Assembly: GCF_025380365.1 (NCBI RefSeq)
Contig: NZ_JAOCQF010000001.1
Span: forward strand, 992,001 to 1,056,000
Direction of reading: 5' to 3'
Source of the DNA: Albidovulum sediminis
GTDB lineage: Bacteria > Pseudomonadota > Alphaproteobacteria > Rhodobacterales > Rhodobacteraceae
Length of the DNA stretch: 64,000 nucleotides
In this document: in pieces, positions 1-64,000 of the stretch
How the letters are laid out: every line of letters begins with the position of its first letter
How positions within the stretch are numbered: the stretch's first letter is position 1
Position numbers and translations under genes: made by a program
The notes under the pieces: generated by a model
Database searches by the model: none
Told to the model about the DNA's origin: nothing
What the model saw: only the letters and a program-made list of their open reading frames with translations

Positions 1-831
1 ACCGCGCTGGTCCCGGCGGCGGGCGTGACGGCGGACCAGATCCCGCTTTTGATGAAGCGCTTCGATGCGACGATTTTTGCTGCGGCGCCTGGCGTTTACC
101 GGCAACTCCTCAAGTACGGCGCCCGGCTTGCCCTGCCCCGCCTGCGGCACGGGCTTTCAGCCGGGGAAAAGCTGCCCGAGGCGACGCGGGCGGCGTGGAT
201 GGCGGCCACCGGGACACCGGTCCACGAGGCCTTCGGCATGTCCGAATGCTCCACCTTCCTGTCGGGCTCGCCCGCCCGGCACGCGCCCGCGGGCACGCTG
301 GGCTATCCGCAGGCCGGGCGGCATGTCGGCATCCTGGACGATGAGGGCCACCCGGTCGCGCACGGGGCCGAGGGCACGATTGCCGTCCACCGCTCCGACC
401 TCGGCCTGTTCCTCACCTACGCCGACGCCCCGGACGAGGCCGCCGCGCGCTTTCGCGGCGACTGGTTCCTGACCGGCGATCGCGCGGTCGCGACAGTGGA
501 CGGCGCGTTCCGCTATCTGGGCCGGGCCGACGACATGATGAACGCGGGCGGCTACCGCGTCTCCCCCGCCGAGGTGGAGGCCGCCTTTGCCGATGCGCCG
601 GGGCTGGAGGCCTGCGCCGCCTTCGAGGCGCGGGTGAAGGCCGACACGACCGTGATCGCGCTTGCCCATTGCGGTACCGCCAGCGAGCAGAACCTGGAGG
701 CGGCGGCAGCCCGGGCGCTCGCCCGCTACAAGCAGCCCCGGCTCTACCTGCGCAGGGACAGCCTGCCGCGCACGGCGACGGGCAAGACAAACCGCCGCGC
801 ATTACGCGAGGAATGGGAGAAAACGCATTGA
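1..831 (+). CDS. AMP-dependent acyl-CoA synthetase/ligase, C-terminal part (5' end outside window)
   Basis: This is the C-terminal part of an ANL-superfamily enzyme that activates a carboxylic acid with ATP and loads it onto CoA. The reading frame is open from base 1, so the start lies outside the window. Visible signatures are the adenylation segment HEAFGMSECS, the hinge region WFLTGDRAV followed by YLGRADDMMNAGGYRVSP, and the terminal catalytic-lysine motif RTATGKTNRRAL. The substrate cannot be read from this fragment; the sequence style recalls benzoate/fatty-acid ligases, which is inference. The stop overlaps the likely start of the next gene, so the first three genes look like one operon. 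Confidence 0.88.
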   Translation, partial: TALVPAAGVTADQIPLLMKRFDATIFAAAPGVYRQLLKYGARLALPRLRHGLSAGEKLPEATRAAWMAATGTPVHEAFGMSECSTFLSGSPARHAPAGTLGYPQAGRHVGILDDEGHPVAHGAEGTIAVHRSDLGLFLTYADAPDEAAARFRGDWFLTGDRAVATVDGAFRYLGRADDMMNAGGYRVSPAEVEAAFADAPGLEACAAFEARVKADTTVIALAHCGTASEQNLEAAAARALARYKQPRLYLRRDSLPRTATGKTNRRALREEWEKTH

Positions 832-1475
832 TAAAGCTTGATATCCTTTCCGATCCGATTTGCCCCTGGTGCTATATTGGCAAGGCCCGGCTGGACCGCG
901 CGCTGGAGGCGCGGCCGGATCATCCGTTCGAGATCGAGTGGCATCCCTTCCAGCTCAACCCCGAAATGCCGCGCGAAGGCGTGGAGCGGCGCACCTACAT
1001 GGAGGCGAAGTTTGGCGGCAAGGAGGGCGCGGTGCGCGCCTACCGGCCGGTCGTCGACCACGCCGAAGACGCCGGGCTTGAGCTGAACCTCGACCGGATC
1101 GAACGCACGCCGAACACGCTCGACGCGCACCGGCTGATCCATTGGGCGGGGCTGGAGGGGCGGCAGACGGCGGTGGTCTCGGGCCTGTTCCGCGCCTACT
1201 TCCGCGAGGGGTGCGACATCGGCGATGCCGGGGTTCTGGCCGACCTGGCCGGAGAGGCGGGGCTTGACCGGGAGATGGTGGCGCGGCTGCTTGCGGGCGA
1301 CGGCGACCGGGCGGAGATCGCCGCGCGCGATGCCCACGCCCGCGAACGCGGGGTCAGCGCGGTGCCGACCTTCGTGCTGGCGAACACCTATGTCCTGAGC
1401 GGTGCGCAGCCCACCGAAACCTGGTTGAAGATCATCGATGAACTCGTTTCACAAAAAAAGGAAAACACCGCATGA
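828..1475 (+). CDS. DsbA family oxidoreductase (FrnE / 2-hydroxychromene-2-carboxylate isomerase-like)
   Basis: A protein of about 215 residues with a thioredoxin-fold start and a CPWC redox motif (DPICPWCYIGK) only about ten residues in, which is typical of cytoplasmic FrnE-type DsbA proteins. There is no signal peptide. The C-terminal motif VSAVPTFVLAN contains the cis-proline loop seen in this fold. I chose the TTG at 828 because it gives the usual short N-terminus, overlaps the upstream stop by four bases and has GGGAG at 815-819 at good spacing. An ATG at 813 in the same frame is the alternative. The real substrate is unknown. Confidence 0.88.
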   Translation: MIKLDILSDPICPWCYIGKARLDRALEARPDHPFEIEWHPFQLNPEMPREGVERRTYMEAKFGGKEGAVRAYRPVVDHAEDAGLELNLDRIERTPNTLDAHRLIHWAGLEGRQTAVVSGLFRAYFREGCDIGDAGVLADLAGEAGLDREMVARLLAGDGDRAEIAARDAHARERGVSAVPTFVLANTYVLSGAQPTETWLKIIDELVSQKKENTA

Positions 1476-2692
1476 CCAGCGCCGCCGACAGCCCCCTGGT
1501 GCAGCGGCGCCTGCCGGCGGGCGAGTTCACCGTGATGATCGCGATGCTGTTTGCCACGGTGGCCTTTTCCATCGACGCGATGCTGCCCGCCCTGCCAGAG
1601 ATCGCGGCGGAACTGACGCCCGACGCGGTCAACCACGCGCAGCTGATCCTGACCGCCTTCGTGCTTGGCATGGGGGCCGGGACGGCGATCGCAGGCCCGA
1701 TCTCGGACGCGACCGGGCGCAAGCCCGCCATCGTCGGGGGCTTTGCGCTCTACATCGCCGGGGCGATCCTGGCGCATTACGCGCCCACGATCGAGCTTCT
1801 GCTGGCCGCGCGCGTGATCCAGGGGCTGGGCGCGGCGGGTCCGCGCATCGTCGGCCTCGCCCTTGTCCGCGACCTGTACGAGGGGCGCGAGATGGCGCGC
1901 GTCACCTCCTTCGCGATGACGATCTTCATGATCGTGCCCGCCGTTGCACCCTCCATCGGCGCGGTCATCATCGGGCTGGCCGGTTGGCGGGCGGTGTTCC
2001 TGGCCTTCGTCGTCTTCGCGCTGATCGCGGCGGTCTGGCTTGGCCAGCGCCAGCCCGAGACGCTGGCCCCGCCGCGGCGCCGGCCGCTTTCCGGGCGCAA
2101 CATCCTGTCGGCCGCGCGCGAGGTGCTCGCCAACCGGGACGTGCGGATCTATACGGTGGTGATGACCCTGGGCTTCGGGCAGATGTTCGCGCTGTTGTCG
2201 ACGGCACAGCAGATATTCGACGTAACCTATGGCCAGGGCGCGAATTTTCCCCTCTGGTTCGCGCTCATGGCGGCGATTGCCGCCAGCGCCACGTTCCTGA
2301 ACGCGACGCTGGTCATGCGGGTCGGGATGCGGCGGCTGGCGACGGATGCCTATCTCTGGCAGGCAATCTCCTCCTCGGTGGTGCTGGCCGTGGTCCTGGG
2401 CGGGGTCGGCACCGGGGCAGCGGGATTTGCGGTCTTCTTCCTCTGGGGGTCGAGCGTGTTCTTCATGGCGGGGCTGACCTTCGGCAACCTCAACGCGCTG
2501 GCATTGCAGAAGATGGGTCATATCGCCGGCATGGCCGCCTCGGTCATCGCGTCAATCTCCACCATCATGGCGGTGCTGATCGCCGGACCGCTCGGCCAGA
2601 CCTTCGACGGCACGGCGGTGCCGGTGATCGTCGGGGTGGTGATCTGTTCGGCGCTGGCCTGGCTTCTGATGCGCCGGACCCTGCCGCACTAA
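1472..2692 (+). CDS. Bcr/CflA-type MFS drug-resistance transporter
   Basis: A 406-residue major facilitator with about twelve hydrophobic segments. The N-terminal half carries SIDAMLPALPEI in the first membrane segment, the loop motif ISDATGRKP between segments 2 and 3, and RVIQGLGAAGPRIVG in segment 4, all as in the Bcr/CflA proton-driven export subfamily. The start ATG overlaps the upstream stop (ATGA) with a purine-rich AAAAAAGGAAA before it, so it should be translated together with the DsbA-like gene. The exported compound is unknown. Three bases separate its stop from the convergent mfd gene. Confidence 0.9.
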   Translation: MTSAADSPLVQRRLPAGEFTVMIAMLFATVAFSIDAMLPALPEIAAELTPDAVNHAQLILTAFVLGMGAGTAIAGPISDATGRKPAIVGGFALYIAGAILAHYAPTIELLLAARVIQGLGAAGPRIVGLALVRDLYEGREMARVTSFAMTIFMIVPAVAPSIGAVIIGLAGWRAVFLAFVVFALIAAVWLGQRQPETLAPPRRRPLSGRNILSAAREVLANRDVRIYTVVMTLGFGQMFALLSTAQQIFDVTYGQGANFPLWFALMAAIAASATFLNATLVMRVGMRRLATDAYLWQAISSSVVLAVVLGGVGTGAAGFAVFFLWGSSVFFMAGLTFGNLNALALQKMGHIAGMAASVIASISTIMAVLIAGPLGQTFDGTAVPVIVGVVICSALAWLLMRRTLPH

Positions 2693-2695
2693 AAC

Positions 2696-5600
2696 TCAGG
2701 CCGTTGCCCGCCGGGCCTTGCGCGCCTTTTCGAAGGCGACGACCTTTTCGGCAAGATCGCGCGCGACCGCGAAGGCGCCCTTGATGCGGTCCCCCTCGCT
2801 GCCCCAGGCGCGGGTCAGGATAACCTTGTTGTCCTTCACCTTCGCCTGGCCCTTCTCGGCCTGGAGGAAATCGACCAGCCCGGCGGGGTCGGCGAAGCTG
2901 TCGTTGTGGAACTGGATGGTGATGCCCTTCGGCCCGGCGTCGAGCCGCGCGATGCCCGCGCGCTTGCACATCGCCTTGATGCGCACGACGAGGAGGAGCG
3001 TGTTGACCTCCTTCGGCAATTCCCCGAAGCGGTCGATCAGTTCGGCGGCGAACCCCTCAAGCTCCACCTTCGTGGTCAGGCCGGACAGGCGCCGGTAAAG
3101 CCCGAGCCGCACGTCGAGGTCGCGCACGTAGTCTTCCGGGATCAGGACCGGGACGCCGAGGTTGATCTGCGGCGCCCACTGGCCGTCATCCTCCGGCCCC
3201 TGGATGTCGCCCGATTTCAGCTTGGCGATCGTCTCCTCCAGCATGGCCTGGTAAAGCTCGTAGCCCACTTCGCGGATGTGGCCAGACTGCTCCTCGCCCA
3301 GAAGGTTGCCGGCGCCGCGCAGGTCGAGGTCCTGGCTGGCGAGCGAGAACCCCGCGCCCAGGCTGTCGAGCGAGCCGAGAAGCCGGAGCCGCTTTTCGGC
3401 GGCGGGCGTCAGCGGCGCGCGCGGCTTCGTCGTCAGGTAGCAGTAGGCGCGGGTCTTGGACCGGCCGACCCGGCCGCGGATCTGGTAAAGCTGGGCCAGG
3501 CCGAACATGTCGGCCCGGTGCACGATCATCGTGTTCGCGGTCGGGATGTCGAGGCCGCTTTCGACGATGCTGGTGGCCAGCAGAACGTCATACTTGCCGT
3601 CGTAGAAGGCGTTCATCCGGTCGTCCAGATCGCCCGCGGCAAGCTGGCCGTGCGCGACGATAAAGCTGACCTCGGGCACGTGGGTCTTGAGGAAATCCTC
3701 GATCTCCGGCAGGTCGGCGATGCGGGGGACGACGTAGAAGGACTGCCCGCCGCGATAGTGTTCGCGCAGAAGCGCCTCGCGCAGGGTGACGCTGTCAAAC
3801 TCGCTCACATAGGTGCGGATCGCCAGCCGGTCGACCGGGGGCGTGCCGATGATCGAGAGGTCGCGCACCCCCGAAAGCGACATCTGGAGCGTGCGGGGAA
3901 TGGGCGTCGCGGTCAGCGTCAGGACGTGGATTTCGCTCCGCATCTCCTTCAGCCGTTCCTTGTGGCCGACGCCGAAATGCTGTTCCTCGTCGATGACGAG
4001 AAGGCCGAGGTTGCGGAACTTCACCCCCTTGGCCAAGACCGCATGGGTGCCGATGACGATGTCCACCGTCCCCTCGGCCAGGCCCTGCCGGGTCAGGGCC
4101 GCGTCCTTGGCGGAGACGAAGCGCGAGAGCGGGCGCACGGTGATGGCGGTGCCGCGGAAGCGTTCGGAGAAGGTCTTGAAATGCTGGCGGGCCAGCAGCG
4201 TCGTCGGCGCGATGACGGCAACCTGCACGCCCGACATTGCGGCGGCGAAGGCCGCGCGCATGGCGACCTCGGTCTTGCCGAAGCCGACGTCGCCGACGAT
4301 GAGCCGGTCCATCGGGCTGCCCTCGGCAAGGTCGCCTGTCACCTCCTCGATCGCAGAAAGCTGGTCGTCGGTTTCCTGGTAGGGGAAGCGCGCGCAGAAG
4401 GCGTCCCAGTCGTGGTGCGGCGCCTCGAGGATGGGGGCGGTGCGCAGCGCGCGTTCGGCCGCGACCCGCATGAGGCGTTCGGCGATCTGTCGGATGCGTT
4501 CCTTGAGCCGAGCCTTGCGCGCCTGCCATGCGCCGCCGCCCAGCTTGTCGAGCAACCCCTCCTCATGGCCGAAGCGGCTGAGAAGCTCGATGTTCTCGAC
4601 CGGCAGGTAAAGCCGGTCGCCGCCCGCGTATTCGAGCAGCACGCATTCATGCGGCGCGCCAAGCGCGGTGACGGTTTCCAGCCCCTTGTAGCGGCCGACG
4701 CCGTGTTCGACATGAACGACAAGGTCGCCGGGCGAAAGCGACTGCGCCTCGGTCAGGAAGTTCTCGGCCCTGCGGCGCTTCTTGGCGCCCCGGATCAGCC
4801 GGTCGCCCAGCACGTCCTGTTCGGAGATGACGGTCAGGCCCTGCGCCTCGAACCCGTGTTCGAGCGCCCAGACCGCGAGCCAGAGCCCGCGCTTGCCCTC
4901 GCCAAGGTCGCGGATGTCGCGGGCGGCGCCTGCGCCCTTGACGCCCTCGTCCTCCAGCAGGCCCTTCAGACGCTCGCGCGCGCCTTCGGAATAGGAGGCA
5001 ACGACAACCGGGCCATCCTTCAGCCGTGCCGTCAGATGCGCCGCGAAGGCCCCGAAAAGGCTGACGTTTTCAAGCTGGCGTTCGGGAGCGAAGTTGCGCC
5101 CGATGCGCCCGCCGGCGTCCAGCACCCCCGGCCCGGTCGGCTGCGGCAGGGCGACAAGCTGGATCGTGCGGCGGGGGGCGATCGCCGCCTCCCACGCCGC
5201 GTCGTCGAGGTAGAGGAGACCCGGCGCGCAGGGCTTGTAAACCGAATCGAGCCGGTCGCGCGTCTTCAGCGCGGCCAGCCGCGTCTCGTACTGGTCGGCG
5301 ATGCCTTCCGAGCGCGAGAGCCGCGCCGGGGTCAACTGGTCATCCAGCATCACCGAGGCGCCGGGCAGGTAGTCGAACAGCGTTTCCAGCCGGTCGTGGA
5401 AGAAAGGCAGCCAGTGTTCGACGCCGGCGTGCTTGCGCCCCGCGCTGACCGCCTCGTAGAGCGGGTCGTCGGTGCCCGCTGCGCCGAACTCGATCCGGTA
5501 GGTCTGGCGGAAGCGGGTAATCGAGGGCTCATCCAGGATGACCTCGCTGACCGGGGCGAGATCGACCGAGGCAAGTTTCTCGGTCGTCCGCTGGGTCGCT

Positions 5601-6166
5601 GCGTCGAACCGGCGCGCGCCGTCGAGCATGTCGCCCCAGAGGTCGAGCCGCACCGGGCCGCCGGCGCCGGGGGGGAAGATGTCGATGATGCCGCCGCGGA
5701 TCGCGTAGTCGCCCGGCTCCGACACGGTGGAGGTCTGCGAGAAGCCCATCCGCACGAGGTAGTCGCGCAGCGCGCCTTCGTTCACGCGCGTGCCGACTTT
5801 CGCGCTGAAGCAGGAGGCACTCACCACCTCGCGCGCGGGCAGGCGCTGGGTCGCGGCGTTGAGCGTGGTCAGCAGGATGAAGGGCCCGTCGAGGCCTGCG
5901 GCCAGCGCCGCAAGCGTGGCCATCCGCCCGGCCGAAACCTCGGGGTTGGGCGAGACGCGATCATAGGGCACGCAGTCCCAGGCCGGGAAGGTCAGGACCG
6001 GCGCCTCGGGCGCGAAGAAGGCGAGTGCGGCGCGCATCGCCTCCATCCGCTTGTCGTCGCGCGCGACATGAACGACGGAGGCGCCGCGCGCCAGTTCGCG
6101 GGCCAGCAGGCGGGCGTCAAATCCTTCGGGCGCGCCCGAGAGGGTGATGTGGTTGTCGCGGGTCAT
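2696..6166 (-). CDS. mfd: Transcription-repair coupling factor Mfd
   Basis: The full-length Mfd (1,156 residues) removes RNA polymerase stalled at DNA lesions and recruits UvrA. In order: a UvrB-like N-terminal module (about residues 1-340), the RNA-polymerase-interaction (CarD-like) domain starting SPGDLVVHVEHGVGRYKG near residue 485, and a RecG-like translocase. The translocase carries Walker A VGDVGFGKTEVAM near 625, DEEQ box VIDEEQHFGVGHKE near 723, and QIRGRVGRSKTRAYCYL further on. The C-terminal TRCF domain is present. The length matches the family. The gene is monocistronic in appearance; the long open frame on its opposite strand is a GC-driven shadow. Confidence 0.98.
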   Translation of the reverse strand: MTRDNHITLSGAPEGFDARLLARELARGASVVHVARDDKRMEAMRAALAFFAPEAPVLTFPAWDCVPYDRVSPNPEVSAGRMATLAALAAGLDGPFILLTTLNAATQRLPAREVVSASCFSAKVGTRVNEGALRDYLVRMGFSQTSTVSEPGDYAIRGGIIDIFPPGAGGPVRLDLWGDMLDGARRFDAATQRTTEKLASVDLAPVSEVILDEPSITRFRQTYRIEFGAAGTDDPLYEAVSAGRKHAGVEHWLPFFHDRLETLFDYLPGASVMLDDQLTPARLSRSEGIADQYETRLAALKTRDRLDSVYKPCAPGLLYLDDAAWEAAIAPRRTIQLVALPQPTGPGVLDAGGRIGRNFAPERQLENVSLFGAFAAHLTARLKDGPVVVASYSEGARERLKGLLEDEGVKGAGAARDIRDLGEGKRGLWLAVWALEHGFEAQGLTVISEQDVLGDRLIRGAKKRRRAENFLTEAQSLSPGDLVVHVEHGVGRYKGLETVTALGAPHECVLLEYAGGDRLYLPVENIELLSRFGHEEGLLDKLGGGAWQARKARLKERIRQIAERLMRVAAERALRTAPILEAPHHDWDAFCARFPYQETDDQLSAIEEVTGDLAEGSPMDRLIVGDVGFGKTEVAMRAAFAAAMSGVQVAVIAPTTLLARQHFKTFSERFRGTAITVRPLSRFVSAKDAALTRQGLAEGTVDIVIGTHAVLAKGVKFRNLGLLVIDEEQHFGVGHKERLKEMRSEIHVLTLTATPIPRTLQMSLSGVRDLSIIGTPPVDRLAIRTYVSEFDSVTLREALLREHYRGGQSFYVVPRIADLPEIEDFLKTHVPEVSFIVAHGQLAAGDLDDRMNAFYDGKYDVLLATSIVESGLDIPTANTMIVHRADMFGLAQLYQIRGRVGRSKTRAYCYLTTKPRAPLTPAAEKRLRLLGSLDSLGAGFSLASQDLDLRGAGNLLGEEQSGHIREVGYELYQAMLEETIAKLKSGDIQGPEDDGQWAPQINLGVPVLIPEDYVRDLDVRLGLYRRLSGLTTKVELEGFAAELIDRFGELPKEVNTLLLVVRIKAMCKRAGIARLDAGPKGITIQFHNDSFADPAGLVDFLQAEKGQAKVKDNKVILTRAWGSEGDRIKGAFAVARDLAEKVVAFEKARKARRATA

Positions 6167-6208
6167 GCCCGCTCACCTATCCGGACAGGGGCGGATGTCA
6201 ACCCGCCC

Positions 6209-6736
6209 TCAGTTCGGCAGGACGGGGATGTTGGCGTTCTGGATCATGCCCCAGGTCGCGGTGACGAAGATCGACACCACGCCGATGGCCTGGATCGCCA
6301 TGCGGTGGCGGCCAAGCCGCTTGTGCAGTGCGCTGCCCTTGTCGCCGTATTCGGCGATGCGCCCGGCGGTGCGCACGCTCAGCAATCCGACGAGGCCGAG
6401 GGGGAAGAGGATGAGGAATACCGCCTGGCAGATCTCCAGCCCGTAGTAGAAGCCGAGCAGTCCCAGGCAGGTATAGGCGGCCGAGCCGATCCCCAGAAGG
6501 CTGCTGCCGGCGGTGCGGGAAATGTAGAGGACGCGGTTGACGCAGAGGCGGGCGAACTCTTCAAGCTCCTCCTCGGCCTGGCCGCCCGAGCGTCGGGCGC
6601 GCACGACCATGTCGAAGGGGATGCCGATGACCCAGTGGCTGGCCTGGGACCAGGTGACGGCAAGCGCGATCCAGTACCAGAGGTTGGAAAAGGACCGCAG
6701 GTCGATCACTTCGGAAATCAGTTGGGTCCACGACAC
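6209..6736 (-). CDS. Conserved alphaproteobacterial membrane protein, function unknown
   Basis: A 175-residue protein with four likely membrane segments: LWYWIALAVTWSQASHWVIG, a central stretch around LGLLGFYYGLEICQAVFLIL, the following LFPLGLVGLL, and the C-terminal IGVVSIFVTATWGM. Rhodobacterales relatives begin close to LIDLRSFSNLWYWIALAV. From memory, some carry the label 'component of SufBCD complex', which I would not rely on. I chose GTG at 6736 because AAGGG sits at suitable spacing; the frame is open further upstream, but that would run over the divergent hemB start. The sequence just upstream holds a tandem GTTACCCTT repeat. Function is not deducible. Confidence 0.72.
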   Translation of the reverse strand: MSWTQLISEVIDLRSFSNLWYWIALAVTWSQASHWVIGIPFDMVVRARRSGGQAEEELEEFARLCVNRVLYISRTAGSSLLGIGSAAYTCLGLLGFYYGLEICQAVFLILFPLGLVGLLSVRTAGRIAEYGDKGSALHKRLGRHRMAIQAIGVVSIFVTATWGMIQNANIPVLPN

Positions 6737-6863
6737 GCTTGTTACCCTTGTTACCCTTGCCACCGCTGCTCGCGCCGATGCTAGCGGCGGAGTGCGGCGC
6801 TTTCCACCCTTGAGATGCGGGCCGATCCGTGCCACCCGATAGTGCAACAGGAAAGGCACGTTC

Positions 6864-7856
6864 ATGACCCCGACCCAAGGCCCCTTCCCCGCCACCCGCT
6901 TCCGGCGGCTGCGCCGGACCCCCGCGCTGCGCGGCCTTGCCCAGGAAACCCACCTGTCGGTCAAGGACCTGATCTGGCCGGTGTTCGTGACCGACGTGGC
7001 GGGCGCCGATGCGCCGGTGCCCTCGATGCCGGGCGTGGCGCGGGTGACGGTCGAGGGCGCGGTGCGCGCGGCCGAGGAGGCGGCGCGGCTCGGCATTCCG
7101 GCGATCTGCCTGTTTCCCTACACCGACGCGGGCCTGAGGACCGAGGACTGCGCCGAGGCGTGGAACCCGGACAACATCACCAACCGCACCATCCGGGCGA
7201 TCAAGGCGGCGGTGCCCGAGGTCGCGGTGATGACCGACATCGCGCTCGACCCCTACAACGCCAACGGCCACGACGGGCTGGTGCGCGACGGCATCATCCT
7301 GAATGACGAGACGGTGGCGGCACTGGTGCGCATGGCGCTGGCGCAGGCCGAGGCGGGGGCGGACATCCTTGGCCCCTCGGACATGATGGACGGGCGCATC
7401 GGCGCGTTGCGCACCGCCCTGGAAGGTGCCGGGCACCGCGACTTGGCGATCCTGTCCTATGCGGCGAAATACGCCTCGGCCTTCTACGGGCCGTTCCGCG
7501 ACGCGGTGGGCGCCGGCGGGCGGCTGGTCGGCGACAAGAAGACCTACCAGATGAATCCCGCCAATTCCGACGAGGCGATCCGGCTGGTCGCGCGCGACCT
7601 TTCGGAAGGCGCGGACATGGTCATGGTCAAGCCCGGCATGCCCTATCTCGACATCTGCAGGCGGGTGAAGGACGCCTTCGGCGCGCCGACCTATGCCTAC
7701 CAGGTCTCGGGCGAGTACGCGATGCTGATGGGCGCGATCGAGCGCGGCTGGCTGAAGGAGGAGGTGATCCTCGAAAGCCTGATGGCGTTCCGGCGCGCCG
7801 GCTGCGATGGCGTGCTGACCTATTTCGCCCCCCGCGTGGCGCGGATGCTGGGCTGA
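6864..7856 (+). CDS. hemB: Delta-aminolevulinic acid dehydratase (porphobilinogen synthase)
   Basis: The protein condenses two 5-aminolevulinate molecules into porphobilinogen, the second committed step of tetrapyrrole (heme, cobalamin and, in phototrophs, bacteriochlorophyll) synthesis, in the cytoplasm. The 330-residue length is standard. The Schiff-base lysines lie in ILSYAAKYASAFYGPFR and MVMVKPGMPYLD. The metal-site region DPYNANGHDGLV lacks the three-cysteine zinc motif, so this belongs to the magnesium-dependent alphaproteobacterial type. The ATG at 6864 has AGGAAAGG upstream. It is divergent from the small membrane protein gene and appears monocistronic. Confidence 0.98.
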   Translation: MTPTQGPFPATRFRRLRRTPALRGLAQETHLSVKDLIWPVFVTDVAGADAPVPSMPGVARVTVEGAVRAAEEAARLGIPAICLFPYTDAGLRTEDCAEAWNPDNITNRTIRAIKAAVPEVAVMTDIALDPYNANGHDGLVRDGIILNDETVAALVRMALAQAEAGADILGPSDMMDGRIGALRTALEGAGHRDLAILSYAAKYASAFYGPFRDAVGAGGRLVGDKKTYQMNPANSDEAIRLVARDLSEGADMVMVKPGMPYLDICRRVKDAFGAPTYAYQVSGEYAMLMGAIERGWLKEEVILESLMAFRRAGCDGVLTYFAPRVARMLG

Positions 7857-8026
7857 CCGGCAGGAATCCGCTTGGGCGGAGGGCCCTGCCCGGGTCTAGG
7901 GCGGCTGATCGCAAGACTAGGTGACAAAAGGACAAAAACCCACTATAGGTGGGGTGAGAACGGCCCTGGAAGGGTCGCCCGGCGCGTTTTCGCGCGCCAG
8001 ATGAGGCAACAGAGCGGAGTAGGGAC

Positions 8027-8587
8027 ATGAGCGGAGTGACGCGGCGAAGCGTGATCTTGTCCGGGGGCGCGGCCTTCGGCCTTGCGGCCTGCGGCAACGG
8101 GCTCGGCGGCGGGGGCGCGGCCAAGCTCGACGCGCGCGTGGATGCGGCGCGCGACTACCTGGCGTCGACCTATCCCGGCACCCGCGACCTTGCGGCCAAG
8201 GCGGTGGGCGTCCTTTACGTCCCCCTGGTGACCGAGGCGGGGATCATCACCTTCGGCGGCTCCTACGGGCAGGGCGCGCTGCGCATCAACGGCGCGACGG
8301 TGGATTACTATTCGGCGACGCAGGCGAGCGTCGGCCTCCAGATCGGCGCGCAGCAGTATGCACACGCGCTCTTCTTCATGACGCCCGAGGCGCTGAGCGA
8401 GTTCCGCACCTCGCCGGGCTGGGTCGCGGGCGCCAACATGGCCTATGCGCTGCCCGACCAGGGCGGGTCTCTGGGGGTGGATACCACCACCTCGCTCGCC
8501 CCGGTCATCGCGCTGGTCTACGGGCAGGCGGGATTCATCGCCGGGGCGAAGGTGACCGGCACCAAGTACACGCGCATCATCCCCTGA
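8027..8587 (+). CDS. SYLF (YSC84-like) lipid-binding domain lipoprotein
   Basis: A 186-residue envelope protein. The N-terminus TRRSVILSGGAAFGLAACG combines a twin-arginine-like start with a lipobox (LAAC), so it is probably lipid-anchored at the cell envelope. The body has the SYLF/YSC84 features: AAKAVGVLYVPLVTEAG, SYGQGALRINGATVDYYS, GLQIGAQQYAHALFFMT and a glycine-rich end. Proteins with this domain bind phosphoinositides in eukaryotes; the bacterial role is not established. Upstream (7975-8026) a small hairpin GGCGCG-TTTTCG-CGCGCC and an AGTAGGGAC ribosome site precede the ATG. Confidence 0.85.
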   Translation: MSGVTRRSVILSGGAAFGLAACGNGLGGGGAAKLDARVDAARDYLASTYPGTRDLAAKAVGVLYVPLVTEAGIITFGGSYGQGALRINGATVDYYSATQASVGLQIGAQQYAHALFFMTPEALSEFRTSPGWVAGANMAYALPDQGGSLGVDTTTSLAPVIALVYGQAGFIAGAKVTGTKYTRIIP

Positions 8588-8588
8588 G

Positions 8589-8715
8589 ACGGGCGGCTGA
8601 CGGCACGGGCGGCTGAAAGCGGCGGGGGGTTGTCTGCCCCCCGTCGCCATTGGTGCTCGGACCGATGGCGCACCAATGGCGACCCCCGAGGATATTTGGA
8701 AAAAGAAGAAGGAGC
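8589..8715 (+). repeat. Composite intergenic repeat with two hairpins
   Basis: A non-coding stretch after the SYLF gene with stacked symmetry. ACGGGCGGCTGA is repeated directly at 8589-8600 and 8605-8616. A G6/C6 hairpin has arms 8624-8629 and 8637-8642. A perfect 12-bp inverted repeat has arms 8645-8656 and 8670-8681. It ends in CCCCCGAGGATATTTGGAAA, a string that I recall recurring between genes in many Rhodobacterales genomes. It may act as a bidirectional transcript end between the SYLF gene and the convergent dehydrogenase gene, or be a REP-like element. Confidence 0.7.
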
Positions 8716-8740
8716 GGGCCGGAAAGGTTGGGCCGGGCGG

Positions 8741-9613
8741 TCAGCCCGCCCGGCGCAGGCGCGCGATCAGGCTCGAGGTGTCCCAGCGCCCGCCCCCCAT
8801 CTTCTGCACGTCCTTGTAGAACTGGTCGACAAGCGCGGTGACCGGCAGGCTTGCGCCGATCTCGTCGCCGGTCCTGAGGCAGATGCCCAGGTCCTTGCGC
8901 ATCCAGTCGACGGCGAAGCCGAAGTCGAACCGGTCCTCGGCCATGGTCTTGTGGCGGTTGGCCATCTGCCAGCTTCCTGCCGCGCCCTGGGAGATGACCT
9001 CGACTAGCTGGACGATGTCTAGGCCGGCCTTTTCGGCGAAGTGCAGACCTTCGGAGAGGCCCTGGACGAGGCCCGCGATGCAGATCTGGTTCACCATCTT
9101 GGCCAGCTGGCCCGCGCCGGTCGGCCCGAGGCGGCGGCAGACGCGGGCATAGGCGGCGATCACCGGCTCTGCCCGGGCATAGTCATCCTCGGCCCCGCCG
9201 CACATGACGGAAAGGACGCCGTTCTCGGCCCCCGCCTGGCCGCCGGAGACGGGCGCGTCGACATAGCCGAGGCCGCGTTCGGCGGCGATGGTGGCCAGTT
9301 CGCGCGTGACGGCGGCGGAAACAGTGGTGTGGTCAACGAAGACCGCGCCCCGCGCCATTCCGGCGAAGGCGCCGGCCTCGCCGAGGCAGACCGCGCGCAG
9401 GTCGTCATCGTTGCCGACGCAGGCCATCACGAAGTCGGCGCCGCGCGCGGCCTCGGCGGGGGTGGCGGCGGTGGCGCCGCCGTGCCGTTCGGCCCAGGCC
9501 GCGGCCTTGGCGGGCGAGCGGTTGTAGACCGTCACCGCGTGCCCCTTGGCCTGCAGGTGTCCCGCCATCGGGAACCCCATCACTCCAAGGCCGAGAAATG
9601 CCACCTTCGCCAT
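8741..9613 (-). CDS. NAD(P)-dependent beta-hydroxyacid dehydrogenase (3-hydroxyisobutyrate dehydrogenase / tartronate semialdehyde reductase family)
   Basis: A 290-residue soluble oxidoreductase. The Rossmann motif FLGLGVMGFPMAGHL opens the protein. The family substrate-binding motif DAPVSGGQAGAENG lies near residue 121, and the catalytic lysine is in GAGQLAKMVNQ near 172. The C-terminal all-helical domain (around DFGFAVDWMRKDLGI) is complete. Substrate choice within the family (3-hydroxyisobutyrate, tartronate semialdehyde, related acids) cannot be settled by eye. The gene stands alone, convergent with the SYLF gene and divergent from the penicillin-acylase-like gene. Confidence 0.9.
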   Translation of the reverse strand: MAKVAFLGLGVMGFPMAGHLQAKGHAVTVYNRSPAKAAAWAERHGGATAATPAEAARGADFVMACVGNDDDLRAVCLGEAGAFAGMARGAVFVDHTTVSAAVTRELATIAAERGLGYVDAPVSGGQAGAENGVLSVMCGGAEDDYARAEPVIAAYARVCRRLGPTGAGQLAKMVNQICIAGLVQGLSEGLHFAEKAGLDIVQLVEVISQGAAGSWQMANRHKTMAEDRFDFGFAVDWMRKDLGICLRTGDEIGASLPVTALVDQFYKDVQKMGGGRWDTSSLIARLRRAG

Positions 9614-9704
9614 GTTGTTCTCCTCTGGTCATTGCGGTCGGGCCGGTTCTGTCCTAGTTAACCGCCCTGCCCCCGTCGTCAACCGCCCTCGGTCGCGAGT
9701 CCCG

Positions 9705-12167
9705 ATGTTCACTGCCTTCCGATGGCTCCTGCGCCTTGTCGTCGCGACCGTCCTTCTGGCGGTGGCTGGGCTCGCGCTCGGCTACTACTTCGCCAGCCGG
9801 TCGCTGCCCGACTACAACGCCGGCTACGCGCTGGCGGGGCTGGGGGGAGAGGTCGAGATCGTGCGCGACACCGCCGACGTGCCCCACATCTTCGCCGCCA
9901 GCGACCGCGACGCCTTTTTCGCGCTGGGGTTTGCCCATGCGCAGGACCGGCTCTGGCAGATGACGCTGATGCGGCGGACGGTGCAGGGGCGGCTGTCGGA
10001 GCTGTTCGGGGAACGGACGCTGGCCGTCGACGAGATGATGCGCCGGCTTGACCTCTACGGCATCGCGACGCGGTCGGCGGGCGCGCAGGATGCCGAGACG
10101 CTGGAGGCGCTCAACGCCTATTCGGACGGGGTGAACGCCTGGATCGGCATCGTCAACGCGCAGGCGATGGGCCGGGGGGCGCCGGAGTTCTTCCTGTTCT
10201 CGAACGAGATCGCCTATTGGCAGCCGGCCGATTCCATCGCGCTGATGAAGCTGATGGCGCTGCAGGTCTCGGGGCATCTGGAGCGCGAGGTGCTGACTGC
10301 GCGGGTATCGCTCTTGTCGCAAGACTGGGTGCGCGACCTGCTTCCGCTGGTGCCGGGCGAGGGCACGGCGGCGCTGCCGCCCTTTGCCGGTCTGTTCCCG
10401 GCCGCGCCGCGCAGCTTTGCCGCGCTCGACATCGCGCCCGCCGATCCCCTGTCGCCCTTCCGGCGCGCGGCCTTCGCGGGTGCCTCGAACGCCTGGGCGG
10501 CCGCACCCTCGCGGTCGGCGGCGGGTGCGGCTCTGCTGGCCAACGACCCCCACCTGCCCTTCTCGGCGCCGACGGTCTGGTACCTGGCGCATCTGGGGCT
10601 GAGCACGGGCGGCGTGATCGGGGGCACCATCCCCGGCATTCCCGCGATCCTGACCGGGCGCAACCAGACGCTGGGCTGGGGGATCACCTCGGCCTATCTC
10701 GACGACCAGGACATCCTGATCGAGGAGTTGAACCCCGGCGACCCGGAACGCTACCGCACCGCCGAAGGCTGGAAGCCCTTTGTCACCCGCAAGGCGATCA
10801 TCGAGGTGAAGGACGCGGCGCCGGTGACCGTGACGCTCCGCTGGACCGATAACGGGCCGGTGCTGCCGGCCACGCATTACGACCTGGGGTCGGTAACGCC
10901 GAAGGGCTATGTCGCGGCGCTGGCCTGGACCGCGCTCGACCCCGCCGACCGCTCGATCGGCGCGGCCATTGGCATGATGCGGGCGCAGACGGTCGAGGCG
11001 GCGCTGGCGGCGGGGGAGGACTATGTGGCGCCGGCCCAGAACGTCGTCATCGCGGGGCCCGACGGTATCGCCATGACGATGATCGGCAAGATGCCGAAGC
11101 GCGACCCGCGCCACCAGTCGCAGGGCCGGATGCCCGCGCCGGGCTGGATCGCCGAGAACCGCTGGCAGGGGTATTTCCCCTATGCGGAGAACCCGCGCTT
11201 CGTGAACCCTGCGGGCGGGATCGTCGGCAACACCAACAACAAGACGGTGGACCGGCCCTTCCCGCGTCACGTCAGCCAGTACTGGGGCGACAGCCAGCGC
11301 GTGCAGCGCTGGACGCGCCTGATGCAGGAGCGCGAGGTGCACAGCCGCGAAAGCTTCATCGCCGCGCAGCTTGACACCACCTCGCCCGCCGCGCGCACGC
11401 TTCTGCCGCTGGTCGCCGCGAACCTGTGGTTCACCGGCGAGGCGGCGACCGAGGGCACGCCCGAACGGATGCGCCAGCGCGCGCTCGACCTGCTGGCCAA
11501 GTGGGACGGCGAGATGAGCGAGCACCTGCCAGAGCCGCTGATCTACGCCGCCTGGATGCGCGCGCTCCAGTTCCGGCTGATCCGGGACGAGCTTGGCCCC
11601 CTGGCCGAGGAGTTCACCCATCTGGAGCCCTTGTTCGTCGAGCGTGTCTTCCGCGACGTGGAGGGCGCGGGGCGCTGGTGCGACGTGCTGCGCTCGGCCC
11701 CGGTCGAGACCTGCGACGAGATCGCGCGGATGGCGCTGGACGATGCGCTGGTCGAGCTTTCGGCCCGCTTCGGCCCCAATGTCGAAAGCTGGCGCTGGGG
11801 CGAGGCGCATCAGGCCACGCACGATCATTCGGTACTGGGCCGGCTGCCGGTGCTGAACTGGTTCGTGAACATCCGCCAGCCGACCTCGGGCGGGGACAAC
11901 ACGCTGCTGCGCGGCCGCACGGCGGGGACCGAACCGGAACCATACCTGAACGTCCATGGCGCCGGATATCGGGGCGTCTACGACTTTGCCGACCCCGACA
12001 GTTCGGTCTTCATCCTGTCCACCGGCCAGTCGGGCCACCCGCTCAGCCGGCACTACGACGACCTGTCGGAACTGTGGCGCCGCGGCGAATACATCCCGAT
12101 GTCGCTGGACCCGGAGCTTGCGCGCGCGGCGGCGACGGGGATCACGCTGCTGACGCCCCAGCCCTGA
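9705..12167 (+). CDS. Penicillin acylase family N-terminal-nucleophile hydrolase
   Basis: An 820-residue precursor of the Ntn-hydrolase type, probably acting in the periplasm on amides such as acyl-homoserine lactones, peptides or beta-lactam side chains. An N-terminal hydrophobic segment (LLRLVVATVLLAVAGLALGY) serves as signal or anchor. The alpha chain contains VEIVRDTADVPHIFA and FALGFAHAQDRLWQM. The autoprocessing point and nucleophile are the serine of GASNAWA, near residue 258. The beta chain shows GGTIPGIPAILTGRN and GNTNNKTV. The length fits the family. The ATG at 9705 gives a clean signal sequence; longer upstream frames do not. The natural substrate is unknown. Confidence 0.93.
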   Translation: MFTAFRWLLRLVVATVLLAVAGLALGYYFASRSLPDYNAGYALAGLGGEVEIVRDTADVPHIFAASDRDAFFALGFAHAQDRLWQMTLMRRTVQGRLSELFGERTLAVDEMMRRLDLYGIATRSAGAQDAETLEALNAYSDGVNAWIGIVNAQAMGRGAPEFFLFSNEIAYWQPADSIALMKLMALQVSGHLEREVLTARVSLLSQDWVRDLLPLVPGEGTAALPPFAGLFPAAPRSFAALDIAPADPLSPFRRAAFAGASNAWAAAPSRSAAGAALLANDPHLPFSAPTVWYLAHLGLSTGGVIGGTIPGIPAILTGRNQTLGWGITSAYLDDQDILIEELNPGDPERYRTAEGWKPFVTRKAIIEVKDAAPVTVTLRWTDNGPVLPATHYDLGSVTPKGYVAALAWTALDPADRSIGAAIGMMRAQTVEAALAAGEDYVAPAQNVVIAGPDGIAMTMIGKMPKRDPRHQSQGRMPAPGWIAENRWQGYFPYAENPRFVNPAGGIVGNTNNKTVDRPFPRHVSQYWGDSQRVQRWTRLMQEREVHSRESFIAAQLDTTSPAARTLLPLVAANLWFTGEAATEGTPERMRQRALDLLAKWDGEMSEHLPEPLIYAAWMRALQFRLIRDELGPLAEEFTHLEPLFVERVFRDVEGAGRWCDVLRSAPVETCDEIARMALDDALVELSARFGPNVESWRWGEAHQATHDHSVLGRLPVLNWFVNIRQPTSGGDNTLLRGRTAGTEPEPYLNVHGAGYRGVYDFADPDSSVFILSTGQSGHPLSRHYDDLSELWRRGEYIPMSLDPELARAAATGITLLTPQP

Positions 12168-12284
12168 GCCGCCGGGCCTGCCCCGGTCGCAGGAAGGGTC
12201 CGGTGCAGATTGTCGTGGAAAACCGCGCCGAGTTTCGCGAGTGTCGGTCAACGCCGCCCGAAGGTCGCGGCCCGTTCCGCCGCC

Positions 12285-12289
12285 GGAGG
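12285..12289 (+). promoter_or_regulatory. Ribosome binding site deciding a GTG start
   Basis: GGAGG nine bases before the GTG at 12299 supports that codon as the start of the short ABM-domain gene. The same frame is open for another 870 bases upstream inside the acylase gene. Confidence 0.65.
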
Positions 12290-12298
12290 TTTGCGCAG

Positions 12299-12580
12299 GT
12301 GTCACAGGTCGTCCTGACCGGGTTTCTCAGGTGCCGCACGCTGGAGGAGGCCGACCGCGTGTCGCTCCTCCTGCCCGAGCATGTCCGCCTGACGCGGGCC
12401 GAGGCCGGATGCCTGAGTTTCGAGGTGTTCCGCTCGATGGCGGACCCCGCCTGCTTTGCGGTGCGCGAGGTGTTCCGCGACCGCGCGGCCTTCGAGGCGC
12501 ACCAGCGCCGCGCCGCGGGCTCGGTCTGGGGGCGCGCGACGCGCGGCATCCCGCGCGACTACCGGATTTCGGGGGTGTGA
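12299..12580 (+). CDS. Antibiotic biosynthesis monooxygenase (ABM) domain protein
   Basis: A 93-residue single-domain protein of the dimeric alpha-beta barrel type. It shows the ABM pattern of a leading strand (VVLTGFLRCRT), a helix ending in HVRLTRAEAGCLSFEVFRS, and FAVREVFRDRAAFEAHQRR near the end. Members are usually small heme- or cofactor-independent oxygenases or aldehyde-binding proteins; many have no known substrate. It starts with GTG behind a good ribosome site and follows the penicillin-acylase-like gene by 131 bases, possibly in one transcript. Confidence 0.75.
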   Translation: MSQVVLTGFLRCRTLEEADRVSLLLPEHVRLTRAEAGCLSFEVFRSMADPACFAVREVFRDRAAFEAHQRRAAGSVWGRATRGIPRDYRISGV

Positions 12581-12602
12581 CGGGCGGGCGGTGGCGCGAG
12601 GC

Positions 12603-13217
12603 TCAACTGCCGAGGATGCCCTTCACGTAGCCCTGGGTTTCGGCATAGGGCGGCACGCCACCATGCTTCGTCACCGCCTCGGGCCCGGCGTTGTAGGCGG
12701 CCAGCGCCAGCCGCCAGTCGCCGAAACGGTCGTACATCATGCGCAGATAGCGCGCGCCCCCGTCGAGGTTCTGCGACGGATCGGCCGGGTCGACGCCCAG
12801 CCGGCGCGCGGTTTCGGGCATCAGTTGTGCCAGCCCCTGCGCGCCCTTGTGCGACACCGCCGTCGGGTTCCAGCCGGACTCACGCTGCACGAGACGCAGG
12901 AAGAGGTCGACCGGGATCCCGTGACGCTCTGCCGCCGCCCTCGCGGTTTCGAGATAGAGCCCGCGGTAGCGCCCGGAATAGCTCGGGATCGCGACGGCAT
13001 TGGGGGCGATGCTGGCGGAGAGCACTTTCGCAGAGGCCGAATACTGGTTCGCGATCCGCGTGTCGATCAGGGCCGTCTGCTGCCGGAACAGCGCCGCGCG
13101 CGAGGCCGGCTTGGTCTTCGAGAATGTCAGGCCCTCTGCCCAGAGCGCGCCCGGTGCCACCAGCACAAGCGCGGCCAGACCCGCCGCCAGAACCCGCCGC
13201 ATGCGTCCCTCGTTCAT
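12603..13217 (-). CDS. Lytic transglycosylase, SLT domain
   Basis: A 204-residue secreted murein hydrolase. A signal peptide ([21 protein letters not shown]) is followed by a spacer and a soluble lytic transglycosylase domain. The catalytic glutamate sits in [16 protein letters not shown], followed by [14 protein letters not shown] and the conserved [10 protein letters not shown]. It cleaves glycan strands of peptidoglycan between MurNAc and GlcNAc, forming 1,6-anhydro ends. The first ATG is at 13217; an internal ATG five codons on (MRRVL) would give a more typical signal peptide. Confidence 0.92.
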
Positions 13218-13242
13218 TCACCCGCGCGGGACTATACAGAAT

Positions 13243-13794
13243 TCAGGCCGCGTTTCCAGACTTTTGCGCCGCCCCATCCGCGCCCGGCAGCGCGCCGCGC
13301 ATCAGGTCCTCGATCAGGAGGCTGACAAGCTGCGACCGCCCGCTGACGCCGGCCTTGCGGTAGATGGCATTGAGATGAGTCTTTACGGTCGCCTCGGCCG
13401 ATCCGCGCATCTCCGCGACCTCGGCGATGGTGAAGCCCTTGATGGTGAAGGCCGCGACATCGGCCTCCGACGCGGTCAGGCCCCAGTCGGCAAAGTAGCT
13501 TTCCATGAGATCGTGCAGCGCACCCGACGCGGCGCTCAGCGCGCGTTCGGCATGCGCCTGCCGGCGCAGGAGCCCGGCAAGAAAGGCCGCCTCGACCGCC
13601 GCGCCGGCCAGAAGCGCGAGGTTCGCGACCACCTCCAGCGAAAAGTGGAGAAGGGTAACCTCCGGGTCGGGCATCTCCATGAAGTCCCGCGCCAGATCGG
13701 ACAGGAAGAACAGGGCGCAGAACCCCTGAAGCACGATCAGCGCAGCCAGGGCCACGCCAACCGTTCTGGTCTTTCCCGACATGGCTGCCATCAT
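13243..13794 (-). CDS. Membrane-anchored LuxR-family transcription regulator
   Basis: A 183-residue protein with two hydrophobic segments at the N-terminus (VGVALAALIVLQGFCALFFL and VVANLALLAGAAVEAAFLAG), a short linker with coiled-coil character, and a C-terminal LuxR-type helix-turn-helix (LTASEADVAAFTIKGFTIAE, then SAEATVKTHLNAIYRKAGV). It lacks a receiver or autoinducer domain, so any signal would be sensed through the membrane part. Its start overlaps the stop of the cytochrome b561 gene (ATGA), so it is translationally coupled to it. The in-frame ATGs at 13791 and 13782 are alternatives. Confidence 0.82.
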   Translation of the reverse strand: MMAAMSGKTRTVGVALAALIVLQGFCALFFLSDLARDFMEMPDPEVTLLHFSLEVVANLALLAGAAVEAAFLAGLLRRQAHAERALSAASGALHDLMESYFADWGLTASEADVAAFTIKGFTIAEVAEMRGSAEATVKTHLNAIYRKAGVSGRSQLVSLLIEDLMRGALPGADGAAQKSGNAA

Positions 13795-14324
13795 CCCTCC
13801 CTGCCCTGCGGCACCTCCTTGTAGCCCGTCACCATGGCCCTGGGAAGGTTGACGCCCAGGCGGCGGCTTTCCAGGATCGCGCCGGCGACGTGGAAGACGA
13901 CCGAGACCTCGGCCCAGGTCACCAACACCTCGTGTGCATCCTCGACCCATCCCACCCCGAAGAAGGTGTTGGTGGTCATCATGTAGCCGGTGACGCCGAT
14001 GGCGAGGAGCGTCAGCAGGAGGTTGTAGATCATCAGCGCGCCCAGCGGCGAATGCCCCGCATGGATATGCCGGCGCCCGGTGGCCATGTCGGTCATCTGC
14101 CCCACGGCGGCCGAGACCGAGGGCGGGAAATCGGCAAAGCGCGCGTGACGGGTGCCGACGATGCCCCAGATCACCCGCAGCCCGACCAGCGCGAGGATGG
14201 CGTAGCCAATCCATTCGTGCAGCTTGCCTTCGGCGTCGTCGATCAGCGCGTTCATGGTGAAGCCCGCCACGACCGCCCAGTGAAAGACCCTCACGAAGGG
14301 GTCCCAGACCTTGATCCTGTTCAT
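13791..14324 (-). CDS. Cytochrome b561 family membrane protein
   Basis: A 177-residue integral membrane cytochrome with four helices and candidate b-heme histidines in VFHWAVVAGF, KLHEWIGYAIL, HAGHSPLGALMIYN, EDAHEVLV and VVFHVAG. This pattern matches the cytochrome b561 / hydrogenase b-subunit-like group that passes electrons between the quinone pool and periplasmic partners. It is encoded between the PepSY gene upstream and the membrane LuxR gene downstream, suggesting a small redox or sensing unit. Its electron donor is unknown. Confidence 0.88.
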   Translation of the reverse strand: MNRIKVWDPFVRVFHWAVVAGFTMNALIDDAEGKLHEWIGYAILALVGLRVIWGIVGTRHARFADFPPSVSAAVGQMTDMATGRRHIHAGHSPLGALMIYNLLLTLLAIGVTGYMMTTNTFFGVGWVEDAHEVLVTWAEVSVVFHVAGAILESRRLGVNLPRAMVTGYKEVPQGREG

Positions 14325-14379
14325 GTTCCCTCCTTCCGCGGGGCGGGGGACCGGCGCTGGCCGGCCCCCCTGACCGGGA

Positions 14380-14628
14380 TCAGCTTTCTTCCTTGGACTT
14401 CACGATCTCGAGCGCCTCGTTCAGGTAGAGCTCGAACTTCTTGCCGTCCTTGAGGGCATAGACCTCGATCATGCCGTCCTCGCTGTCGATCTTGCGCACC
14501 TCGTAGCCCTGGGCGGTCAGCTGTTCGGTGATCTTCGCCTGCGTCGCCTCGTCGATCTTGTCCGAGGCATGGGCGGGAAGCGCCAGGCCGGACACGGCGA
14601 GGGCTGCGGCAAGAATGATCTTCTTCAT
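14380..14628 (-). CDS. Small exported PepSY-domain protein
   Basis: An 82-residue protein with a signal peptide ([20 protein letters not shown]) and one PepSY repeat: helix [20 protein letters not shown], then strands [20 protein letters not shown]. PepSY domains are common beside di-heme membrane cytochromes and in peptidase inhibitors. The ATG at 14628 has AGGAG seven bases upstream. It is the first gene of the operon with cytochrome b561 and the membrane LuxR regulator, 55 bases before the cytochrome start. Function is inferred only from context. Confidence 0.85.
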
Positions 14629-14858
14629 CGTCTGCTCCTGGTTCGGGGACCGGCGCCACGCCGTGTCCTGCCCCGTCATCTGCCCGCTGTGACGGGCAAG
14701 GGAAATCGGCCGGCAGGTGTAGAAAGGGCGTTCGGGCCCGTCTGCAACCGGAGTTTGACAGCGGGAAAGCGCCGAGGCGGGCGGGGTTTTACCCTTTCTC
14801 AACCCCTTCGGGGTGCCTATACCGTCTGGTAACCAGAATCTCCCGGAGGGCACAGCAG

Positions 14859-15383
14859 ATGGCAGGGTCGGTCAACAAGGTCATTCTCATCGGAAACCTC
14901 GGACGCGACCCCGAGGTGCGGTCGTTCCCGAACGGCGGCAAGGTCTGCAACCTGCGCATCGCGACCTCGGAAACCTGGCGCGACCGCAACACGGGCGAGC
15001 GCAAGGAACGCACCGAATGGCATTCGGTGGCGATCTTCGACGAAAACCTGGCGAAGGTGGCCGAACAGTACCTGCGTAAAGGATCGACCGTCTATCTCGA
15101 AGGGCAGCTCGAAACCCGCAAGTGGCAGGACCAGTCCGGTGCCGACCGCTACACGACCGAGGTGGTCCTGCGCCCCTTCCGCAGCACCATGACGATGCTG
15201 GGCGGCCGCGGCGAAGGCGGCTCGGGCGGCGGGCAGTCCGGTGGCTTCGACGATGACCGTTCGGGCGGCTATGGGGGCAGCTACGGCGGCGGATCGTCGG
15301 GCGGCGGCTATGGCGGGGGCGGTTCGGGCGGCGGGCAGTCCGGCGGCGGGCGGCCCGACCTTGACGACGAGATTCCGTTCTGA
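14859..15383 (+). CDS. ssb: Single-stranded DNA-binding protein
   Basis: A 174-residue SSB that coats single-stranded DNA in replication, recombination and repair. The OB fold is at residues 1-110 ([54 protein letters not shown]). A long glycine/serine linker follows and the protein ends in the acidic tip DLDDEIPF that binds partner proteins. The linker DNA repeats itself: TCGGGCGGCGGGCAGTCCGG occurs at 15222-15241 and 15324-15343, so the linker probably varies in length between strains. The start is supported by CGGAGGG before ATG. Confidence 0.98.
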
Positions 15384-15496
15384 GCGGGCGGCACCCGCGG
15401 ATATCCGCCCTTTCCGGGTGTTTCTGACACGGATCAAGGAAGCGTCGGCATCAGTGCGCTATCATTATCCATGATTCGGAAACAGCGGGGGATGCC

Positions 15497-15853
15497 ATGA
15501 TCACACGGGCACAGACGAAGGCGGACAAGCAGACGAGCGGGCAGGCGGGCGCGGGCGGACAGTCGCCCATGGCGGGGTTCACCGCCCTGCCCGCCGGCTG
15601 GTTCTCTACCGAGGCGATCGAGAAACTGGGGGACATGGGTGCGGAATACATGGACTTCCTGGCCGAGCGCATCCGCGAGGACGTGAGGACCCAGCATGCG
15701 ATCCTGCACTGCAAGGATCCGGCCGACCTGCGCAAGGTGCAGGAGGATTTCCTGAAGACGGCCGCCGACCAGTACGCCGCGCAGGCGGGTCGCATGACGG
15801 AACTGACCAACGCCTTCATGGCGGCGCTGATGCTGCCCCGGATCGACGACTAG
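15497..15853 (+). CDS. Phasin-like protein
   Basis: A 118-residue soluble, largely helical protein. The central and C-terminal part (AEYMDFLAERIREDVRTQHA, then CKDPADLRKVQEDFLKTAAD and QYAAQAGRMTELT) has the amphipathic helical pattern of the phasin-2 family, proteins that coat polyhydroxyalkanoate granules. The N-terminal 25 residues are polar and disordered. No polyhydroxyalkanoate gene is nearby, so a granule role is inferred from similarity only. The stop overlaps the convergent aroB stop by four bases. Confidence 0.75.
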   Translation: MITRAQTKADKQTSGQAGAGGQSPMAGFTALPAGWFSTEAIEKLGDMGAEYMDFLAERIREDVRTQHAILHCKDPADLRKVQEDFLKTAADQYAAQAGRMTELTNAFMAALMLPRIDD

Positions 15854-16968
15854 GGCAGCGGCCGCATTGACAGCGCGTCCTGAAGCAGGGCGCGCACCGT
15901 CGCGGTGTCGACATCGCCGGCCACGAACGCCTCCCCGATCCCGCGGGCGAGGATGAAGCGTAGTTTGCCGTCCAGCACCTTCTTGTCCTGCGCCATCAGG
16001 GCAAGAAGTGCGTCGGCGTCCGGCAGGTCGCCGGGAATGTCGGCCAGATCGCATTTCATGCCCATCGCCCGCAGATGCGCGCGGACCCGGCTGGGCGCCT
16101 CCTGCGCGCAAAGGCCGAGCCGCTGGCTGAGTTCGAAGGCCAGCGCGCAGCCGATCGCCACGCCCTCGCCGTGCAGGAGCCGGGCGGAGTAGCCCGTCGC
16201 GGTTTCGAGCGCGTGGCAGAAGGTGTGGCCGAGGTTGAGGAGCGCGCGGTCGCCCTCCTCGGTCTCGTCCCGTTCCACGATCCGCGCCTTCATCTCCACC
16301 GACCGGCGCACGGCATGCTGGCGCAGCCCCGCGTCGCCGCGCGCGAGCGCCGGGCCGTTCCCCTCGAGCCAGTCGAAGAAGGCGGCATCGCCGAGAAGCC
16401 CGTATTTCACCACCTCGCCATAGCCCGACAGGAAGTCGCGGCCGGGCAGCGTGTCCAGAACGCCGATATCGGCGAGGACAAGTGCCGGCTGGTGGAAAGC
16501 CCCGATCAGGTTCTTGCCGTGGACAGAGTTGATGCCGGTCTTGCCGCCGACCGAACTATCGACCTGCGCCAGAAGCGTGGTCGGGATCTGCACGAAGCGC
16601 ACGCCGCGCCTGAGGATCGCGGCGGCGAACCCGGCAAGATCGCCGATCACGCCGCCGCCAAGCGCGATCACGATGTCACGCCGCTCGACCTTTTCGGAGA
16701 GCAGCCAGTCGACGGCGCGGGAAAACTGCGGCCAGCCCTTGGTCGCCTCGCCCGCGGGCAAGGCCAGCGCCGTCATCGCGATGTCGCCCAGCCCATCGCG
16801 CAGCGAGTCGAGATGCAGCCCGGCGACCGTCTCGTCGGTCAGGACGGCGACGCGGCGGCGCTTCAGGAGCGGCGCGATCTCGGCCCCGGCGCGGGCCAGG
16901 AGCCCCTGCCCGATCCGCACGTCGTAGGCGCGCGCGCCCAGCTCGACCCTGACCGTTTCCGTCGCCAT
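15850..16968 (-). CDS. aroB: 3-dehydroquinate synthase
   Basis: A 372-residue NAD- and metal-dependent enzyme of the shikimate pathway that converts DAHP into 3-dehydroquinate. Signatures are VALGGGVIGDLAGFAAAILR, VQIPTTLLAQVDSSVGGKTG with the substrate-binding KTGIN, FLSGYGEVVKYGLL, and the metal-binding LLNLGHTFCHALE and LLHGEGVAIGC. The length is standard. It follows aroK by three bases in the same direction, so both steps are co-transcribed. Confidence 0.98.
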   Translation of the reverse strand: MATETVRVELGARAYDVRIGQGLLARAGAEIAPLLKRRRVAVLTDETVAGLHLDSLRDGLGDIAMTALALPAGEATKGWPQFSRAVDWLLSEKVERRDIVIALGGGVIGDLAGFAAAILRRGVRFVQIPTTLLAQVDSSVGGKTGINSVHGKNLIGAFHQPALVLADIGVLDTLPGRDFLSGYGEVVKYGLLGDAAFFDWLEGNGPALARGDAGLRQHAVRRSVEMKARIVERDETEEGDRALLNLGHTFCHALETATGYSARLLHGEGVAIGCALAFELSQRLGLCAQEAPSRVRAHLRAMGMKCDLADIPGDLPDADALLALMAQDKKVLDGKLRFILARGIGEAFVAGDVDTATVRALLQDALSMRPLP

Positions 16969-16971
16969 CGC

Positions 16972-17529
16972 TCAGTTCCCTTCCACGATGCCGCCGTGAT
17001 CGACCAGAGCCCCGATCACCTTCTGCGTCATCTCGTCGATCGAATAGTCCGCGCGCGCCTCGACCGTCACCTCGGCCTTGGAATAGGCGGGCGTGCGCGC
17101 CTCGAGAAGCGTGCGCAGCGTCTCCTTCGGGTTCTCGGTGCGCAGGAGCGGCCGGGTGGTCTTGTGGCGGACGCGCTGCCAGAGCAACTCCAGGTCCGCC
17201 TTGAGCCAGACCGCGACGCCCGCCCGCGCGATCGCCTCGCGGTTGGCCGGCGCGAGGAAGGCGCCGCCGCCGGTGGACAGCACGCAGGGCGGACCGGCCA
17301 GCAGCCGCTCCAGCACCTGCGATTCCTTCTGCCGGAAGAACGCCTCGCCGTCGCGCGCGAAGATTTCGGCCACGCTGCGGTTCGCGGCCTTCTCGATCTC
17401 GTCGTCCGAATCGATGAATGGCACGCCGAGCGTGCGCGCCAGCGCAGTGCCGATCGCCGTCTTGCCGGCGCCCATCATGCCGACAAGCACCACGGTTTTC
17501 CTCAGCCGCGTCGTCACCTGTCCGTCCAT
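16972..17529 (-). CDS. aroK: Shikimate kinase
   Basis: A 185-residue kinase that phosphorylates shikimate at the 3-hydroxyl. It has the Walker A motif VGMMGAGKTAIGTALA, the shikimate-binding DSDDEIEK and GEAFFRQKES regions, the glycine-rich CVLSTGGGAF and the lid segment RHKTTRPLLRTENPKETLR. The ATG at 17529 gives the usual short leader; the frame is open further upstream without codon support. It is divergent from the small membrane protein gene at 17668, leaving about 140 bases for both promoters. Confidence 0.96.
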   Translation of the reverse strand: MDGQVTTRLRKTVVLVGMMGAGKTAIGTALARTLGVPFIDSDDEIEKAANRSVAEIFARDGEAFFRQKESQVLERLLAGPPCVLSTGGGAFLAPANREAIARAGVAVWLKADLELLWQRVRHKTTRPLLRTENPKETLRTLLEARTPAYSKAEVTVEARADYSIDEMTQKVIGALVDHGGIVEGN

Positions 17530-17587
17530 CCCCCGGGCCGTTTTGGCAATCCCTCGCCCGTCCGGCGAACTTTCTGCCTTCAATGGC

Positions 17588-17616
17588 GTGAACTCGCGCG
17601 AAAAGCCATATATAAT
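17588..17616 (+). promoter_or_regulatory. Probable sigma-70 promoter for the 17668-20294 genes
   Basis: A perfect TATAAT lies at 17611-17616 inside a short AT-rich patch (CATATATAATC), unusual in this GC-rich window. A weak -35 candidate GTGAAC lies 17 bases upstream at 17588-17593. It lies in the aroK/small-protein intergenic gap and points toward the rightward genes. Confidence 0.45.
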
Positions 17617-17667
17617 CTTTGCCGAAGACCCCGCGAACGGGGCACGGGCAGAAGATAGGCAGGACGC

Positions 17668-17805
17668 ATGATACGGATACTGAAGGTGCTGGCGACGTTG
17701 ACGGTGCTCGGTTTTGCCGGGCTCGTGGGCTACGCCTATCTCGGCGACATGTCGCCCGCACGGCAGGACATCCGTGAACCGGTCGAACTGAATGTGGGCG
17801 GATAG
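17668..17805 (+). CDS. Small single-span membrane protein, 45 residues
   Basis: A short gene with one hydrophobic span (ILKVLATLTVLGFAGLVGYA), then YLGDMSPARQDIREPVELNV and a stop. The pattern of a membrane span, the YLGD motif and a short proline-containing tail recalls small Rhodobacterales proteins I have seen at this position beside aroK and xerD. The ATG follows GATAGGCAGGACGC, a plausible ribosome site. Its end overlaps the start of the next gene by 14 bases, which supports real translation. Function is unknown. Confidence 0.65.
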   Translation: MIRILKVLATLTVLGFAGLVGYAYLGDMSPARQDIREPVELNVGG

Positions 17806-19363
17806 GCTGGCCCGCGGCCCGGTTTTGGCGGGGCTGCTAACGGGGCTGCTGGCGGGGCTTTTGCCGGCCGCGGCCGGTGCGGAGGCGCCGCTTTCGGCGA
17901 TCGACTGGCTGTCGCGCACGGTGCAGACGCCCGGCCCCGGCCCCGGCGAGATCGCGGCCGCCGGAGAGGCGCCGGTGGCGGCGGGTGCGGCACCCGCGCA
18001 GATCGTCACCACCGTCATCGATGGGCCCAACCCCGACGCCATCGGCCTGCTGCCCGTCGCGACGACGGGGCTGCCGCGCACGCTCTGGGGCACCAGCACC
18101 AGCGAGGATCTGGCCCGGCTTCTGCGAGAGGAGCGGATCGACACCCTGCCGGCGATCCAGGGGCTTCTCTATGCGCTCCTGCTGGCCGAACTGGATCCGC
18201 CCGCGGATTCGGACGGCCGCGGCCTTGTCTACCTGGCCCGCATCGACCGGCTCTTGGACCTCGGCGCGCTCGACCCGGCGCTGTCGATGCTGGAGGGTCC
18301 GGCGATCCAGGCGCCGGAGCCGTTCCGCCGCTGGTTCGACGTTGCGCTCCTGACCGGGCAGGAGGACCGCGCCTGCGAGGTGATGCGGGAAACGCCCGAG
18401 ATCGCCCCCACCTTCCCCGCCCGTGTCTTCTGCCTGGCGCGCGGCGGCGACTGGAACGCGGCGGCGCTGTCGCTCAGGACCGGCGAGGCGCTGGGCTATG
18501 TCACGCCCGAGATGGGCGAGTTGCTGGCCCGCTTCCTCGACCCCGAGCTTTACGAGGGCGAGCCGCCGATCCCGGTGCCGCAACGCCCCTCGCCGCTGGT
18601 GCTGCGCCTGATGGAGGCGATCGGGGAACCGATGCAGACGACGACGCTGCCGGTCGCCTTCGCGCAATCCGACCTGCGCTCCAACGCGGGCTGGAAGACG
18701 CGGCTCGAGGCGGCCGAACGGCTGGCGCGCACCGGCGCGATCGAGGCCAACCGGCTGCTCGGCCTTTACACCGAACGGCAGGCCGCCGCCTCGGGCGGGG
18801 TCTGGGACCGGGTCGAGGCGGTGCAGCGGTTCGACACCGCGATCTCCGCGCAGGACCCCGTCGCGGTCGCCGCCGCTCTGCCCGAAGTCTGGCGCCATAT
18901 GGAGCGGAGCGAGCTTGAGGTGCCCTTCGCCACGCTCTTCGGGGCCGACCTGTCGCAGCTGCCGCTGACCGGGGCGGCGGGCGCCCTGGCCTTCCGGATC
19001 GGGCTCCTCTCGCCCGACTACGAACGCATTGCCCGCGACCGCACGCCGCTTGGCGGGATCGAGCCCTTCCTGATCGGCATCGCCCGCGGCGACCTCGACG
19101 GCATCACCCCACCCGATCCGGTCGCGGGCGCGGTCAAGGCCGCGTTTTCCCGCGGCGCGCGCCTGAGCGAAAGCTATGCCCGCCTGGTTGCCGAGAACCG
19201 CCTGGGCGAGGCGCTGCTGATCGCCATCGGCGATATCACCGACGGCGCGCGGGGCGACCTGCGCGACGTCACCGCGGGGCTTTACCTGCTGCGCCATGTC
19301 GGGCTTGAATCGGTGGCGCGGCGGGCCGGGCTGGAACTCCTTCTCCTCGAACGGCGCGGCTGA
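17792..19363 (+). CDS. Secreted helical-repeat-like protein, function unknown
   Basis: A 523-residue protein with a signal peptide (LAGLLTGLLAGLLPAAAGAEA) and no other clear membrane span. The body is rich in alanine, leucine and paired helices (for example AALDPALSMLEGP-like units, LAGRAGDWNAAALSL-like units near residues 215-230), which suggests TPR-like helical hairpins, but I cannot assign a family. It lies between the 45-residue membrane protein and xerD, four bases before xerD's ATG, so the three genes probably form one transcript. The location suggests a periplasmic role; nothing shows a catalytic site. Confidence 0.8.
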   Translation: MWADRLARGPVLAGLLTGLLAGLLPAAAGAEAPLSAIDWLSRTVQTPGPGPGEIAAAGEAPVAAGAAPAQIVTTVIDGPNPDAIGLLPVATTGLPRTLWGTSTSEDLARLLREERIDTLPAIQGLLYALLLAELDPPADSDGRGLVYLARIDRLLDLGALDPALSMLEGPAIQAPEPFRRWFDVALLTGQEDRACEVMRETPEIAPTFPARVFCLARGGDWNAAALSLRTGEALGYVTPEMGELLARFLDPELYEGEPPIPVPQRPSPLVLRLMEAIGEPMQTTTLPVAFAQSDLRSNAGWKTRLEAAERLARTGAIEANRLLGLYTERQAAASGGVWDRVEAVQRFDTAISAQDPVAVAAALPEVWRHMERSELEVPFATLFGADLSQLPLTGAAGALAFRIGLLSPDYERIARDRTPLGGIEPFLIGIARGDLDGITPPDPVAGAVKAAFSRGARLSESYARLVAENRLGEALLIAIGDITDGARGDLRDVTAGLYLLRHVGLESVARRAGLELLLLERRG

Positions 19364-19367
19364 GGCG

Positions 19368-20294
19368 ATGGAGCGTCGCATCTCCGCTTTCCTCGAAGCG
19401 CAGGCGGCCGAGGGCGGCGCCGCGCGCAACACCCTTCTCGCCTACGGGCGCGACCTGCGCGACTTCGCCGGCTGGCTGGCGCACCGCGGGCTCGACTTCG
19501 AGCGCGCCGGACAGGGCGACATCGAATCCTACCTCGTCTCCTGCGACGCGCAGGGCCTGTCGAAGGCCACGCGCGCACGCCGCCTGTCGGCGATCCGGCA
19601 ACTTTACCGCTTCGCGTACGAGGACGGCTGGCGCACCGACAACCCGGCGATCCGCCTCTCCGGCCCCGGCCGCGACCGGCGCCTGCCCGGCACGCTGACC
19701 ACCGCGGAGGTCGACGCGCTGCTGGCCACCGCCGCCGGCCATGGCCGCACCGGGGCGGAGCGTCTGCGCAACGCCTGCCTGCTCGAGGTGCTCTATGCGA
19801 CCGGGATGCGGGTGAGCGAACTGGTCGCGCTCCCCGTCGCCGCCGCGCGCGGCGACCCGCGCATGCTGCTGGTCCGCGGCAAGGGCGGGAAGGAACGGAT
19901 GGTCCCGCTCTCCGCCCCCGCCCGCGCGGCGCTGTCCGCCTGGCTCGGGCACCGCGACGCCGAGGAAGAGGCGGCCCGGATCGCTCGGCGCGCCCAACCC
20001 TCGCGCCACCTCTTCCCCTCCGCAGGCGCCGCCGGGCACCTGACGCGGCAGGCGTTCCACGCGCTCCTCAAGGACATCGCGGTGCGCGCCGGCATCCCGC
20101 CCGCCCGCGTCTCGCCGCACAAGCTGCGCCACGCCTTCGCGACGCATCTTCTGGCCGGCGGCGCGGACCTGCGCACGATCCAGACGCTTCTGGGCCATGC
20201 CGACGTGTCAACCACGGAAATCTATACCCATGTCCTCGACGAACGGCTGAGGGCGCTGGTGCTTGACCATCACCCGCTGGCGCGGGACGCTTGA
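19368..20294 (+). CDS. xerD: Tyrosine recombinase XerD
   Basis: A 308-residue site-specific recombinase that resolves chromosome dimers at dif together with XerC. It has the SAM-like N-terminal DNA-binding domain (about residues 1-95) and a catalytic domain with all expected residues: R in YATGMRVSEL (near 146), K in GKGGKERMVPL, HKLRHAFATHLL (near 250), GHADVSTTEIYTHV with the nucleophilic tyrosine near 285. The length and position beside aroK argue for housekeeping XerD and against an island integrase. The ATG lies four bases after the upstream stop. Confidence 0.95.
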   Translation: MERRISAFLEAQAAEGGAARNTLLAYGRDLRDFAGWLAHRGLDFERAGQGDIESYLVSCDAQGLSKATRARRLSAIRQLYRFAYEDGWRTDNPAIRLSGPGRDRRLPGTLTTAEVDALLATAAGHGRTGAERLRNACLLEVLYATGMRVSELVALPVAAARGDPRMLLVRGKGGKERMVPLSAPARAALSAWLGHRDAEEEAARIARRAQPSRHLFPSAGAAGHLTRQAFHALLKDIAVRAGIPPARVSPHKLRHAFATHLLAGGADLRTIQTLLGHADVSTTEIYTHVLDERLRALVLDHHPLARDA

Positions 20295-20342
20295 ACCGGA
20301 CCGGGCGGCATCCCATAAAGGACCGGTCACACAGGAAAATCC

Positions 20343-21647
20343 ATGGAACCCGTATCCCCCTTCGACACCGCCTTCTGGCTCACGACCGGCGGTATCGCCG
20401 TCCTTCTGATGCTATCGGCCTTCTTCTCCGGCTCGGAGACCGCGCTGACGGCGGCCTCGCGCGGGAAGCTTCGGGCGCAGGCCGACCGCGGCAGCAAGGG
20501 CGCAGCGGTCGCCCTCCGGGTGACCGAGGACAACGAGCGGCTGATCGGCGCGGTGCTCTTGGGCAACAACGTCGTCAACATCCTGTCGGCCTCGCTCGCC
20601 ACCGCGCTGCTGACGCGCATCTTCGGCGACAGCGGCGTGGCGCTGGCGACGCTGGTGATGACCGCGCTCGTCCTCATCTTCTCCGAGGTGCTGCCCAAGA
20701 CCTGGGCGATCACCATGCCCGAGACCGCCGCCTCGATCGTCGCCCGCCCGATCCGCATGGTGGTGATCCTGCTCTCTCCGGTCGTCTCGATGATCCGCCT
20801 GCTGGTGCGGCTGATGCTGATGGCCTTCGGCGTGCGCACCGACCCCGACAGCCACATCCTGTCGCTGCGCGAGGAGATCGCGGGTGCCCTCGCGCTCGGC
20901 CATTCCGAAGGCGCGGTGCAGAAGGAGGACCGCGACCGGCTTCTGGGCGCGCTCGACCTCTCCGACCGCACGGTGGAGGAGGTAATGCGCCACCGCTCCA
21001 AGATCGAGATGATCGACCTTGACGCCGCCCCCGACGCGATCCTGTCGGCCGTCCTCGCCTCGCCGCATTCGCGCCTGCCGCTCTACCGGGGGGAGCGCGA
21101 CAACGTGCTGGGCGTGATCCACGCCAAGGATCTCCTGCGCGCGGTCGACAAGACCCTGCGCGGCGGCGACGGCACCCTCGTCGCGCTGAAGGACCTCGAC
21201 ATCCTGGCGGTGGCGATGAAGCCCTATTTCGTCCCCGAAACCACGCCGCTGGACGAACAGATGCGCGAATTCCTCAAGCGACGCAGCCACTTCGCCCTTG
21301 TCGTGGACGAATATGGCGAACTGCGCGGCCTGATCACGCTCGAAGACATCCTCGAGGAGATCGTCGGCCAGATCGCCGACGAATTCGACATCGACGCCGA
21401 ACACCCGATCAAGGCGGCCGAGAACGGCGAGGTGGCGGTGGACGGCGCGATGACGATCCGCGACCTCAACCGCGCGATGGACTGGTCGCTCCCGGACGAG
21501 GAGGCCAACACCATCGCCGGCCTCGTCATCCACGAGGCGCAGATGATCCCGACCGAGGGGCAGGTGTTTTCGTTCCACGGCTTCCGCTTCGAGGTGGCAA
21601 GCCGCAAGGAAAACCGCATCACCCGGCTGAAGATCCGCCCGCTTTAG
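20343..21647 (+). CDS. CNNM/CorC-type membrane protein (DUF21, CBS pair, transporter-associated domain)
   Basis: A 434-residue membrane protein of the HlyC/CorC (hemolysin-like) family, now linked to magnesium and cobalt transport. The N-terminal DUF21 membrane domain includes MLSAFFSGSETALTAASRGK, LGNNVVNILSASLA and LIFSEVLPKTWAI. A CBS pair follows (around VMRHRSKIEMIDLD and FALVVDEYGELRGLITLEDI), and then the acidic CorC_HlyC domain (AENGEVAVDGAMTIRDLNRA) that ends the protein. It starts 48 bases after xerD and may be co-transcribed with it. Confidence 0.93.
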   Translation: MEPVSPFDTAFWLTTGGIAVLLMLSAFFSGSETALTAASRGKLRAQADRGSKGAAVALRVTEDNERLIGAVLLGNNVVNILSASLATALLTRIFGDSGVALATLVMTALVLIFSEVLPKTWAITMPETAASIVARPIRMVVILLSPVVSMIRLLVRLMLMAFGVRTDPDSHILSLREEIAGALALGHSEGAVQKEDRDRLLGALDLSDRTVEEVMRHRSKIEMIDLDAAPDAILSAVLASPHSRLPLYRGERDNVLGVIHAKDLLRAVDKTLRGGDGTLVALKDLDILAVAMKPYFVPETTPLDEQMREFLKRRSHFALVVDEYGELRGLITLEDILEEIVGQIADEFDIDAEHPIKAAENGEVAVDGAMTIRDLNRAMDWSLPDEEANTIAGLVIHEAQMIPTEGQVFSFHGFRFEVASRKENRITRLKIRPL

Positions 21648-21715
21648 CGCCCGGACCGGCGGGCGGGCGCGGAAAACCCCGCCTGCCCCCCTAGCCGGCC
21701 CCCACAGCCTGCCTC

Positions 21716-23278
<1,563 letters not shown>

Positions 23279-23284
23279 AGCGAC

Positions 23285-23290
23285 CCTCCT
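23285..23290 (-). promoter_or_regulatory. Strong ribosome binding site for the HerA-like gene
   Basis: AGGAGG on the minus strand, six bases before GTG at 23278. It decides the start against the longer frame beginning at 23317. Confidence 0.7.
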
Positions 23291-23423
23291 TCCGAAGCCC
23301 CCAGACTGCCCCGACAATACCCGCTTGACCGCATCGTGCCAGCCCGAAACCGCGGCCCGCGATGCTGTCCGGCAGGGCGGTTTCCACGGCTGTAAACTTT
23401 TCGATAAGCGTCAAGATTTGCTG

Positions 23424-23452
23424 TTGACGGATCGGGGCGAAGTTACTAGCGT
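23424..23452 (+). promoter_or_regulatory. Candidate sigma-70 promoter of a small RNA
   Basis: TTGACG at 23424-23429, a 17-base spacer and TAGCGT at 23447-23452. It lies in the 427-base gap between the HerA-like gene and the divergent IalB-like gene and is followed within about 70 bases by a strong terminator. Confidence 0.5.
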
Positions 23453-23458
23453 TCGGCC

Positions 23459-23530
23459 CAATGACAAAGTCGGCCAGTCCGACAGGGAGCGATGAAATTG
23501 GAAAAGGGCCTGCCTGCGGGCCCTTTTCTC
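23459..23530 (+). ncRNA. Candidate small RNA with two hairpins
   Basis: The predicted transcript is about 70 nt, from just after TAGCGT to the end of the terminator. It folds into hairpin GTCGG-CCAGT-CCGAC (23469-23483), a purine-rich single-stranded linker containing GGGAGCGATGAAATTGG, and the terminator stem AAAAGGGCC/GGCCCTTTT. The linker could pair with or mimic ribosome sites. The rest of the gap (23279-23423 and 23531-23705) shows no gene. A short leader peptide starting at ATG 23492 and running into the terminator is the competing reading. Confidence 0.45.
23502..23530 (+). terminator. Rho-independent terminator
   Basis: A nine-base perfect stem with arms AAAAGGGCC (23502-23510) and GGCCCTTTT (23519-23527), an eight-base loop, and a T tract formed by the second arm. 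It lies 179 bases before the IalB-like ATG, so it closes a separate short transcript. Confidence 0.75.
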
Positions 23531-23705
23531 GTTTTCTGGGCGCCGCCGCGACCCGCCCCTCTCCGGCCTGTCCGCGCCACCAGGCCCGCCCCTGCGGCTG
23601 AGCGGAAAGCCGCCTCTTTTTTCGCAGGTCAGGAAAGCGAAGGCCTGACACCGGACGGCGGGCGTGGTAAGCCGCGCCGAACCCCGAACCAAGCAGGGAA
23701 AGACC

Positions 23706-24344
23706 ATGATCCACCTGAGCAGAACGCTGGCCATCGTCGCCGCCATAGGGCTTGCGGCCCCGATCTGGGCGCAGACCGAAGGCACGACCGCGCCCGAAAC
23801 CACGACCGCGCCCGATCCGGCGGCGGCGACCGAAACCCCGGCACCTTCGGGCGTCTCGGTCAGCGAGCGGCCGGCGGAGGCCGAGGAAGGCATCGACGGC
23901 TATCTCGCGTCCGAGCACGGCTCCTGGCAGGTTCGCTGCCTGCAGGCGCAGGACGGCTCCGACCCCTGCCAGATGTACCAGCTCGTCCAGGACGAGAACG
24001 GCAACAGCGTGGCCGACATGCTGGTGCTGCTGCCCGCCGAGGGCGAGGACGCCGCCGCCTTCATCCAGATTTCCGCGCCGCTCGCCTCGCTCCTGCCCGC
24101 GGGTATCGCGGTCTCGGTCGACGGGGCCGCGCCGAAGCGGCTGCCCTATCTGTGGTGCACGCAGCGCGGCTGCGTCACCCGCGCCCAGCTGACGGCGGCC
24201 GAACTTGACGGGCTGAAGAAGGGCAAGGCCTTCAGCGCGGTGATGGTCCCCGCCGTCGCCCCGGACAAGCAGGTGACCGCGTCCTTCTCGCTCGAAGGGT
24301 TCACCGCCGCTTTCGACGCGCTGGCCGCGACCGCGCAGAAGTGA
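23706..24344 (+). CDS. Invasion-associated locus B (IalB) family protein
   Basis: A 212-residue exported protein. A signal peptide (RTLAIVAAIGLAAPIWA) is followed by a threonine/proline-rich stretch (TTAPETTTAPDPAAATETPA) and the IalB domain beginning at SWQVRCLQAQDGSDPCQMYQ. The conserved cysteine pairs (QVRC...DPC and LWCTQRGCVTR) are typical of this periplasmic family. The name comes from Bartonella; in free-living Rhodobacterales the family is common and no invasion role is implied. CAGGGAAAG precedes the ATG. Confidence 0.88.
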   Translation: MIHLSRTLAIVAAIGLAAPIWAQTEGTTAPETTTAPDPAAATETPAPSGVSVSERPAEAEEGIDGYLASEHGSWQVRCLQAQDGSDPCQMYQLVQDENGNSVADMLVLLPAEGEDAAAFIQISAPLASLLPAGIAVSVDGAAPKRLPYLWCTQRGCVTRAQLTAAELDGLKKGKAFSAVMVPAVAPDKQVTASFSLEGFTAAFDALAATAQK

Positions 24345-24401
24345 TCCAGCGTTCCCGGCCCCGCCGGAGCTGACGCCGCCCGCAGGGGCGGCGTCTTGCG
24401 T

Positions 24402-25601
24402 TCAGGCGGCCCTCAGCGCCAGAACGGCGTTGAGGCCGCCGAAGGCGAAGGCGTTCGAGAGTGCCGCGCCCACCTGCGCGCGGCGGGCCTGTCCGCAGAC
24501 GACATCGAGGGCGCAATCGGGGTCGAGGCTCCGCACCCCGGCGGTCGGCGCGATCACCCCCTGCCCCAGCGCCAGCAGCACCGCCAGCAGTTCGACCGCG
24601 CCCGCCGCGCCGATCAGGTGCCCGTGCAGCGACTTGGTCGACGAGACCGGGACGCGGCCGGCATCGGTGCCGAACACCGCGCGGATCGCCGCGCATTCGC
24701 TGCGGTCGTTCAGCGGCGTGCCAGTGCCGTGGGCGTTGATGTAGCCGATCTCGGAAGGCGCCAGCCCCGCATCCCCTAGTGCCGCCCGCATGGCGGCGGC
24801 CGCGCCCTCGGGATCGGGTGCAACGATGTCGCCCGCGTCGGCGGTCATGCCGAAACCCGCGATCTCGGCCAGGATCGGGGCGCCCCGGGCCAGCGCGCGG
24901 TCACGCTCCTCAAGCACGAAGACGGCCGCGCCCTCGCCCATCACCATGCCGTCGCGGCTGGCGCAGAACGGGCGGCAGCCGGTTTCGGACAGAACGCGCA
25001 GCCCCTCCCAAGCCTTGATGCCGCCGAAGGTCAGCATCGCCTCGGACCCGCCGGCCAGCATCGCCGGCGCGGCGCCGGCGCGGATGGTCTGGAAGGCGAG
25101 GCCGATGGCATGGTTCGAGGCCGCGCAGGCGGTCGAGACGGTGAAGGCCGGCCCCTTCAGCCCGAAGGCCATCGTCAGGTGCGAGGTCGCGGCACTGGCC
25201 ATCAGGCGGGGCACGGTGAAGGGATGGACCCGCGCCGCACCCTCGGCGAAGACGGCGTGATAGGCGGCCTCGGAGGAGGCGAGCCCGCCGCCCGCGGTGC
25301 CAAGGATCACCCCTGCCCCGGGTCCGAGCGCGCCCGGCCCCGCCGCCTGCACCGCCTCGGCCGCGGCCACGAGCGCGAACTGGGCAAACCTGTCGCAGAG
25401 CGAGATCTGACGCGGGCTGAGGTGCGGCGCCGGGTCGAACCCCGTGACCGCGGCACCGATCCGCACCGAAAGGCGCCCGGCGCCGGGAAGGTCGAGCGGA
25501 CCGATGGCGCAGCGCCCCTCTGCCAGGGCCGCAATCGTGTCCGGAACCGTCAACCCCAGCGCGTTCACGGTGCCCGCGCCGGTGATGACCACACGCTTCA
25601 T
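24402..25601 (-). CDS. Beta-ketoacyl-ACP synthase (KAS I/II family)
   Basis: A 399-residue condensing enzyme with an intact Cys-His-His site: cysteine in VSTACAASNHAIG (near residue 158), histidines in INAHGTGTPLNDRSE (near 289) and STKSLHGHLIGAAGAVE (near 323). It extends acyl chains on ACP by two carbons with loss of CO2. Its start overlaps the stop of the dedicated acyl carrier protein gene (ATGA) and it lies downstream of lpxD. It is therefore more likely to build a special envelope acyl chain than to serve general fatty acid synthesis (inference). Confidence 0.93.
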   Translation of the reverse strand: MKRVVITGAGTVNALGLTVPDTIAALAEGRCAIGPLDLPGAGRLSVRIGAAVTGFDPAPHLSPRQISLCDRFAQFALVAAAEAVQAAGPGALGPGAGVILGTAGGGLASSEAAYHAVFAEGAARVHPFTVPRLMASAATSHLTMAFGLKGPAFTVSTACAASNHAIGLAFQTIRAGAAPAMLAGGSEAMLTFGGIKAWEGLRVLSETGCRPFCASRDGMVMGEGAAVFVLEERDRALARGAPILAEIAGFGMTADAGDIVAPDPEGAAAAMRAALGDAGLAPSEIGYINAHGTGTPLNDRSECAAIRAVFGTDAGRVPVSSTKSLHGHLIGAAGAVELLAVLLALGQGVIAPTAGVRSLDPDCALDVVCGQARRAQVGAALSNAFAFGGLNAVLALRAA

Positions 25602-25864
25602 GCAGCGGCCGGCCGCGCCCTCAGCGCTGCCACCCCCGCAACGATGCCCGCGACCGTCGAGAGATCGAAGTCCCGCTCCCGTCCCTCGGCTGCGGGCGCG
25701 AAGGGGATGGAGATGCCGAAGCGTTCCTCGAGCGCGAAGATCGTCTCGACCAGCCCGAGACTGTCGAGGCCAAGAGCGTCGATTCCGGTCTCCGGCCCGA
25801 TGGCCGCGGGCGCCACGCCCGACTGGCGCGCCAGGATGGCGATCACCTCGGCCTCAATCGTCAT
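25598..25864 (-). CDS. Acyl carrier protein
   Basis: An 88-residue ACP with the phosphopantetheine-attachment serine in DALGLDSLGLVETIFALEER. Helices 1 to 4 are recognisable, and the C-terminus is arginine/alanine-rich instead of acidic, unlike housekeeping AcpP. It overlaps the end of lpxD by eleven bases and its stop overlaps the KAS start, so it is probably dedicated to these partners. This arrangement is reminiscent of special ACPs used for unusual lipid A acyl chains, but the substrate is not readable. Confidence 0.9.
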   Translation of the reverse strand: MTIEAEVIAILARQSGVAPAAIGPETGIDALGLDSLGLVETIFALEERFGISIPFAPAAEGRERDFDLSTVAGIVAGVAALRARPAAA

Positions 25865-27005
25865 CGCCCTCGTCCCTTCGGCTGCCCTCGCCGCCGCCCT
25901 CGCCGCCGCCCTCGCCCCTGGCCTTGTCCGTCCCGAAGACGGCCAGGCGCAGGTCGCGGATCTGCTCGCCCATCCGGGCGAGGCGCCGAACGTGTTTCCA
26001 GAGCGAGATCTGCGTGTCCATGCGGATCGCGGGATAGCCCAGCAGCACGCGCCCCTTCGGCGCGTTCGACATGACGCGCGAGCCCGCCCCCACGATGACG
26101 TCGTCGCCGACGAAGATGTTGTCGACCACGCCCACCTGTCCGCCCATCACCACGCGGTCGCCGATCTTCACCGATCCGGCGATCCCGGTCTGGCCGCAAA
26201 GCAGGCAGTCGCGGCCGACGGTGACGTTGTGGCCAAGATGCACCTGATTGTCGAGTTTCGTGCCCGATCCGATGGAGGTGGCGCGGATGGTGCCGCGGTC
26301 GACGGTCGCGGTGGCGCCGATCTCCACGTCGTCGCCGATCTCGACCGTGCCGAGCGAATGGATGCGCGTCCAGGACTGCGGCCGGATCTCTCCGCGCTGG
26401 CCCAGCGTCTCGCGGATCTCCTCCGCCCCCGACTTCTCGGGCGTGACGAAGGAAAAGCCGTCGGCGCCGATGACCGCGTTCGGATGGCAGATGAAGCGGT
26501 CGCCGATCGTCACGCGCGGGCCGATCCAGGCGCCGGGCAGGATCAGCGCGTCATCGCCGATCCGCGTCTCGGCCTCGACCGAGACATGCGCGGCGATGCG
26601 GGCGCGGGCGCCGATGCGGGCCCCCCGGCCGATTTGGACGAAGGGGCCGATCGCCGCGCCCTCGCCGATCTCGGCCGTCGGGTCGATGACGGCCAGCGGA
26701 TGGATGCCGGGCGCGATCTCCGGCCCGGGGTCGAGGGCGCGGGTGATCCCGGCCATGGCGTAGCGCGGGCGCGGCACGAAAAGCGCGGCTTTCAGCCCCA
26801 GCGCCTGCCAGTCCGCACCGTCCCAGAGCACCGCCGCCAGCGCCTCGCCCTTGGCGAGGCCGGCGGCATATTTCGGGTCCATCGCCAGCGCCAGGTCGGC
26901 GGGCCCCGCCATCGCCGGTTCGGCCGCGCCCGCGATGCGCAGCGTGGCGTCGCCCTCCAGCCGGGCCCCCAGGGCCGCGGCGATGTCAGCAAGCGAATGG
27001 CTCAT
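25854..27005 (-). CDS. lpxD: UDP-3-O-(3-hydroxyacyl)glucosamine N-acyltransferase
   Basis: A 383-residue LpxD that adds the amide-linked 3-hydroxyacyl chain in lipid A synthesis. The N-terminal uridine-binding domain (residues 1-110) is followed by a left-handed beta helix of hexapeptide repeats (DPTAEIGEGAAIGPFVQIGR and so on). The catalytic histidine is in NQVHLGHNVTVGRDCLL, equivalent to E. coli His239. The C-terminal helix ends in an odd low-complexity tail (ARGEGGGEGGGEGSRRDEG), partly produced by overlap with the ACP start. The start lies 33 bases after the L,D-transpeptidase gene. Confidence 0.93.
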   Translation of the reverse strand: MSHSLADIAAALGARLEGDATLRIAGAAEPAMAGPADLALAMDPKYAAGLAKGEALAAVLWDGADWQALGLKAALFVPRPRYAMAGITRALDPGPEIAPGIHPLAVIDPTAEIGEGAAIGPFVQIGRGARIGARARIAAHVSVEAETRIGDDALILPGAWIGPRVTIGDRFICHPNAVIGADGFSFVTPEKSGAEEIRETLGQRGEIRPQSWTRIHSLGTVEIGDDVEIGATATVDRGTIRATSIGSGTKLDNQVHLGHNVTVGRDCLLCGQTGIAGSVKIGDRVVMGGQVGVVDNIFVGDDVIVGAGSRVMSNAPKGRVLLGYPAIRMDTQISLWKHVRRLARMGEQIRDLRLAVFGTDKARGEGGGEGGGEGSRRDEGDDD

Positions 27006-27038
27006 GCGTCCGATGTCCTCCGGGCCTCTGTCCCGGAT

Positions 27039-28652
27039 TTATCCCTGAACCTCGGCCAGTTCCAGACCGGCCTCCCGCATCGCCTCGAAAATCCGGCCGT
27101 CGCGCCCGTAGACGTCGCGGCGATAGTCGATCCGGCCCTTGGCCGAGGGCCAGGCCGTGAAATAGACGAGGTGCACCGGCACCGGACGGTCCAGCGGCAG
27201 GGTCGATTCACGCCCCGTCTGCAGGTAGGACTTGAACAGCCCGACCGGGTCGTCGCTCTGCCGCGCCAGCAGCGTATAGGCGAAGTCGAACGGACTGCCG
27301 AGCCGGATGCAGCCGTGGCTGAAGGCCCGCACCTCGCGCTTGAAAAGCGACTTCGAGGGCGTGTCGTGCAGGTAGATGTTGTAGGGGTTCGGGAACATGA
27401 ACTTCACCAACCCCAGCGCGTTGTCGCCCGAAGGCGGCTGCGACATGGCAAAGGGGAAGTTGCCGGGGGTGAACTGGGTAAAGTCCACCGTCTCGCGATC
27501 CACAGGCCGGCCGCGGCGGTCGGTGATGCGCAGGTGGCGGACCGAATTCGGGTCCTTCTGCAGCATCGGCAAATATTCCTTCGTCGCGATCGAGCGCGGG
27601 ACGTTCCAGGTCGGGTTGATGACCATGAACTCCATCTGGTCGGAGAACTCGGGGCTGCGGCGGTCGCCCTGGTTCATGCCGACCACCGTCACCGTCTCGA
27701 ACGTCACCTTGCCGTCGTCGACGATCTTGGCGGTGAAGTCGGGCAGGTTCACCCAGATATGGCGCTGGCCAAGCGGGATGCCGTTCATCCAGCGCAACCG
27801 CTCCATCGCGACGAGGACCGATTTCAGCCGCTCGACGGGGGTCCGGTTCAGCTCCTCCACCGTGCCTTCGCCGACGACTCCGTCGGCCTCCATCCCGTTG
27901 TCTAGCTGGAAGCGCTGGACCGCCTTCTGCAGGGCGCCGTCATAGGTCTGAGAGGCGGAGGCGCGCAGGTAGCCAAGCGCCACCAGCTTGTCGCGCAGCG
28001 CCGCGACCTGGGCTCCCTCGGCGCCGGGTTCCAGCTTGCCGATGCGCAGCGCCGGCCCCCATCCGCCCGCGGCCGCCGCGCGCTCAAGGTCCAGCCGCGC
28101 CTTCATAAGCTGCGCATATTGCGGCACCTGCGGCGGCAGGGCGCGGAAAAACCCGTGCGGCTCGGCCGACAGGAACTGTTCGAGCATCGCGCGCAGGTCA
28201 CGCTCCGGCACCGCCCGCACGAGGCCCGGATCGACCGATGCGGGCTTGATGAACCCGGTCTGCACGTCATGAGCATAGGCCAGGAAGGCGCGCGACAGCG
28301 CCACCTCCAGCCGGCCGCGCTGGCGTTCCGAGGTCATCCGCGCGAAGGCCTCGCGCAACTGGTCGGCCCCGTATTTCGATACCGGCAGGCCGTGGTCGCC
28401 GGCATGGTCAAGCGCGATGAACAGCGCCGCGCGCCGTGCCGCATCCGCCGCCGATGTCCAGACCGGCGCATAGTCGTGGTCGCGGTAAAAGCCCGCAAGA
28501 ACAGGATCGTCGCCCGCCGCCTCGGCCACCGACTGGCGGAACGGAGAGATTTCCGCCCCCGCCCGCAAGGGCATGATCGACAGAAGGCCGAGAAGCACGA
28601 CAAGGATGATGCGCGGGCACAAGGCGGCGTGCCGGTGAAGACGTGCGGTCAT
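27039..28652 (-). CDS. L,D-transpeptidase of the YcbB (LdtD) type
   Basis: A 537-residue exported enzyme that makes 3-3 cross-links in peptidoglycan. A signal peptide (IILVVLLGLLSIMPLRAGA) is followed by a helical scaffold region (SPFRQSVAEAAGDDPVLAGF), a peptidoglycan-binding domain (AVQRFQLDNGMEADGVVGEG), and a YkuD catalytic domain with FSHGCIRLGSPFDFAY (cysteine near 447). The size and the large insert in the catalytic domain match the YcbB group. ATG 28652 starts a convincing signal peptide. It is the first gene of the operon with lpxD, acp and KAS. Confidence 0.93.
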   Translation of the reverse strand: MTARLHRHAALCPRIILVVLLGLLSIMPLRAGAEISPFRQSVAEAAGDDPVLAGFYRDHDYAPVWTSAADAARRAALFIALDHAGDHGLPVSKYGADQLREAFARMTSERQRGRLEVALSRAFLAYAHDVQTGFIKPASVDPGLVRAVPERDLRAMLEQFLSAEPHGFFRALPPQVPQYAQLMKARLDLERAAAAGGWGPALRIGKLEPGAEGAQVAALRDKLVALGYLRASASQTYDGALQKAVQRFQLDNGMEADGVVGEGTVEELNRTPVERLKSVLVAMERLRWMNGIPLGQRHIWVNLPDFTAKIVDDGKVTFETVTVVGMNQGDRRSPEFSDQMEFMVINPTWNVPRSIATKEYLPMLQKDPNSVRHLRITDRRGRPVDRETVDFTQFTPGNFPFAMSQPPSGDNALGLVKFMFPNPYNIYLHDTPSKSLFKREVRAFSHGCIRLGSPFDFAYTLLARQSDDPVGLFKSYLQTGRESTLPLDRPVPVHLVYFTAWPSAKGRIDYRRDVYGRDGRIFEAMREAGLELAEVQG

Positions 28653-28961
28653 GAAAACCCTCGAACCCTTCCTGAGCAATGACACGCAGTCTGTTTGATT
28701 TCCGCACCCAAGTCCATGACGGCGCCACGCCGCCTGCGCCCGGTTGTCGCGCAATTGCAACGGTTTGGAATTAAGCTGATCTCCGCCTCGCGCAAACGTG
28801 ATGATCGGCAAAATCCTGCCGAAGGATGAATCATTTCAGCGCCTGCAACAAAAGCGCGATTGGCGCGTGACTCATTCCATGCCATAAAGTGCGCGCACTT
28901 GGGGAAGTGAACGCAATACAAGCTGCCGTAAAGGCGGCGAACTGCTTGGGGACAGGCGCAC
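28653..28961. other. Divergent intergenic region between two peptidoglycan enzymes
   Basis: No gene is visible. The stretch is less GC-rich than its surroundings and must carry the promoters of both the L,D-transpeptidase operon and the MepK-like gene. A candidate rightward promoter is TTGGCG (28860-28865), 17 bases, CATAAA (28883-28888). The sequence between 28690 and 28850 holds no clear repeat. Confidence 0.55.
28887..28900. promoter_or_regulatory. Perfect 14-bp palindrome, candidate operator
   Basis: AAGTGCGCGCACTT is a perfect palindrome that overlaps the end of the candidate -10 element of the MepK-like gene. Its placement suits a repressor site. No regulator gene is adjacent. Confidence 0.4.
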
Positions 28962-29531
28962 ATGGACTCAGCTGGATCTTCCGGTTTCACCCGTCGCGGA
29001 CTGCTTGCGGCCTTTGCCGCCACGGCGGTCGTTGCGGCCCCGACCTACGCCAACGCCTTCGGATTTCTCAAGGGCGCGGGCGATGTCCGCCGCATCCGCA
29101 TGTATTCAGGCCGCACCGGCGAAAGCCTTGACCTGATCTACTGGATCGAAGGCGACTACATCCCCGAGGCGCTGGACGAGATCAACCATTTCATGCGCGA
29201 CTGGCGCAGCGACGATGTCAAGCGGATCGACCCGCGCACCATCGACATCGCCGCCGCCTCTCACCGCCTTCTCGACGTGTCGGAACCCTACATGCTGCTG
29301 TCCGGCTACCGCTCGCCGGCGACGAACGCGATGCTGCGGTCGAAGTCGCGCGGGGTCGCGCGCAATTCGCTGCACATGGTGGGACAGGCGGCGGACCTGC
29401 GCCTGCGCTCGCGCTCGGTGTCGCAGATGTATCAGGCGGCCACCGCCTGCAACGCCGGCGGCGTCGGCAAGTACTCCCGCTCCAACTTCGTCCACATGGA
29501 TTGCGGGCCGATCCGTACCTGGGGCCGGTAG
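28962..29531 (+). CDS. MepK-like peptidoglycan endopeptidase (DUF882 / peptidase M15 fold)
   Basis: A 189-residue protein with a twin-arginine-type leader (GFTRRGLLAAFAATAVVAA) and a YcbK/MepK catalytic domain. The zinc ligands are visible in SLHMVGQAADLRLR (His, Asp) and NFVHMDCGPIR (His), with SGYRSPATNAML before them. The E. coli relative MepK cleaves the 3-3 cross-links made by L,D-transpeptidases. Here it lies divergent from such a transpeptidase, so a shared role in cross-link turnover is likely. A terminator follows at 29564. Confidence 0.9.
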   Translation: MDSAGSSGFTRRGLLAAFAATAVVAAPTYANAFGFLKGAGDVRRIRMYSGRTGESLDLIYWIEGDYIPEALDEINHFMRDWRSDDVKRIDPRTIDIAAASHRLLDVSEPYMLLSGYRSPATNAMLRSKSRGVARNSLHMVGQAADLRLRSRSVSQMYQAATACNAGGVGKYSRSNFVHMDCGPIRTWGR

Positions 29532-29563
29532 ACCCCAACCCCAGCACAAGGACCGCTGCGCAG

Positions 29564-29587
29564 ACCGCCCCCTTCGGGGCGGTTTTC
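29564..29587 (+). terminator. Rho-independent terminator after the MepK-like gene
   Basis: The eight-base perfect stem ACCGCCCC / GGGGCGGT (29564-29571 and 29576-29583) has a four-base loop and is followed by TTTC. It lies 33 bases after the stop codon. Confidence 0.75.
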
Positions 29588-29644
29588 GCTTTGGCGCCTG
29601 CTCTCCGGGCGGTTCCGGCGAACGGGCGCCCCGGCCGCGAAGGC

Positions 29645-30571
29645 TCAGGCCGTCTCGGCCGCACGCTGCTGCTCCAGATAGGTCTTCATCGCAACCCGGC
29701 GCATCCAGTCCTGCGCCGGGTCGTTGGAGTACAGGAAGCTCCAGATGAACCTGAGCCGCAGCGGCGGCTGCGCCATCGCGGGCGGCATGGCGCGAAGGCC
29801 GAATGCCTCCACGTCCGCATGGACGGCGAGCCGGTTCAGCGTCGCGATCATGTCCGTGCGCGCGAGCAGCGGGGCCACGCCCGAAAAGTGGGGATTGCGC
29901 GCGCCGATGACGCGCTTCGCGGCGCCCGACAGATGCGCCGCCTCTGCCGGGCTGCGGCTGGCGTTTCCGGTGATGACCTGAAGGTGCGGCCATCGCGCCG
30001 CTTCGTCCGGGCCCCAGTTCGGGATCGCGGGATGGTCGGCACGCAGGAAGGTGGCGCGCGTTTCCTCCGGCACGTCCCGCACTTCGAGGCCGTCAGGAAG
30101 GGTCTCGCCGCCAAACACCATCGCCAGGTCGATCTCGCCGGCATCGGTCGCCCGCACCGTTTCCCGCGGCAGCGGCACCCAGTCGAAGCGGGCCCCCGGC
30201 GCCTCGGCCTGCGCGCGGGCGATGATGGCGCTGACCAGGCCGGGGAAATCCGGCATCGCCAGGCGGAAGCCCTGCGTGCTGCTTGACGGCTCGAAGCCGA
30301 TGCGCGGTGCGACAACCCGCCTGATCTCGCGCAGGATGGGCCGCACGTCGTCGATCAACCCGAGGGCGAAGGGGCCGGGCTCCATCCTGTCGCCGACCCG
30401 GACCATGAGCGGATCGCCCAGTTGCTCTCTGAGCCGATTGAGCGCGTGGCTGATCGCCGACGGCGTCCTGTGCAGCTTGTCCGCGGCCCGCGTGACGCTG
30501 CGCTCGGACATCAGCACGTCGAAGGTGACGAGCAGGTTCAGGTCGATCCGGTCCAGTTCGATTTCATTCAT
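29645..30571 (-). CDS. LysR family transcription regulator
   Basis: A 308-residue regulator with the LysR N-terminal winged helix (DLNLLVTFDVLMSERSVTRA, then SAISHALNRLREQLGDPLMV) and a substrate-binding domain of about 200 residues. The start at 30571 (MNEIELDRIDLNLL) is typical of the NodD/LeuO-like subgroup. It is divergent from the sulfotransferase-like gene with about 100 bases between starts, the usual arrangement for a LysR regulator and its target. The effector is unknown. Confidence 0.92.
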   Translation of the reverse strand: MNEIELDRIDLNLLVTFDVLMSERSVTRAADKLHRTPSAISHALNRLREQLGDPLMVRVGDRMEPGPFALGLIDDVRPILREIRRVVAPRIGFEPSSSTQGFRLAMPDFPGLVSAIIARAQAEAPGARFDWVPLPRETVRATDAGEIDLAMVFGGETLPDGLEVRDVPEETRATFLRADHPAIPNWGPDEAARWPHLQVITGNASRSPAEAAHLSGAAKRVIGARNPHFSGVAPLLARTDMIATLNRLAVHADVEAFGLRAMPPAMAQPPLRLRFIWSFLYSNDPAQDWMRRVAMKTYLEQQRAAETA

Positions 30572-30669
30572 GGCGGGGGAAATCTCTTCGTTCGACGGGC
30601 GGGATTTCCGCGTCCAGCATTGCATCGGATCGGATTGCAAACCTGGCACCGAAAGAGGGGTCACTGGAC

Positions 30670-31317
30670 ATGACACTGAAGATCATCGGGTCCGGTTTCG
30701 GCCGCAGCGGAACGAAATCGCTGAAGCTCGCACTCGAATCCCTGGGCTTCGGACCCTGCCACCACATGCACGAAGTCATCGCGAGCGAACGGCAGCAGGC
30801 GCTCTGGATGGCGGCGATGAGCGGCGCGGAGATCGACTGGGGCGACATCTACGCCGGCTTTTCCCGCCAGGTCGACTGGCCGGGCCTGCACTACTGGCAC
30901 GAGGCATCCGTCGCCTTTCCCGCCGCCCGGGTGATCCACACCGAACGCGACGAGGAAGACTGGTGGGCGAGCTTTTCGACGACGATCGGCAGGTTTCACA
31001 CCGTGCTGGACCAGGTGCCGTTGCCGCCAGCGCTGGATGCCTTCTTCCGCGCACTGAGGACGACCATGGTCGATCCGGCTTTCGGCGACCACACCGACAA
31101 GGCGTCCGCGATCGCCGCCTACCGGGCACACAACGCCCGCGTCCGCGCGACGATCCCTGCGGGCCGCCTGCTCGTCATGGATGTGCGCCAGGGCTGGGGG
31201 CCGCTCTGCGACTTCCTCGGCACGGATGTTCCGGACGCACCCTTCCCGCGCACCAATGCGCGCGCCGAGTTCCGGGACGTCGTGGCAGGGGAGCCGGGCC
31301 CTATCGAGGCGGACTGA
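30670..31317 (+). CDS. Sulfotransferase-family P-loop protein
   Basis: A 215-residue protein with the PAPS-binding P-loop near the N-terminus (IIGSGFGRSGTKSLKLALE), the helix LGFGPCHHMHEVI, a conserved VIHTERDEEDWWASF corresponding to the 3'-phosphate-binding region, and PFPRTNAR near the end. This matches the short bacterial and fungal sulfotransferase group, which is poorly characterised. It is the last chromosomal gene before the severed tRNA repeat at 31350 and is probably controlled by the divergent LysR gene. Confidence 0.85.
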   Translation: MTLKIIGSGFGRSGTKSLKLALESLGFGPCHHMHEVIASERQQALWMAAMSGAEIDWGDIYAGFSRQVDWPGLHYWHEASVAFPAARVIHTERDEEDWWASFSTTIGRFHTVLDQVPLPPALDAFFRALRTTMVDPAFGDHTDKASAIAAYRAHNARVRATIPAGRLLVMDVRQGWGPLCDFLGTDVPDAPFPRTNARAEFRDVVAGEPGPIEAD

Positions 31318-31349
31318 GCCGGAAGACTGTGCCGAGAGCGAACGAAGAG

Positions 31350-31414
31350 CAGCACGGGAAGATTGGCGCACCCGACAGGATTCGAACCTGTGACCTCTGC
31401 CTTCGGAGGGCAGC
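31350..31414 (-). repeat. Left attachment-site repeat (severed 3' part of tRNA-Arg)
   Basis: Identical over 65 bases to 58034-58098. Bases 31364-31414 equal the CCA end, acceptor 3' strand, T arm and anticodon arm of tRNA-Arg(CCG) on the minus strand. Beyond 31414 the D arm and the 5' acceptor strand are missing and unrelated AT-richer sequence begins, so this is not a working tRNA gene. Confidence 0.9.
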
Positions 31415-31522
31415 GCCACAGCGTTATTTCACCGCTTTTTCCGCAATGATCCCTATCTTGTTCTCATTTTTCGTACGATTCTTGACGCACTTCTTGGGCG
31501 CGCCCAAGAAACTCTCGCTAGG

Positions 31523-31625
31523 TCATGTTGACAAATGGCGGAGCCAGGGGCGGATCGAGGTGATGTCGATGACGCTTAGTAAGCTTTCGGCGGTCTTGTC
31601 GTAGCGGGTGGCGTCGCGGCATCTG
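31523..31625 (-). pseudogene. IS5-type transposase remnant, C-terminal end
   Basis: On the minus strand the frame reads CRDATRYDKTAESLLSVIDI, then TSIRPWLRHLST and a stop. RDATRYDKTAESFL... followed by ...SIRLWLR is the typical C-terminus of IS5-family transposases. Only about 34 codons remain; the DDE core is absent. It lies 108 bases inside the left island boundary, and the 31415-31522 stretch between them holds no gene. Confidence 0.7.
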
Positions 31626-31642
31626 CATGTCCTCTCGCGAGA

Positions 31643-32584
31643 TCAATTCTGTCGGACGCCGGGCGGGTCTTGCCTGACCCATCGTTCGATCTCGCACGCG
31701 GTGGTGCCGGAGGCATCACGAAGCCAGGCCAGAAAGCGCGCCACCTGCGGCCGCTTTCCTGCCCCTTCGCGCAGCGCGAGCCGGTAAGGGTACGGTGCGC
31801 GGATGTGCTGCGCTGCCGGAAACGGAAGCTCCACCGTTCCCGCCGCGAGGTCCTCCAGCAGGAACGACAGGCCGCAGACGAGAAAACCCACGTTGGTGCG
31901 CACCGCCGTCAGGGCCAGCCGTGCGTTGGGATAGGTCACGCCCCGGTCCGCGCCCCTTTCACGCTGGCCGAACCTCCGGCACCACGCGACCCAACCCGGC
32001 ACCTCATCCCTGTCGCGTTGGGCCTTGAGGTGAAGCAGCGGCATCCCCTCCATCAGGAGTGCAGGAATGCCATCCGCGATCCGGCGCGTGTTGTCAGGGC
32101 CGGTGACCGGCAGGAAGACATCGCTGTAAAGCGGCTCACCGGGGCCGTCATCGCAGGTCACGCGGAGATCCGGTGATCCCAGACGCAGCGGCACGTCACC
32201 TTCGCCGTTGATGCAGAACCGGATGTTCGGATGTTCGGTGCGGAATGCCGCGATGCGCGGTTGCAGCCACAGTTCGGCCCAGTCCGGATCCGCAACGATG
32301 TGGATCTCGCTTTCCCGCTGCAGGTCAAGCGTCAGCGTGGCGCGCTCCAGCGCCTCGAAGGCCAGGGTCAGATCGGCGATCGCGGCGTCCAGCTCCGGCG
32401 CGGCCTTCAGCCCTGCGGGCCCCCGTTCCAGCAGAACCGTGCCGAGCCGATCCTCGATCGCCCGAATCCGTTGGCCGACCGCCGCCGGCGTGATCCCCAG
32501 ACGCTCGGCCGCGGCCTTCAGCGACCCGGTGCGCAGCGCCATCTCCAGCGCCTGCAGGGATTTCAGATGCGTCAGTGGCGCCAT
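31643..32584 (-). CDS. LysR family transcription regulator (GcvA-like)
   Basis: A 313-residue LysR protein. The helix-turn-helix is LQALEMALRTGSLKAAAERL then GITPAAVGQRIRAIEDRLGT; the effector domain starts near residue 90. I chose ATG 32584 (MAPLTHLKSL) as the conventional start. The frame also has an ATG at 32605. It is divergent from a DUF4242 gene, the only plausible target nearby. Confidence 0.9.
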   Translation of the reverse strand: MAPLTHLKSLQALEMALRTGSLKAAAERLGITPAAVGQRIRAIEDRLGTVLLERGPAGLKAAPELDAAIADLTLAFEALERATLTLDLQRESEIHIVADPDWAELWLQPRIAAFRTEHPNIRFCINGEGDVPLRLGSPDLRVTCDDGPGEPLYSDVFLPVTGPDNTRRIADGIPALLMEGMPLLHLKAQRDRDEVPGWVAWCRRFGQRERGADRGVTYPNARLALTAVRTNVGFLVCGLSFLLEDLAAGTVELPFPAAQHIRAPYPYRLALREGAGKRPQVARFLAWLRDASGTTACEIERWVRQDPPGVRQN

Positions 32585-32728
32585 CTCAGGCCCCCCGGGG
32601 CACATCCCCGATCCGCGCAAGGGTAAAGCCTGGCTTTAGCAGCCTCAAGAAAAATGAAGTTGGGCTTTCGCGCCCGGAGGGGCATGCTTCGAGCGTCCGG
32701 ACTTCACCAGCCCAGAGGGAGTCATCCG

Positions 32729-33004
32729 ATGAAACGCTTCATGATCGAACGCAACATCCCGGGGATCGGGGATTTTTCGCTGACCGAGCTCTGCGGCGCC
32801 GCACGCGCCTCCAACCAGGCGCTGGCCAGCATCGGGCCGTCCATCCAGTGGCAGCATTCCTATGTCGCCGCCAACAAGACCTTCTGCATCTACCTTGCCG
32901 AAAGCGAGGGCGACATCCGCCGCCACGCGGAACTGAGCGGCATCCCGATCACCAGCATCACCGAGGTTCCGCAGATCATCGATCCGTTGACCGCCAACAA
33001 CTGA
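32729..33004 (+). CDS. DUF4242 domain protein
   Basis: A 91-residue single-domain protein: KRFMIERNIPGIGDFSLTEL, then IQWQHSYVAANKTFCIYLAE and HAELSGIPITSITEVPQIID. This is the DUF4242 pattern (ferredoxin-like fold, a small protein often reported next to regulators; nickel or nucleotide binding has been suggested for relatives). AGGGAG precedes the ATG. It is probably controlled by the divergent LysR gene. The 178 bases after it hold no recognisable gene. Confidence 0.82.
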   Translation: MKRFMIERNIPGIGDFSLTELCGAARASNQALASIGPSIQWQHSYVAANKTFCIYLAESEGDIRRHAELSGIPITSITEVPQIIDPLTANN

Positions 33005-33182
33005 TCCACCGAGCGGGCTGGTACAGCTGGGTTTTCGATCTTCGTGGGGCGGAGGTCGCCAGGTTTCATATTCCGCCGCTGCCCCACCATGCCGCCCCCC
33101 AGGCCGCCGACCTGCCCCGGTACTTTCCGACTATGCCGTCGCCGATGGTATCTCGCCTCGCGCCATGGCGGCGAAGACCAAT

Positions 33183-34388
33183 TCATTGAATTGGGTCCAG
33201 CGACGCGAGAAAGGCCCCGAGATACCGTCTCTGCGTCTCATCGAGGTTGAGCGGCCGGAGTTCACTTAGGCCTTCAGGCGCGCGCTGCGCGGCGCTGTAG
33301 TGGACGATCACCTGGTCGAGAGTCTCGATCTGGCCTGCATGCATGTAGGGTGAGCGGCTTGCGACCCCCCTGAGTGAAGGCGTCTTGAATGCCCTCAGCA
33401 TCTCTTCGCCGGCGGGTGCCATGAACCGAAGCTCCGTACAGTCCACGGGGTTGGCATCGCTGTAGGGCCCGAGACAGTTGAACGGGTCGTCGAGGACCTG
33501 AGCCGAGCCGGCCACCCGGCCACGATCGTCCGGAAGGCCGGCGACGGCAGGTACACCGGTGTTGTGAAAGTGGTTGTCGGTCAGGAGCGGCCCGTTGTGG
33601 CAGTTGATGCATCCGGCCTCGCCGATGAACAACCGGAGGCCGGCGATTTCGTCCTCTGTCAGCAGTCCCGGCTTGGGAAACGCAGCCGATGCGATCCATG
33701 CGTCGAAGCGGGTTTCCGGCGGCAGGATCGTCCGTTCATAGGCGGCGATCGCCTTGCCGATGTTGGCGAAGACGTCGTTGACGGCAAGCTGGTCAGCCCC
33801 ATCCATGGAACCCCACGCCGCAGCGGCGATCGGATCGGAAACCGGGCCGGCGTGTGGCGGCAGCGTATCGAGCCGAGGAAGCGGCCCGAATACTTCCGTG
33901 TAGGCCTCCGCATGGTGCGCCGACACGACATGCGCATATTGCGTGCGGTCGCCGCCGTGTTCCACGGCGCTTTCCAGCGGGCCGAGGGCCTGCGCCCAGA
34001 GGCTGTCCTTGCGCCCGTCCCAGAACAGGAACGGACTGTACGCCATGCCAGCAATCGGCATCGCGCGGCGGTTGGTCCGGCCCACGCCCAGCGACAGGGC
34101 ACGATCGTCCTGAAACTGGCGATCGGGCTGGTGGCAGGTGGCGCAGGCCACCTGCCCGTTCGAACTGAAGCGCGTGTCGAAAAAGAACGCCTTGCCCAGC
34201 CGCACCGCGCGCGGGTCGTCGGCCACGCGGTTGGAGGGATCAGCCGGCAACGGCGGCAGTTCGTCGAGCGAAAGGGAGCGGACGACAGCGAGTTCCTCTT
34301 CGTTCCAGGCAACCGGGTCGGTGGCACCGATGGCCAAGACAATGGCGCCGACTGCAACAACCGGCAGGGCGTGGAGCGTGCGGCGCAT
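33183..34388 (-). CDS. Di-heme cytochrome c peroxidase (MauG/CcpA-like)
   Basis: A 401-residue periplasmic protein with a signal sequence (LPVVAVGAIVLAIGATDPVA) and two c-type heme motifs, VACATCHQPDRQF and EAGCINCHNGPLL. LGKAFFFDTRFSSNGQ and TPSLRGVASRSPYMHAGQ are typical of bacterial di-heme peroxidases. It either reduces hydrogen peroxide or modifies a partner protein as MauG does. It lies directly downstream of a FixH/YtkA-like gene in one operon. A palindrome CCAATTCA-T-TGAATTGG (33178-33194) covers its stop codon. Confidence 0.92.
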   Translation of the reverse strand: MRRTLHALPVVAVGAIVLAIGATDPVAWNEEELAVVRSLSLDELPPLPADPSNRVADDPRAVRLGKAFFFDTRFSSNGQVACATCHQPDRQFQDDRALSLGVGRTNRRAMPIAGMAYSPFLFWDGRKDSLWAQALGPLESAVEHGGDRTQYAHVVSAHHAEAYTEVFGPLPRLDTLPPHAGPVSDPIAAAAWGSMDGADQLAVNDVFANIGKAIAAYERTILPPETRFDAWIASAAFPKPGLLTEDEIAGLRLFIGEAGCINCHNGPLLTDNHFHNTGVPAVAGLPDDRGRVAGSAQVLDDPFNCLGPYSDANPVDCTELRFMAPAGEEMLRAFKTPSLRGVASRSPYMHAGQIETLDQVIVHYSAAQRAPEGLSELRPLNLDETQRRYLGAFLASLDPIQ

Positions 34389-34397
34389 GGCAGGGCC

Positions 34398-34841
34398 TCA
34401 CAGAATGAAGTTGAAGGTGATCGCGTCCGTGCCGGACGGGCCGTCGATGGTCAGGTCGATCTCCCACCAGCCGCGCATGTTGAACTTCATGCCCTCGATC
34501 AGGAATCGCCCCTCCCCGAGGGTCTGCGTCACGGCTGGCGCGGTCGGCAACCCGTGGCCGTGCTGGGGCATGCCGCCGCTGATCGCGATGCGGGCGCTCT
34601 CCACCGGCCTTCCGCGCTTGTCGGTCAGGCCGAGCGTCCAGGCGTGCATCTTCCCGAGACGAACGGACGGGTCCACGGGGGCGATCTCGACGGTATAGAG
34701 GCTTGCGTCGGTGGACCGCCGCAACGCGAGGTCGAGGTCGTCGGGGATGGTCTGTGAGAAGAGGCCCGCCGAGAGGGCCGAGGCGGAAAGCGCGAAAGGA
34801 ATGCCGAGCAGGAGGCCTCGGCGGGTGAGGTGGGTTTGCAT
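34398..34841 (-). CDS. Exported FixH/YtkA-like domain protein
   Basis: A 147-residue protein with a twin-arginine-like leader (LTRRGLLLGIPFALSASALS). The domain reads LGKMHAWTLGLTDKRGRPVE, then ISGGMPQHGHGLPTAPAVTQ and GMKFNMRGWWEIDLTI, an immunoglobulin-like beta sandwich of the YtkA/FixH type with a histidine/methionine-rich loop that could hold copper. It starts 10 bases upstream of the peroxidase gene, so the two products probably work together in the periplasm. The 127 bases upstream hold no gene. Confidence 0.78.
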   Translation of the reverse strand: MQTHLTRRGLLLGIPFALSASALSAGLFSQTIPDDLDLALRRSTDASLYTVEIAPVDPSVRLGKMHAWTLGLTDKRGRPVESARIAISGGMPQHGHGLPTAPAVTQTLGEGRFLIEGMKFNMRGWWEIDLTIDGPSGTDAITFNFIL

Positions 34842-34968
34842 GTGCGTGACTCCGGTGAGGGTGAAGGTGCGTCGGGAGATACCGACGGCGCGCAGGCGAT
34901 GCTTGAACGCATCGGCTGATCTTTGCGAAAGGCGGTGACCGCCCCGGCGGGCAACCAGGGGCCGCGGG

Positions 34969-35685
34969 TCAGGCCCCGTTCGGCCGATGTTCGGCATGCT
35001 GGCGCCGGATGGGCGCCTGCCCGGTGGCGGCAAGAGTTTTCGCGAGGTCTTCCGGCACCGGCATCGGTTTCAGCGGGCTGACGTTCGCGCCACCGGTGTT
35101 GCCGATCGGAACCAGGCCGACGGCGGTCTTCGTGGCGGCGCCCGCGATGCGCAGGACCTGTCCAGCCACCTCTTTCGCGTCACGCTGGCGCAGCCCCCAG
35201 CGCAGCATGTGCCAGTGGACGCGGACATCCGAAGCCATCGGTACGGTTTCCGCCAACCTGTCGGAGATGGCCTTTCCCAATGTCACCAGCGTCTGCTCGT
35301 CAGGACGATGGTCAGCCCAGATGCAGGTCAGGCCGAATGCGAGGTCGGCAAAAGGTTCCGGGTCGGAACGAAGAAACCGACGCCCAGCCAGTTTGCGCAG
35401 GAGCGCGGCGCCCAGCCGGCTTTCGGGCTCGACGAAGAGGATCACGTTGCGGCCCACCGCCTGATAGACATGTGACACGTCGGGCCCGATCAGCACGGCC
35501 GGACCGCTGGCAGATTCCGTTCCGATGCGGAACGTGAACTCGCCACCCGCCGAGAGGGTGAACTGCAGGGCGTGATGGGCATGTGGCTGGGTGCTGTGCC
35601 GTGCCGTCGGTGCGCGCGGCACTTCGAACGCCCAGAGACTGGCGCCCTCCCAAAGCACGATGCGGCCGCGGCCCAGTGGTTTCAT
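34969..35685 (-). pseudogene. Chimeric gene: AraC-type cupin sensor domain fused in frame to the C-terminal part of a DUF3703 protein
   Basis: A 238-residue open frame in two unrelated parts. Residues 1 to about 150 are the ligand-binding half of an AraC-type regulator (GRIVLWEGASLWAFEVPRAP, HAHHALQFTLSAGGEFTFRI, LIGPDVSHVYQAVGRNVILF). At the point where the two AraC helix-turn-helices should follow, the sequence becomes VHWHMLRWGLRQRDAKEVAG, then AATKTAVGLVPIGNTGGANV, which I recognise as the end of DUF3703 proteins. The fusion probably arose by deletion; it lacks DNA-binding helices. I chose ATG 35685; ATG 35700 is an alternative. Confidence 0.6.
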
Positions 35686-35688
35686 GCC

Positions 35689-35702
35689 GCATGCTAGCAT
35701 GC
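35689..35702. promoter_or_regulatory. Perfect 14-bp palindrome at the start of the chimeric gene
   Basis: GCATGCTAGCATGC is a perfect palindrome just upstream of ATG 35685 and overlaps the alternative ATG at 35700. It may be an operator left from the original regulator gene. Confidence 0.35.
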
Positions 35703-35857
35703 CCTGACGCAGCGGCATATGTGGGGGTTCCCCGCGCTCGCGGGATCGTCGTTCGCCCGCACGGCGATCCGGCACGGCGCCGGCGCGCTCGCGATCCTTC
35801 TGTTCATGCTGGCCCTGTGATCTCGTCCATGATGGGACGAAGCTGGCCGCTGATGCT

Positions 35858-36550
35858 TCATCCTGCGGGGTGCGAGACTCCCGGGATCCGGCGAGAAACT
35901 GCACTCCTGCGATCACGAAGAAACTTCAAGAGGCGCTCAGGATAGTCTGGAGCGACCGCGTCGCGAACCGAGGCCCGCTCCGCCAACGCCTTCCGCCACA
36001 CAGCGGTCTTCGGCTTGTCGGTGAGAATGCCGAAGTCGGCGATCTGATCGAATGCGTCGAAATAGCGGAAGATCGGTCCGTATACGGCGTCCACCAGACT
36101 GAAGTCCTGACCGGCGAACCAGGGCCCTTCGCCCAGCTCCGCCTCGAGACGCACGAACATGCGGGCCAAGGCCCTCGCTTCGTCGTCCAGAGCCTCATCC
36201 GTTCTCGCATTGTAGAAGCGGGCGATGCCGTTCAGGACTTGCGAGCCGAACTCGATCCATGAGCGGTGACGGGCCCGCTGGAGAGGATCCGCCGGGTGCA
36301 GCGATTGCGCCTGCGTCTCCTCGAGATATTCGAGGATGACGGCGGACTCGAAGATCACAGCATCTTGGCCGTCCAGCGCCACCTTGAGCAGCGGCACCTT
36401 GCCCAGCGGAGACAGGGCACGGAACCAGTCCGGCTTGTCGGAAAGGTCCACGGAGATTCGTTCGAACGGAACCTCCTTTTCGACCAGCGCGATCGCCGCG
36501 CGCTGGACGTAGGGGCACAGATGGTGGCTGACAAGCGTCAAGGTGTTCAT
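35858..36550 (-). CDS. Glutathione S-transferase family protein
   Basis: A 230-residue GST. The thioredoxin-like N-terminal domain begins LTLVSHHLCPYVQRAAIALV, continues with the cis-proline segment PLGKVPLLKV and the glutathione-gamma-glutamyl site VIFESAVILEYLEE; the helical C-terminal domain contains GQDFSLVDAVYGPIFRYFDA. A cysteine in the active-site position (HHLCPY) suggests the omega/DHAR-like type, which reduces mixed disulfides. Its start overlaps the DoxX-gene stop (ATGA), and both face away from a MarR gene. Confidence 0.92.
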   Translation of the reverse strand: MNTLTLVSHHLCPYVQRAAIALVEKEVPFERISVDLSDKPDWFRALSPLGKVPLLKVALDGQDAVIFESAVILEYLEETQAQSLHPADPLQRARHRSWIEFGSQVLNGIARFYNARTDEALDDEARALARMFVRLEAELGEGPWFAGQDFSLVDAVYGPIFRYFDAFDQIADFGILTDKPKTAVWRKALAERASVRDAVAPDYPERLLKFLRDRRSAVSRRIPGVSHPAG

Positions 36551-36993
36551 GGCCGCTGCCCTCCGGCGAAACCGGGAAACAGTTCGACGACAGGGCGAGA
36601 GGGAATGAGGGCGTAGCGGCCGTCGCCAAGCAGGAACTGGCAGACCGCCAGAAGCGTGAGATAGAGCGGATACTCCCAGCCGCCGTTCTCATAACCGAAC
36701 ATCCAGCCGTTCCCCCCGTGAGCCCAGGTCGCGCCGGCCAGGATCGGCACGAGCGCCAGCGCCACCCAGCGGGCATGGATGCCAAGGACCAGAAGCGCGC
36801 CGCCGATCGCCTCGATTGCGAATACGGCATACGCGAACCAGCCCGGCAGGCCGATCGACACGAAGAACTGTGCGGTGCCGGGCAAGGTGAAGATCACGAG
36901 CTTCAGGACGAGACTGTGGGCGAGAAACATGACGCCGAGGGCGACGCACAACAGCGTGACCGCGAAGGGTGCGACGTTGGGTTCGATCGGCAT
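36547..36993 (-). CDS. DoxX family membrane protein
   Basis: A 148-residue membrane protein with four helices (FAVTLLCVALGVMFLAHSLV, FAYAVFAIEAIGGALLVLGI, WVALALVPILAGATW and YPLYLTLLAVCQFLLG). The pattern VFAIEAIGGALLVLG and the size fit DoxX-like proteins, often involved in redox or electrophile resistance. AGGAGG precedes the ATG at 36993; the ATG-like start at 37041 would invade the operator region. It is co-transcribed with the GST gene and probably repressed by the divergent MarR protein. Confidence 0.87.
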   Translation of the reverse strand: MPIEPNVAPFAVTLLCVALGVMFLAHSLVLKLVIFTLPGTAQFFVSIGLPGWFAYAVFAIEAIGGALLVLGIHARWVALALVPILAGATWAHGGNGWMFGYENGGWEYPLYLTLLAVCQFLLGDGRYALIPSRPVVELFPGFAGGQRP

Positions 36994-37006
36994 GGGACGC
37001 CTCCTT

Positions 37007-37069
37007 GATGCAACTGCATCGATCGATACATGCACATGCATGCAGTGTCAATCTTGATGTAGGTGCATC
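37007..37069. promoter_or_regulatory. Pair of matching inverted repeats, probable MarR operators
   Basis: GATGCA-AC-TGCATC at 37007-37020 and GATGTA-GG-TGCATC at 37056-37069 share the pattern GATGYA-N2-TGCATC, with centres 49 bases apart. Between them lies a TGCA-rich stretch (CATGCACATGCATGCA). They fill the 94-base gap between the DoxX/GST operon and the MarR gene, so the MarR protein probably controls both directions. Confidence 0.65.
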
Positions 37070-37087
37070 TTGTTGGTAAGAAGCGGC

Positions 37088-37531
37088 ATGCAGAGCGAGG
37101 TTTGCATACTCTCCGAGGAGGCGGCCACGGCTTGGGCGCGCCTCGTGCGCGTATCACAGGTCGTTCTGTCCCGGGTCGAGGCCGATCTGAAGGCGGCGGG
37201 GTTTCCCCCGCTTTCCTGGTACGATGCACTTCTTGAGTTGGAGCGTGCCAAACCGGAAGGCCTGCGACCCTATCAACTCCAGGAGCGGATGCTCCTCGCG
37301 CAATACAACTTGTCGCGACTGACCGACCGGCTGAAGAAGGCGGGCTACATCGAGCGCGAGGAGTGTCCGAAGGACGGTCGCGGACAAGTGCTCAAGGTCA
37401 CTGAAAAAGGATGCGCGCTGCTGCGAAGCATGTGGCCGATCTATCGCCGGGCCATCGTGGCGCATTTCGCGGACAAACTCGACGCGAGCGAGACGGCGGC
37501 ACTGGCGCTGACTCTTATGAAGTTGCGCTGA
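37088..37531 (+). CDS. MarR family transcription regulator
   Basis: A 147-residue winged-helix regulator: SEEAATAWARLVRVSQVVLS (dimer helix), LSWYDALLELERAKPEGLRP, then recognition helix region RMLLAQYNLSRLTDRLKKAG and wing ECPKDGRGQVLKVTEKG. I chose ATG 37088 (MQSEVCIL), which starts just after the second operator; GTAAGAAGCGG lies before it. It is divergent from the DoxX/GST operon. A cysteine (MQSEVCIL) near the N-terminus could sense oxidants or electrophiles, as in OhrR/DUF24-like relatives, which is inference. Confidence 0.9.
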   Translation: MQSEVCILSEEAATAWARLVRVSQVVLSRVEADLKAAGFPPLSWYDALLELERAKPEGLRPYQLQERMLLAQYNLSRLTDRLKKAGYIEREECPKDGRGQVLKVTEKGCALLRSMWPIYRRAIVAHFADKLDASETAALALTLMKLR

Positions 37532-37714
37532 CGGCTGCACGCAGCCGCGACGCACCGAAGGTAGATCATTGAAGAACGTTGTCGCGCAGCCCTAGCCGGA
37601 TCTCAAATGATACGTCGCTCGCGCCAGAAGCAGGCAAGCTTATACTGCGGTCTCAGCGTCAAGTGCGATCCAGATGCCGACCGCGCTCATCTCCCTGGAA
37701 CATGCCAGCCAAAT

Positions 37715-37980
37715 GCCCGATGGCGGGCAATCGCCTGCAAACCCGCGGACCTCACGTTCGAGGAAGTCGCGTCGCTTTCGTTCGGCGGTGTTACCGCGCT
37801 CACGTTTCTGCGCGACAAGGCAGGGGTCATGCGCGGTGTCCGGGTTCTGGTCGCAGGCGTCTCGGGGGCCGTTGGCACGGCTGCCGTCCAGATCGCCAGG
37901 CACTTCGGCACCGAGGTGACGGCAGTCACCAGCACCTCGAACGCGACGCTCGCTGCCTCCATCGGGGCTGAAAGGGTGTC
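37715..37980 (+). pseudogene. Fragment of a zinc-type alcohol dehydrogenase / quinone oxidoreductase
   Basis: An internal piece of a medium-chain dehydrogenase: CKPADLTFEEVASLSFGGVT, then GVRVLVAGVSGAVGTAAVQI and EVTAVTSTSNATLAASIGAE. The Rossmann motif GVSGAVGTAAVQ is intact, but the catalytic N-terminal domain and the C-terminal third are missing. The flanking in-frame codons show no family similarity. It is a decayed gene between the MarR gene and the convergent exporter gene. The 140 bases after it hold nothing I recognise. Confidence 0.75.
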
Positions 37981-38120
37981 CCCGCGTCACGGGGACCAGC
38001 CATTGCAGGAGGCACACGCGATCGGGTTGTTCGCGGCGTTCGGGTGGCGAAGCAGGCGGCGCAGATTGGTTTCCGTCAGCCCGGCTGTTCCGGGAGCCCA
38101 CGCGCTTCGCTCCGCGAGAA

Positions 38121-39515
38121 TCAGCCGCGGCGCCCTGCCCAGAAGGCGGCCCCCAAAGCGACACCGGCGAGACCCGCCGACAGCGCGAAGGTCGCGATGA
38201 GTCCGGCGCCGCCGCCCGCGCCGAACCCGATGGCCTGGGCCACCTTCGGTCCCATCGTGTAGGTCGCCGCCATCGCAGATGCCCCCCAGATCAGTCCCAT
38301 GTTCCGCGCCAGCCCCAGCAGGGCGGATGTGACGCCCCTCTGGTCGCTTGTGGTGGTTTGCATGATCGCGGTCATGTTGGCGGCCTGGAACATCGCGTAG
38401 CCGAAGGTGATGACGACGAGACTTGCCGCATAGCCGCCAGCTCCGAACGAACACGGCAGAATGGTGAGCAGAAGCGAGCCGAGCATCACCGCAAGAAGCC
38501 CGCCGACGATCACGGGAAACGAGCCCGTCCGATCGACCAGGCGACCTGCCGGAACGCCCGTCACGGCGGCGACGGCCGGGCCGATGGACATCACCATCCC
38601 GACCTCGACCGGGTCGAGGCCCAGGACTCCGCTCAGGTAGAACGGGCCGACGACCAGCGTCGCCATCACGATGGCCGAGACCAGCATCAGCGATGCCAGA
38701 CCCGTGCCGAGGGTACGGTCACGCAGAAGATCCAGACGAACAAGCGGTGCCTGTGCCCGGGCCTCGGTCCGGACAAAGGCGGCGAAGGCAAGGGCCGAGA
38801 CGACGGAAAGTCCAAGCGACGCGAGGCCGGGCATCCGGCCGCCCAGTGTGAAGGCCGCCGAGAAGGTGCCAAGCGAGAGCGCCAGCAGGAACAGCCCCGG
38901 CAGATCGAACCGGGTCGACGGTCGTGCCGCCTTCACATCCCCCGGAAACAGAACGCCGCCGGCGAGAACGGTCACGACGCCCATCGCAGCGAGAGCCGCG
39001 AACACCGACGGCCAGCCCCAGGCCGCGATCAGCGCCCCTCCCATCGTGGGGCCAAGCGCCGTCCCGACGGCCGACACCGTCCCGAGCAATCCCATGGCGC
39101 TGCCGGTGCGATCCTTCGGCACGAGGTCGCCGACCATCGCGACCGTCAAGGTCATCATGACCGCACCGCCCGCGCCCTGCACGGCTCGGGCCGCGATGAG
39201 GACAGAAAGGCTGGGCGACAGGGCGCAGATCGCCGAGGCGGCAGAAAAGAGGGCCATGCCCGTCAGGAGCAGGCGGCGGCGTCCGACCAGATCGCCGAGA
39301 CGACCTGCACCGACAATCAGGCTGGTGACGGCGAGGAGATAGGCGATCACGACCCACTGAACCTCGGACATTGGCGCGTGAAACCACCTCGACAGCGACG
39401 GCAGGGCGACGTTCGTGATGCTGGTCCCCAGAGAGGGAAGCAGCATCGCGAGCGACAGTGCAGCAAGCCGCGGCCAGTGCTGGACCTTGTCGGCAGATAC
39501 GGTCTCCGACATCAT
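38121..39515 (-). CDS. MFS exporter of the DHA2 (EmrB/QacA) type
   Basis: A 464-residue transporter with about fourteen hydrophobic segments. It shows SLGTSITNVALPSLSRWF in segment 1, the loop motif GRLGDLVGRRRLLLTGMALF, and ARAVQGAGGAVMMTLTVAMV; the later motif GTALGPTMGGALIAAWGW marks the drug:proton antiporter-2 group. The substrate is unknown. Its start overlaps the stop of the DUF2798 gene (ATGA), and the pair faces a divergent LysR gene, so a small inducible export unit is likely. Confidence 0.9.
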   Translation of the reverse strand: MMSETVSADKVQHWPRLAALSLAMLLPSLGTSITNVALPSLSRWFHAPMSEVQWVVIAYLLAVTSLIVGAGRLGDLVGRRRLLLTGMALFSAASAICALSPSLSVLIAARAVQGAGGAVMMTLTVAMVGDLVPKDRTGSAMGLLGTVSAVGTALGPTMGGALIAAWGWPSVFAALAAMGVVTVLAGGVLFPGDVKAARPSTRFDLPGLFLLALSLGTFSAAFTLGGRMPGLASLGLSVVSALAFAAFVRTEARAQAPLVRLDLLRDRTLGTGLASLMLVSAIVMATLVVGPFYLSGVLGLDPVEVGMVMSIGPAVAAVTGVPAGRLVDRTGSFPVIVGGLLAVMLGSLLLTILPCSFGAGGYAASLVVITFGYAMFQAANMTAIMQTTTSDQRGVTSALLGLARNMGLIWGASAMAATYTMGPKVAQAIGFGAGGGAGLIATFALSAGLAGVALGAAFWAGRRG

Positions 39516-39751
39516 CGCACCAGGGCCGCTGGTGTCTTGACGAGCCTTCCCACCAGGCGGCGCGCAAACGGCGCCACAACGAGGACGGTCGGGAAGGCGA
39601 TGAACCACGACGGCAGCCATGCTGCGAACCAGAGAGAGGCAAACTCCTCGACAGGCCCGGCGTTGCGCAGGGTCGCGACCCCGGACACGATGAGGGACAT
39701 GAGCCCAGAGAGGACGAACCCGAACAGGACGGGAGCGAAGCGGGGTGGCAT
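39512..39751 (-). CDS. DUF2798 family small membrane protein
   Basis: A 79-residue protein with two membrane helices (FVLSGLMSLIVSGVATL and SWFIAFPTVLVVAPFARRLV). FGFVLSGLMSLIVSGVATLR and WLPSWFIAFPTVLVVAPFAR match DUF2798, a family seen next to exporters and LysR regulators in many proteobacteria. It is the first gene of the exporter operon and is divergent from the LysR gene, 113 bases from its start. Function is unknown. Confidence 0.85.
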   Translation of the reverse strand: MPPRFAPVLFGFVLSGLMSLIVSGVATLRNAGPVEEFASLWFAAWLPSWFIAFPTVLVVAPFARRLVGRLVKTPAALVR

Positions 39752-39864
39752 CTTGGTCTCCTTGGTTGATGATCCCGGAGATCTAGCCTTCGGCGGACCA
39801 TTGCGGAACGCGCAGCGTTAGCATCTAATAGTTGCGCCCGACGCCATGTATGGAAAGGCCCGAG

Positions 39865-40767
39865 ATGCCCGACCTGAACCTTCTGCTGACGCTCGATGTC
39901 CTCCTGTCCGAAGGCAGCGTCGCGGGTGCGGCGCGGCGGTTGCATCTCAGCCCGTCGGCGATGAGCCGGGCCTTGGCGCGGTTGCGCGAGGTGACGGGCG
40001 ATCCGCTTCTGGTGCGGGCGGGCCGCAGCCTCGTGCCGACGCCGCGTGCCATCGAGCTTCGCGGACAGGTCGGTCCGATCGTCGAGGGCGCGAAGGCCGT
40101 GCTGCGACCGGCCGTGGCGCTGGACCTGACCCGGCTATCGCGCCGCTTCGTCCTGCGCAGCAGCGAAGGCTTCACCGAGACCTTCGGCCCGAAGCTTCTG
40201 GCGCTGGTCGCCGCACAGGCGCCCGGCGTGACGCTCCGGTTCCTGACCAAGCCCGACAAGGAAAGCGCACCATTGCGCGAAGGTGAGGTCGACCTCGAAA
40301 CCGGCGTCATCGATGCCGGAACGGCGCCCGAATTGCGTGCCACGCCGCTGTTCCGCGACCGATGGATCGGCGTGGTCCGGGGCGACCATCCGCTTGCGGC
40401 GGGGCCCGTGACCGCGGAAACCTTCCTGCAGGCCTCTCACATCCACATTCTCAGGCGCGGCCTGCACAGCAACGAGATCGACGAAGCCGCGCGCGCCGCG
40501 GGGCTTGAGCGCCGGATTGCCACGGTCGTCAGCGGCTTCTCGACCGCGCTGTCGCTGGTGCGCGACACCGACCTGATCGCCACGGTTCCGGAACGGCACA
40601 CCGAGGGTCTGCGCAAGGGCCTGCACGGCTTTGACCTGCCGTTCGGGGTCGCGCCCTTCACCATCTCGATGCTTTGGCACCCCCGCATGGATGGCGACGA
40701 GGCGCATCGCTGGCTTCGTGGCCTTGTTCGCGCGGTCTGCGCCGCCGGTTCGAAACTGCTCGCCTGA
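39865..40767 (+). CDS. LysR family transcription regulator
   Basis: A 300-residue regulator with the NodD-like N-terminus PDLNLLLTLDVLLSEGSVAG, helix-turn-helix SPSAMSRALARLREVTGDPL and an effector domain to the end. The ATG at 39865 has GGAAAGG seven bases upstream; an in-frame ATG at 39850 lacks a ribosome site. It lies divergent to DUF2798-exporter, its likely target operon. The gap holds the candidate LysR-binding region, but I do not see a clear T-N11-A box I would defend. Confidence 0.9.
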   Translation: MPDLNLLLTLDVLLSEGSVAGAARRLHLSPSAMSRALARLREVTGDPLLVRAGRSLVPTPRAIELRGQVGPIVEGAKAVLRPAVALDLTRLSRRFVLRSSEGFTETFGPKLLALVAAQAPGVTLRFLTKPDKESAPLREGEVDLETGVIDAGTAPELRATPLFRDRWIGVVRGDHPLAAGPVTAETFLQASHIHILRRGLHSNEIDEAARAAGLERRIATVVSGFSTALSLVRDTDLIATVPERHTEGLRKGLHGFDLPFGVAPFTISMLWHPRMDGDEAHRWLRGLVRAVCAAGSKLLA

Positions 40768-40908
40768 ACACGATGGTGTCCCGCGCGATCAGGCGCGGGA
40801 TGCCATCAAGGGAATGTTGGCAGGGCAGCGCCAAGCGACGATGATGGTCGTGAACAATCTGCAGAACCTGCGGAAGCGATGCTGGTGGGCCAAGGCAATG
40901 AGGTCAGG

Positions 40909-41358
40909 ATGAAAGTCGATGGACGCTGTCACTGCGGTTCGGTCCGTTTTGAGGCCGAGGTCGATCCCGCGAAAGTGGTGATCTGCCATTGCACCGACTG
41001 CCAGACGCTTTCGGGGTCGGCGTTCCGGACGGTCGTGCCTGCGGCAGAGGGGACATTTCGCCTGCTGGCGGGGCGGCTGAAGCGCTACGTCAAGACCGGC
41101 GAGAGCGGAAATGAGCGGGAACAGACGTTCTGTCCCGACTGCGGCACACCGGTCTATTCCGCCCCCGTCGGGCCGCAACCGAAAGTCGTCGCCCTGCCCG
41201 TCGGAGCAATCCGTCAGCGCGACGCTCTGGTCCCGTCAGACCAGTACTGGTCACGGTCCGCGCAGGCGTGGCTCCGCACCCTGGCCGACATCCCCGCGCG
41301 GGAGACCCAGCCCGCTTTCGGCGCACGCGGCGAGATCGGCCTCGGGCCTGCCGAATAG
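40909..41358 (+). CDS. GFA-family (glutathione-dependent formaldehyde-activating-like) zinc protein
   Basis: A 149-residue protein with the CENP-V/GFA zinc pattern: GRCHCGSVRFEAEVDPAKVV, ICHCTDCQTLSGSAFRTVV and TFCPDCGTPVY. The family name comes from glutathione-dependent formaldehyde-activating enzyme, but most members have no proven activity. It stands alone after the LysR gene, convergent with a SnoaL-like gene. A second, different GFA gene lies at 57402 in the same island. Confidence 0.88.
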   Translation: MKVDGRCHCGSVRFEAEVDPAKVVICHCTDCQTLSGSAFRTVVPAAEGTFRLLAGRLKRYVKTGESGNEREQTFCPDCGTPVYSAPVGPQPKVVALPVGAIRQRDALVPSDQYWSRSAQAWLRTLADIPARETQPAFGARGEIGLGPAE

Positions 41359-41386
41359 CGCATTCCGCCCCAGTCAGCGCGCGCAG

Positions 41387-41764
41387 TCAGGCGATGATCT
41401 TCCAGTAGGAATCCTTCCGGACAACCTTGCCGTCCTGAAAGGTATAGAAGTCGCAGCCGCGAACGCGCACCTTCTCGCCTGCGGGCGTGGTGCCGGTCAG
41501 AAGCCACTTGGACATGCCGGTGTTGCCGCTGACGAAGTTCTCGATCTCGCCGTAGTGGACGTCCGGGGTGCTCTCGAACCTCGTCAGGATGCCGCGTCGC
41601 ACCTCGTCGCGGCCCACATAGCGGCTTCCGTGCGGTTCCGGTCCGCGCGGAAGATCCAGGCTGCAGCGCTCAGCGAAGAAGCTCATGATCGCGTCGATGT
41701 CGTGCGCGTTGAAGCCGGCTGCCAGACCTTCGAGAGCAGAGAGTACGGCGTTTTCGTCACTCAT
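41387..41764 (-). CDS. SnoaL-like / NTF2-fold protein
   Basis: A 125-residue cone-shaped barrel protein: SALEGLAAGFNAHDIDAIMS, CSLDLPRGPEPHGSRYVGRD, RVRGCDFYTFQDGKVVRKDS. The GRDEVRRGI and F-x-x-GKVVRKDSYWK segments are typical of SnoaL-like ketosteroid-isomerase-fold proteins, whose reactions vary widely. It is probably a small enzyme or ligand-binding protein. It is divergent from the mandelate-racemase-like gene with about 290 bases between them, in which I see no gene. Confidence 0.82.
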   Translation of the reverse strand: MSDENAVLSALEGLAAGFNAHDIDAIMSFFAERCSLDLPRGPEPHGSRYVGRDEVRRGILTRFESTPDVHYGEIENFVSGNTGMSKWLLTGTTPAGEKVRVRGCDFYTFQDGKVVRKDSYWKIIA

Positions 41765-42056
41765 GGCGTTTCCTCCATCCTACTCGCGCACATCATACGC
41801 CTCCCCACCGAGTTCCATGCCTGATAATTTCCTCGACCACCGCCGGCGCTTCCGGCGGCGCGGAGACCATCGCCCGGCACCTTGATCAGGGGCCATGCGG
41901 ATCGAGGCGCCGGCCGAAAGGAGGATGCGGCTCCACCACAAAACGCGATTGATCGCGGTCGGCTGGCGGATCACAATTCTTGCCGCTTCTGTTAATCTGT
42001 CGCAGCCGAGGCCGCCTTCCCGCTGGCCCCGGACAAGGGCACGGGGATACTTGCCG

Positions 42057-43181
42057 ATGACAAGCAGATTGCCGGACGCGGCCACCCGCAGCGACCTGAC
42101 GGTGAGATCCCTCAATGCCCGCATCGTCAAAGTGCCCTTGCGTTTCACATTGGGAACGAGTGCCGACGTCGTTCGCGCCGTGCCGATCGTTCTTGTCGAT
42201 CTTCATACCGAAGAGGGCGTTGTCGGCCGGAGCTACACATTTGCCTACACCGATGCCGGTGCGCTGGCGATCGCATCGCTTCTGCGCGAGGCGGCAGAAC
42301 TCGTTCGCGGGCAGACGGCGGCGCCGTTTGCGGTGGGCGAACTGCTCTCGCGGCGCTATCGCCTGCTGGGGGTTACCGGGGTGGTTCGGATGGCCCTGTC
42401 GACGCTCGACATGGCGCTCTGGGATGCGCAGGCGGTCGCCAGCGGCCAGAGAATGTGCGAACTGCTCGGCGTCGTCCCCCGCGCTGTGCCCGCCTATGAC
42501 AGCAGGGGGCTTGGCCTGATGCCCGCCGCTCCACTTGCGGACGAGGCCCTGCGCCTGGTCGAGGACAGAAAGCTCCCTGCGGTGAAGCTGCGGCTGGGCC
42601 ACCCGACGCTTGCCGATGACATCGCGTCGGTCGAGGCGGTGCTCCGCGTCCTTCCGGCTGGGGTCGGCCTCATGGTCGACTACAACCAGGCGCTGATGCC
42701 GGTCGAGGCGCTCCGGCGAGCCGAGGCGCTCGACGGTTACGGGCTTCTCTGGATCGAGGAACCGATGCGCCACGACGACTATCCGGCGCAGGCGCACCTT
42801 GTTGAACGGTTACGCACGCCGATCCAGATCGGCGAGAACTTCAATGGACCCGCCGCCATGGAGACGGCGCTCGAAGCCGGAGCCTGCGATTGCGCCATGC
42901 CCGATGTCGCCCGGATCGGCGGGGTAACCGGATGGCTCCAGGGGGCGGCGATCGCGGCCGCGCGCGACGTTCCCCTGTCATCGCACCTCTACCCCGAGGT
43001 CAGCCTGCAACTGCTCTGCGCCAGCCCGACCGCGCATTGGCTGGAATATGTGGACTGGGCCGACGCGTTTCTCGCGGAACCCTTGCAGATCGTCGATGGC
43101 AAGGCGATGCCCTCAAGAGGACCCGGATCGGGTATCGAATGGGACGAAGGCAGGATCGCGCACCTGCCAACCGTGGGCTGA
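42057..43181 (+). CDS. Mandelate racemase / muconate lactonizing enzyme family protein
   Basis: A 374-residue enolase-superfamily enzyme, close in pattern to Pseudomonas mandelate racemase. It has metal ligands D in MVDYNQALMP, E in LLWIEEPMRHDDY and E in PIQIGENFNGP, the His-Asp dyad (D in DCAMPDVARIGGVTGW, H in DVPLSSHLYPEVS) and E in HWLEYVDW. In the KxK motif, which holds the second catalytic base, the second lysine is arginine (AVKLRLGHPTLADD). Proton abstraction through that face should therefore differ, and true racemase activity is doubtful. I chose ATG 42057; the frame runs further upstream without support. Confidence 0.9.
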   Translation: MTSRLPDAATRSDLTVRSLNARIVKVPLRFTLGTSADVVRAVPIVLVDLHTEEGVVGRSYTFAYTDAGALAIASLLREAAELVRGQTAAPFAVGELLSRRYRLLGVTGVVRMALSTLDMALWDAQAVASGQRMCELLGVVPRAVPAYDSRGLGLMPAAPLADEALRLVEDRKLPAVKLRLGHPTLADDIASVEAVLRVLPAGVGLMVDYNQALMPVEALRRAEALDGYGLLWIEEPMRHDDYPAQAHLVERLRTPIQIGENFNGPAAMETALEAGACDCAMPDVARIGGVTGWLQGAAIAAARDVPLSSHLYPEVSLQLLCASPTAHWLEYVDWADAFLAEPLQIVDGKAMPSRGPGSGIEWDEGRIAHLPTVG

Positions 43182-43310
43182 AGGCGAACCTGCCGAGACA
43201 GGCGCCTCCTCGCCCGAGCATGGTCATCGGTGGAATCTCCTGGACGAAGATTGCCGGCGGCCTTGTCGGTCTCCGTCCTTGCTTGGCCGAAGGCCCAAAA
43301 AGATCCGCTC

Positions 43311-43796
43311 TCAGGGCAGGTCCACTTCGATTGTGCCCCGGATCGGGAACATTGTCGCGTCCATCAGCGGATGCCCCTGACCGTCGAAGTCCAGCGCAAG
43401 GGACCTTTCGCTGATCCTGCGAACGGTGATGGTTCCTTCGCTGAAGATGATGCGCCGCTGCAGCCTGCGCCCCTCGCGCTCGGGATTGAAGAAACTCAGT
43501 TCGACGCGCGCCTTCGGGGCGTTGTCGGCGGGCAGCGTGAAGTCTACCGACCCCTGCGTCAGCACGCTGCGGTCGAACAGGTTGAAATTGATGCTTACCG
43601 GCTGGTCGGTGGCCGTCAGATAGAAGAGGACGCCGGTGTCGTCGCTCGTGACCGTGCTGCTGGCGCCGTCGACGGGATCGAGGTCGTGCGTCGCGCCTTC
43701 CATCGTGACGGTGGCCCGACCCGCTCCCGTCTCGGCAGCGAGGGCGCCGGCGGTGACCAAGGACGAGGTCAGCAGGATCAGGAAAAGAGGCCTCAT
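43311..43796 (-). CDS. Small secreted beta-rich protein A, family unknown
   Basis: A 161-residue protein with a signal peptide (PLFLILLTSSLVTAGALAAE). The mature part is predicted beta-rich: ATVTMEGATHDLDPVDGASS, VLFYLTATDQPVSINFNLFD, PRITVELSFF-like strands, ending SLALDFDGQGHPLMDATMFP and IRGTIEVDLP. The layout resembles the other small secreted protein at 52413: a short leader, strands carrying a ligand-like loop and an identical-style final strand. I do not recognise a family. It faces the pseudo-transglutaminase gene across a 254-base gap and may share its promoter region. Confidence 0.72.
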   Translation of the reverse strand: MRPLFLILLTSSLVTAGALAAETGAGRATVTMEGATHDLDPVDGASSTVTSDDTGVLFYLTATDQPVSINFNLFDRSVLTQGSVDFTLPADNAPKARVELSFFNPEREGRRLQRRIIFSEGTITVRRISERSLALDFDGQGHPLMDATMFPIRGTIEVDLP

Positions 43797-44050
43797 GGCA
43801 GCTCCTTTTCGTGAAAGGATCTTGGCCGGAAGTCCCTCATCATTGCCGCCGCGTGGGGGCAAGTCAATGCAGGGTGGTCGGGACCAACTCGCCCGGATCC
43901 GACAAGCGGCTGGCTTCAATAGCGAAAACCTTGTACCCTTCCATGCTGTTGAACCCTCTTACCGATGCCTTATTGGTGGCCGTTGCGCGTCTGCCGGCAC
44001 TGCGACCTGCCTTTGCCGCAAGTGGGACGGCTCCGAAAACGGAGTCCGCG

Positions 44051-46417
44051 ATGGGTGTTTCCAGACAAGCCAGGCTGGCGTTGAGCGGCGTGCTGTCCTG
44101 CGCGCTGGCGCTTCACATGCCGTGGGCGCCACTACGCGCCGCTGCACAGGAGATGCCCCACGCTGCGCTGTTCGACACATACTATCAAACGCTCGAAGAG
44201 GTTCAGATAAGGCTCAGGTCGGCCAGCCGGGATCTCGGCAGTGTTTCCGATCATCTCCTCTTCAGCGACCCCGAAGAGGTGTTGGACTGGGTGCGCCAGA
44301 ACATCGCCTTCCAGCAATACGCGGGTCTGCTGCGCGGGCCGGACGGCACGCTGCTGGCCGGCGCGGGCAACGCGTTGGACCAGGCAGTGCTTGTGGCGGC
44401 TCTGCTCGGGGATGCGGGATACCAGACACAGGTCGTCCGGGGCCGTCTTTCCGAAGGCGACGCGCGCGCGCTTGTCCTGCGGATGGAGAGGACACCGGCG
44501 GGTGCCCCGCTCGACGCTGAAATCCGCGCCTCGCTTTCCGCGCTGGAACAGTCCGGCGACGCGATTGTCGATGCCGTCGGCGGACTTGTCAGGGCGTGGG
44601 AGGCACCCGGGCCCGATTACGGCGACCTTGCCGAGCGGACGGCGGACGCAGCGGATGCCCTGCTTGCCCGGCTTGACGAAGCGGACTTCTACGCGGGCGG
44701 CAGCGTGCTGGAGGAGTTGGCCGAAGAGGCCGCGGACTACTACTGGACGGAGGCCCGCCTCGGTCCGGCGGATGACTGGACGGCGCTGCACCCGGTGTTC
44801 GATGACCGGCCGCCGGACCCCGTCGAGAGGGGCGAAGCCTTCGCGAATGCGGTTCCCGTCCATCTTCAGCACCGTGTCCGGGTCGACATCACGCTGGAGC
44901 AGAAACTCGGGAAGGCGCTGCGGACCCACTCCCTGCTGTCGGGTTGGGAACGCCCAGCAGCCAACCTGAACGGCGAACCCCTGACCATCACCACCCTCCC
45001 CTTCTCGCTCGACCCCTGGGACCGCCGGGACGATCCCCTGTCGCACGTGACGGAGAACCGGTTGTTCGTGACGCTCTTCCGCAACGAGGTGGCATCCGGG
45101 CTTGCATTCGACCTCGACGGCAATGTCGCTCCTCTGGCAGAGGCGATGGATGCGGCGGGGGCAATGTTCCAGACGCTGGGCAGCAAGGCCAGTGACGCCG
45201 CGGCCGGCATCGGCGCGCTGGGATCGGGCGCCGAGGTGCCGGCGGATGCGGCCGAACTTACGGCGTTGTGGATCGACTTCACGCTGATCGCGCCCGGCGG
45301 AAGGGAAACGACCATCCGGCGCACCGTGCTGGACCGGATCGGCGCCAAGGCCCGGGCCGAAGGCTCAGTCGAGGCGGCGGGCGGGCCGGAATCCTTCCTG
45401 CCGATGATCGGACAGCGCTCGGCCATGGTGTCGATCGGGGACATGCCCGAAGCCTTTTTCCTCGGGCGCTACCTGTCGGCGCAGGCCGGGCAGAGACCCG
45501 TGGTGGAACAACTCGCCCTTCAGTCCGTGGATTTTCAGCCGGACCGGGACCTGGCGGCAACCGAGGGATTCCCGCCGGAAGACTATCGGGCCGCCGAGGT
45601 GTTCCAGTATCTCGATCTTGCCCCGTCCGGCGGCGGGACGATCAGGTATCGGGCACAGCCGGCCCTGGTGATCGTCGGCGACAGGTTCGGTTTTGCTCCC
45701 GGTGGGGAGGCGATTGTCGAGACGTTTGTCGATGTGGTTGCCAATCCCGCCCGGACCCTCTTGCGGAAGGATGGCGATCTGACGGGTGCGGCCCGCGATG
45801 CGGTCACGGCCGGCGTCTGGGACACCGCGCTGGAAGGCTACGCGATCGGCCGCGGCCCGCGGCCCGCGCTTCGCGGAAACGCCCTTGACCACCTCGAAGC
45901 CGCGCTTCGGGAGGGACATGCGCTTGTTGTGCTGAAGCCCGGCGAAACGGACGAAGGGAGCCTTGACGCCTATGGCCCGGAGGCGGCGGCCGGAATGGCG
46001 CGCGAGCTTGCCGCCGGTTTCTGGATCGTCGCGAAAGCGCCGGAAGAAGACGGCGGAAACGATGGATGGTGGTGGCGCATCGCGCCACGGAGCGGTGAAA
46101 CGCTGGGCATCCTTTCCGACGGCAGCGGCGGAGAGATCATCAAGTACTTAATAGTATTATCGATTGGCGCGGCAGTCGCCGGCACCATCAAGTCGGCAAT
46201 CAATCGGCGGGACTGTATTGAGCGGATTTCTCGTCAATCGGGCGCGGATCTGCAATTGCGCGACCCAGACGAGTACGAGTTGCAGGTGTCCAATTGTGGC
46301 ATAGGTTCAATGTTCTGGCCCGCGAACCGGGCGATCCACGAAGCGCTCCGCAGGCACGAGCAGGTGTGCGAGGACAATTTTGCCGTGGCGGCCTTTTCCG
46401 GCGCCTGTTCCGAGTGA
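44051..46417 (+). CDS. Exported transglutaminase-like protein lacking the catalytic cysteine
   Basis: A 788-residue protein. A signal peptide (LALSGVLSCALALHMPWAPL) is followed by a transglutaminase-type core around residues 70-140: EEVLDWVRQNIAFQQYAGLL, then AGAGNALDQAVLVAALLGDA and GYQTQVVRGRL. At the position of the usual catalytic cysteine (GxCxD-type turn before the core helix) there is alanine. Residues 140-690 are an uncharacterised region rich in strands. One membrane helix (IIKYLIVLSIGAAVAGTI, near 700) precedes a 65-residue C-terminal tail with four cysteines. It overlaps the possible GTG start of the next gene. ATG 44051 gives the clean signal; the frame runs further upstream. Confidence 0.78.
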   Translation: MGVSRQARLALSGVLSCALALHMPWAPLRAAAQEMPHAALFDTYYQTLEEVQIRLRSASRDLGSVSDHLLFSDPEEVLDWVRQNIAFQQYAGLLRGPDGTLLAGAGNALDQAVLVAALLGDAGYQTQVVRGRLSEGDARALVLRMERTPAGAPLDAEIRASLSALEQSGDAIVDAVGGLVRAWEAPGPDYGDLAERTADAADALLARLDEADFYAGGSVLEELAEEAADYYWTEARLGPADDWTALHPVFDDRPPDPVERGEAFANAVPVHLQHRVRVDITLEQKLGKALRTHSLLSGWERPAANLNGEPLTITTLPFSLDPWDRRDDPLSHVTENRLFVTLFRNEVASGLAFDLDGNVAPLAEAMDAAGAMFQTLGSKASDAAAGIGALGSGAEVPADAAELTALWIDFTLIAPGGRETTIRRTVLDRIGAKARAEGSVEAAGGPESFLPMIGQRSAMVSIGDMPEAFFLGRYLSAQAGQRPVVEQLALQSVDFQPDRDLAATEGFPPEDYRAAEVFQYLDLAPSGGGTIRYRAQPALVIVGDRFGFAPGGEAIVETFVDVVANPARTLLRKDGDLTGAARDAVTAGVWDTALEGYAIGRGPRPALRGNALDHLEAALREGHALVVLKPGETDEGSLDAYGPEAAAGMARELAAGFWIVAKAPEEDGGNDGWWWRIAPRSGETLGILSDGSGGEIIKYLIVLSIGAAVAGTIKSAINRRDCIERISRQSGADLQLRDPDEYELQVSNCGIGSMFWPANRAIHEALRRHEQVCEDNFAVAAFSGACSE

Positions 46418-46488
46418 CCGGAGGGCACGCCGCGCCTGAAACCGAAACTCCAAAGCCGGCACATGTCCGGTATGGGACACCGAGGGAC

Positions 46489-49400
46489 ATGGTTCCGGGA
46501 CAGGACGCAAAAGGGGTCTTTCCGAGCCGGCTGCTGGCCGTCCTGCTTGGTGCCATCGCCTGGGCTTCACAGGCATCGGCCCAGGAACCGGTTTCGCGCG
46601 TTGCAGAGCAGGCGGAGATCATCGCCGAGGCGCCGGGCGCAGGGTTGGGAAGCCTCGCGTTCCCGCAAGCCGTCATGCGAGAAGGTGCCTACGCCTGGCT
46701 GAGGGTTCCCAAGGACGGTCTCTACATCCTGCGCCTGTCCAGCCCCGGATCGCTCGCCCTGATGAGCTTTGCCAGCGAGAGCGGCGATTACGATAGCAAC
46801 ACACGTCCGACGCAGCACGCACTTCAGACAGGCTTCGGCGAAGCGCCACAGATCGGGCCGGTGCTTCTGAATGCGCAGCGCAAGTTTTTGGTCGGAGCGC
46901 GTGGAGAGACGTCGTCAGAGCTCATCGTCGAGGCGGTCGAGCAGTTCGACCGGCGTGAGCACATGCCGACGGCGCAGGCGGAGATCGGCGCCGGCAGTTG
47001 GCTCATCGCCCGGGACGGCGACCTACGCCTGACCCTACCGCCGATTGGAACGCCGCTTAGCGTCGAGGTCTTCGCGGAGGCGATGGCGCCGTCGAACGCA
47101 ACGCTGGACAGACAGCCGGTTCCGGAGGGCGGGCTGTATCCCTGGCTCTCGTCAAGGCCGTCGGAACTTCTTGTCCGGAGCGCAGGCAAGGGCCCCCTCC
47201 CGTCCCTGGTTCTGGTCCGCATTTCCGCTTCGGATGCCGGCCTGGACGAGCGCGAGCCGAACGCGCTGTCTGCCAACCCCGTCGATCCGTCCAAACGCTT
47301 CCGGGGGACGCTGCTTGCGCAGGGAGACGTGGACCTTCTTAGGTTCAGGGTTGGTACGACGGCCGCCTATCACGTCAGCGTCGAGGGCGGTGCTGCGCGG
47401 GCAAGTCTTGCAGCGGACCTGACAGCCATCGACGGGAAAGGAACGGTCGACATCCTGCACAGGACCGGCCGGGCCGGCGCCGTCGACATCGGGACGGTCG
47501 CACTTCATCCCGGCACTTACGAACTGGCCCTGCGCCGTCATGATCCGCATCCCGAAGCCTCGCCCTACGTGGTGACCTTCGCGCCCGCAAACGCGCCGCC
47601 GCAAGGCCACGAAGTCGAACCGAACGACAGCTTCGAGGCGGCGAACACGCTGGCTGGCCCTCTTGCGGTCATTGGCATGGGCGGAAACGGAGATGCGGAC
47701 GTCTTCTCTTTTTCGGTCCCGGACGAGGCCGCGGGCCATCTCTGGCGCATCACGTCCAGAGGGGCCAGCCGGCTGCGCCTCTTCGACCGGGACCGGGCCA
47801 TGATCTCCGAGCACGCGGACAAAGATGGCGGCGTCTCACTGGAATCGCTGTCGCTCGTTCCCGGGGAATACTTCGTGGAAGTGCTGGCGGAGAATGAGTA
47901 CCGGCTTCGGGCAAGGGATCTCGGCGAGAGGCCCGAGGGCTTCGAAGGCGAGCCGAACGACACCCGGCTGACGGCACAGCCGCTGCAGTTCGGTGTCGAG
48001 GCGGCCGGAGGTTTCCATCGCACCAGGGACACGGACCTGTTCATGTTCGGACTGAACGCCAGGACCGATGTCGAAATCGAGATCCATCCGCCCGGTGAAG
48101 GCGAGATCATGGCCCGGCTGTTTCTTGGCAACAGGCAGCATGGTGGCGACGTCGTGTTCGACGGGGAGGCCCCGGCATACCTGTATCAGGCGCGGCTTCC
48201 GGCCGGAGAGTGGACCCTGCAGATGCGCGCGCTCGAAGGCACGATCTGGTCTTCCTACCGGATCGTGGTGCGCAAGCTGGCCGCAATTGCAAACGGCGAG
48301 CCCGACGATAGCTTGATCGAGGCCGCCATCCTGCCAATGACCGGTGACATTTCGGGTCGGGTGGGTGGTCTTGACCAGCTTGACCATGTCCGGATTCCCC
48401 TGCCCGAGGGTGAAGGGAGCATTGCCATCGCTTGCGACGGCACCGACGCAAGGCTTCGCTGGTCTGTCTGGGACTGGAGGCTGAGGCAGGGAGAGTTGAC
48501 CGGAGGCAGGCTTGCAGCAGCCGATAGCGAATGGCTCGTCCTTCCTTACGCCCCGGATCTTGGTGGGTCGCTGCGTTTGCAGGTCGAAGGCGGAACCATG
48601 AGCGCGGACTATGCCTGCGGCGTGCGCTTTCTGCCTGACAAAGCGCTTGAAAACAGCGTCGCGGAAGCGGTGCTGGCGGGCGATCTGTCACTTGCACCGG
48701 GAAGCGCTCGCAGGTTCGAGCTTGCCTCGAAGGAAGAGCCGGCCGTTGCGCTTGAGCTTGCGCCGGGCAGCCTCGCGATCCTCTCCTGCCGGGACGCCTC
48801 GGGCGGGACCGTCGAGTTCGGAAAATCGGGTTGGCGGTTGCGCAACGCCGTCACCCTGCGGAGTACGCTCGCCACGGGATTGGCCGTGCTGCGGGCAGCG
48901 ACGGCCCCCGAGATCCTGGCTGGAAAGGACAGCAACGGCCATGCGGCAGGCGTCATCACCTGTGCGCTTTTCGGCGTCGACGACATGCGGCGCCCCTCGG
49001 AGACCGGCCCGCCGGCCGCGTTCCGGCCGATTGAGGACGAAACCGGCAAGCCAATCCAAAGTGCGCCGCCGTCACCGGGCCTCGGTGATCTCATCGCGCG
49101 CCCAGCGCCACTGAGACAACCCCGCGGTTCCCTGCCCGTCGCGATCGCCTTCTCCGAGTTGCCCAAGCTGGCCGCCTACGTCGGGACCGGCCAAAGCTTC
49201 CGGACGAGCGCGGCACTTCGGAATACGGGATCGATCGAGATGACACTCGACGTGACCGTTTCCGGCACGGAACCGGGCTGGAAGGTATCGTCGGCACCAG
49301 AGCGGGTGACGCTTGCTCCAGGTCAGACCGCAGCCGTCGGGATCGATGTCGTGGCCGCACCGTGGCAAAGCCCGGTCACGAATTCAGGCCTGGTGCTGCG

Positions 49401-52161
49401 TGCCAGTGACGGCGTGGATTTTGCTGCAGAGATGACCGGCGTGCCGCTCGACCCGTCTGTCGTTCCGGTCGGGCCGATGGTGTACTGGGATGCCCCGGAC
49501 GCCCTGAGGGGTGGCCTCAACGTCTTGCATTACGGGCTGGGCGCGCGGCTGGAATTCGCCGGCGGCAGAAAGCTGGACCCAAGGGCACAGGACGCGCTTG
49601 AACAGGTTCACGATGGCATTGCGCGACACCAGACCGGGATGCTCGTCGAGCGGGAACTGGAGTTCCGCCTGGCGGCGCCCGCCATCCTAGCCGGCGTCAT
49701 GATCCAGCTGCGGTCCAATTCGGATTCGGATGGTTGGCCCGCCGAGGTCATCCTGGAGGCCTCGGAGGACGGGCAATCCTGGCGGCCTGCGGCGCAATCG
49801 GGGCTCGCGACCGTGCATGTCCCGCAATACGTCGTCTTCGACGTGCCCATGCTCGCCAGCCGCCTGAGGGTCGCCTTTCCGCGCTGCAACCTTCCCTGCC
49901 AAAAGGCGGAGTTGCAGGAAATCCAGGCCATTGCGGTTCCCGGCACGCATCCTGAAGGTCTGGCCGCCATCGACGCCGCAGGTCCAGCGGTCGGGGGTCA
50001 CGTCATTTACGCCGAACCACCTCTGCGGGGGGACTGGAACCGGCTTGCCCTCGCACCGCACGAGGGCGACGCAAACGCAATCTGGAACACTCCGGACAAA
50101 CGCCACACGCTCGTCATCGGCTTCCATCAAAACAGGGCGGCATTGCTGGATGCCGTGGCCTGGATCGGCCACCCTACAGACAGGTCGCGGATTGAGCAGG
50201 CCGCCGTCGCCGTCAGCGTCGAGGGGCCCGGCGGTCCATGGCGCGCGATCGGCACCCTTCCTTCCCCTCCGACCGGGATGGAACGGGCTGAACTGAGGTT
50301 CGAAAAACCCGTTTGGGCCCGCTACCTGAAACTGACCCTCGACAGGCCGGAAGGTTCCCGTGACGTCGGCCCTGACAGGATCGAGGCCATCGAGAACCCC
50401 GGCACATCGGTGCTCGGGCTGTGGGAGGACGATCAGCCGAGGGCGGCATACGAAGCGGCGACCGGCGAGGTCGACAAGCCAGCACACCCCCCCGCAGGGG
50501 GAGCTGACCGGCAGACAGCGCGGGACCTGCCGCTCGACATTCCGGTTTATTCCTCGGTTGTCATGGAGCGTAACGAAGACTGGTGGCGCATCGTCGTGCC
50601 GGACGGTCCGCCGAGTGTGTTGAGCTTGTCTTTCGGCGCTCATCTGCCCGACGTCGTCGCGGAGTTGAGCAACCGGAATGGCGATCCGATCAGACTCGAA
50701 GCAACCCTGTCGGACGGCGCAAGGACGGCCGTCTTGGCTCCTGGCGAGCATTTTCTCCGGATCCACGAGCCGCCGCGCTCTGTCATGCTGAGTTGGGACA
50801 CTTCCGGAAGCGTCAGCCCCTACATTCCGCGGACGCTGGCCGCCGTTCGGACCTGGGCGCAATCGCTGCAACCCGGCCGGGATGCGCTGAACCTTCTGCC
50901 GTTCGGAGAGGATGAGCCGCTACTCCAGGGTTTTGCCGAAAGCGCCAAGGAGGTGTGGCCGGCCCTGCGCATGCTGAAGCCCAGGAATTCCAGCGATGCA
51001 GAACACGCGCTGGCCATCGCGGCACGCGCCCTTTCCCAACGTGAAGGGGCACGCGGCGTGGTCATTCTCACGGATGCAGAGGCGGTGTATCGCCCCTATC
51101 TCTGGCCCGAGTTGTTGCGCACGATGCCACGCGTCGTATCCCTGTCGATGGACAGCGACACCCGCAACAACGCCGAGATCATGATGGACTGGGCCGCGCT
51201 GAACCGGGGGCGGTTTCTGCGGGTGACCGGCCCGCTTGGCCTGGCAGACGGGCTGGAGATGGCCGCGGCCCTGTTTCGCGCGCCGAAAGCCTATGAATTG
51301 ACGGCGTCGCTGCAGGAATACAACGAGCCTGAAGGCACGGCGACGCTGCTGATCGACGCGCGCCCGGAGTTTGCGGTTCAGCCTCCGTCAGGCGCGATCG
51401 AACTGATCCTCGATGCCTCCGGCTCGATGTTGCAGAGGATCGAGGGAAAACGCCGGATCGAAGTTGCGCATGCGGCCCTTGTGCATCTTGTCGAGGGCGT
51501 TCTGCCGCCGGGCGTCCCCTTCGCGTTCCGCGCATTCGGCCTTGAAAAGGATGCCTGCCGGACCGAACTGCGGCTGCCCCTTTCTCCCCTGGACCGGAAG
51601 GCGGCGGCGCGCAGCATCCGGGACGTTCCGGCGATCAACCTGGCCAGAACCGCCATTGCCGACAGCCTGTTGGCCGCCGCGCAAGACCTGCGTGATGCGG
51701 ACGAGCCGCGCGTCATCGTGCTGGTGACGGATGGAGAAGAAACCTGCGGCGGAGATCCCGCCGACGCCATCGCGCGCCTTCGCGCGGGCGGGCTGGACAT
51801 CCGCGTCAACATCGTCGGCTTTGCCATCGACGACGCCGACCTTGCGCAGACATTCGAAGCCTGGGCACGGATCGGCGGCGGGTCGTACTTCAGGGCGGAC
51901 GGCCAGGCTGCCCTCGAAGCGGCCGTTGCAGCCGCGCTGAGCCCGCAGTTCGAGATCACCCGGAACCACGCCGATGGATCAACCGAAGTCGTTGCGAACG
52001 GCGCTCTCGGCGCGCAAGTCTCGGTCCCTGCCGGATCACTCACTGTGGCACCCGGGTCCGGAGCGATCGGCGAAGCCATCACACTGCGCCTCGCGCCAGG
52101 CGGGGAGGCCAGGTTGTCCTATGACCCGATGGCGGGCCTGAGCAAGGTTGAGGGGCCATAA
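46489..52161 (+). CDS. Giant exported multidomain protein with EPND repeats, discoidin-like regions and tandem vWA domains
   Basis: An 1,890-residue protein. A signal peptide (SRLLAVLLGAIAWASQASA) is followed by four beta domains each opened by an EPN-type motif (REPNALS near 254, EVEPNDSF near 375, EGEPNDT near 487, NGEPDDS near 602), like PPC/pre-peptidase domains. A NEW3-like sandwich (residues 890-980) follows, then two discoidin-like regions (1053-1150 and 1197-1304). Two vWA domains end it: DTSGSVSPYIP near 1437, and DASGSM near 1641 with VLVTDGEETCGGDP. Both keep the DxSxS metal site. GTG 46414 overlaps the upstream stop (GTGA); ATG 46489 starts at the signal peptide and is preferred. 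Confidence 0.82.
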   Translation: MVPGQDAKGVFPSRLLAVLLGAIAWASQASAQEPVSRVAEQAEIIAEAPGAGLGSLAFPQAVMREGAYAWLRVPKDGLYILRLSSPGSLALMSFASESGDYDSNTRPTQHALQTGFGEAPQIGPVLLNAQRKFLVGARGETSSELIVEAVEQFDRREHMPTAQAEIGAGSWLIARDGDLRLTLPPIGTPLSVEVFAEAMAPSNATLDRQPVPEGGLYPWLSSRPSELLVRSAGKGPLPSLVLVRISASDAGLDEREPNALSANPVDPSKRFRGTLLAQGDVDLLRFRVGTTAAYHVSVEGGAARASLAADLTAIDGKGTVDILHRTGRAGAVDIGTVALHPGTYELALRRHDPHPEASPYVVTFAPANAPPQGHEVEPNDSFEAANTLAGPLAVIGMGGNGDADVFSFSVPDEAAGHLWRITSRGASRLRLFDRDRAMISEHADKDGGVSLESLSLVPGEYFVEVLAENEYRLRARDLGERPEGFEGEPNDTRLTAQPLQFGVEAAGGFHRTRDTDLFMFGLNARTDVEIEIHPPGEGEIMARLFLGNRQHGGDVVFDGEAPAYLYQARLPAGEWTLQMRALEGTIWSSYRIVVRKLAAIANGEPDDSLIEAAILPMTGDISGRVGGLDQLDHVRIPLPEGEGSIAIACDGTDARLRWSVWDWRLRQGELTGGRLAAADSEWLVLPYAPDLGGSLRLQVEGGTMSADYACGVRFLPDKALENSVAEAVLAGDLSLAPGSARRFELASKEEPAVALELAPGSLAILSCRDASGGTVEFGKSGWRLRNAVTLRSTLATGLAVLRAATAPEILAGKDSNGHAAGVITCALFGVDDMRRPSETGPPAAFRPIEDETGKPIQSAPPSPGLGDLIARPAPLRQPRGSLPVAIAFSELPKLAAYVGTGQSFRTSAALRNTGSIEMTLDVTVSGTEPGWKVSSAPERVTLAPGQTAAVGIDVVAAPWQSPVTNSGLVLRASDGVDFAAEMTGVPLDPSVVPVGPMVYWDAPDALRGGLNVLHYGLGARLEFAGGRKLDPRAQDALEQVHDGIARHQTGMLVERELEFRLAAPAILAGVMIQLRSNSDSDGWPAEVILEASEDGQSWRPAAQSGLATVHVPQYVVFDVPMLASRLRVAFPRCNLPCQKAELQEIQAIAVPGTHPEGLAAIDAAGPAVGGHVIYAEPPLRGDWNRLALAPHEGDANAIWNTPDKRHTLVIGFHQNRAALLDAVAWIGHPTDRSRIEQAAVAVSVEGPGGPWRAIGTLPSPPTGMERAELRFEKPVWARYLKLTLDRPEGSRDVGPDRIEAIENPGTSVLGLWEDDQPRAAYEAATGEVDKPAHPPAGGADRQTARDLPLDIPVYSSVVMERNEDWWRIVVPDGPPSVLSLSFGAHLPDVVAELSNRNGDPIRLEATLSDGARTAVLAPGEHFLRIHEPPRSVMLSWDTSGSVSPYIPRTLAAVRTWAQSLQPGRDALNLLPFGEDEPLLQGFAESAKEVWPALRMLKPRNSSDAEHALAIAARALSQREGARGVVILTDAEAVYRPYLWPELLRTMPRVVSLSMDSDTRNNAEIMMDWAALNRGRFLRVTGPLGLADGLEMAAALFRAPKAYELTASLQEYNEPEGTATLLIDARPEFAVQPPSGAIELILDASGSMLQRIEGKRRIEVAHAALVHLVEGVLPPGVPFAFRAFGLEKDACRTELRLPLSPLDRKAAARSIRDVPAINLARTAIADSLLAAAQDLRDADEPRVIVLVTDGEETCGGDPADAIARLRAGGLDIRVNIVGFAIDDADLAQTFEAWARIGGGSYFRADGQAALEAAVAAALSPQFEITRNHADGSTEVVANGALGAQVSVPAGSLTVAPGSGAIGEAITLRLAPGGEARLSYDPMAGLSKVEGP

Positions 52162-52412
52162 GGGCAGCCCGGTCCGGCGCCAGCGCAGGGAGACGGTGCG
52201 AAGCACTTCGCCGAATTCGGCCTTGGCAGCATCCGCATGTCATCATCGCGATGCACATCAGCCTTGGCGGGTGACAGGTGAGCTCAAGGCTACCCCCCGA
52301 CGCCTCGACCTCGGCACAGATCGCGCCGATGTGGCGGAATGCAGCGGGGCAGCACGTCACCTCCGGATCGATTGATACTCGACCCGACCCGTCTGATGCT
52401 GGACCTGAACGA

Positions 52413-52937
52413 CTAGGGCTGCGGGATCGTCACCGAAAAGCTGCCGGAAATTCCGACCTCCGGCTCGGACGTGTCAAGCTGCCCGGTCGATTGATCGTAT
52501 CGGATGAGACTGCCTTCGAAGGACCCCGACATCGTCGTGCCGTCAAAGGACACGCGGAAGGCGCTGATCGCGCCTCCGTTCTCACCGGCTGCCAGGGGGC
52601 GCATGAAATTGTCGTCGATGAGCCAGAGGTCGACGGGCCGCGTCTCGTCATCGTACCTGATGAAGGAGAGCTGGATCATCGGGTTCGCGGGCTTGCCCTC
52701 GGGCCCCACGCTTGCGGCGAGAACGTGGTAGAACATCCCCGATCCGATGTCGTCGACCTTGTTCGAAGATCGTCCGCGTTCCTTGTCCAGCCAGGACTGA
52801 AGGGCGAGGTCCTCGCCGTTGACGGTGGCGGAAACGGTTCCCGTGGTCTCGTAGCGGGCGGAGAAGTCCGAGGCGTGGCCCTGCGCGGTCAACCCGATCA
52901 GCGCCAAAGCGCCCGTCGCAACCAGTGCCGTCCTCAT
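52413..52937 (-). CDS. Small secreted beta-rich protein B, family unknown
   Basis: A 174-residue protein with a signal peptide (ALVATGALALIGLTAQGHAS). The mature part starts DFSARYETTGTVSATVNGED and ends EPEVGISGSFSVTIPQP; a conserved-looking centre reads MIQLSFIRYDDETRPVDLWL. Size, export and layout resemble the secreted protein at 43311, which lies on the other side of the two large genes. I do not recognise a family. It is convergent with the giant vWA gene; the 251 bases between them hold no gene or repeat I can see. Confidence 0.72.
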   Translation of the reverse strand: MRTALVATGALALIGLTAQGHASDFSARYETTGTVSATVNGEDLALQSWLDKERGRSSNKVDDIGSGMFYHVLAASVGPEGKPANPMIQLSFIRYDDETRPVDLWLIDDNFMRPLAAGENGGAISAFRVSFDGTTMSGSFEGSLIRYDQSTGQLDTSEPEVGISGSFSVTIPQP

Positions 52938-53329
52938 CCAGTGCCTCCTCGCTTTTCGAGTCGAGGGCGGGAAACGCGTTTTCCGAGTGCTATGACGTTA
53001 CCACAATTCGAACGGTCGGCGCCACCTGCTCTACTCCATGGGATAGAATCCCGCTGAAGCGGGGAGGATTCCCTGATCGCCGTGGCGCCGGGATGATACT
53101 CCCGCACCATACAAAGCCGGAGCCGTGCGTGTGTCGGGACGGCTCAACTCCGGTCCCACCCTTTCCAATATCTTCGTCCTGGCCCGAGAACCCCTCATCA
53201 TGGATATCCGCCATCGCCTGGGACAGTCGTTCATTGACATACTTCATTCGAACGAACTATTATCCACTCAAGGTGCCTCGGCTATAGACGCAAGGAGCCG
53301 GAGGTCCAGGAACGCGGAGCGGAGCAGCT
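52938..53329. other. Divergent intergenic region upstream of the TetR gene
   Basis: No gene is visible in 392 bases. It carries a hairpin CCCGC-TGAA-GCGGG (53050-53063) flanked by GAATC/GATTC, and at its right end the strong promoter and operator described separately. It also must hold the promoter of the small secreted protein B. Confidence 0.6.
53234..53263 (+). promoter_or_regulatory. Strong sigma-70 promoter with overlapping palindrome, probable TetR operator
   Basis: TTGACA (53234-53239), an 18-base spacer and TATTAT (53258-53263), close to consensus and the best promoter in the window. The spacer contains TTCATTCGAACGAA (53243-53256), a near-perfect palindrome centred on TTCGAA. An outer pair TCGTTC (53227-53232) / GAACGA (53250-53255) adds symmetry. 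Such a site inside the spacer suits autorepression by the adjacent TetR protein. Confidence 0.6.
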
Positions 53330-53941
53330 ATGACTGTACAGATCAGGCCAAAGCCGGACGCCAAGACCCTGCTTCTGGAAGCGGCGAAACGGGTTCTGCT
53401 CGAACAGGGTTACAGCGGCCTGTCAACCCGCGCCGTCGCCCAGGAAGCCGGCACCCAGATGAGCCAGATCCGCTACCATTTCGGCTCGAAGGAAGGGATG
53501 GTCCTGGCACTCTTCGGCTACATGAACGACAGCCTCGTCGACCGTCAGGCGAAGACTTTCCAGCGCGCGGATCTTTCCGTTTCGCAGAAATGGGCACTGG
53601 CCTGCGACTATCTGGAAGAGGACTTTGCCTCCGGCTATGTCCGCGTGCTTCACGAACTGACGGCGGTGGGATGGTCAAACCCGAATGTCGGTGATGCGGT
53701 GCGCCGCGCGATTGCGCAGTGGCAGGAACTGATCGCCACGCTGGCGCGTGAACTTGAACAGAAGATCAGCCTGCTGGGAGGTTTTCGCGCTGAAGAGACC
53801 GCGGCTCTGGTCGGCGCGGCATTCATCGGCGCCGAGGCGTTGATCCTGCTCGGCTTCGAAGAAAAGAAACTCCCGATCCGTGCGGCCTTGCGCCGCGTCG
53901 GTGACCTGATCGCCCTTGCGGAGTCGAGGCAGGAGGCTTGA
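53330..53941 (+). CDS. TetR family transcription regulator
   Basis: A 203-residue regulator with a TetR-type N-terminal domain (AKTLLLEAAKRVLLEQGYSG, LSTRAVAQEAGTQMSQIRYH, FGSKEGMVLALF) and a C-terminal helical ligand-binding domain. The helix-turn-helix VAQEAGTQMSQIRYHFGSKE is canonical. It starts 66 bases after the strong promoter and ends three bases before the fusion enzyme gene, so it is the first gene of that operon and probably represses it. Confidence 0.93.
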   Translation: MTVQIRPKPDAKTLLLEAAKRVLLEQGYSGLSTRAVAQEAGTQMSQIRYHFGSKEGMVLALFGYMNDSLVDRQAKTFQRADLSVSQKWALACDYLEEDFASGYVRVLHELTAVGWSNPNVGDAVRRAIAQWQELIATLARELEQKISLLGGFRAEETAALVGAAFIGAEALILLGFEEKKLPIRAALRRVGDLIALAESRQEA

Positions 53942-53944
53942 GAG

Positions 53945-56050
53945 ATGCGCGCGGCCCTTCCCCAAGCCACCGGCACCGTCGACCGCGACGGGGTGAAGCT
54001 CCATTACGAGATCTACGGCGAAGGAACCCGCACAATCCTTTTCGTGCCGACATGGTCGTTGATTCATTCGCGCAGTTGGAAGGCGCAGGTGCCCTATTTC
54101 AGCGAGCATTTTCGCGTCGTCACCTATGACCCGCGCGGAAATGGCAAATCGGACAGGCCCGATCACCCCGACAGCTATGCTGTTGACCTCGTCATCGAGG
54201 ATGTGATCGCAGTGATGGATGCGACTGCCACAGGCAGTGCCACGCTCGTCGGCCATTCGTTCAGCAGCGCAATCGCCTTTGCCGTTGCAGCGGATTGGCC
54301 CGAGCGGGTCGATGCCGTCGTCTCGACCTGCGGCTGGAGCCCGATCGTGCCGCCCTATCCCCATCGCGCGGCCGCCTATGCCGCCGATCCGCCAGAGCAT
54401 CCCGAAGGCTGGCAGAAGTACAACGCCGCCTATTGGGTCCGGGATTACCCCGATTTCGCACGGTTCTTCCTTGGAAAGGTCCATAACGAGCCCCATTCCA
54501 CAAAGCAGCACGAGGACGCAGTCGCCTGGGCAATGGACGGCGACGGCGAGATGTTGAAGATGACGATGGAAGCGCGCGACGGAGCCGTCGAGATCAACGA
54601 GGCAATGTATCGTCGCGTGCGTTGTCCCAGCTTGGTCATCTATGGGGACCGGGACGAGATCACGCCGCCCGCGACGTCGGTCCGGATCGCGGAACTGACG
54701 CGCGGCGAACTCTGTGTCCGCCATGGTGGCGGCCATGGCCTCCATGCCCGCTTTCCGGCCTGGTTCAACTTGACGATGCGTGATTTCCTTGCGCGGCACC
54801 TCGGGACGTGGCGGCCGAATCCGCCCAAGGGCGCCAAGGTGGTCTCGCGCCCGAAGCGGGTACTCTATCTGTCCTCTCCCATCGGGCTCGGTCATGCCCG
54901 CCGCGACCTTGCCGTGACTCGCGAATTGCGCAGGCTCCATCCGGATCTGCAGGTAGACTGGCTGGCGCAGGATCCGGTGACGCGCTTTCTGGCAGCCAAC
55001 GACGAAACGCTGCACCCGGCAAGCGGGCGCTTGGCCAACGAATCCGCCCACATCGAGGCGGAGGCCGGCGAGCATGACCTGAACGCCTTTCAGGCGATCC
55101 GCGACATGGACGAGATCCTGATCAAGAATTTCATGGTCTTTCAAGATGTTCTGGAACAGGATTGCTACGACCTCGTGATCGCCGACGAGGCGTGGGACGT
55201 CGATCACTACTGGCACGAACATCCGGAGTTGAAGAAGGCGCAGGTCGCCTGGTTCACCGATTTCGTGGGCTGGGTGCCATTCATGGATAACGGCCCGCGC
55301 GAGGCCTTCCTGACCACCGATTACAACGCCGAGATGATCGGCCATGTGGAGACCCACCCCGAGGTGCGTGACCGCGCGATCTTTGTCGGGGGGCCGGAAG
55401 ATATCGCCGACCTGTCCTTTGGCGATGGCCTGCCCCTGATGCGCGACTGGGTGCCCAAGCACTACGAGTTCTCCGACTACATCATCGGCACACATCCCGC
55501 CGATTTCGGCCCACGCTCGGACCTTCGCGCCGAGTTCGGCTATGATGACGGGCGCAAGACCTGCATCGTGGCTGTGGGCGGCTCGGGCGTCGGGGCACAG
55601 CTGATCCGCCGCATCCTTTCAGCCTATCCCCATGCCCAAGCTCGCATCCCCGATCTGCGCATGATCGTCGTGACCGGCCCTCGGCTTGACCCCGCTGCGT
55701 TCGAGTGGCCGAAAGGAGTGGAGGCCCGCGCTTTCGTGCCCGATCTCGATCGTCATCTCGCGGCCTGCGATCTGGCGCTTGTGCAGGGCGGCCTGACCAC
55801 CTGCATGGAACTGGCCGCTGCCGGCACGCCGTTCCTCTATTTCCCGTTGCGCAACCACTTTGAGCAGAATTTCCACGTTGCTGCCCGGCTCGACCGCTAT
55901 AACGCCGGCCGCCGGATGGCCTATGCGGAGGCCACCCCTGAGAGGATTGCCGAGGCAATGCTTCAAGAACTGCGTGCGCCACGCATCCCCAGCCCTGTCG
56001 CGCGCAACGGCGCGCAGCGTGCGGCGGCGATGCTGGCCGATCTCTTGTGA
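53945..56050 (+). CDS. Bifunctional fusion: alpha/beta hydrolase + UDP-glycosyltransferase-like domain
   Basis: A 701-residue two-domain protein. Residues 1 to about 290 are an alpha/beta hydrolase: oxyanion region VPTWSLIHSRSWKAQV, nucleophile Ser in LVGHSFSSAIAFAV (near 104), acid D in VIYGDRDEITPP, and catalytic His in HGGGHGLHARFP. Residues 303-701 resemble a GT1-type glycosyltransferase: RVLYLSSPIGLGHARRDLAV (acceptor-domain Rossmann) and VPDLDRHLAACDLALVQGG then TTCMELAAAGTPFLYFPLRN (donor site). The hinge PKGAKVVSRPKRVLYL joins them. One chain thus may both cleave and glycosylate a small molecule; the substrate is unknown. It lies in one operon with TetR. Confidence 0.88.
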   Translation: MRAALPQATGTVDRDGVKLHYEIYGEGTRTILFVPTWSLIHSRSWKAQVPYFSEHFRVVTYDPRGNGKSDRPDHPDSYAVDLVIEDVIAVMDATATGSATLVGHSFSSAIAFAVAADWPERVDAVVSTCGWSPIVPPYPHRAAAYAADPPEHPEGWQKYNAAYWVRDYPDFARFFLGKVHNEPHSTKQHEDAVAWAMDGDGEMLKMTMEARDGAVEINEAMYRRVRCPSLVIYGDRDEITPPATSVRIAELTRGELCVRHGGGHGLHARFPAWFNLTMRDFLARHLGTWRPNPPKGAKVVSRPKRVLYLSSPIGLGHARRDLAVTRELRRLHPDLQVDWLAQDPVTRFLAANDETLHPASGRLANESAHIEAEAGEHDLNAFQAIRDMDEILIKNFMVFQDVLEQDCYDLVIADEAWDVDHYWHEHPELKKAQVAWFTDFVGWVPFMDNGPREAFLTTDYNAEMIGHVETHPEVRDRAIFVGGPEDIADLSFGDGLPLMRDWVPKHYEFSDYIIGTHPADFGPRSDLRAEFGYDDGRKTCIVAVGGSGVGAQLIRRILSAYPHAQARIPDLRMIVVTGPRLDPAAFEWPKGVEARAFVPDLDRHLAACDLALVQGGLTTCMELAAAGTPFLYFPLRNHFEQNFHVAARLDRYNAGRRMAYAEATPERIAEAMLQELRAPRIPSPVARNGAQRAAAMLADLL

Positions 56051-56237
56051 TCTTTCAGCCCTGGTTCTGCGCACTGAGGCGGCAAGCCATCATTCGACGC
56101 TTTTGGTCGCAGCGATGGCAACCCGGCGCGGGGCTGTTGGTACGTGTCAATCGTCAGAAACGTGCAGTGAAACCACTCTGCTTCGGCTTTCCAAGATTCA
56201 TCCCAGACCGCTGAGGACGTTGTCGATCTGGTCAAGC

Positions 56238-56259
56238 ATCGATCGCCCAAACGATCGAT
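56238..56259. repeat. Perfect inverted repeat
   Basis: ATCGATCG-CCCAAA-CGATCGAT: eight-base arms with a six-base loop, 188 bases after the fusion gene stop. It could be a transcript end or a protein site. No T tract follows. The 56051-56318 stretch contains no other feature I recognise. Confidence 0.5.
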
Positions 56260-56318
56260 TCCGTTATCTTCGAAGTGTCACATGCGGGCGGCTCAGGGGT
56301 CGGGACGCTACATCTTGG

Positions 56319-56749
56319 GTGTCGAGGGCGGGTCAGCCTTCGCCCTCACCCATCAGCAAAGCTGTTGTTATCGGAAACCAGTGCTGGATCAGCGAGCAGT
56401 CATCGGTGGGCCTGCAGGGGTATGTCCCGGGAACAGCGCGCGAAGAAGCCGAGCGGGCCTTTGCCCATGCGTCCGAATTGCCGAGGCCGCCGCGATCGGG
56501 GCAGACGGCATCATCTATGTCGATATCGCCTTCGCCGACCTGGCCGATGTGCTGGAAATCAACGGGCTCTGTGCGGAGCTTTTCACTGAGGGTCGGCGTC
56601 CTGCAAGGGCGATCTGTCAGGCCGCCAAGCTGCCCTTCGGTGGCCGGATGAAGGTTCAGGCGATCGCGGCGAAGCTGAAATCGCGCTCGCGCGTTACATC
56701 TCCGCAGGGCAAACCCGGCGAGGTGGTCCCGCTGCGCCCCAAGACATGA
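56319..56749 (+). pseudogene. RidA (YjgF/YER057c/UK114) family gene with a frameshift
   Basis: The first part, from GTG 56319, reads SRAGQPSPSPISKAVVIGNQ, then GLQGYVPGTAREEAERAFAH, as in RidA N-terminal strands. Near 56465-56475 the family pattern moves to another frame and continues IAEAAAIGADGIIYVDIAFA, then LADVLEINGLCAELFTEGRR and PARAICQAAKLPFGGRMKVQ, ending at the 56749 stop. The last part is the hallmark RidA C-terminus (the PARxxxQ arginine that binds the carboxylate). A single-base indel therefore breaks an imine deaminase gene. Confidence 0.7.
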
Positions 56750-56898
56750 CCGTAGGGCAGGCCTTGTCGATCCACGGCGAGAACCACGCCCCGAATGTGG
56801 CTGATCCGGCCCGCATCGGCTCCGCGACCGCCGCATCCGAACGGTCAGCTGCTTCTGCGAGGCGTGAGCGAGGCGGGCGACAGACCATCCCGGCCGGA

Positions 56899-57321
56899 TC
56901 ACCCTTCCGAGGGGTTCGTGCCTGCCTCGACCGAGCGCAGCAGCCCGGCCCGATCCGCCTCGTAGGCAAGCGCGAACGATTTCGGCGCCGCGGTCCGCGG
57001 ATCGTGCCTGGCACCCCAATAGGCCATTTCGACGAGGACGGGGAGGAGCGCGCGACCCGCTTCGGTGGGCTCGTAACGGATCTGCCGCCGGTCGCCGGCA
57101 ACGCGTTCGGCGGTGACAAGGCCGTAATGCGTGAGCCGGTCCAGCCGCTCCGCCAGGATGTTCGACGATATCCCTTCCTCGGATGCCTGGAAGTCCCCGA
57201 AGCGGCGCTTGCCCTGCAGGAGAAGGTCGCGCAGTACCAGGAGCGTCCACCGGTCTCCGAAGATCTCGATGCCGAAATTGATCGGACAGTGCGAGCGCAG
57301 CTCTCCCCGAACCTTCCCCAT
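56899..57321 (-). CDS. HxlR family transcription regulator
   Basis: A 140-residue winged-helix regulator. HCPINFGIEIFGDRWTLLVL begins the family domain (cysteine near residue 12 as in redox/aldehyde-sensing HxlR proteins), followed by RRFGDFQASEEGISSNILAE, RLDRLTHYGLVTAERVAGDR and YEPTEAGRALLPVLVEMAYW. I chose ATG 57321. It is divergent from a GFA-family gene, with palindromic sites between. The 57-base-plus tail (AAPKSFALAYEADRAGLLRS) is longer than minimal HxlR proteins. Confidence 0.9.
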   Translation of the reverse strand: MGKVRGELRSHCPINFGIEIFGDRWTLLVLRDLLLQGKRRFGDFQASEEGISSNILAERLDRLTHYGLVTAERVAGDRRQIRYEPTEAGRALLPVLVEMAYWGARHDPRTAAPKSFALAYEADRAGLLRSVEAGTNPSEG

Positions 57322-57338
57322 GGCTGCAACCCTCTTAA

Positions 57339-57370
57339 CTTGCATTTTGCAAGTGAATATCATATCACTT
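57339..57370. promoter_or_regulatory. Candidate HxlR operators
   Basis: CTTGCA-TTT-TGCAAG (57339-57353) is a perfect inverted repeat. It abuts a second symmetric pair AAGTGA (57351-57356) / TCACTT (57365-57370). Together they cover most of the 80 bases between the HxlR and GFA genes, in an AT-rich patch, so both directions could be controlled by HxlR. Confidence 0.6.
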
Positions 57371-57401
57371 GCAGAAGGAAAGTGAACCACGGGAGAGGCA
57401 C

Positions 57402-57869
57402 ATGGCACAAGGTCAACAGCCGATATCGTTCAGGGGTGGATGCCTTTGCGGCGCGGTCCGCTTCGAGAGCCGGGCGGCCGCGCAGCTGGTTGGCCATTGC
57501 TACTGCACGGACTGCCGCAGATCGAGCGGCACCGCCCACAGCACGCATGTGGCGGTACCGGAGGCGGCGCTCACGATCACCGGCGAGCCGACCTTCTACG
57601 ACCGCGCCGCCGACAGCGGCAATCTCGTGAGCCGTGGATTTTGCGGAACCTGCGGTTCCCCTCTGCTTTCACGGAATGCGGCGATGCCGGGAATGGTGTT
57701 CGTGCGGGCCTCCGCCCTCGACGATCCTGAAATCGCCCGACCGCAGATGATCGTCTATGCCAGCCGCGCCCCGTCCTGGGACAGGCCGGATCCGACGTTG
57801 CCGGCCTTCGCGACGATGCCCGAGGGCGGTGCGGGCGAAGCGGTCAGGAGGAGTGGCGGGCCTCGGTGA
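57402..57869 (+). CDS. GFA-family zinc protein
   Basis: A 155-residue protein with the CENP-V/GFA zinc ligands in GGCLCGAVRFESRAAAQLVG, GHCYCTDCRRSSGTAHSTHV and GFCGTCGSPLLSR. It is a different sequence from the GFA gene at 40909, so not a recent duplicate. AGAGGCAC precedes the ATG. The divergent HxlR gene and shared operators suggest aldehyde-inducible expression, known for other HxlR/formaldehyde pairs; this is inference. Confidence 0.88.
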   Translation: MAQGQQPISFRGGCLCGAVRFESRAAAQLVGHCYCTDCRRSSGTAHSTHVAVPEAALTITGEPTFYDRAADSGNLVSRGFCGTCGSPLLSRNAAMPGMVFVRASALDDPEIARPQMIVYASRAPSWDRPDPTLPAFATMPEGGAGEAVRRSGGPR

Positions 57870-58033
57870 CAACCGCTCGGGCTGCCATGCCGTTCATCGG
57901 TGCGCCCCGTCTCGGACCTGTCAGACGGCTCCCGAAGGGGTAAGGGCCAGCAGCCCACACCCAACGTTGCGCGCCGACCTTTGCCAGGATGAACGCAACC
58001 GGGTCCGGCGGGCCGAGCGGTCCGTCTGCATTC

Positions 58034-58098
58034 CAGCACGGGAAGATTGGCGCACCCGACAGGATTCGAACCTGTGACCTCTGCCTTCGGAGGGCAGC
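58034..58098 (-). repeat. Right attachment-site repeat within tRNA-Arg
   Basis: Identical over 65 bases to 31350-31414. It covers the 3' half of the tRNA gene plus 14 bases downstream of CCA. The identity ends at 58098/58099, in the 5' strand of the anticodon stem, where the native tRNA 5' half begins. The 57870-58033 stretch left of it holds no gene. Confidence 0.9.
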
Positions 58099-58124
58099 AC
58101 TCTATCCAGCTGAGCTACGGGTGC
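58048..58124 (-). tRNA. tRNA-Arg (anticodon CCG)
   Basis: A complete cloverleaf on the minus strand: acceptor GCACCCG pairs with CGGGTGC, D arm GCTC-AGCTGGATA-GAGT, anticodon stem CTGCC/GGCAG with loop CTCCGAA (anticodon CCG, reading CGG), T arm ACAGG-TTCGAAT-CCTGT, discriminator G and encoded CCA. The gene is intact although the island lies at its 3' end. Confidence 0.96.
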
Positions 58125-58343
58125 GCTGGTAGCGGGTCTATAGCCGGGGATCGCGGCAGTTTCAACGGAAGAGCGCGCGGTTTCGTTCTTTTTCGAACCC
58201 GTCCCGCCCGGTCGCCCGACGGGCATTGTGTCCGTTCGGGAACGCCGGCGCGCGGACCCCCGGCCCGGTGACGAAAAATTTCCGCATCGGGGTGAAAATA
58301 CGCAGACTGCAAGTCGACCTGATGTCCACGTTTCCGATGGGGT

Positions 58344-60581
58344 TTGAACGCCGTGAGCCTGTTTTTCCGTGCCCGTCCTTGTGATTGCGCACCCGTCCCG
58401 AACCCGGGTCCCGCCCGTCGGGGATCCCTGTTCCGCTCCCCCGCGGCGGGGACGCTGCGCGCCCTTCTCCTCGGCAGCACGCTCCTGCCCCTGGCCGCCT
58501 GCGGCGGAGCGGGAGAGGAGGACGGCAGCGGGGGTGGCGACTATTCGGTCAACGTGCCGGCCGCGCCGGATTCGGGCGGCAGCGGTATCCTCGGCTCCTA
58601 CTTCGTCTCCTCCTTCGCGCCCTACGAGGCGCTGGCGGCCGACCTGCGCGCCTCCGCGCTCTATGCGATCCAGCAGGTCAGCTGGAGCTTCAACAGCGAC
58701 CCCGCCACGCTGCGCGACAGCTTCGCCCCCGCCTCGGCAAGGGTCGAATATGCCCATGCCGCGGGGTTGACCGGCAAGGGACAGGTCGTGTCGATCGTCG
58801 ATGCGGGCTTTCGCACCAGCCATGAGGCCTTTGCCGACAATGTCGTCAACCGGCAGAACGGCCTGCCGGTGGACAGCCACGGAACCGCCGTCGCCTCGGT
58901 CGTCGCGGGCTTTTCACCGACCATGGTCGGGATCGCGCCCAACGCCTCGCTGGCGCTCGGCTCCTATGACACCACCGCCACGCTCGCCGCAGCGACCAAC
59001 GCCGCGCGCACCCTGGGCGCGGTCGCCCAGAACAACTCCTGGGGGTTTGTCGACACATCGGGCGCCACGCTCACCGTCAGCGACACGAATTTCGCCACGA
59101 TCTTCGGCGCGGGCAACGCCTATTCGGCGGCGCTGACGAATTATGCCGCCGAAGGGGTCGTCGTGTTCGCGCTGTCGAACGTCGCCGGCGACACCAGCGC
59201 GGGGCTCATGGACGCGCTGCCCGTCCTCCTGCCGGAGCTGGAATCCGGCTGGCTGGCCGTCGGCAACGCCATTCCCGAATTCGACGCGGACGGGATCAAC
59301 TCGGTCGACCTCGTGTCCTCGGCCTGTCAAGAGGCGGCGGCCTGGTGCCTGCTGGCCGACGGCACCTGGACGGCGGCCTCTGCCGTGTCGGACAGTTCCT
59401 ACGCCTTCGGCGTCGGCTCCTCCTTCGCCGCGCCGCAGGTTTCGGGCGCGCTCGCCCTTCTGGCCGAGGCATTCCCCGCGCTCACCCCGCATGACCTGAG
59501 GCTGCGACTCCTGGCCTCGGCCGACAACGGCTTTTTCACGCCCACCGCCTGGCTCGAGATCGAGAACGGGCTGAAGCATGGCTACGATACCACCTACGGC
59601 CACGGTTTCCTCGACATCCGCGCGGCACTCTTGCCCATCGGCACGCCCAAGGTGACGCTGGCCGATGGGACCGTCACCGTGCTGAACGCCCCGCCCATCG
59701 TCTCGGGCTCGGCTTTCGGCGATGCGCTCACCCGCGGCCTGTCGGCGGTAGAGGTCGCGGTCACCGACAGTCTGAACGCCGGGTTCCGGGCACCGGGCGA
59801 GGCGCTGGCCGCCACCGCGGGCCTGCCCGACCTCGGCACCGGGCGGCTGGCGCGGGCCTTTTCGGCCGGACTTGCCGAGCGGCGGGTCGCAAGCGCGGCG
59901 CCGCTTTCCGACAGGTTCGACGGGTTTGCCGGCCGCACCGCCGGCGCGCGCCTGCCCGATGGAAGCCTCTCCGCAGCGGTGCTGCTGCCGCAGGGGGGCG
60001 ACGGCTTCGGGGTCAGCCTGTCAACGGCCGTGGCCGATGGCGCGACGCGGCTCGACCTAGGTCTCAAGCTGGCGCGGGACCGGGGCGCATTGCTTGGCCT
60101 TGGCGATGACAGGGGCGCGAACGATCTGATTTCCGTCGAACTGGCCCTGTCGCAGGACCTTGCCGGAAACGGCTTCCTGGCCCTGACCGGCGAGGCCGGC
60201 ATCGCCGACCTCTCGGGCGCGGACATCCTGGAGGGCGTCTCTGCCGCGGGGTTCAACAGCTTCGGGGTCGAGATCGGCCGCCACGACCTTGCCACGCGCG
60301 GCGACCGGCTGGCCTTCGGCGCGGCGCTGCCGATGGCGGTGACATCGGGCCGGGCCGAGGCGCTGCTGCCGGTGGCGCGCGGCTTCGGCACCGCCAGCTA
60401 CGAGCCGGTCGCCATCGACCTCGCACCCGAGGCGCGGCAGGTGGACCTGTCGGTCAGCTACCAGCGCCCGCTGGGCGAACGCGCCGAACTGATGCTGGAA
60501 CTGGTCCATGCCGAAAACCTCGGCAACCGCGCGGGGGCACGGGATACCGCCGCGGTCCTTGCCTTCGGATGGTCGTTCTGA
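58344..60581 (+). CDS. Autotransporter-like S8 (subtilisin) serine protease, lipoprotein-type leader
   Basis: A protein of about 745 residues. The leader ends in a lipobox (LGSTLLPLAACGG). The subtilase triad is intact: D in VVSIVDAGFRTSHEAF (near 152), H in PVDSHGTAVASVVAGF (near 178), S in GVGSSFAAPQVSGALALLAE (near 361). The C-terminal 300 residues are strand-rich and end in a phenylalanine (AAVLAFGWSF), as in outer-membrane autotransporter barrels. There is no ATG near the leader; TTG 58344 or GTG 58353 must serve. It is the first chromosomal gene right of the tRNA. Confidence 0.82.
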   Translation: MNAVSLFFRARPCDCAPVPNPGPARRGSLFRSPAAGTLRALLLGSTLLPLAACGGAGEEDGSGGGDYSVNVPAAPDSGGSGILGSYFVSSFAPYEALAADLRASALYAIQQVSWSFNSDPATLRDSFAPASARVEYAHAAGLTGKGQVVSIVDAGFRTSHEAFADNVVNRQNGLPVDSHGTAVASVVAGFSPTMVGIAPNASLALGSYDTTATLAAATNAARTLGAVAQNNSWGFVDTSGATLTVSDTNFATIFGAGNAYSAALTNYAAEGVVVFALSNVAGDTSAGLMDALPVLLPELESGWLAVGNAIPEFDADGINSVDLVSSACQEAAAWCLLADGTWTAASAVSDSSYAFGVGSSFAAPQVSGALALLAEAFPALTPHDLRLRLLASADNGFFTPTAWLEIENGLKHGYDTTYGHGFLDIRAALLPIGTPKVTLADGTVTVLNAPPIVSGSAFGDALTRGLSAVEVAVTDSLNAGFRAPGEALAATAGLPDLGTGRLARAFSAGLAERRVASAAPLSDRFDGFAGRTAGARLPDGSLSAAVLLPQGGDGFGVSLSTAVADGATRLDLGLKLARDRGALLGLGDDRGANDLISVELALSQDLAGNGFLALTGEAGIADLSGADILEGVSAAGFNSFGVEIGRHDLATRGDRLAFGAALPMAVTSGRAEALLPVARGFGTASYEPVAIDLAPEARQVDLSVSYQRPLGERAELMLELVHAENLGNRAGARDTAAVLAFGWSF

Positions 60582-60600
60582 GCCGCCGTCGCCCCCGGCC

Positions 60601-61821
<1,221 letters not shown>

Positions 61822-61824
61822 GAT

Positions 61825-62427
61825 CTAACCCTCCGGTCCGGCTGGCAGGATTCCCAGCATGGCGAAGACGACGGCGAAGACGATGACCAGAACCACAAGG
61901 CTTGCCAGCACGCCGAAAAAGGCGGTCAGCGCGTTCTGGAACCCGTGCAGCGCGCAGATGAACTGCGACAAGAGCCAGAAGAACAGCACGACCGAGCCGA
62001 TGGCGATGAGGCTGGCCAGGAACGGCGCGACCGGGAACAGCAGGATCTGGATCCCCTGCGGCACCAGCAGCACGCCCTGGATCCAGGTCACCGCCAGAAG
62101 CGCGTCGGCAAAGCCGCCGGTGCCGCCGAACAGCGCGCCGATGCGGGCGATGGCGAAGGCGAAGACCGTCATGCTCATCACCTGGATCGGCAGGCCGGTC
62201 CAGGCGTCGGCCCAGACCTGCTCCCACGGCTGCACCTCGGCGGCGGGAACGGTCGAGAGCATGATGTTGGCCGCGATCAGCGTCAGGACCGAGACAAGCA
62301 GGAGCGCCAGCCAGCGCACCTGCATCGGCAGGTCGAGCGCGAAAAGCCGCCGCGCGGCGGTTCTCGGCTCGCGCAGCGACTCGAAGAAAAGGTCGCGGAA
62401 GAAGGCCCCCGGCGTCATCGTCGTCAT
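61825..62427 (-). CDS. YIP1 family membrane protein
   Basis: A 200-residue membrane protein with about five helices: RWLALLLVSVLTLIAANIML, LPIQVMSMTVFAFAIARIGA, WIQGVLLVPQGIQILLFPV, LIAIGSVVLFFWLLSQFICA and FFGVLASLVVLVIVFAVVFA. The signature of a Yip1-domain protein is RDLFFESLREPRTAARRLFA followed by these helices. Placement between sufD and sufS, as in other Rhodobacterales, suggests a link to Fe-S assembly that is not demonstrated. ATG 62427 overlaps the neighbouring gene's stop. Confidence 0.85.
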   Translation of the reverse strand: MTTMTPGAFFRDLFFESLREPRTAARRLFALDLPMQVRWLALLLVSVLTLIAANIMLSTVPAAEVQPWEQVWADAWTGLPIQVMSMTVFAFAIARIGALFGGTGGFADALLAVTWIQGVLLVPQGIQILLFPVAPFLASLIAIGSVVLFFWLLSQFICALHGFQNALTAFFGVLASLVVLVIVFAVVFAMLGILPAGPEG

Positions 62428-62912
62428 CTGCGTCCCCCGAACTCGGCGGCGGCAAGCCCCGCGCCCCAGAACAGCAGAAACGCCACGAAGACGAGGACCC
62501 CGACCGCCAGATGCGCCGGACCCGGCCCCGCGAAAGCCGCGACAAGACCCTGCACCAGCGTCAGCGGCGCCACCGCCAGAAGTGCCCAGAAGAGCGCCAC
62601 GCGCGCCCCGAACCAGTCGCCCCTGCCCCCCGCCGCGCGTGCGGCCAGATGGCCGATCGCGGCCAGGCCGTAGAAGGCCGGGATCAGCGCGCAAAGCGCC
62701 AGCGCCGTCGCCAGCATCTGCGGCGCGAAGGGGGTGGCGGGGTCCAGATGTGCCGCCCGCGACATCCCCGGCGCCCGCGCCACCAGGAACAGGCCCAGGG
62801 CCGCCAGCAGCCAGGCCAGCGGGCGCGCCTCGTGCCGCTCACCGGCCAGCAGCCGCGCGGCGACCCGGCGCGGGCCGCGGTAGGTCGCGAGGATATCGTC
62901 CGTGACCGCCAT
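62424..62912 (-). CDS. Second YIP1-like membrane protein of the suf operon
   Basis: A 162-residue membrane protein with four helices (LAWLLAALGLFLVARAPGM, MLATALALCALIPAFYGLAA, ALFWALLAVAPLTLVQGLVA, VGVLVFVAFLLFWGAGLAA). The opening AVTDDILATYRGPRRVAARL and the helix layout mirror the adjacent YIP1 protein, so the two look like paired homologues. Its start overlaps the sufD stop (ATGA) and its stop overlaps the next start, so the set is translationally coupled. Function is unknown. Confidence 0.8.
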   Translation of the reverse strand: MAVTDDILATYRGPRRVAARLLAGERHEARPLAWLLAALGLFLVARAPGMSRAAHLDPATPFAPQMLATALALCALIPAFYGLAAIGHLAARAAGGRGDWFGARVALFWALLAVAPLTLVQGLVAAFAGPGPAHLAVGVLVFVAFLLFWGAGLAAAEFGGRR

Positions 62913-64000
62913 CACTTGCGCCTGCGCTGAAGCCAGTCTTCCAGCCGCTCGACCACGTCCGCGGCAATCTCCGCATCCTCGATCTCGGCGATCGCATCGG
63001 CGAGGAACGACAGGATCAGGAGCGCCTTGGCATCCTCCTCCGCCACCCCGCGCGAGCGCAGGTAGAACAGCGCCGTCTCGTCGATGGCGCCGGTGGTGGA
63101 GCCGTGGGAGCACTTCACGTCATCGGCGTAGATCTCAAGCTCGGGCTTGGCGAGGAACTGGCTGTCGTCGTCGAGCAGGAGCGACTGGCTGATCTGGTAG
63201 CCGTCGGTCTTCTGCGCGCCCGGCCTGACCAGGATCTTGCCCTGGAAGACGCCGGTCGCCCCGTGCTTCAACACCTTCTTGAAGACCTGCCGGCTTTCGC
63301 AGCCGACCGCGTCATGGGTGACAAAGACGGTGTCGTCGTGATGGAACGGCCCGTCCTCCCCATCCCCCAGCGCCGCGCCCGCGATATGGGCCGTCGCGCC
63401 GTCGCCGGCGATATGGATCACCGCCTCGTTGCGGGTGAACCGGCCGTTGGTGGTCAGCGTGAAGGACTTGAAGGTCGCGCCTTCGGCCACGCGGGCGAAA
63501 AGATGCGTGACCATGACCCGGTCGATCGCCCTGCCCTGCGGCCGGATGTGGTGGAACTGCCCGTCCTTCGCGACATCGACCTCGGTCACCACGTTCGCAC
63601 GCGCGCCGGGCGTCCCGGTTTCGAGAAGCGTCAGCGCGGCCCCCTCCTCGACCCGCACGACATGGTGCAGGATCACGTCCGAGGTCTTTTCGCTCTGCCG
63701 GTAGGAGATATGGAGCGGGCGCGGCGCCTTGCCGGTGACGCGGATCAGAAGGCCTTCGGTCGCGGCGGCGGTGTTCAGCGCCGCGAAGGGGCGCAGGACC
63801 GGGCTCTGGCCCGCGGCCTCAAGGGCGCCGTAGTGCGCCTTGGCCCAGTGGATGTCGGCGCGGTCGGCCTCCGACAGGCGCGCGATCTCGACCCCGGCGA
63901 GCGCAGGGTCGTCCGAGGCCGCGGCATCGAAGACGCCGTCCTCGAACACCAGGCGCACCTTGTCGCGCCCCTCGAAGATCGGCCTGTCGACACGGAAGGC
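62912..64000 (-). CDS. sufD: Fe-S cluster assembly protein SufD (5' end outside window)
   Basis: At least 362 residues of SufD; the frame is open to the window edge, so the N-terminus is missing. Visible pieces are HVVRVEEGAALTLLETGTPG, DGQFHHIRPQGRAIDRV, FTRNEAVIHIAGDGATAHIA, SRQVFKKVLKHGATGVFQGK, and the conserved end DDVKCSHGSTTGAIDETALF with YLRSRGVAEEDAKALLIL. SufD partners SufB and SufC in the scaffold complex that builds Fe-S clusters. The downstream YIP1-like genes and sufS follow without gaps. Confidence 0.95.
   Translation of the reverse strand, partial: AFRVDRPIFEGRDKVRLVFEDGVFDAAASDDPALAGVEIARLSEADRADIHWAKAHYGALEAAGQSPVLRPFAALNTAAATEGLLIRVTGKAPRPLHISYRQSEKTSDVILHHVVRVEEGAALTLLETGTPGARANVVTEVDVAKDGQFHHIRPQGRAIDRVMVTHLFARVAEGATFKSFTLTTNGRFTRNEAVIHIAGDGATAHIAGAALGDGEDGPFHHDDTVFVTHDAVGCESRQVFKKVLKHGATGVFQGKILVRPGAQKTDGYQISQSLLLDDDSQFLAKPELEIYADDVKCSHGSTTGAIDETALFYLRSRGVAEEDAKALLILSFLADAIAEIEDAEIAADVVERLEDWLQRRRK

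Follow-up and report, generated by a model that had tools for sequence, protein, structure and literature searches.

A stand-alone inactive transglutaminase-fold protein and a giant tandem-vWA protein are conserved neighbours across distant lineages

A conserved pair of exported proteins

In the window, by which we mean the whole 64,000-nucleotide stretch of DNA analysed here, two large genes encoding exported proteins, B and C, lie next to one another, and their relatives keep this neighbourhood in lineages that are far apart. B has a transglutaminase fold that has lost the catalytic residues, and C is a giant protein built of binding modules in which two metal-ion sites are intact (Table 1). 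We found no published description of a B-C system in the open-access literature, which agrees with an earlier note, made from the letters of this DNA, whose author knew of no named system with this domain set.

Table 1. Features of the B/C locus, in positions of the window. Export signals were assigned by eye, without a predictor.
Feature	Position	Strand	Remarks
A	43311-43796	-	Small secreted orphan protein, 161 aa
B	44051-46417	+	Exported pseudo-transglutaminase, 788 aa; 44051 is the chosen start
B, transglutaminase-fold domain	44228-44830	+	Residues about 60-260; Ala108 at the usual Cys position
B, WWRxDPxTG-type motif (from residue 674) and Cys/Gly-rich, moderately hydrophobic tail	46070-46414	+	
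C	46489-52161	+	Giant exported multidomain protein, 1890 aa
C, PPC/collagen-binding-domain-like repeats (EPND-type motifs)	47326-48528, approximate	+	
C, NEW3-like Ig domain	49129-49458, approximate	+	
C, tandem discoidin (F5/8C) domains	49486-50418, approximate	+	F5_F8_type_C E 1.7e-8
C, vWA domain 1	50782-51288	+	MIDAS D1437, S1439, S1441, S1502, D1529
C, vWA domain 2	51385-51963	+	MIDAS D1642, S1644, S1646, T1721, D1748; VWA E 3.1e-10
D	52413-52937	-	Secreted protein, small and beta-rich; accessory at best

Gene A is divergent from B, and gene D is convergent with C. The earlier note had described B and C as lying back to back with a possible GTGA overlap. GTGA is indeed present at the junction (46414-46417), but the ATG at 46489 has a GAGG just 5' and a signal-peptide-like start directly 3' in the window sequence, making it the likelier start of C, so the two genes are probably separated by a gap of about 70 bp rather than overlapping. 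A plasmid origin was considered and rejected: B has no plasmid match, and C matches 13 records, only one of them long, that of Indioceanicola profundi, where a B adjoins.

Pairing of B and C across genomes

A single-sequence scan for C returned nothing; an alignment-based scan did find relatives. B adjoins C at 34 of the 45 giant-C loci among the matches listed in one scan, and at 23 of the 26 that are flanked by 3.5 kb in either direction (again among the matches listed). Since the C of three pair loci (L050, L051, and L055) had joined the query alignment through the search with B, the bias-free figure is 31 of 42 among the matches listed. In contrast, the short vWA proteins of the same scan, our control, into which three ORFs of 639-804 aa were moved by hand from the scripted giant class, have an adjacent B in 0 of 31 cases and in 0 of 25 with 3.5 kb on both sides (matches listed). 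The loci are not all independent: L070 and L087 come from one genome, as do L074 and L083, and L079 and L081 have similar titles.

The partners share a strand in 30 of the 34 pairs, and 29 of these 30 have stop-to-stop frames that overlap or are separated by at most 160 nt (among the matches listed). When the neighbours at 50 loci were clustered, only B and C recurred, the next family appearing at 5 of the 50. Records with pairs are labelled Pseudomonadota, Thermodesulfobacteriota, Chloroflexota, and Actinomycetota. The neighbourhood check proposed in the earlier note thus found the two genes together in other genomes, and the refuting outcome that it named, in which they never co-occur, does not hold.

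It could be argued that B and C act on different things and are merely brought together by variable regions that collect exported proteins. Gene order does vary, with B first in 19 of the pairs, C first in 11, and B on the opposite strand in 4 (among the matches listed), and the surroundings of the window pair are themselves variable, two flanking genes having no close relative in 21 congeners. (Since these two genes lack a close relative in the genus, the comparison for an empty site gave no insertion boundary.) However, the adjacency contrasts with that of the control set, the spacing is mostly tight, and distances among B proteins correlate with those among C proteins (r 0.40 over 28 loci), a value reached in 0 of 10,000 permutations. 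We therefore regard separate functions as very unlikely.

The pair is not one stably co-inherited unit, because the B and C trees, compared over the 28 loci common to our alignments of B (A4) and C (A5), share only 5 of 25 splits. With gene order flipping, the trees largely disagreeing, and the genes nonetheless staying together, the partners seem to have been re-paired, and B seems to have been swapped. B is also the more variable protein (mean tree distance 3.8 vs 2.6 for C).

Three giant C genes (at L063, L075, and L087) have no B by profile, although 9.3 kb or more is available to either side. At L063, the last third of a downstream 1150-aa protein weakly aligns to the C-terminal half of B (hmmsearch E 0.003, with a best reversed control of 2.4; hhalign E 0.0034 at a probability of 9.5 percent), and at L075 a met-zincin lies directly downstream; we treat both neighbours as leads rather than results. 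No B-like candidate was seen near the C gene of L087.

Protein B is a transglutaminase fold without catalytic residues

In window B, Pfam reports only a weak Transglut_core match (E 0.006, under the curated cut-off); the fold assignment is made firm by the alignment of the family and by large related proteins. Alignment A4 holds 31 B proteins and leaves out those of L059, L084, L086, and L070, which were broken, truncated, or extremely long, as well as places from some further genomes and the plasmid place. Across it, the Cys column contains 19 Ala, 9 Ser, 2 Asp, and 1 Thr, the triad His column 27 Tyr and 4 His, and the triad Asp column 25 His, 4 Asp, 1 Tyr, and 1 Gln. The Cys-His-Asp triad of active transglutaminase-like peptidases is not kept in these 31 proteins, and the pseudo-transglutaminase identity proposed earlier for the smaller protein is borne out, with Cys in 0 of 31 aligned relatives. 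In a wider alignment that includes some duplicate places, 40 rows have a residue in this column, and none of them is Cys. That Ser108 and His247 might rescue the active site was rejected as a general solution, Ala standing at the first position in 19 of the 31.

The AlphaFold model of B (pLDDT 77, pTM 0.80) retrieved no PDB match at E < 0.001 with Foldseek. The weak matches include transglutaminase-like or putative protease chains (3isr and 3kd4) and an axoneme chain, 8glv_Eb, which we take to be DRC7, a protein with a transglutaminase-type domain.

The tails of B are variable in sequence, and their Cys residues are kept (at least two in 29 of 31 members), as they would be in a structural domain. 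The membrane helix that had been placed near the end of B is borderline: hydropathy peaks at 1.73 in the tail of window B and reaches at least 1.6 in 16 of the 31 family tails, but 15 of the 31 lack a clear transmembrane helix there, and stretches of at least 1.6 also occur in the bodies of 7 of the 31 proteins. Seven transmembrane helices are not present in B, whose hydropathy profile shows a borderline tail segment at most and scattered peaks in the body.

Binding modules and metal sites of protein C

The domain set that the earlier note had read in the larger protein, i.e., EPND-type repeats, a NEW3-like domain, two discoidin regions, and two vWA domains, stood up to Pfam, profile, and model comparisons. 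Pfam finds VWA and F5/8C in window C along with a weak PPC match (E 0.003, under cut-off), and the C family profile matches the collagenase chain 5iku_A, with its tandem collagenase-type binding domains, at E 1.2e-12. Ig-like matches in window C are accompanied by an NPCBM_assoc match (E 2.1e-5) in its G011 relative. The predicted structure of the last 1010 residues of C is confident (pLDDT 90) and all-beta at its start. Its PDB matches are headed by PTMP1, the proximal thread matrix protein of mussel byssus (PDB 4cn9), a tandem-vWA protein like C, whose structure has zinc bound at the MIDAS. PTMP1 is an animal protein without the PPC, NEW3-like, and discoidin modules that C has in addition, and we claim no shared ancestry past the vWA fold. 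Among tandem discoidin and CBM32 proteins, factor V/VIII, neuropilin b1b2, the CBM32 of ZmpB, and the Micromonospora sialidase share the fold of the middle of C, a likeness at the level of modules only.

Both vWA domains of C carry the DxSxS ... T/S ... D motif of MIDAS-bearing vWA adhesion proteins, and the columns of both sites are identical in all 38 aligned relatives (alignment A5, which leaves out L072, L080, L081, and L091 and the cut C proteins of L054, L059, L071, L086, and L114). Six giant C proteins outside the alignment have the second of these motifs in 6 cases and the first in 5, the first motif of L080 not being caught by the pattern used. Metal-dependent ligand binding is predicted for the vWA domains of C.

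Small flanking proteins

The two small secreted genes noted on the opposite strand are present; homology behind their similar design is not supported, hhalign giving a probability of at most 12 percent both for A against D and for D against small proteins encoded close to other pairs. In 101 related genomes, A finds no confident relative other than itself. Members of the D family are present in 17 of 198 Rhodobacteraceae-family genomes, seven further D loci have neither B nor C, and a D relative is present at only one of the 45 giant-C loci (L050) among the matches listed. D accompanies C in a few Rhodobacteraceae only and is at most accessory. As such, the four-gene system suggested earlier was rejected as a conserved unit, A being an orphan and D lying mostly apart from C.

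Relation to RHS toxins and other known systems

A passage of Zhang et al. 2012 describes inactive transglutaminase domains at the N-terminus of RHS polymorphic exoproteins and proposes that they anchor these proteins at the surface through peptide binding (PMC3482391). The first domain of B belongs to these inactive transglutaminases, and the domain itself is therefore not new; B is a stand-alone version partnered with C. Of ten large relatives of the domain, seven have RHS_repeat or DUF6531 per Pfam (2/5 and 5/5 in two sets), and five combine Transglut_core, DUF6531, and RHS_repeat. The RHS toxins and B share the domain family, its N-terminal position, and the loss of catalytic residues. In contrast, B is encoded on its own as a protein of about 790 aa, in which beta domains, a WWRxDPxTG-type motif, and a Cys/Gly-rich tail accompany the transglutaminase fold. 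It has no RHS repeats, and its partner is C.

This kinship raises the possibility of a competition system akin to the RHS polymorphic toxins, in which C would carry or present B as an effector acting on membranes, with small secreted or lipoprotein neighbours as immunity proteins. The greater variability of B, its variable tail, and its apparent swapping fit such a system, as does a G056 relative of B that adjoins a separate RHS gene. Several pairs (L061, L062, L066, L069, L072, and L076) also have small genes for secreted proteins or lipoproteins nearby, which would suit it as well. However, none of these small genes is constant across the 50 loci, homology among their families is not shown, and the varying tails keep their Cys residues like a structural domain. 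No toxin domain was found in window B or C with Pfam and NCBIfam, nor in the 31 B members with NCBIfam, where a weak CptA match was the sole hit. RHS_repeat and DUF6531 were absent from the B and C proteins scanned (the window pair, G011, B of G477, L068, and L084, and C of L063 and L091); a regular expression for RHS run over the pair loci flagged one of five RHS-bearing loci and is uninformative. We consider a competition system doubtful.

A passage on RloB describes an inactive transglutaminase with seven membrane helices whose dead fold is predicted to face the periplasm (PMC12239564). B shares the dead fold; it lacks the seven-helix part, has neither ATP-grasp nor retropepsin as a common neighbour, and is partnered instead with C.

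Proposed role of the pair

Our preferred reading, to which we give even weight for and against, is that B and C are the two proteins of an exported complex that has no name as yet, with C binding matrix or glycan and B tethering or assembling C. C would be an extended extracellular or periplasmic protein whose PPC, discoidin, and metal-dependent vWA domains grip a surface made of peptide, collagen-like material, or glycan, and B would keep C at the cell surface or assemble it. As has been proposed for the RHS toxin domain, the dead pocket of B may bind a peptide and leave it uncut, and its Cys/Gly-rich tail may be located in the membrane or on it, or may drive oligomerisation. The surface location of the two proteins is a guess. 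The adjacency of B and C, the correlation of their distances, the invariant MIDAS columns, the lost Cys, and the structural matches of C favour the complex. The module types of C are promiscuous, which counts against it, as do the discordant trees, the three giant C genes that have no B, and the tails of B in which a transmembrane helix is not clear. Pairs occur in one actinomycete (L104) and one Chloroflexota MAG (L091); to our knowledge, Actinomycetes and Chloroflexota lack an outer membrane, which argues against an outer-membrane-bound role.

MoxR-vWA-transglutaminase operons also pair vWA with transglutaminase-fold proteins, and by analogy B and C might be a periplasmic chaperone or assembly pair that matures envelope complexes. 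However, B and C have no conserved third neighbour, and hence no common ATPase, at the 50 loci (by clustering rather than a MoxR profile), and the partner of B is giant, exported, and equipped with glycan- and matrix-type modules that, as far as we know, are not typical of such operons. The vWA proteins of MoxR systems are termed peptide-binding co-chaperones in a passage that would favour the analogy (PMC7159879). On balance, a chaperone pair appears quite improbable.

The apparent re-pairing leads to a bolder reading than a binding complex, one that we think unlikely: an unrecognised, multi-phylum, exported two-component recognition system, in which C is the constant part, a giant metal-dependent binding protein, while B evolves faster, is exchanged in re-pairing, and sets specificity. 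If true, that specificity might concern, e.g., self or neighbour recognition or the surface gripped, and the pocket of B would be an enzyme turned peptide reader.

What were two hypothetical proteins are now a pair that is defined and open to testing, with metal sites that do not vary, and its hosts named to strain are Oceanibium sediminis O448, Defluviimonas sp. WL0075, Loktanella sp. Alg231-35, Alcaligenes endophyticus DSM 100498, Rhizobium wuzhouense W44, Bowmanella dokdonensis JCM 30855, and Desertimonas flava SYSU D60003. The dead transglutaminase domain of RHS toxins is also found here outside them, in a protein of its own whose partner is a different giant, and this stand-alone B offers a direct route to asking what that domain binds.

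The conserved pair of large genes

The four genes that the earlier note had placed here were confirmed at their coordinates. Its suggested GTGA overlap between B (pseudo-transglutaminase) and C (giant tandem-vWA protein) is present in the sequence, but C more likely starts at ATG 46489, which we prefer because GAGG lies immediately 5' and a signal-peptide-like N-terminus follows (signal peptides were assigned by eye); this better start would leave an intergenic gap of about 70 bp. The window also holds a 701-aa ORF, by eye an alpha/beta hydrolase fused to a glycosyltransferase-like half, with partial matches only among 21 congeners.

Positions of the features discussed (window coordinates unless a fetched locus, L, is named)
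Feature	Position	Strand	Remark
A, small flanking protein	43311-43796	-	divergent from B
B, 788 aa	44051-46417	+	upstream of C
C, 1890 aa	46489-52161	+	ATG start
D, small flanking protein	52413-52937	-	convergent with C
B residue 230	44738-44740		old His position, mostly Tyr
B residue 247	44789-44791		old Asp position, mostly His
701-aa ORF	53945-56050		
B relative, RHS/YD-repeat and PEGA/TPR genes of G056	L006:5315-19990		
1150-aa protein	L063:14338-17787		Sulfurovum
Met-zincin protease	L075:15686-18394		
Long-tailed B relative	L084:14154-18572		Rhizobium wuzhouense
Second small secreted family	L027:12241-12765		
Second small secreted family	L072:9476-9994		
Second small secreted family	L076:8784-9302		

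Side-by-side B and C genes recur in other genomes. The first pairs in related genomes were those of G011 (Defluviimonas sp. WL0075, of one genus with the window genome), G570, G477 and G527, plus an Indioceanicola profundi plasmid. When the C alignment was run against the species-genome collection, the best 80 of 158 relatives came from 76 distinct loci. Automated sorting separated 48 giant-C from 28 short vWA loci; given their ORF lengths of 639-804 residues, L094, L098 and L101 were reassigned as short, which gave 45 giant loci and, as a control, 31 short ones (L090, L092-L103, L105-L113, L115-L123). The short proteins are mostly about 540-830 aa, a few being shorter or longer, and their vWA shares 41-54 percent identity with the second of the two in C. 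Among these best 80 of 158 relatives, the B family profile (A3) found B in 34/45 giant-C and 0/31 short vWA loci, and in 23/26 and 0/25, respectively, of those flanked by at least 3.5 kb to left and right. The least significant accepted match, at E 2.2e-10, was the cut fragment of L070. With L050, L051 and L055 set aside (the G011, G570 and G527 places, whose C joined the query after searches with B), B adjoins C in 31 of 42 giant-C loci. These counts show B and C to be a conserved neighbour pair.

B comes first in 19 of the 34 pair loci, C first in 11, and B is on the opposite strand in 4; the stop-to-stop frames of same-strand pairs overlap or lie at most 160 nt apart in 29/30 (L066, 3.1 kb). 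By record title, where many are MAGs with possibly wrong labels (Exiguobacterium for L086 appears wrong), the hosts are Alpha-, Beta- and Gammaproteobacteria, Desulfobulbaceae and Desulfofustis (Thermodesulfobacteriota), a Caldilineaceae MAG (Chloroflexota) and a MAG labelled Chloroflexi (L067), and Desertimonas flava (Actinomycetota). The pair has a sparse, patchy distribution and occurs in 2/22 same-genus genomes. The B profile matched 5/295 family genomes, including G056, which has no C, and 6/349 phylum genomes, including the window's own, the other five in the transglutaminase part only; the window's B as single query matched 1/385 class genomes, its own. C matches occurred in 21/101 genomes and, beyond the window's own, G011 and G033, covered the last vWA domain only.

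Eleven of the 45 giant-C loci lack B. In six (L054, L071, L078, L079, L081, L114) C lies at most 250 nt from the left contig end, and in L065 the right end is within 180 nt of C; L088 has flanks of 7.7 and 1.9 kb, and in L063, L075 and L087 the sequence extends at least 9.3 kb to either side. A 1150-aa protein lies 3' of the giant C of L063 and overlaps it; its C-terminal third weakly resembles the C-terminal half of B, no transglutaminase domain was detected in it, and its front end may have been swapped. In L075 a protease (DUF4953/DUF5117) follows the giant C almost directly.

Distances among the B proteins correlate with those among the C proteins over 28 loci (r 0.40, reached in 0/10,000 permutations, maximum 0.33), yet the two trees have only 5/25 splits in common. 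In the C tree the window groups with Defluviimonas WL0075 as its sister (support 0.993), but not in the B tree, whose long branches weaken this disagreement as evidence. The two are 49 percent identical in C and 31-34 percent in B, with the gene order reversed. From such comparisons, B and C seem coupled yet re-paired.

Domains of B and C

The pseudo-transglutaminase assignment of B held. B matches Transglut_core (Pfam) weakly, and its family (alignment A4) has a constant GN..D signature at the cysteine site of active enzymes. In the columns that we take to be the triad, by alignment to the known transglutaminase motif, Cys occurs in 0/31 members, His is replaced by Tyr in 27/31 and Asp by His in 25/31. 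This shows B to be a dead enzyme fold, without the usual catalytic residues, and the consistent double change in most members may mark a new pocket. The model of B (pLDDT 77, pTM 0.80) matched no PDB structure at E < 0.001, nor did the family profile match any PDB sequence up to E 10; the window's B falls in no NCBIfam family, and the 31 members gave a single, weak match below 0.01. A second, WWRxDPxTG-like motif is followed by a tail 80-168 residues long, which has at least two Cys in 29/31. The membrane helix proposed near the end of B is borderline: tails are moderately hydrophobic (hydropathy at least 1.2 in 28/31), but at least 1.6 in only 16/31, and bodies outside the tail, as a control, also reach 1.6 somewhere in 7/31. 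The L084 relative carries about 700 Pro-, Gly- and repeat-rich residues after its WWRxDPxTG-type motif.

The vWA and discoidin-like domains claimed for C were recovered by Pfam (VWA, F5/8C and, sub-threshold, PPC) and by structure. A model of its last 1010 residues, built with 38 sequences (pLDDT 90, pTM 0.75), had as its main PDB hits the tandem-vWA PTMP1 of mussel byssus, a Micromonospora sialidase with galactose-binding module, factor V/VIII, the tandem CBM32 of ZmpB and neuropilin b1b2, these being local matches with low whole-chain TM-scores. The C family profile also matched tandem collagenase binding domains (E 1.2e-12). C is thereby shown to be made of binding-type modules. At each of the ten MIDAS positions checked, 38/38 aligned sequences (A5) have the same residue, which shows the predicted metal sites to be intact.

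Small flanking proteins

Membership of the small proteins in the system was not supported as a conserved feature. A is an orphan. D relatives lie near C in G011 and G033, the latter adjoining a C remnant seemingly cut by a Mu-type transposase gene. Among the six related genomes in which a C gene or its remnant is present (G000, G011, G033, G477, G570, G527), D is near C in three. Three counts speak against a link: in the scan (best 80 of 158) only 1/76 loci, L050, has a D relative, the D family occurs in 17/198 family genomes, and seven further D loci contained no B or C. Small secreted or lipoprotein genes that resemble one another in design lie near other pairs (L061, L062, L066, L069, L072, L076); homology to D was not supported. 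One locus from the Rhodobacteraceae and two distant pair loci share a second small secreted family (see table); the one member tested had no Pfam match.

Kinship with RHS proteins and possible function

The nearest non-pair relatives of the first domain of B lie in large ORFs. In the class of G825, a B search gave 13 matches in 11/274 genomes, all within this domain. By Pfam, seven of ten large ORFs with a B-like domain contain RHS_repeat or DUF6531 (2/5 and 5/5 in two sets) and the remaining three Transglut_core only. Inactive transglutaminase domains at the head of RHS polymorphic toxins were described by Zhang et al. 2012 (PMC3482391), who propose that they anchor proteins at the surface through peptide binding. 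The full-length B relative of G056 adjoins a separate RHS/YD-repeat protein and a PEGA/TPR protein that includes a beta-helix-like stretch, again with no C. Such kinship and the apparent swapping of B between loci keep alive a toxin system related to RHS toxins, against which no toxin domain and no constant immunity gene were found. The earlier note knew of no named system with this set, and the open-access titles and abstracts listed showed none, nor any description of the pair.

Because of those two absences, we prefer a capture or adhesion complex to a toxin system. B and C would both be exported and associate, with B tethering the complex at the surface and C binding a ligand.
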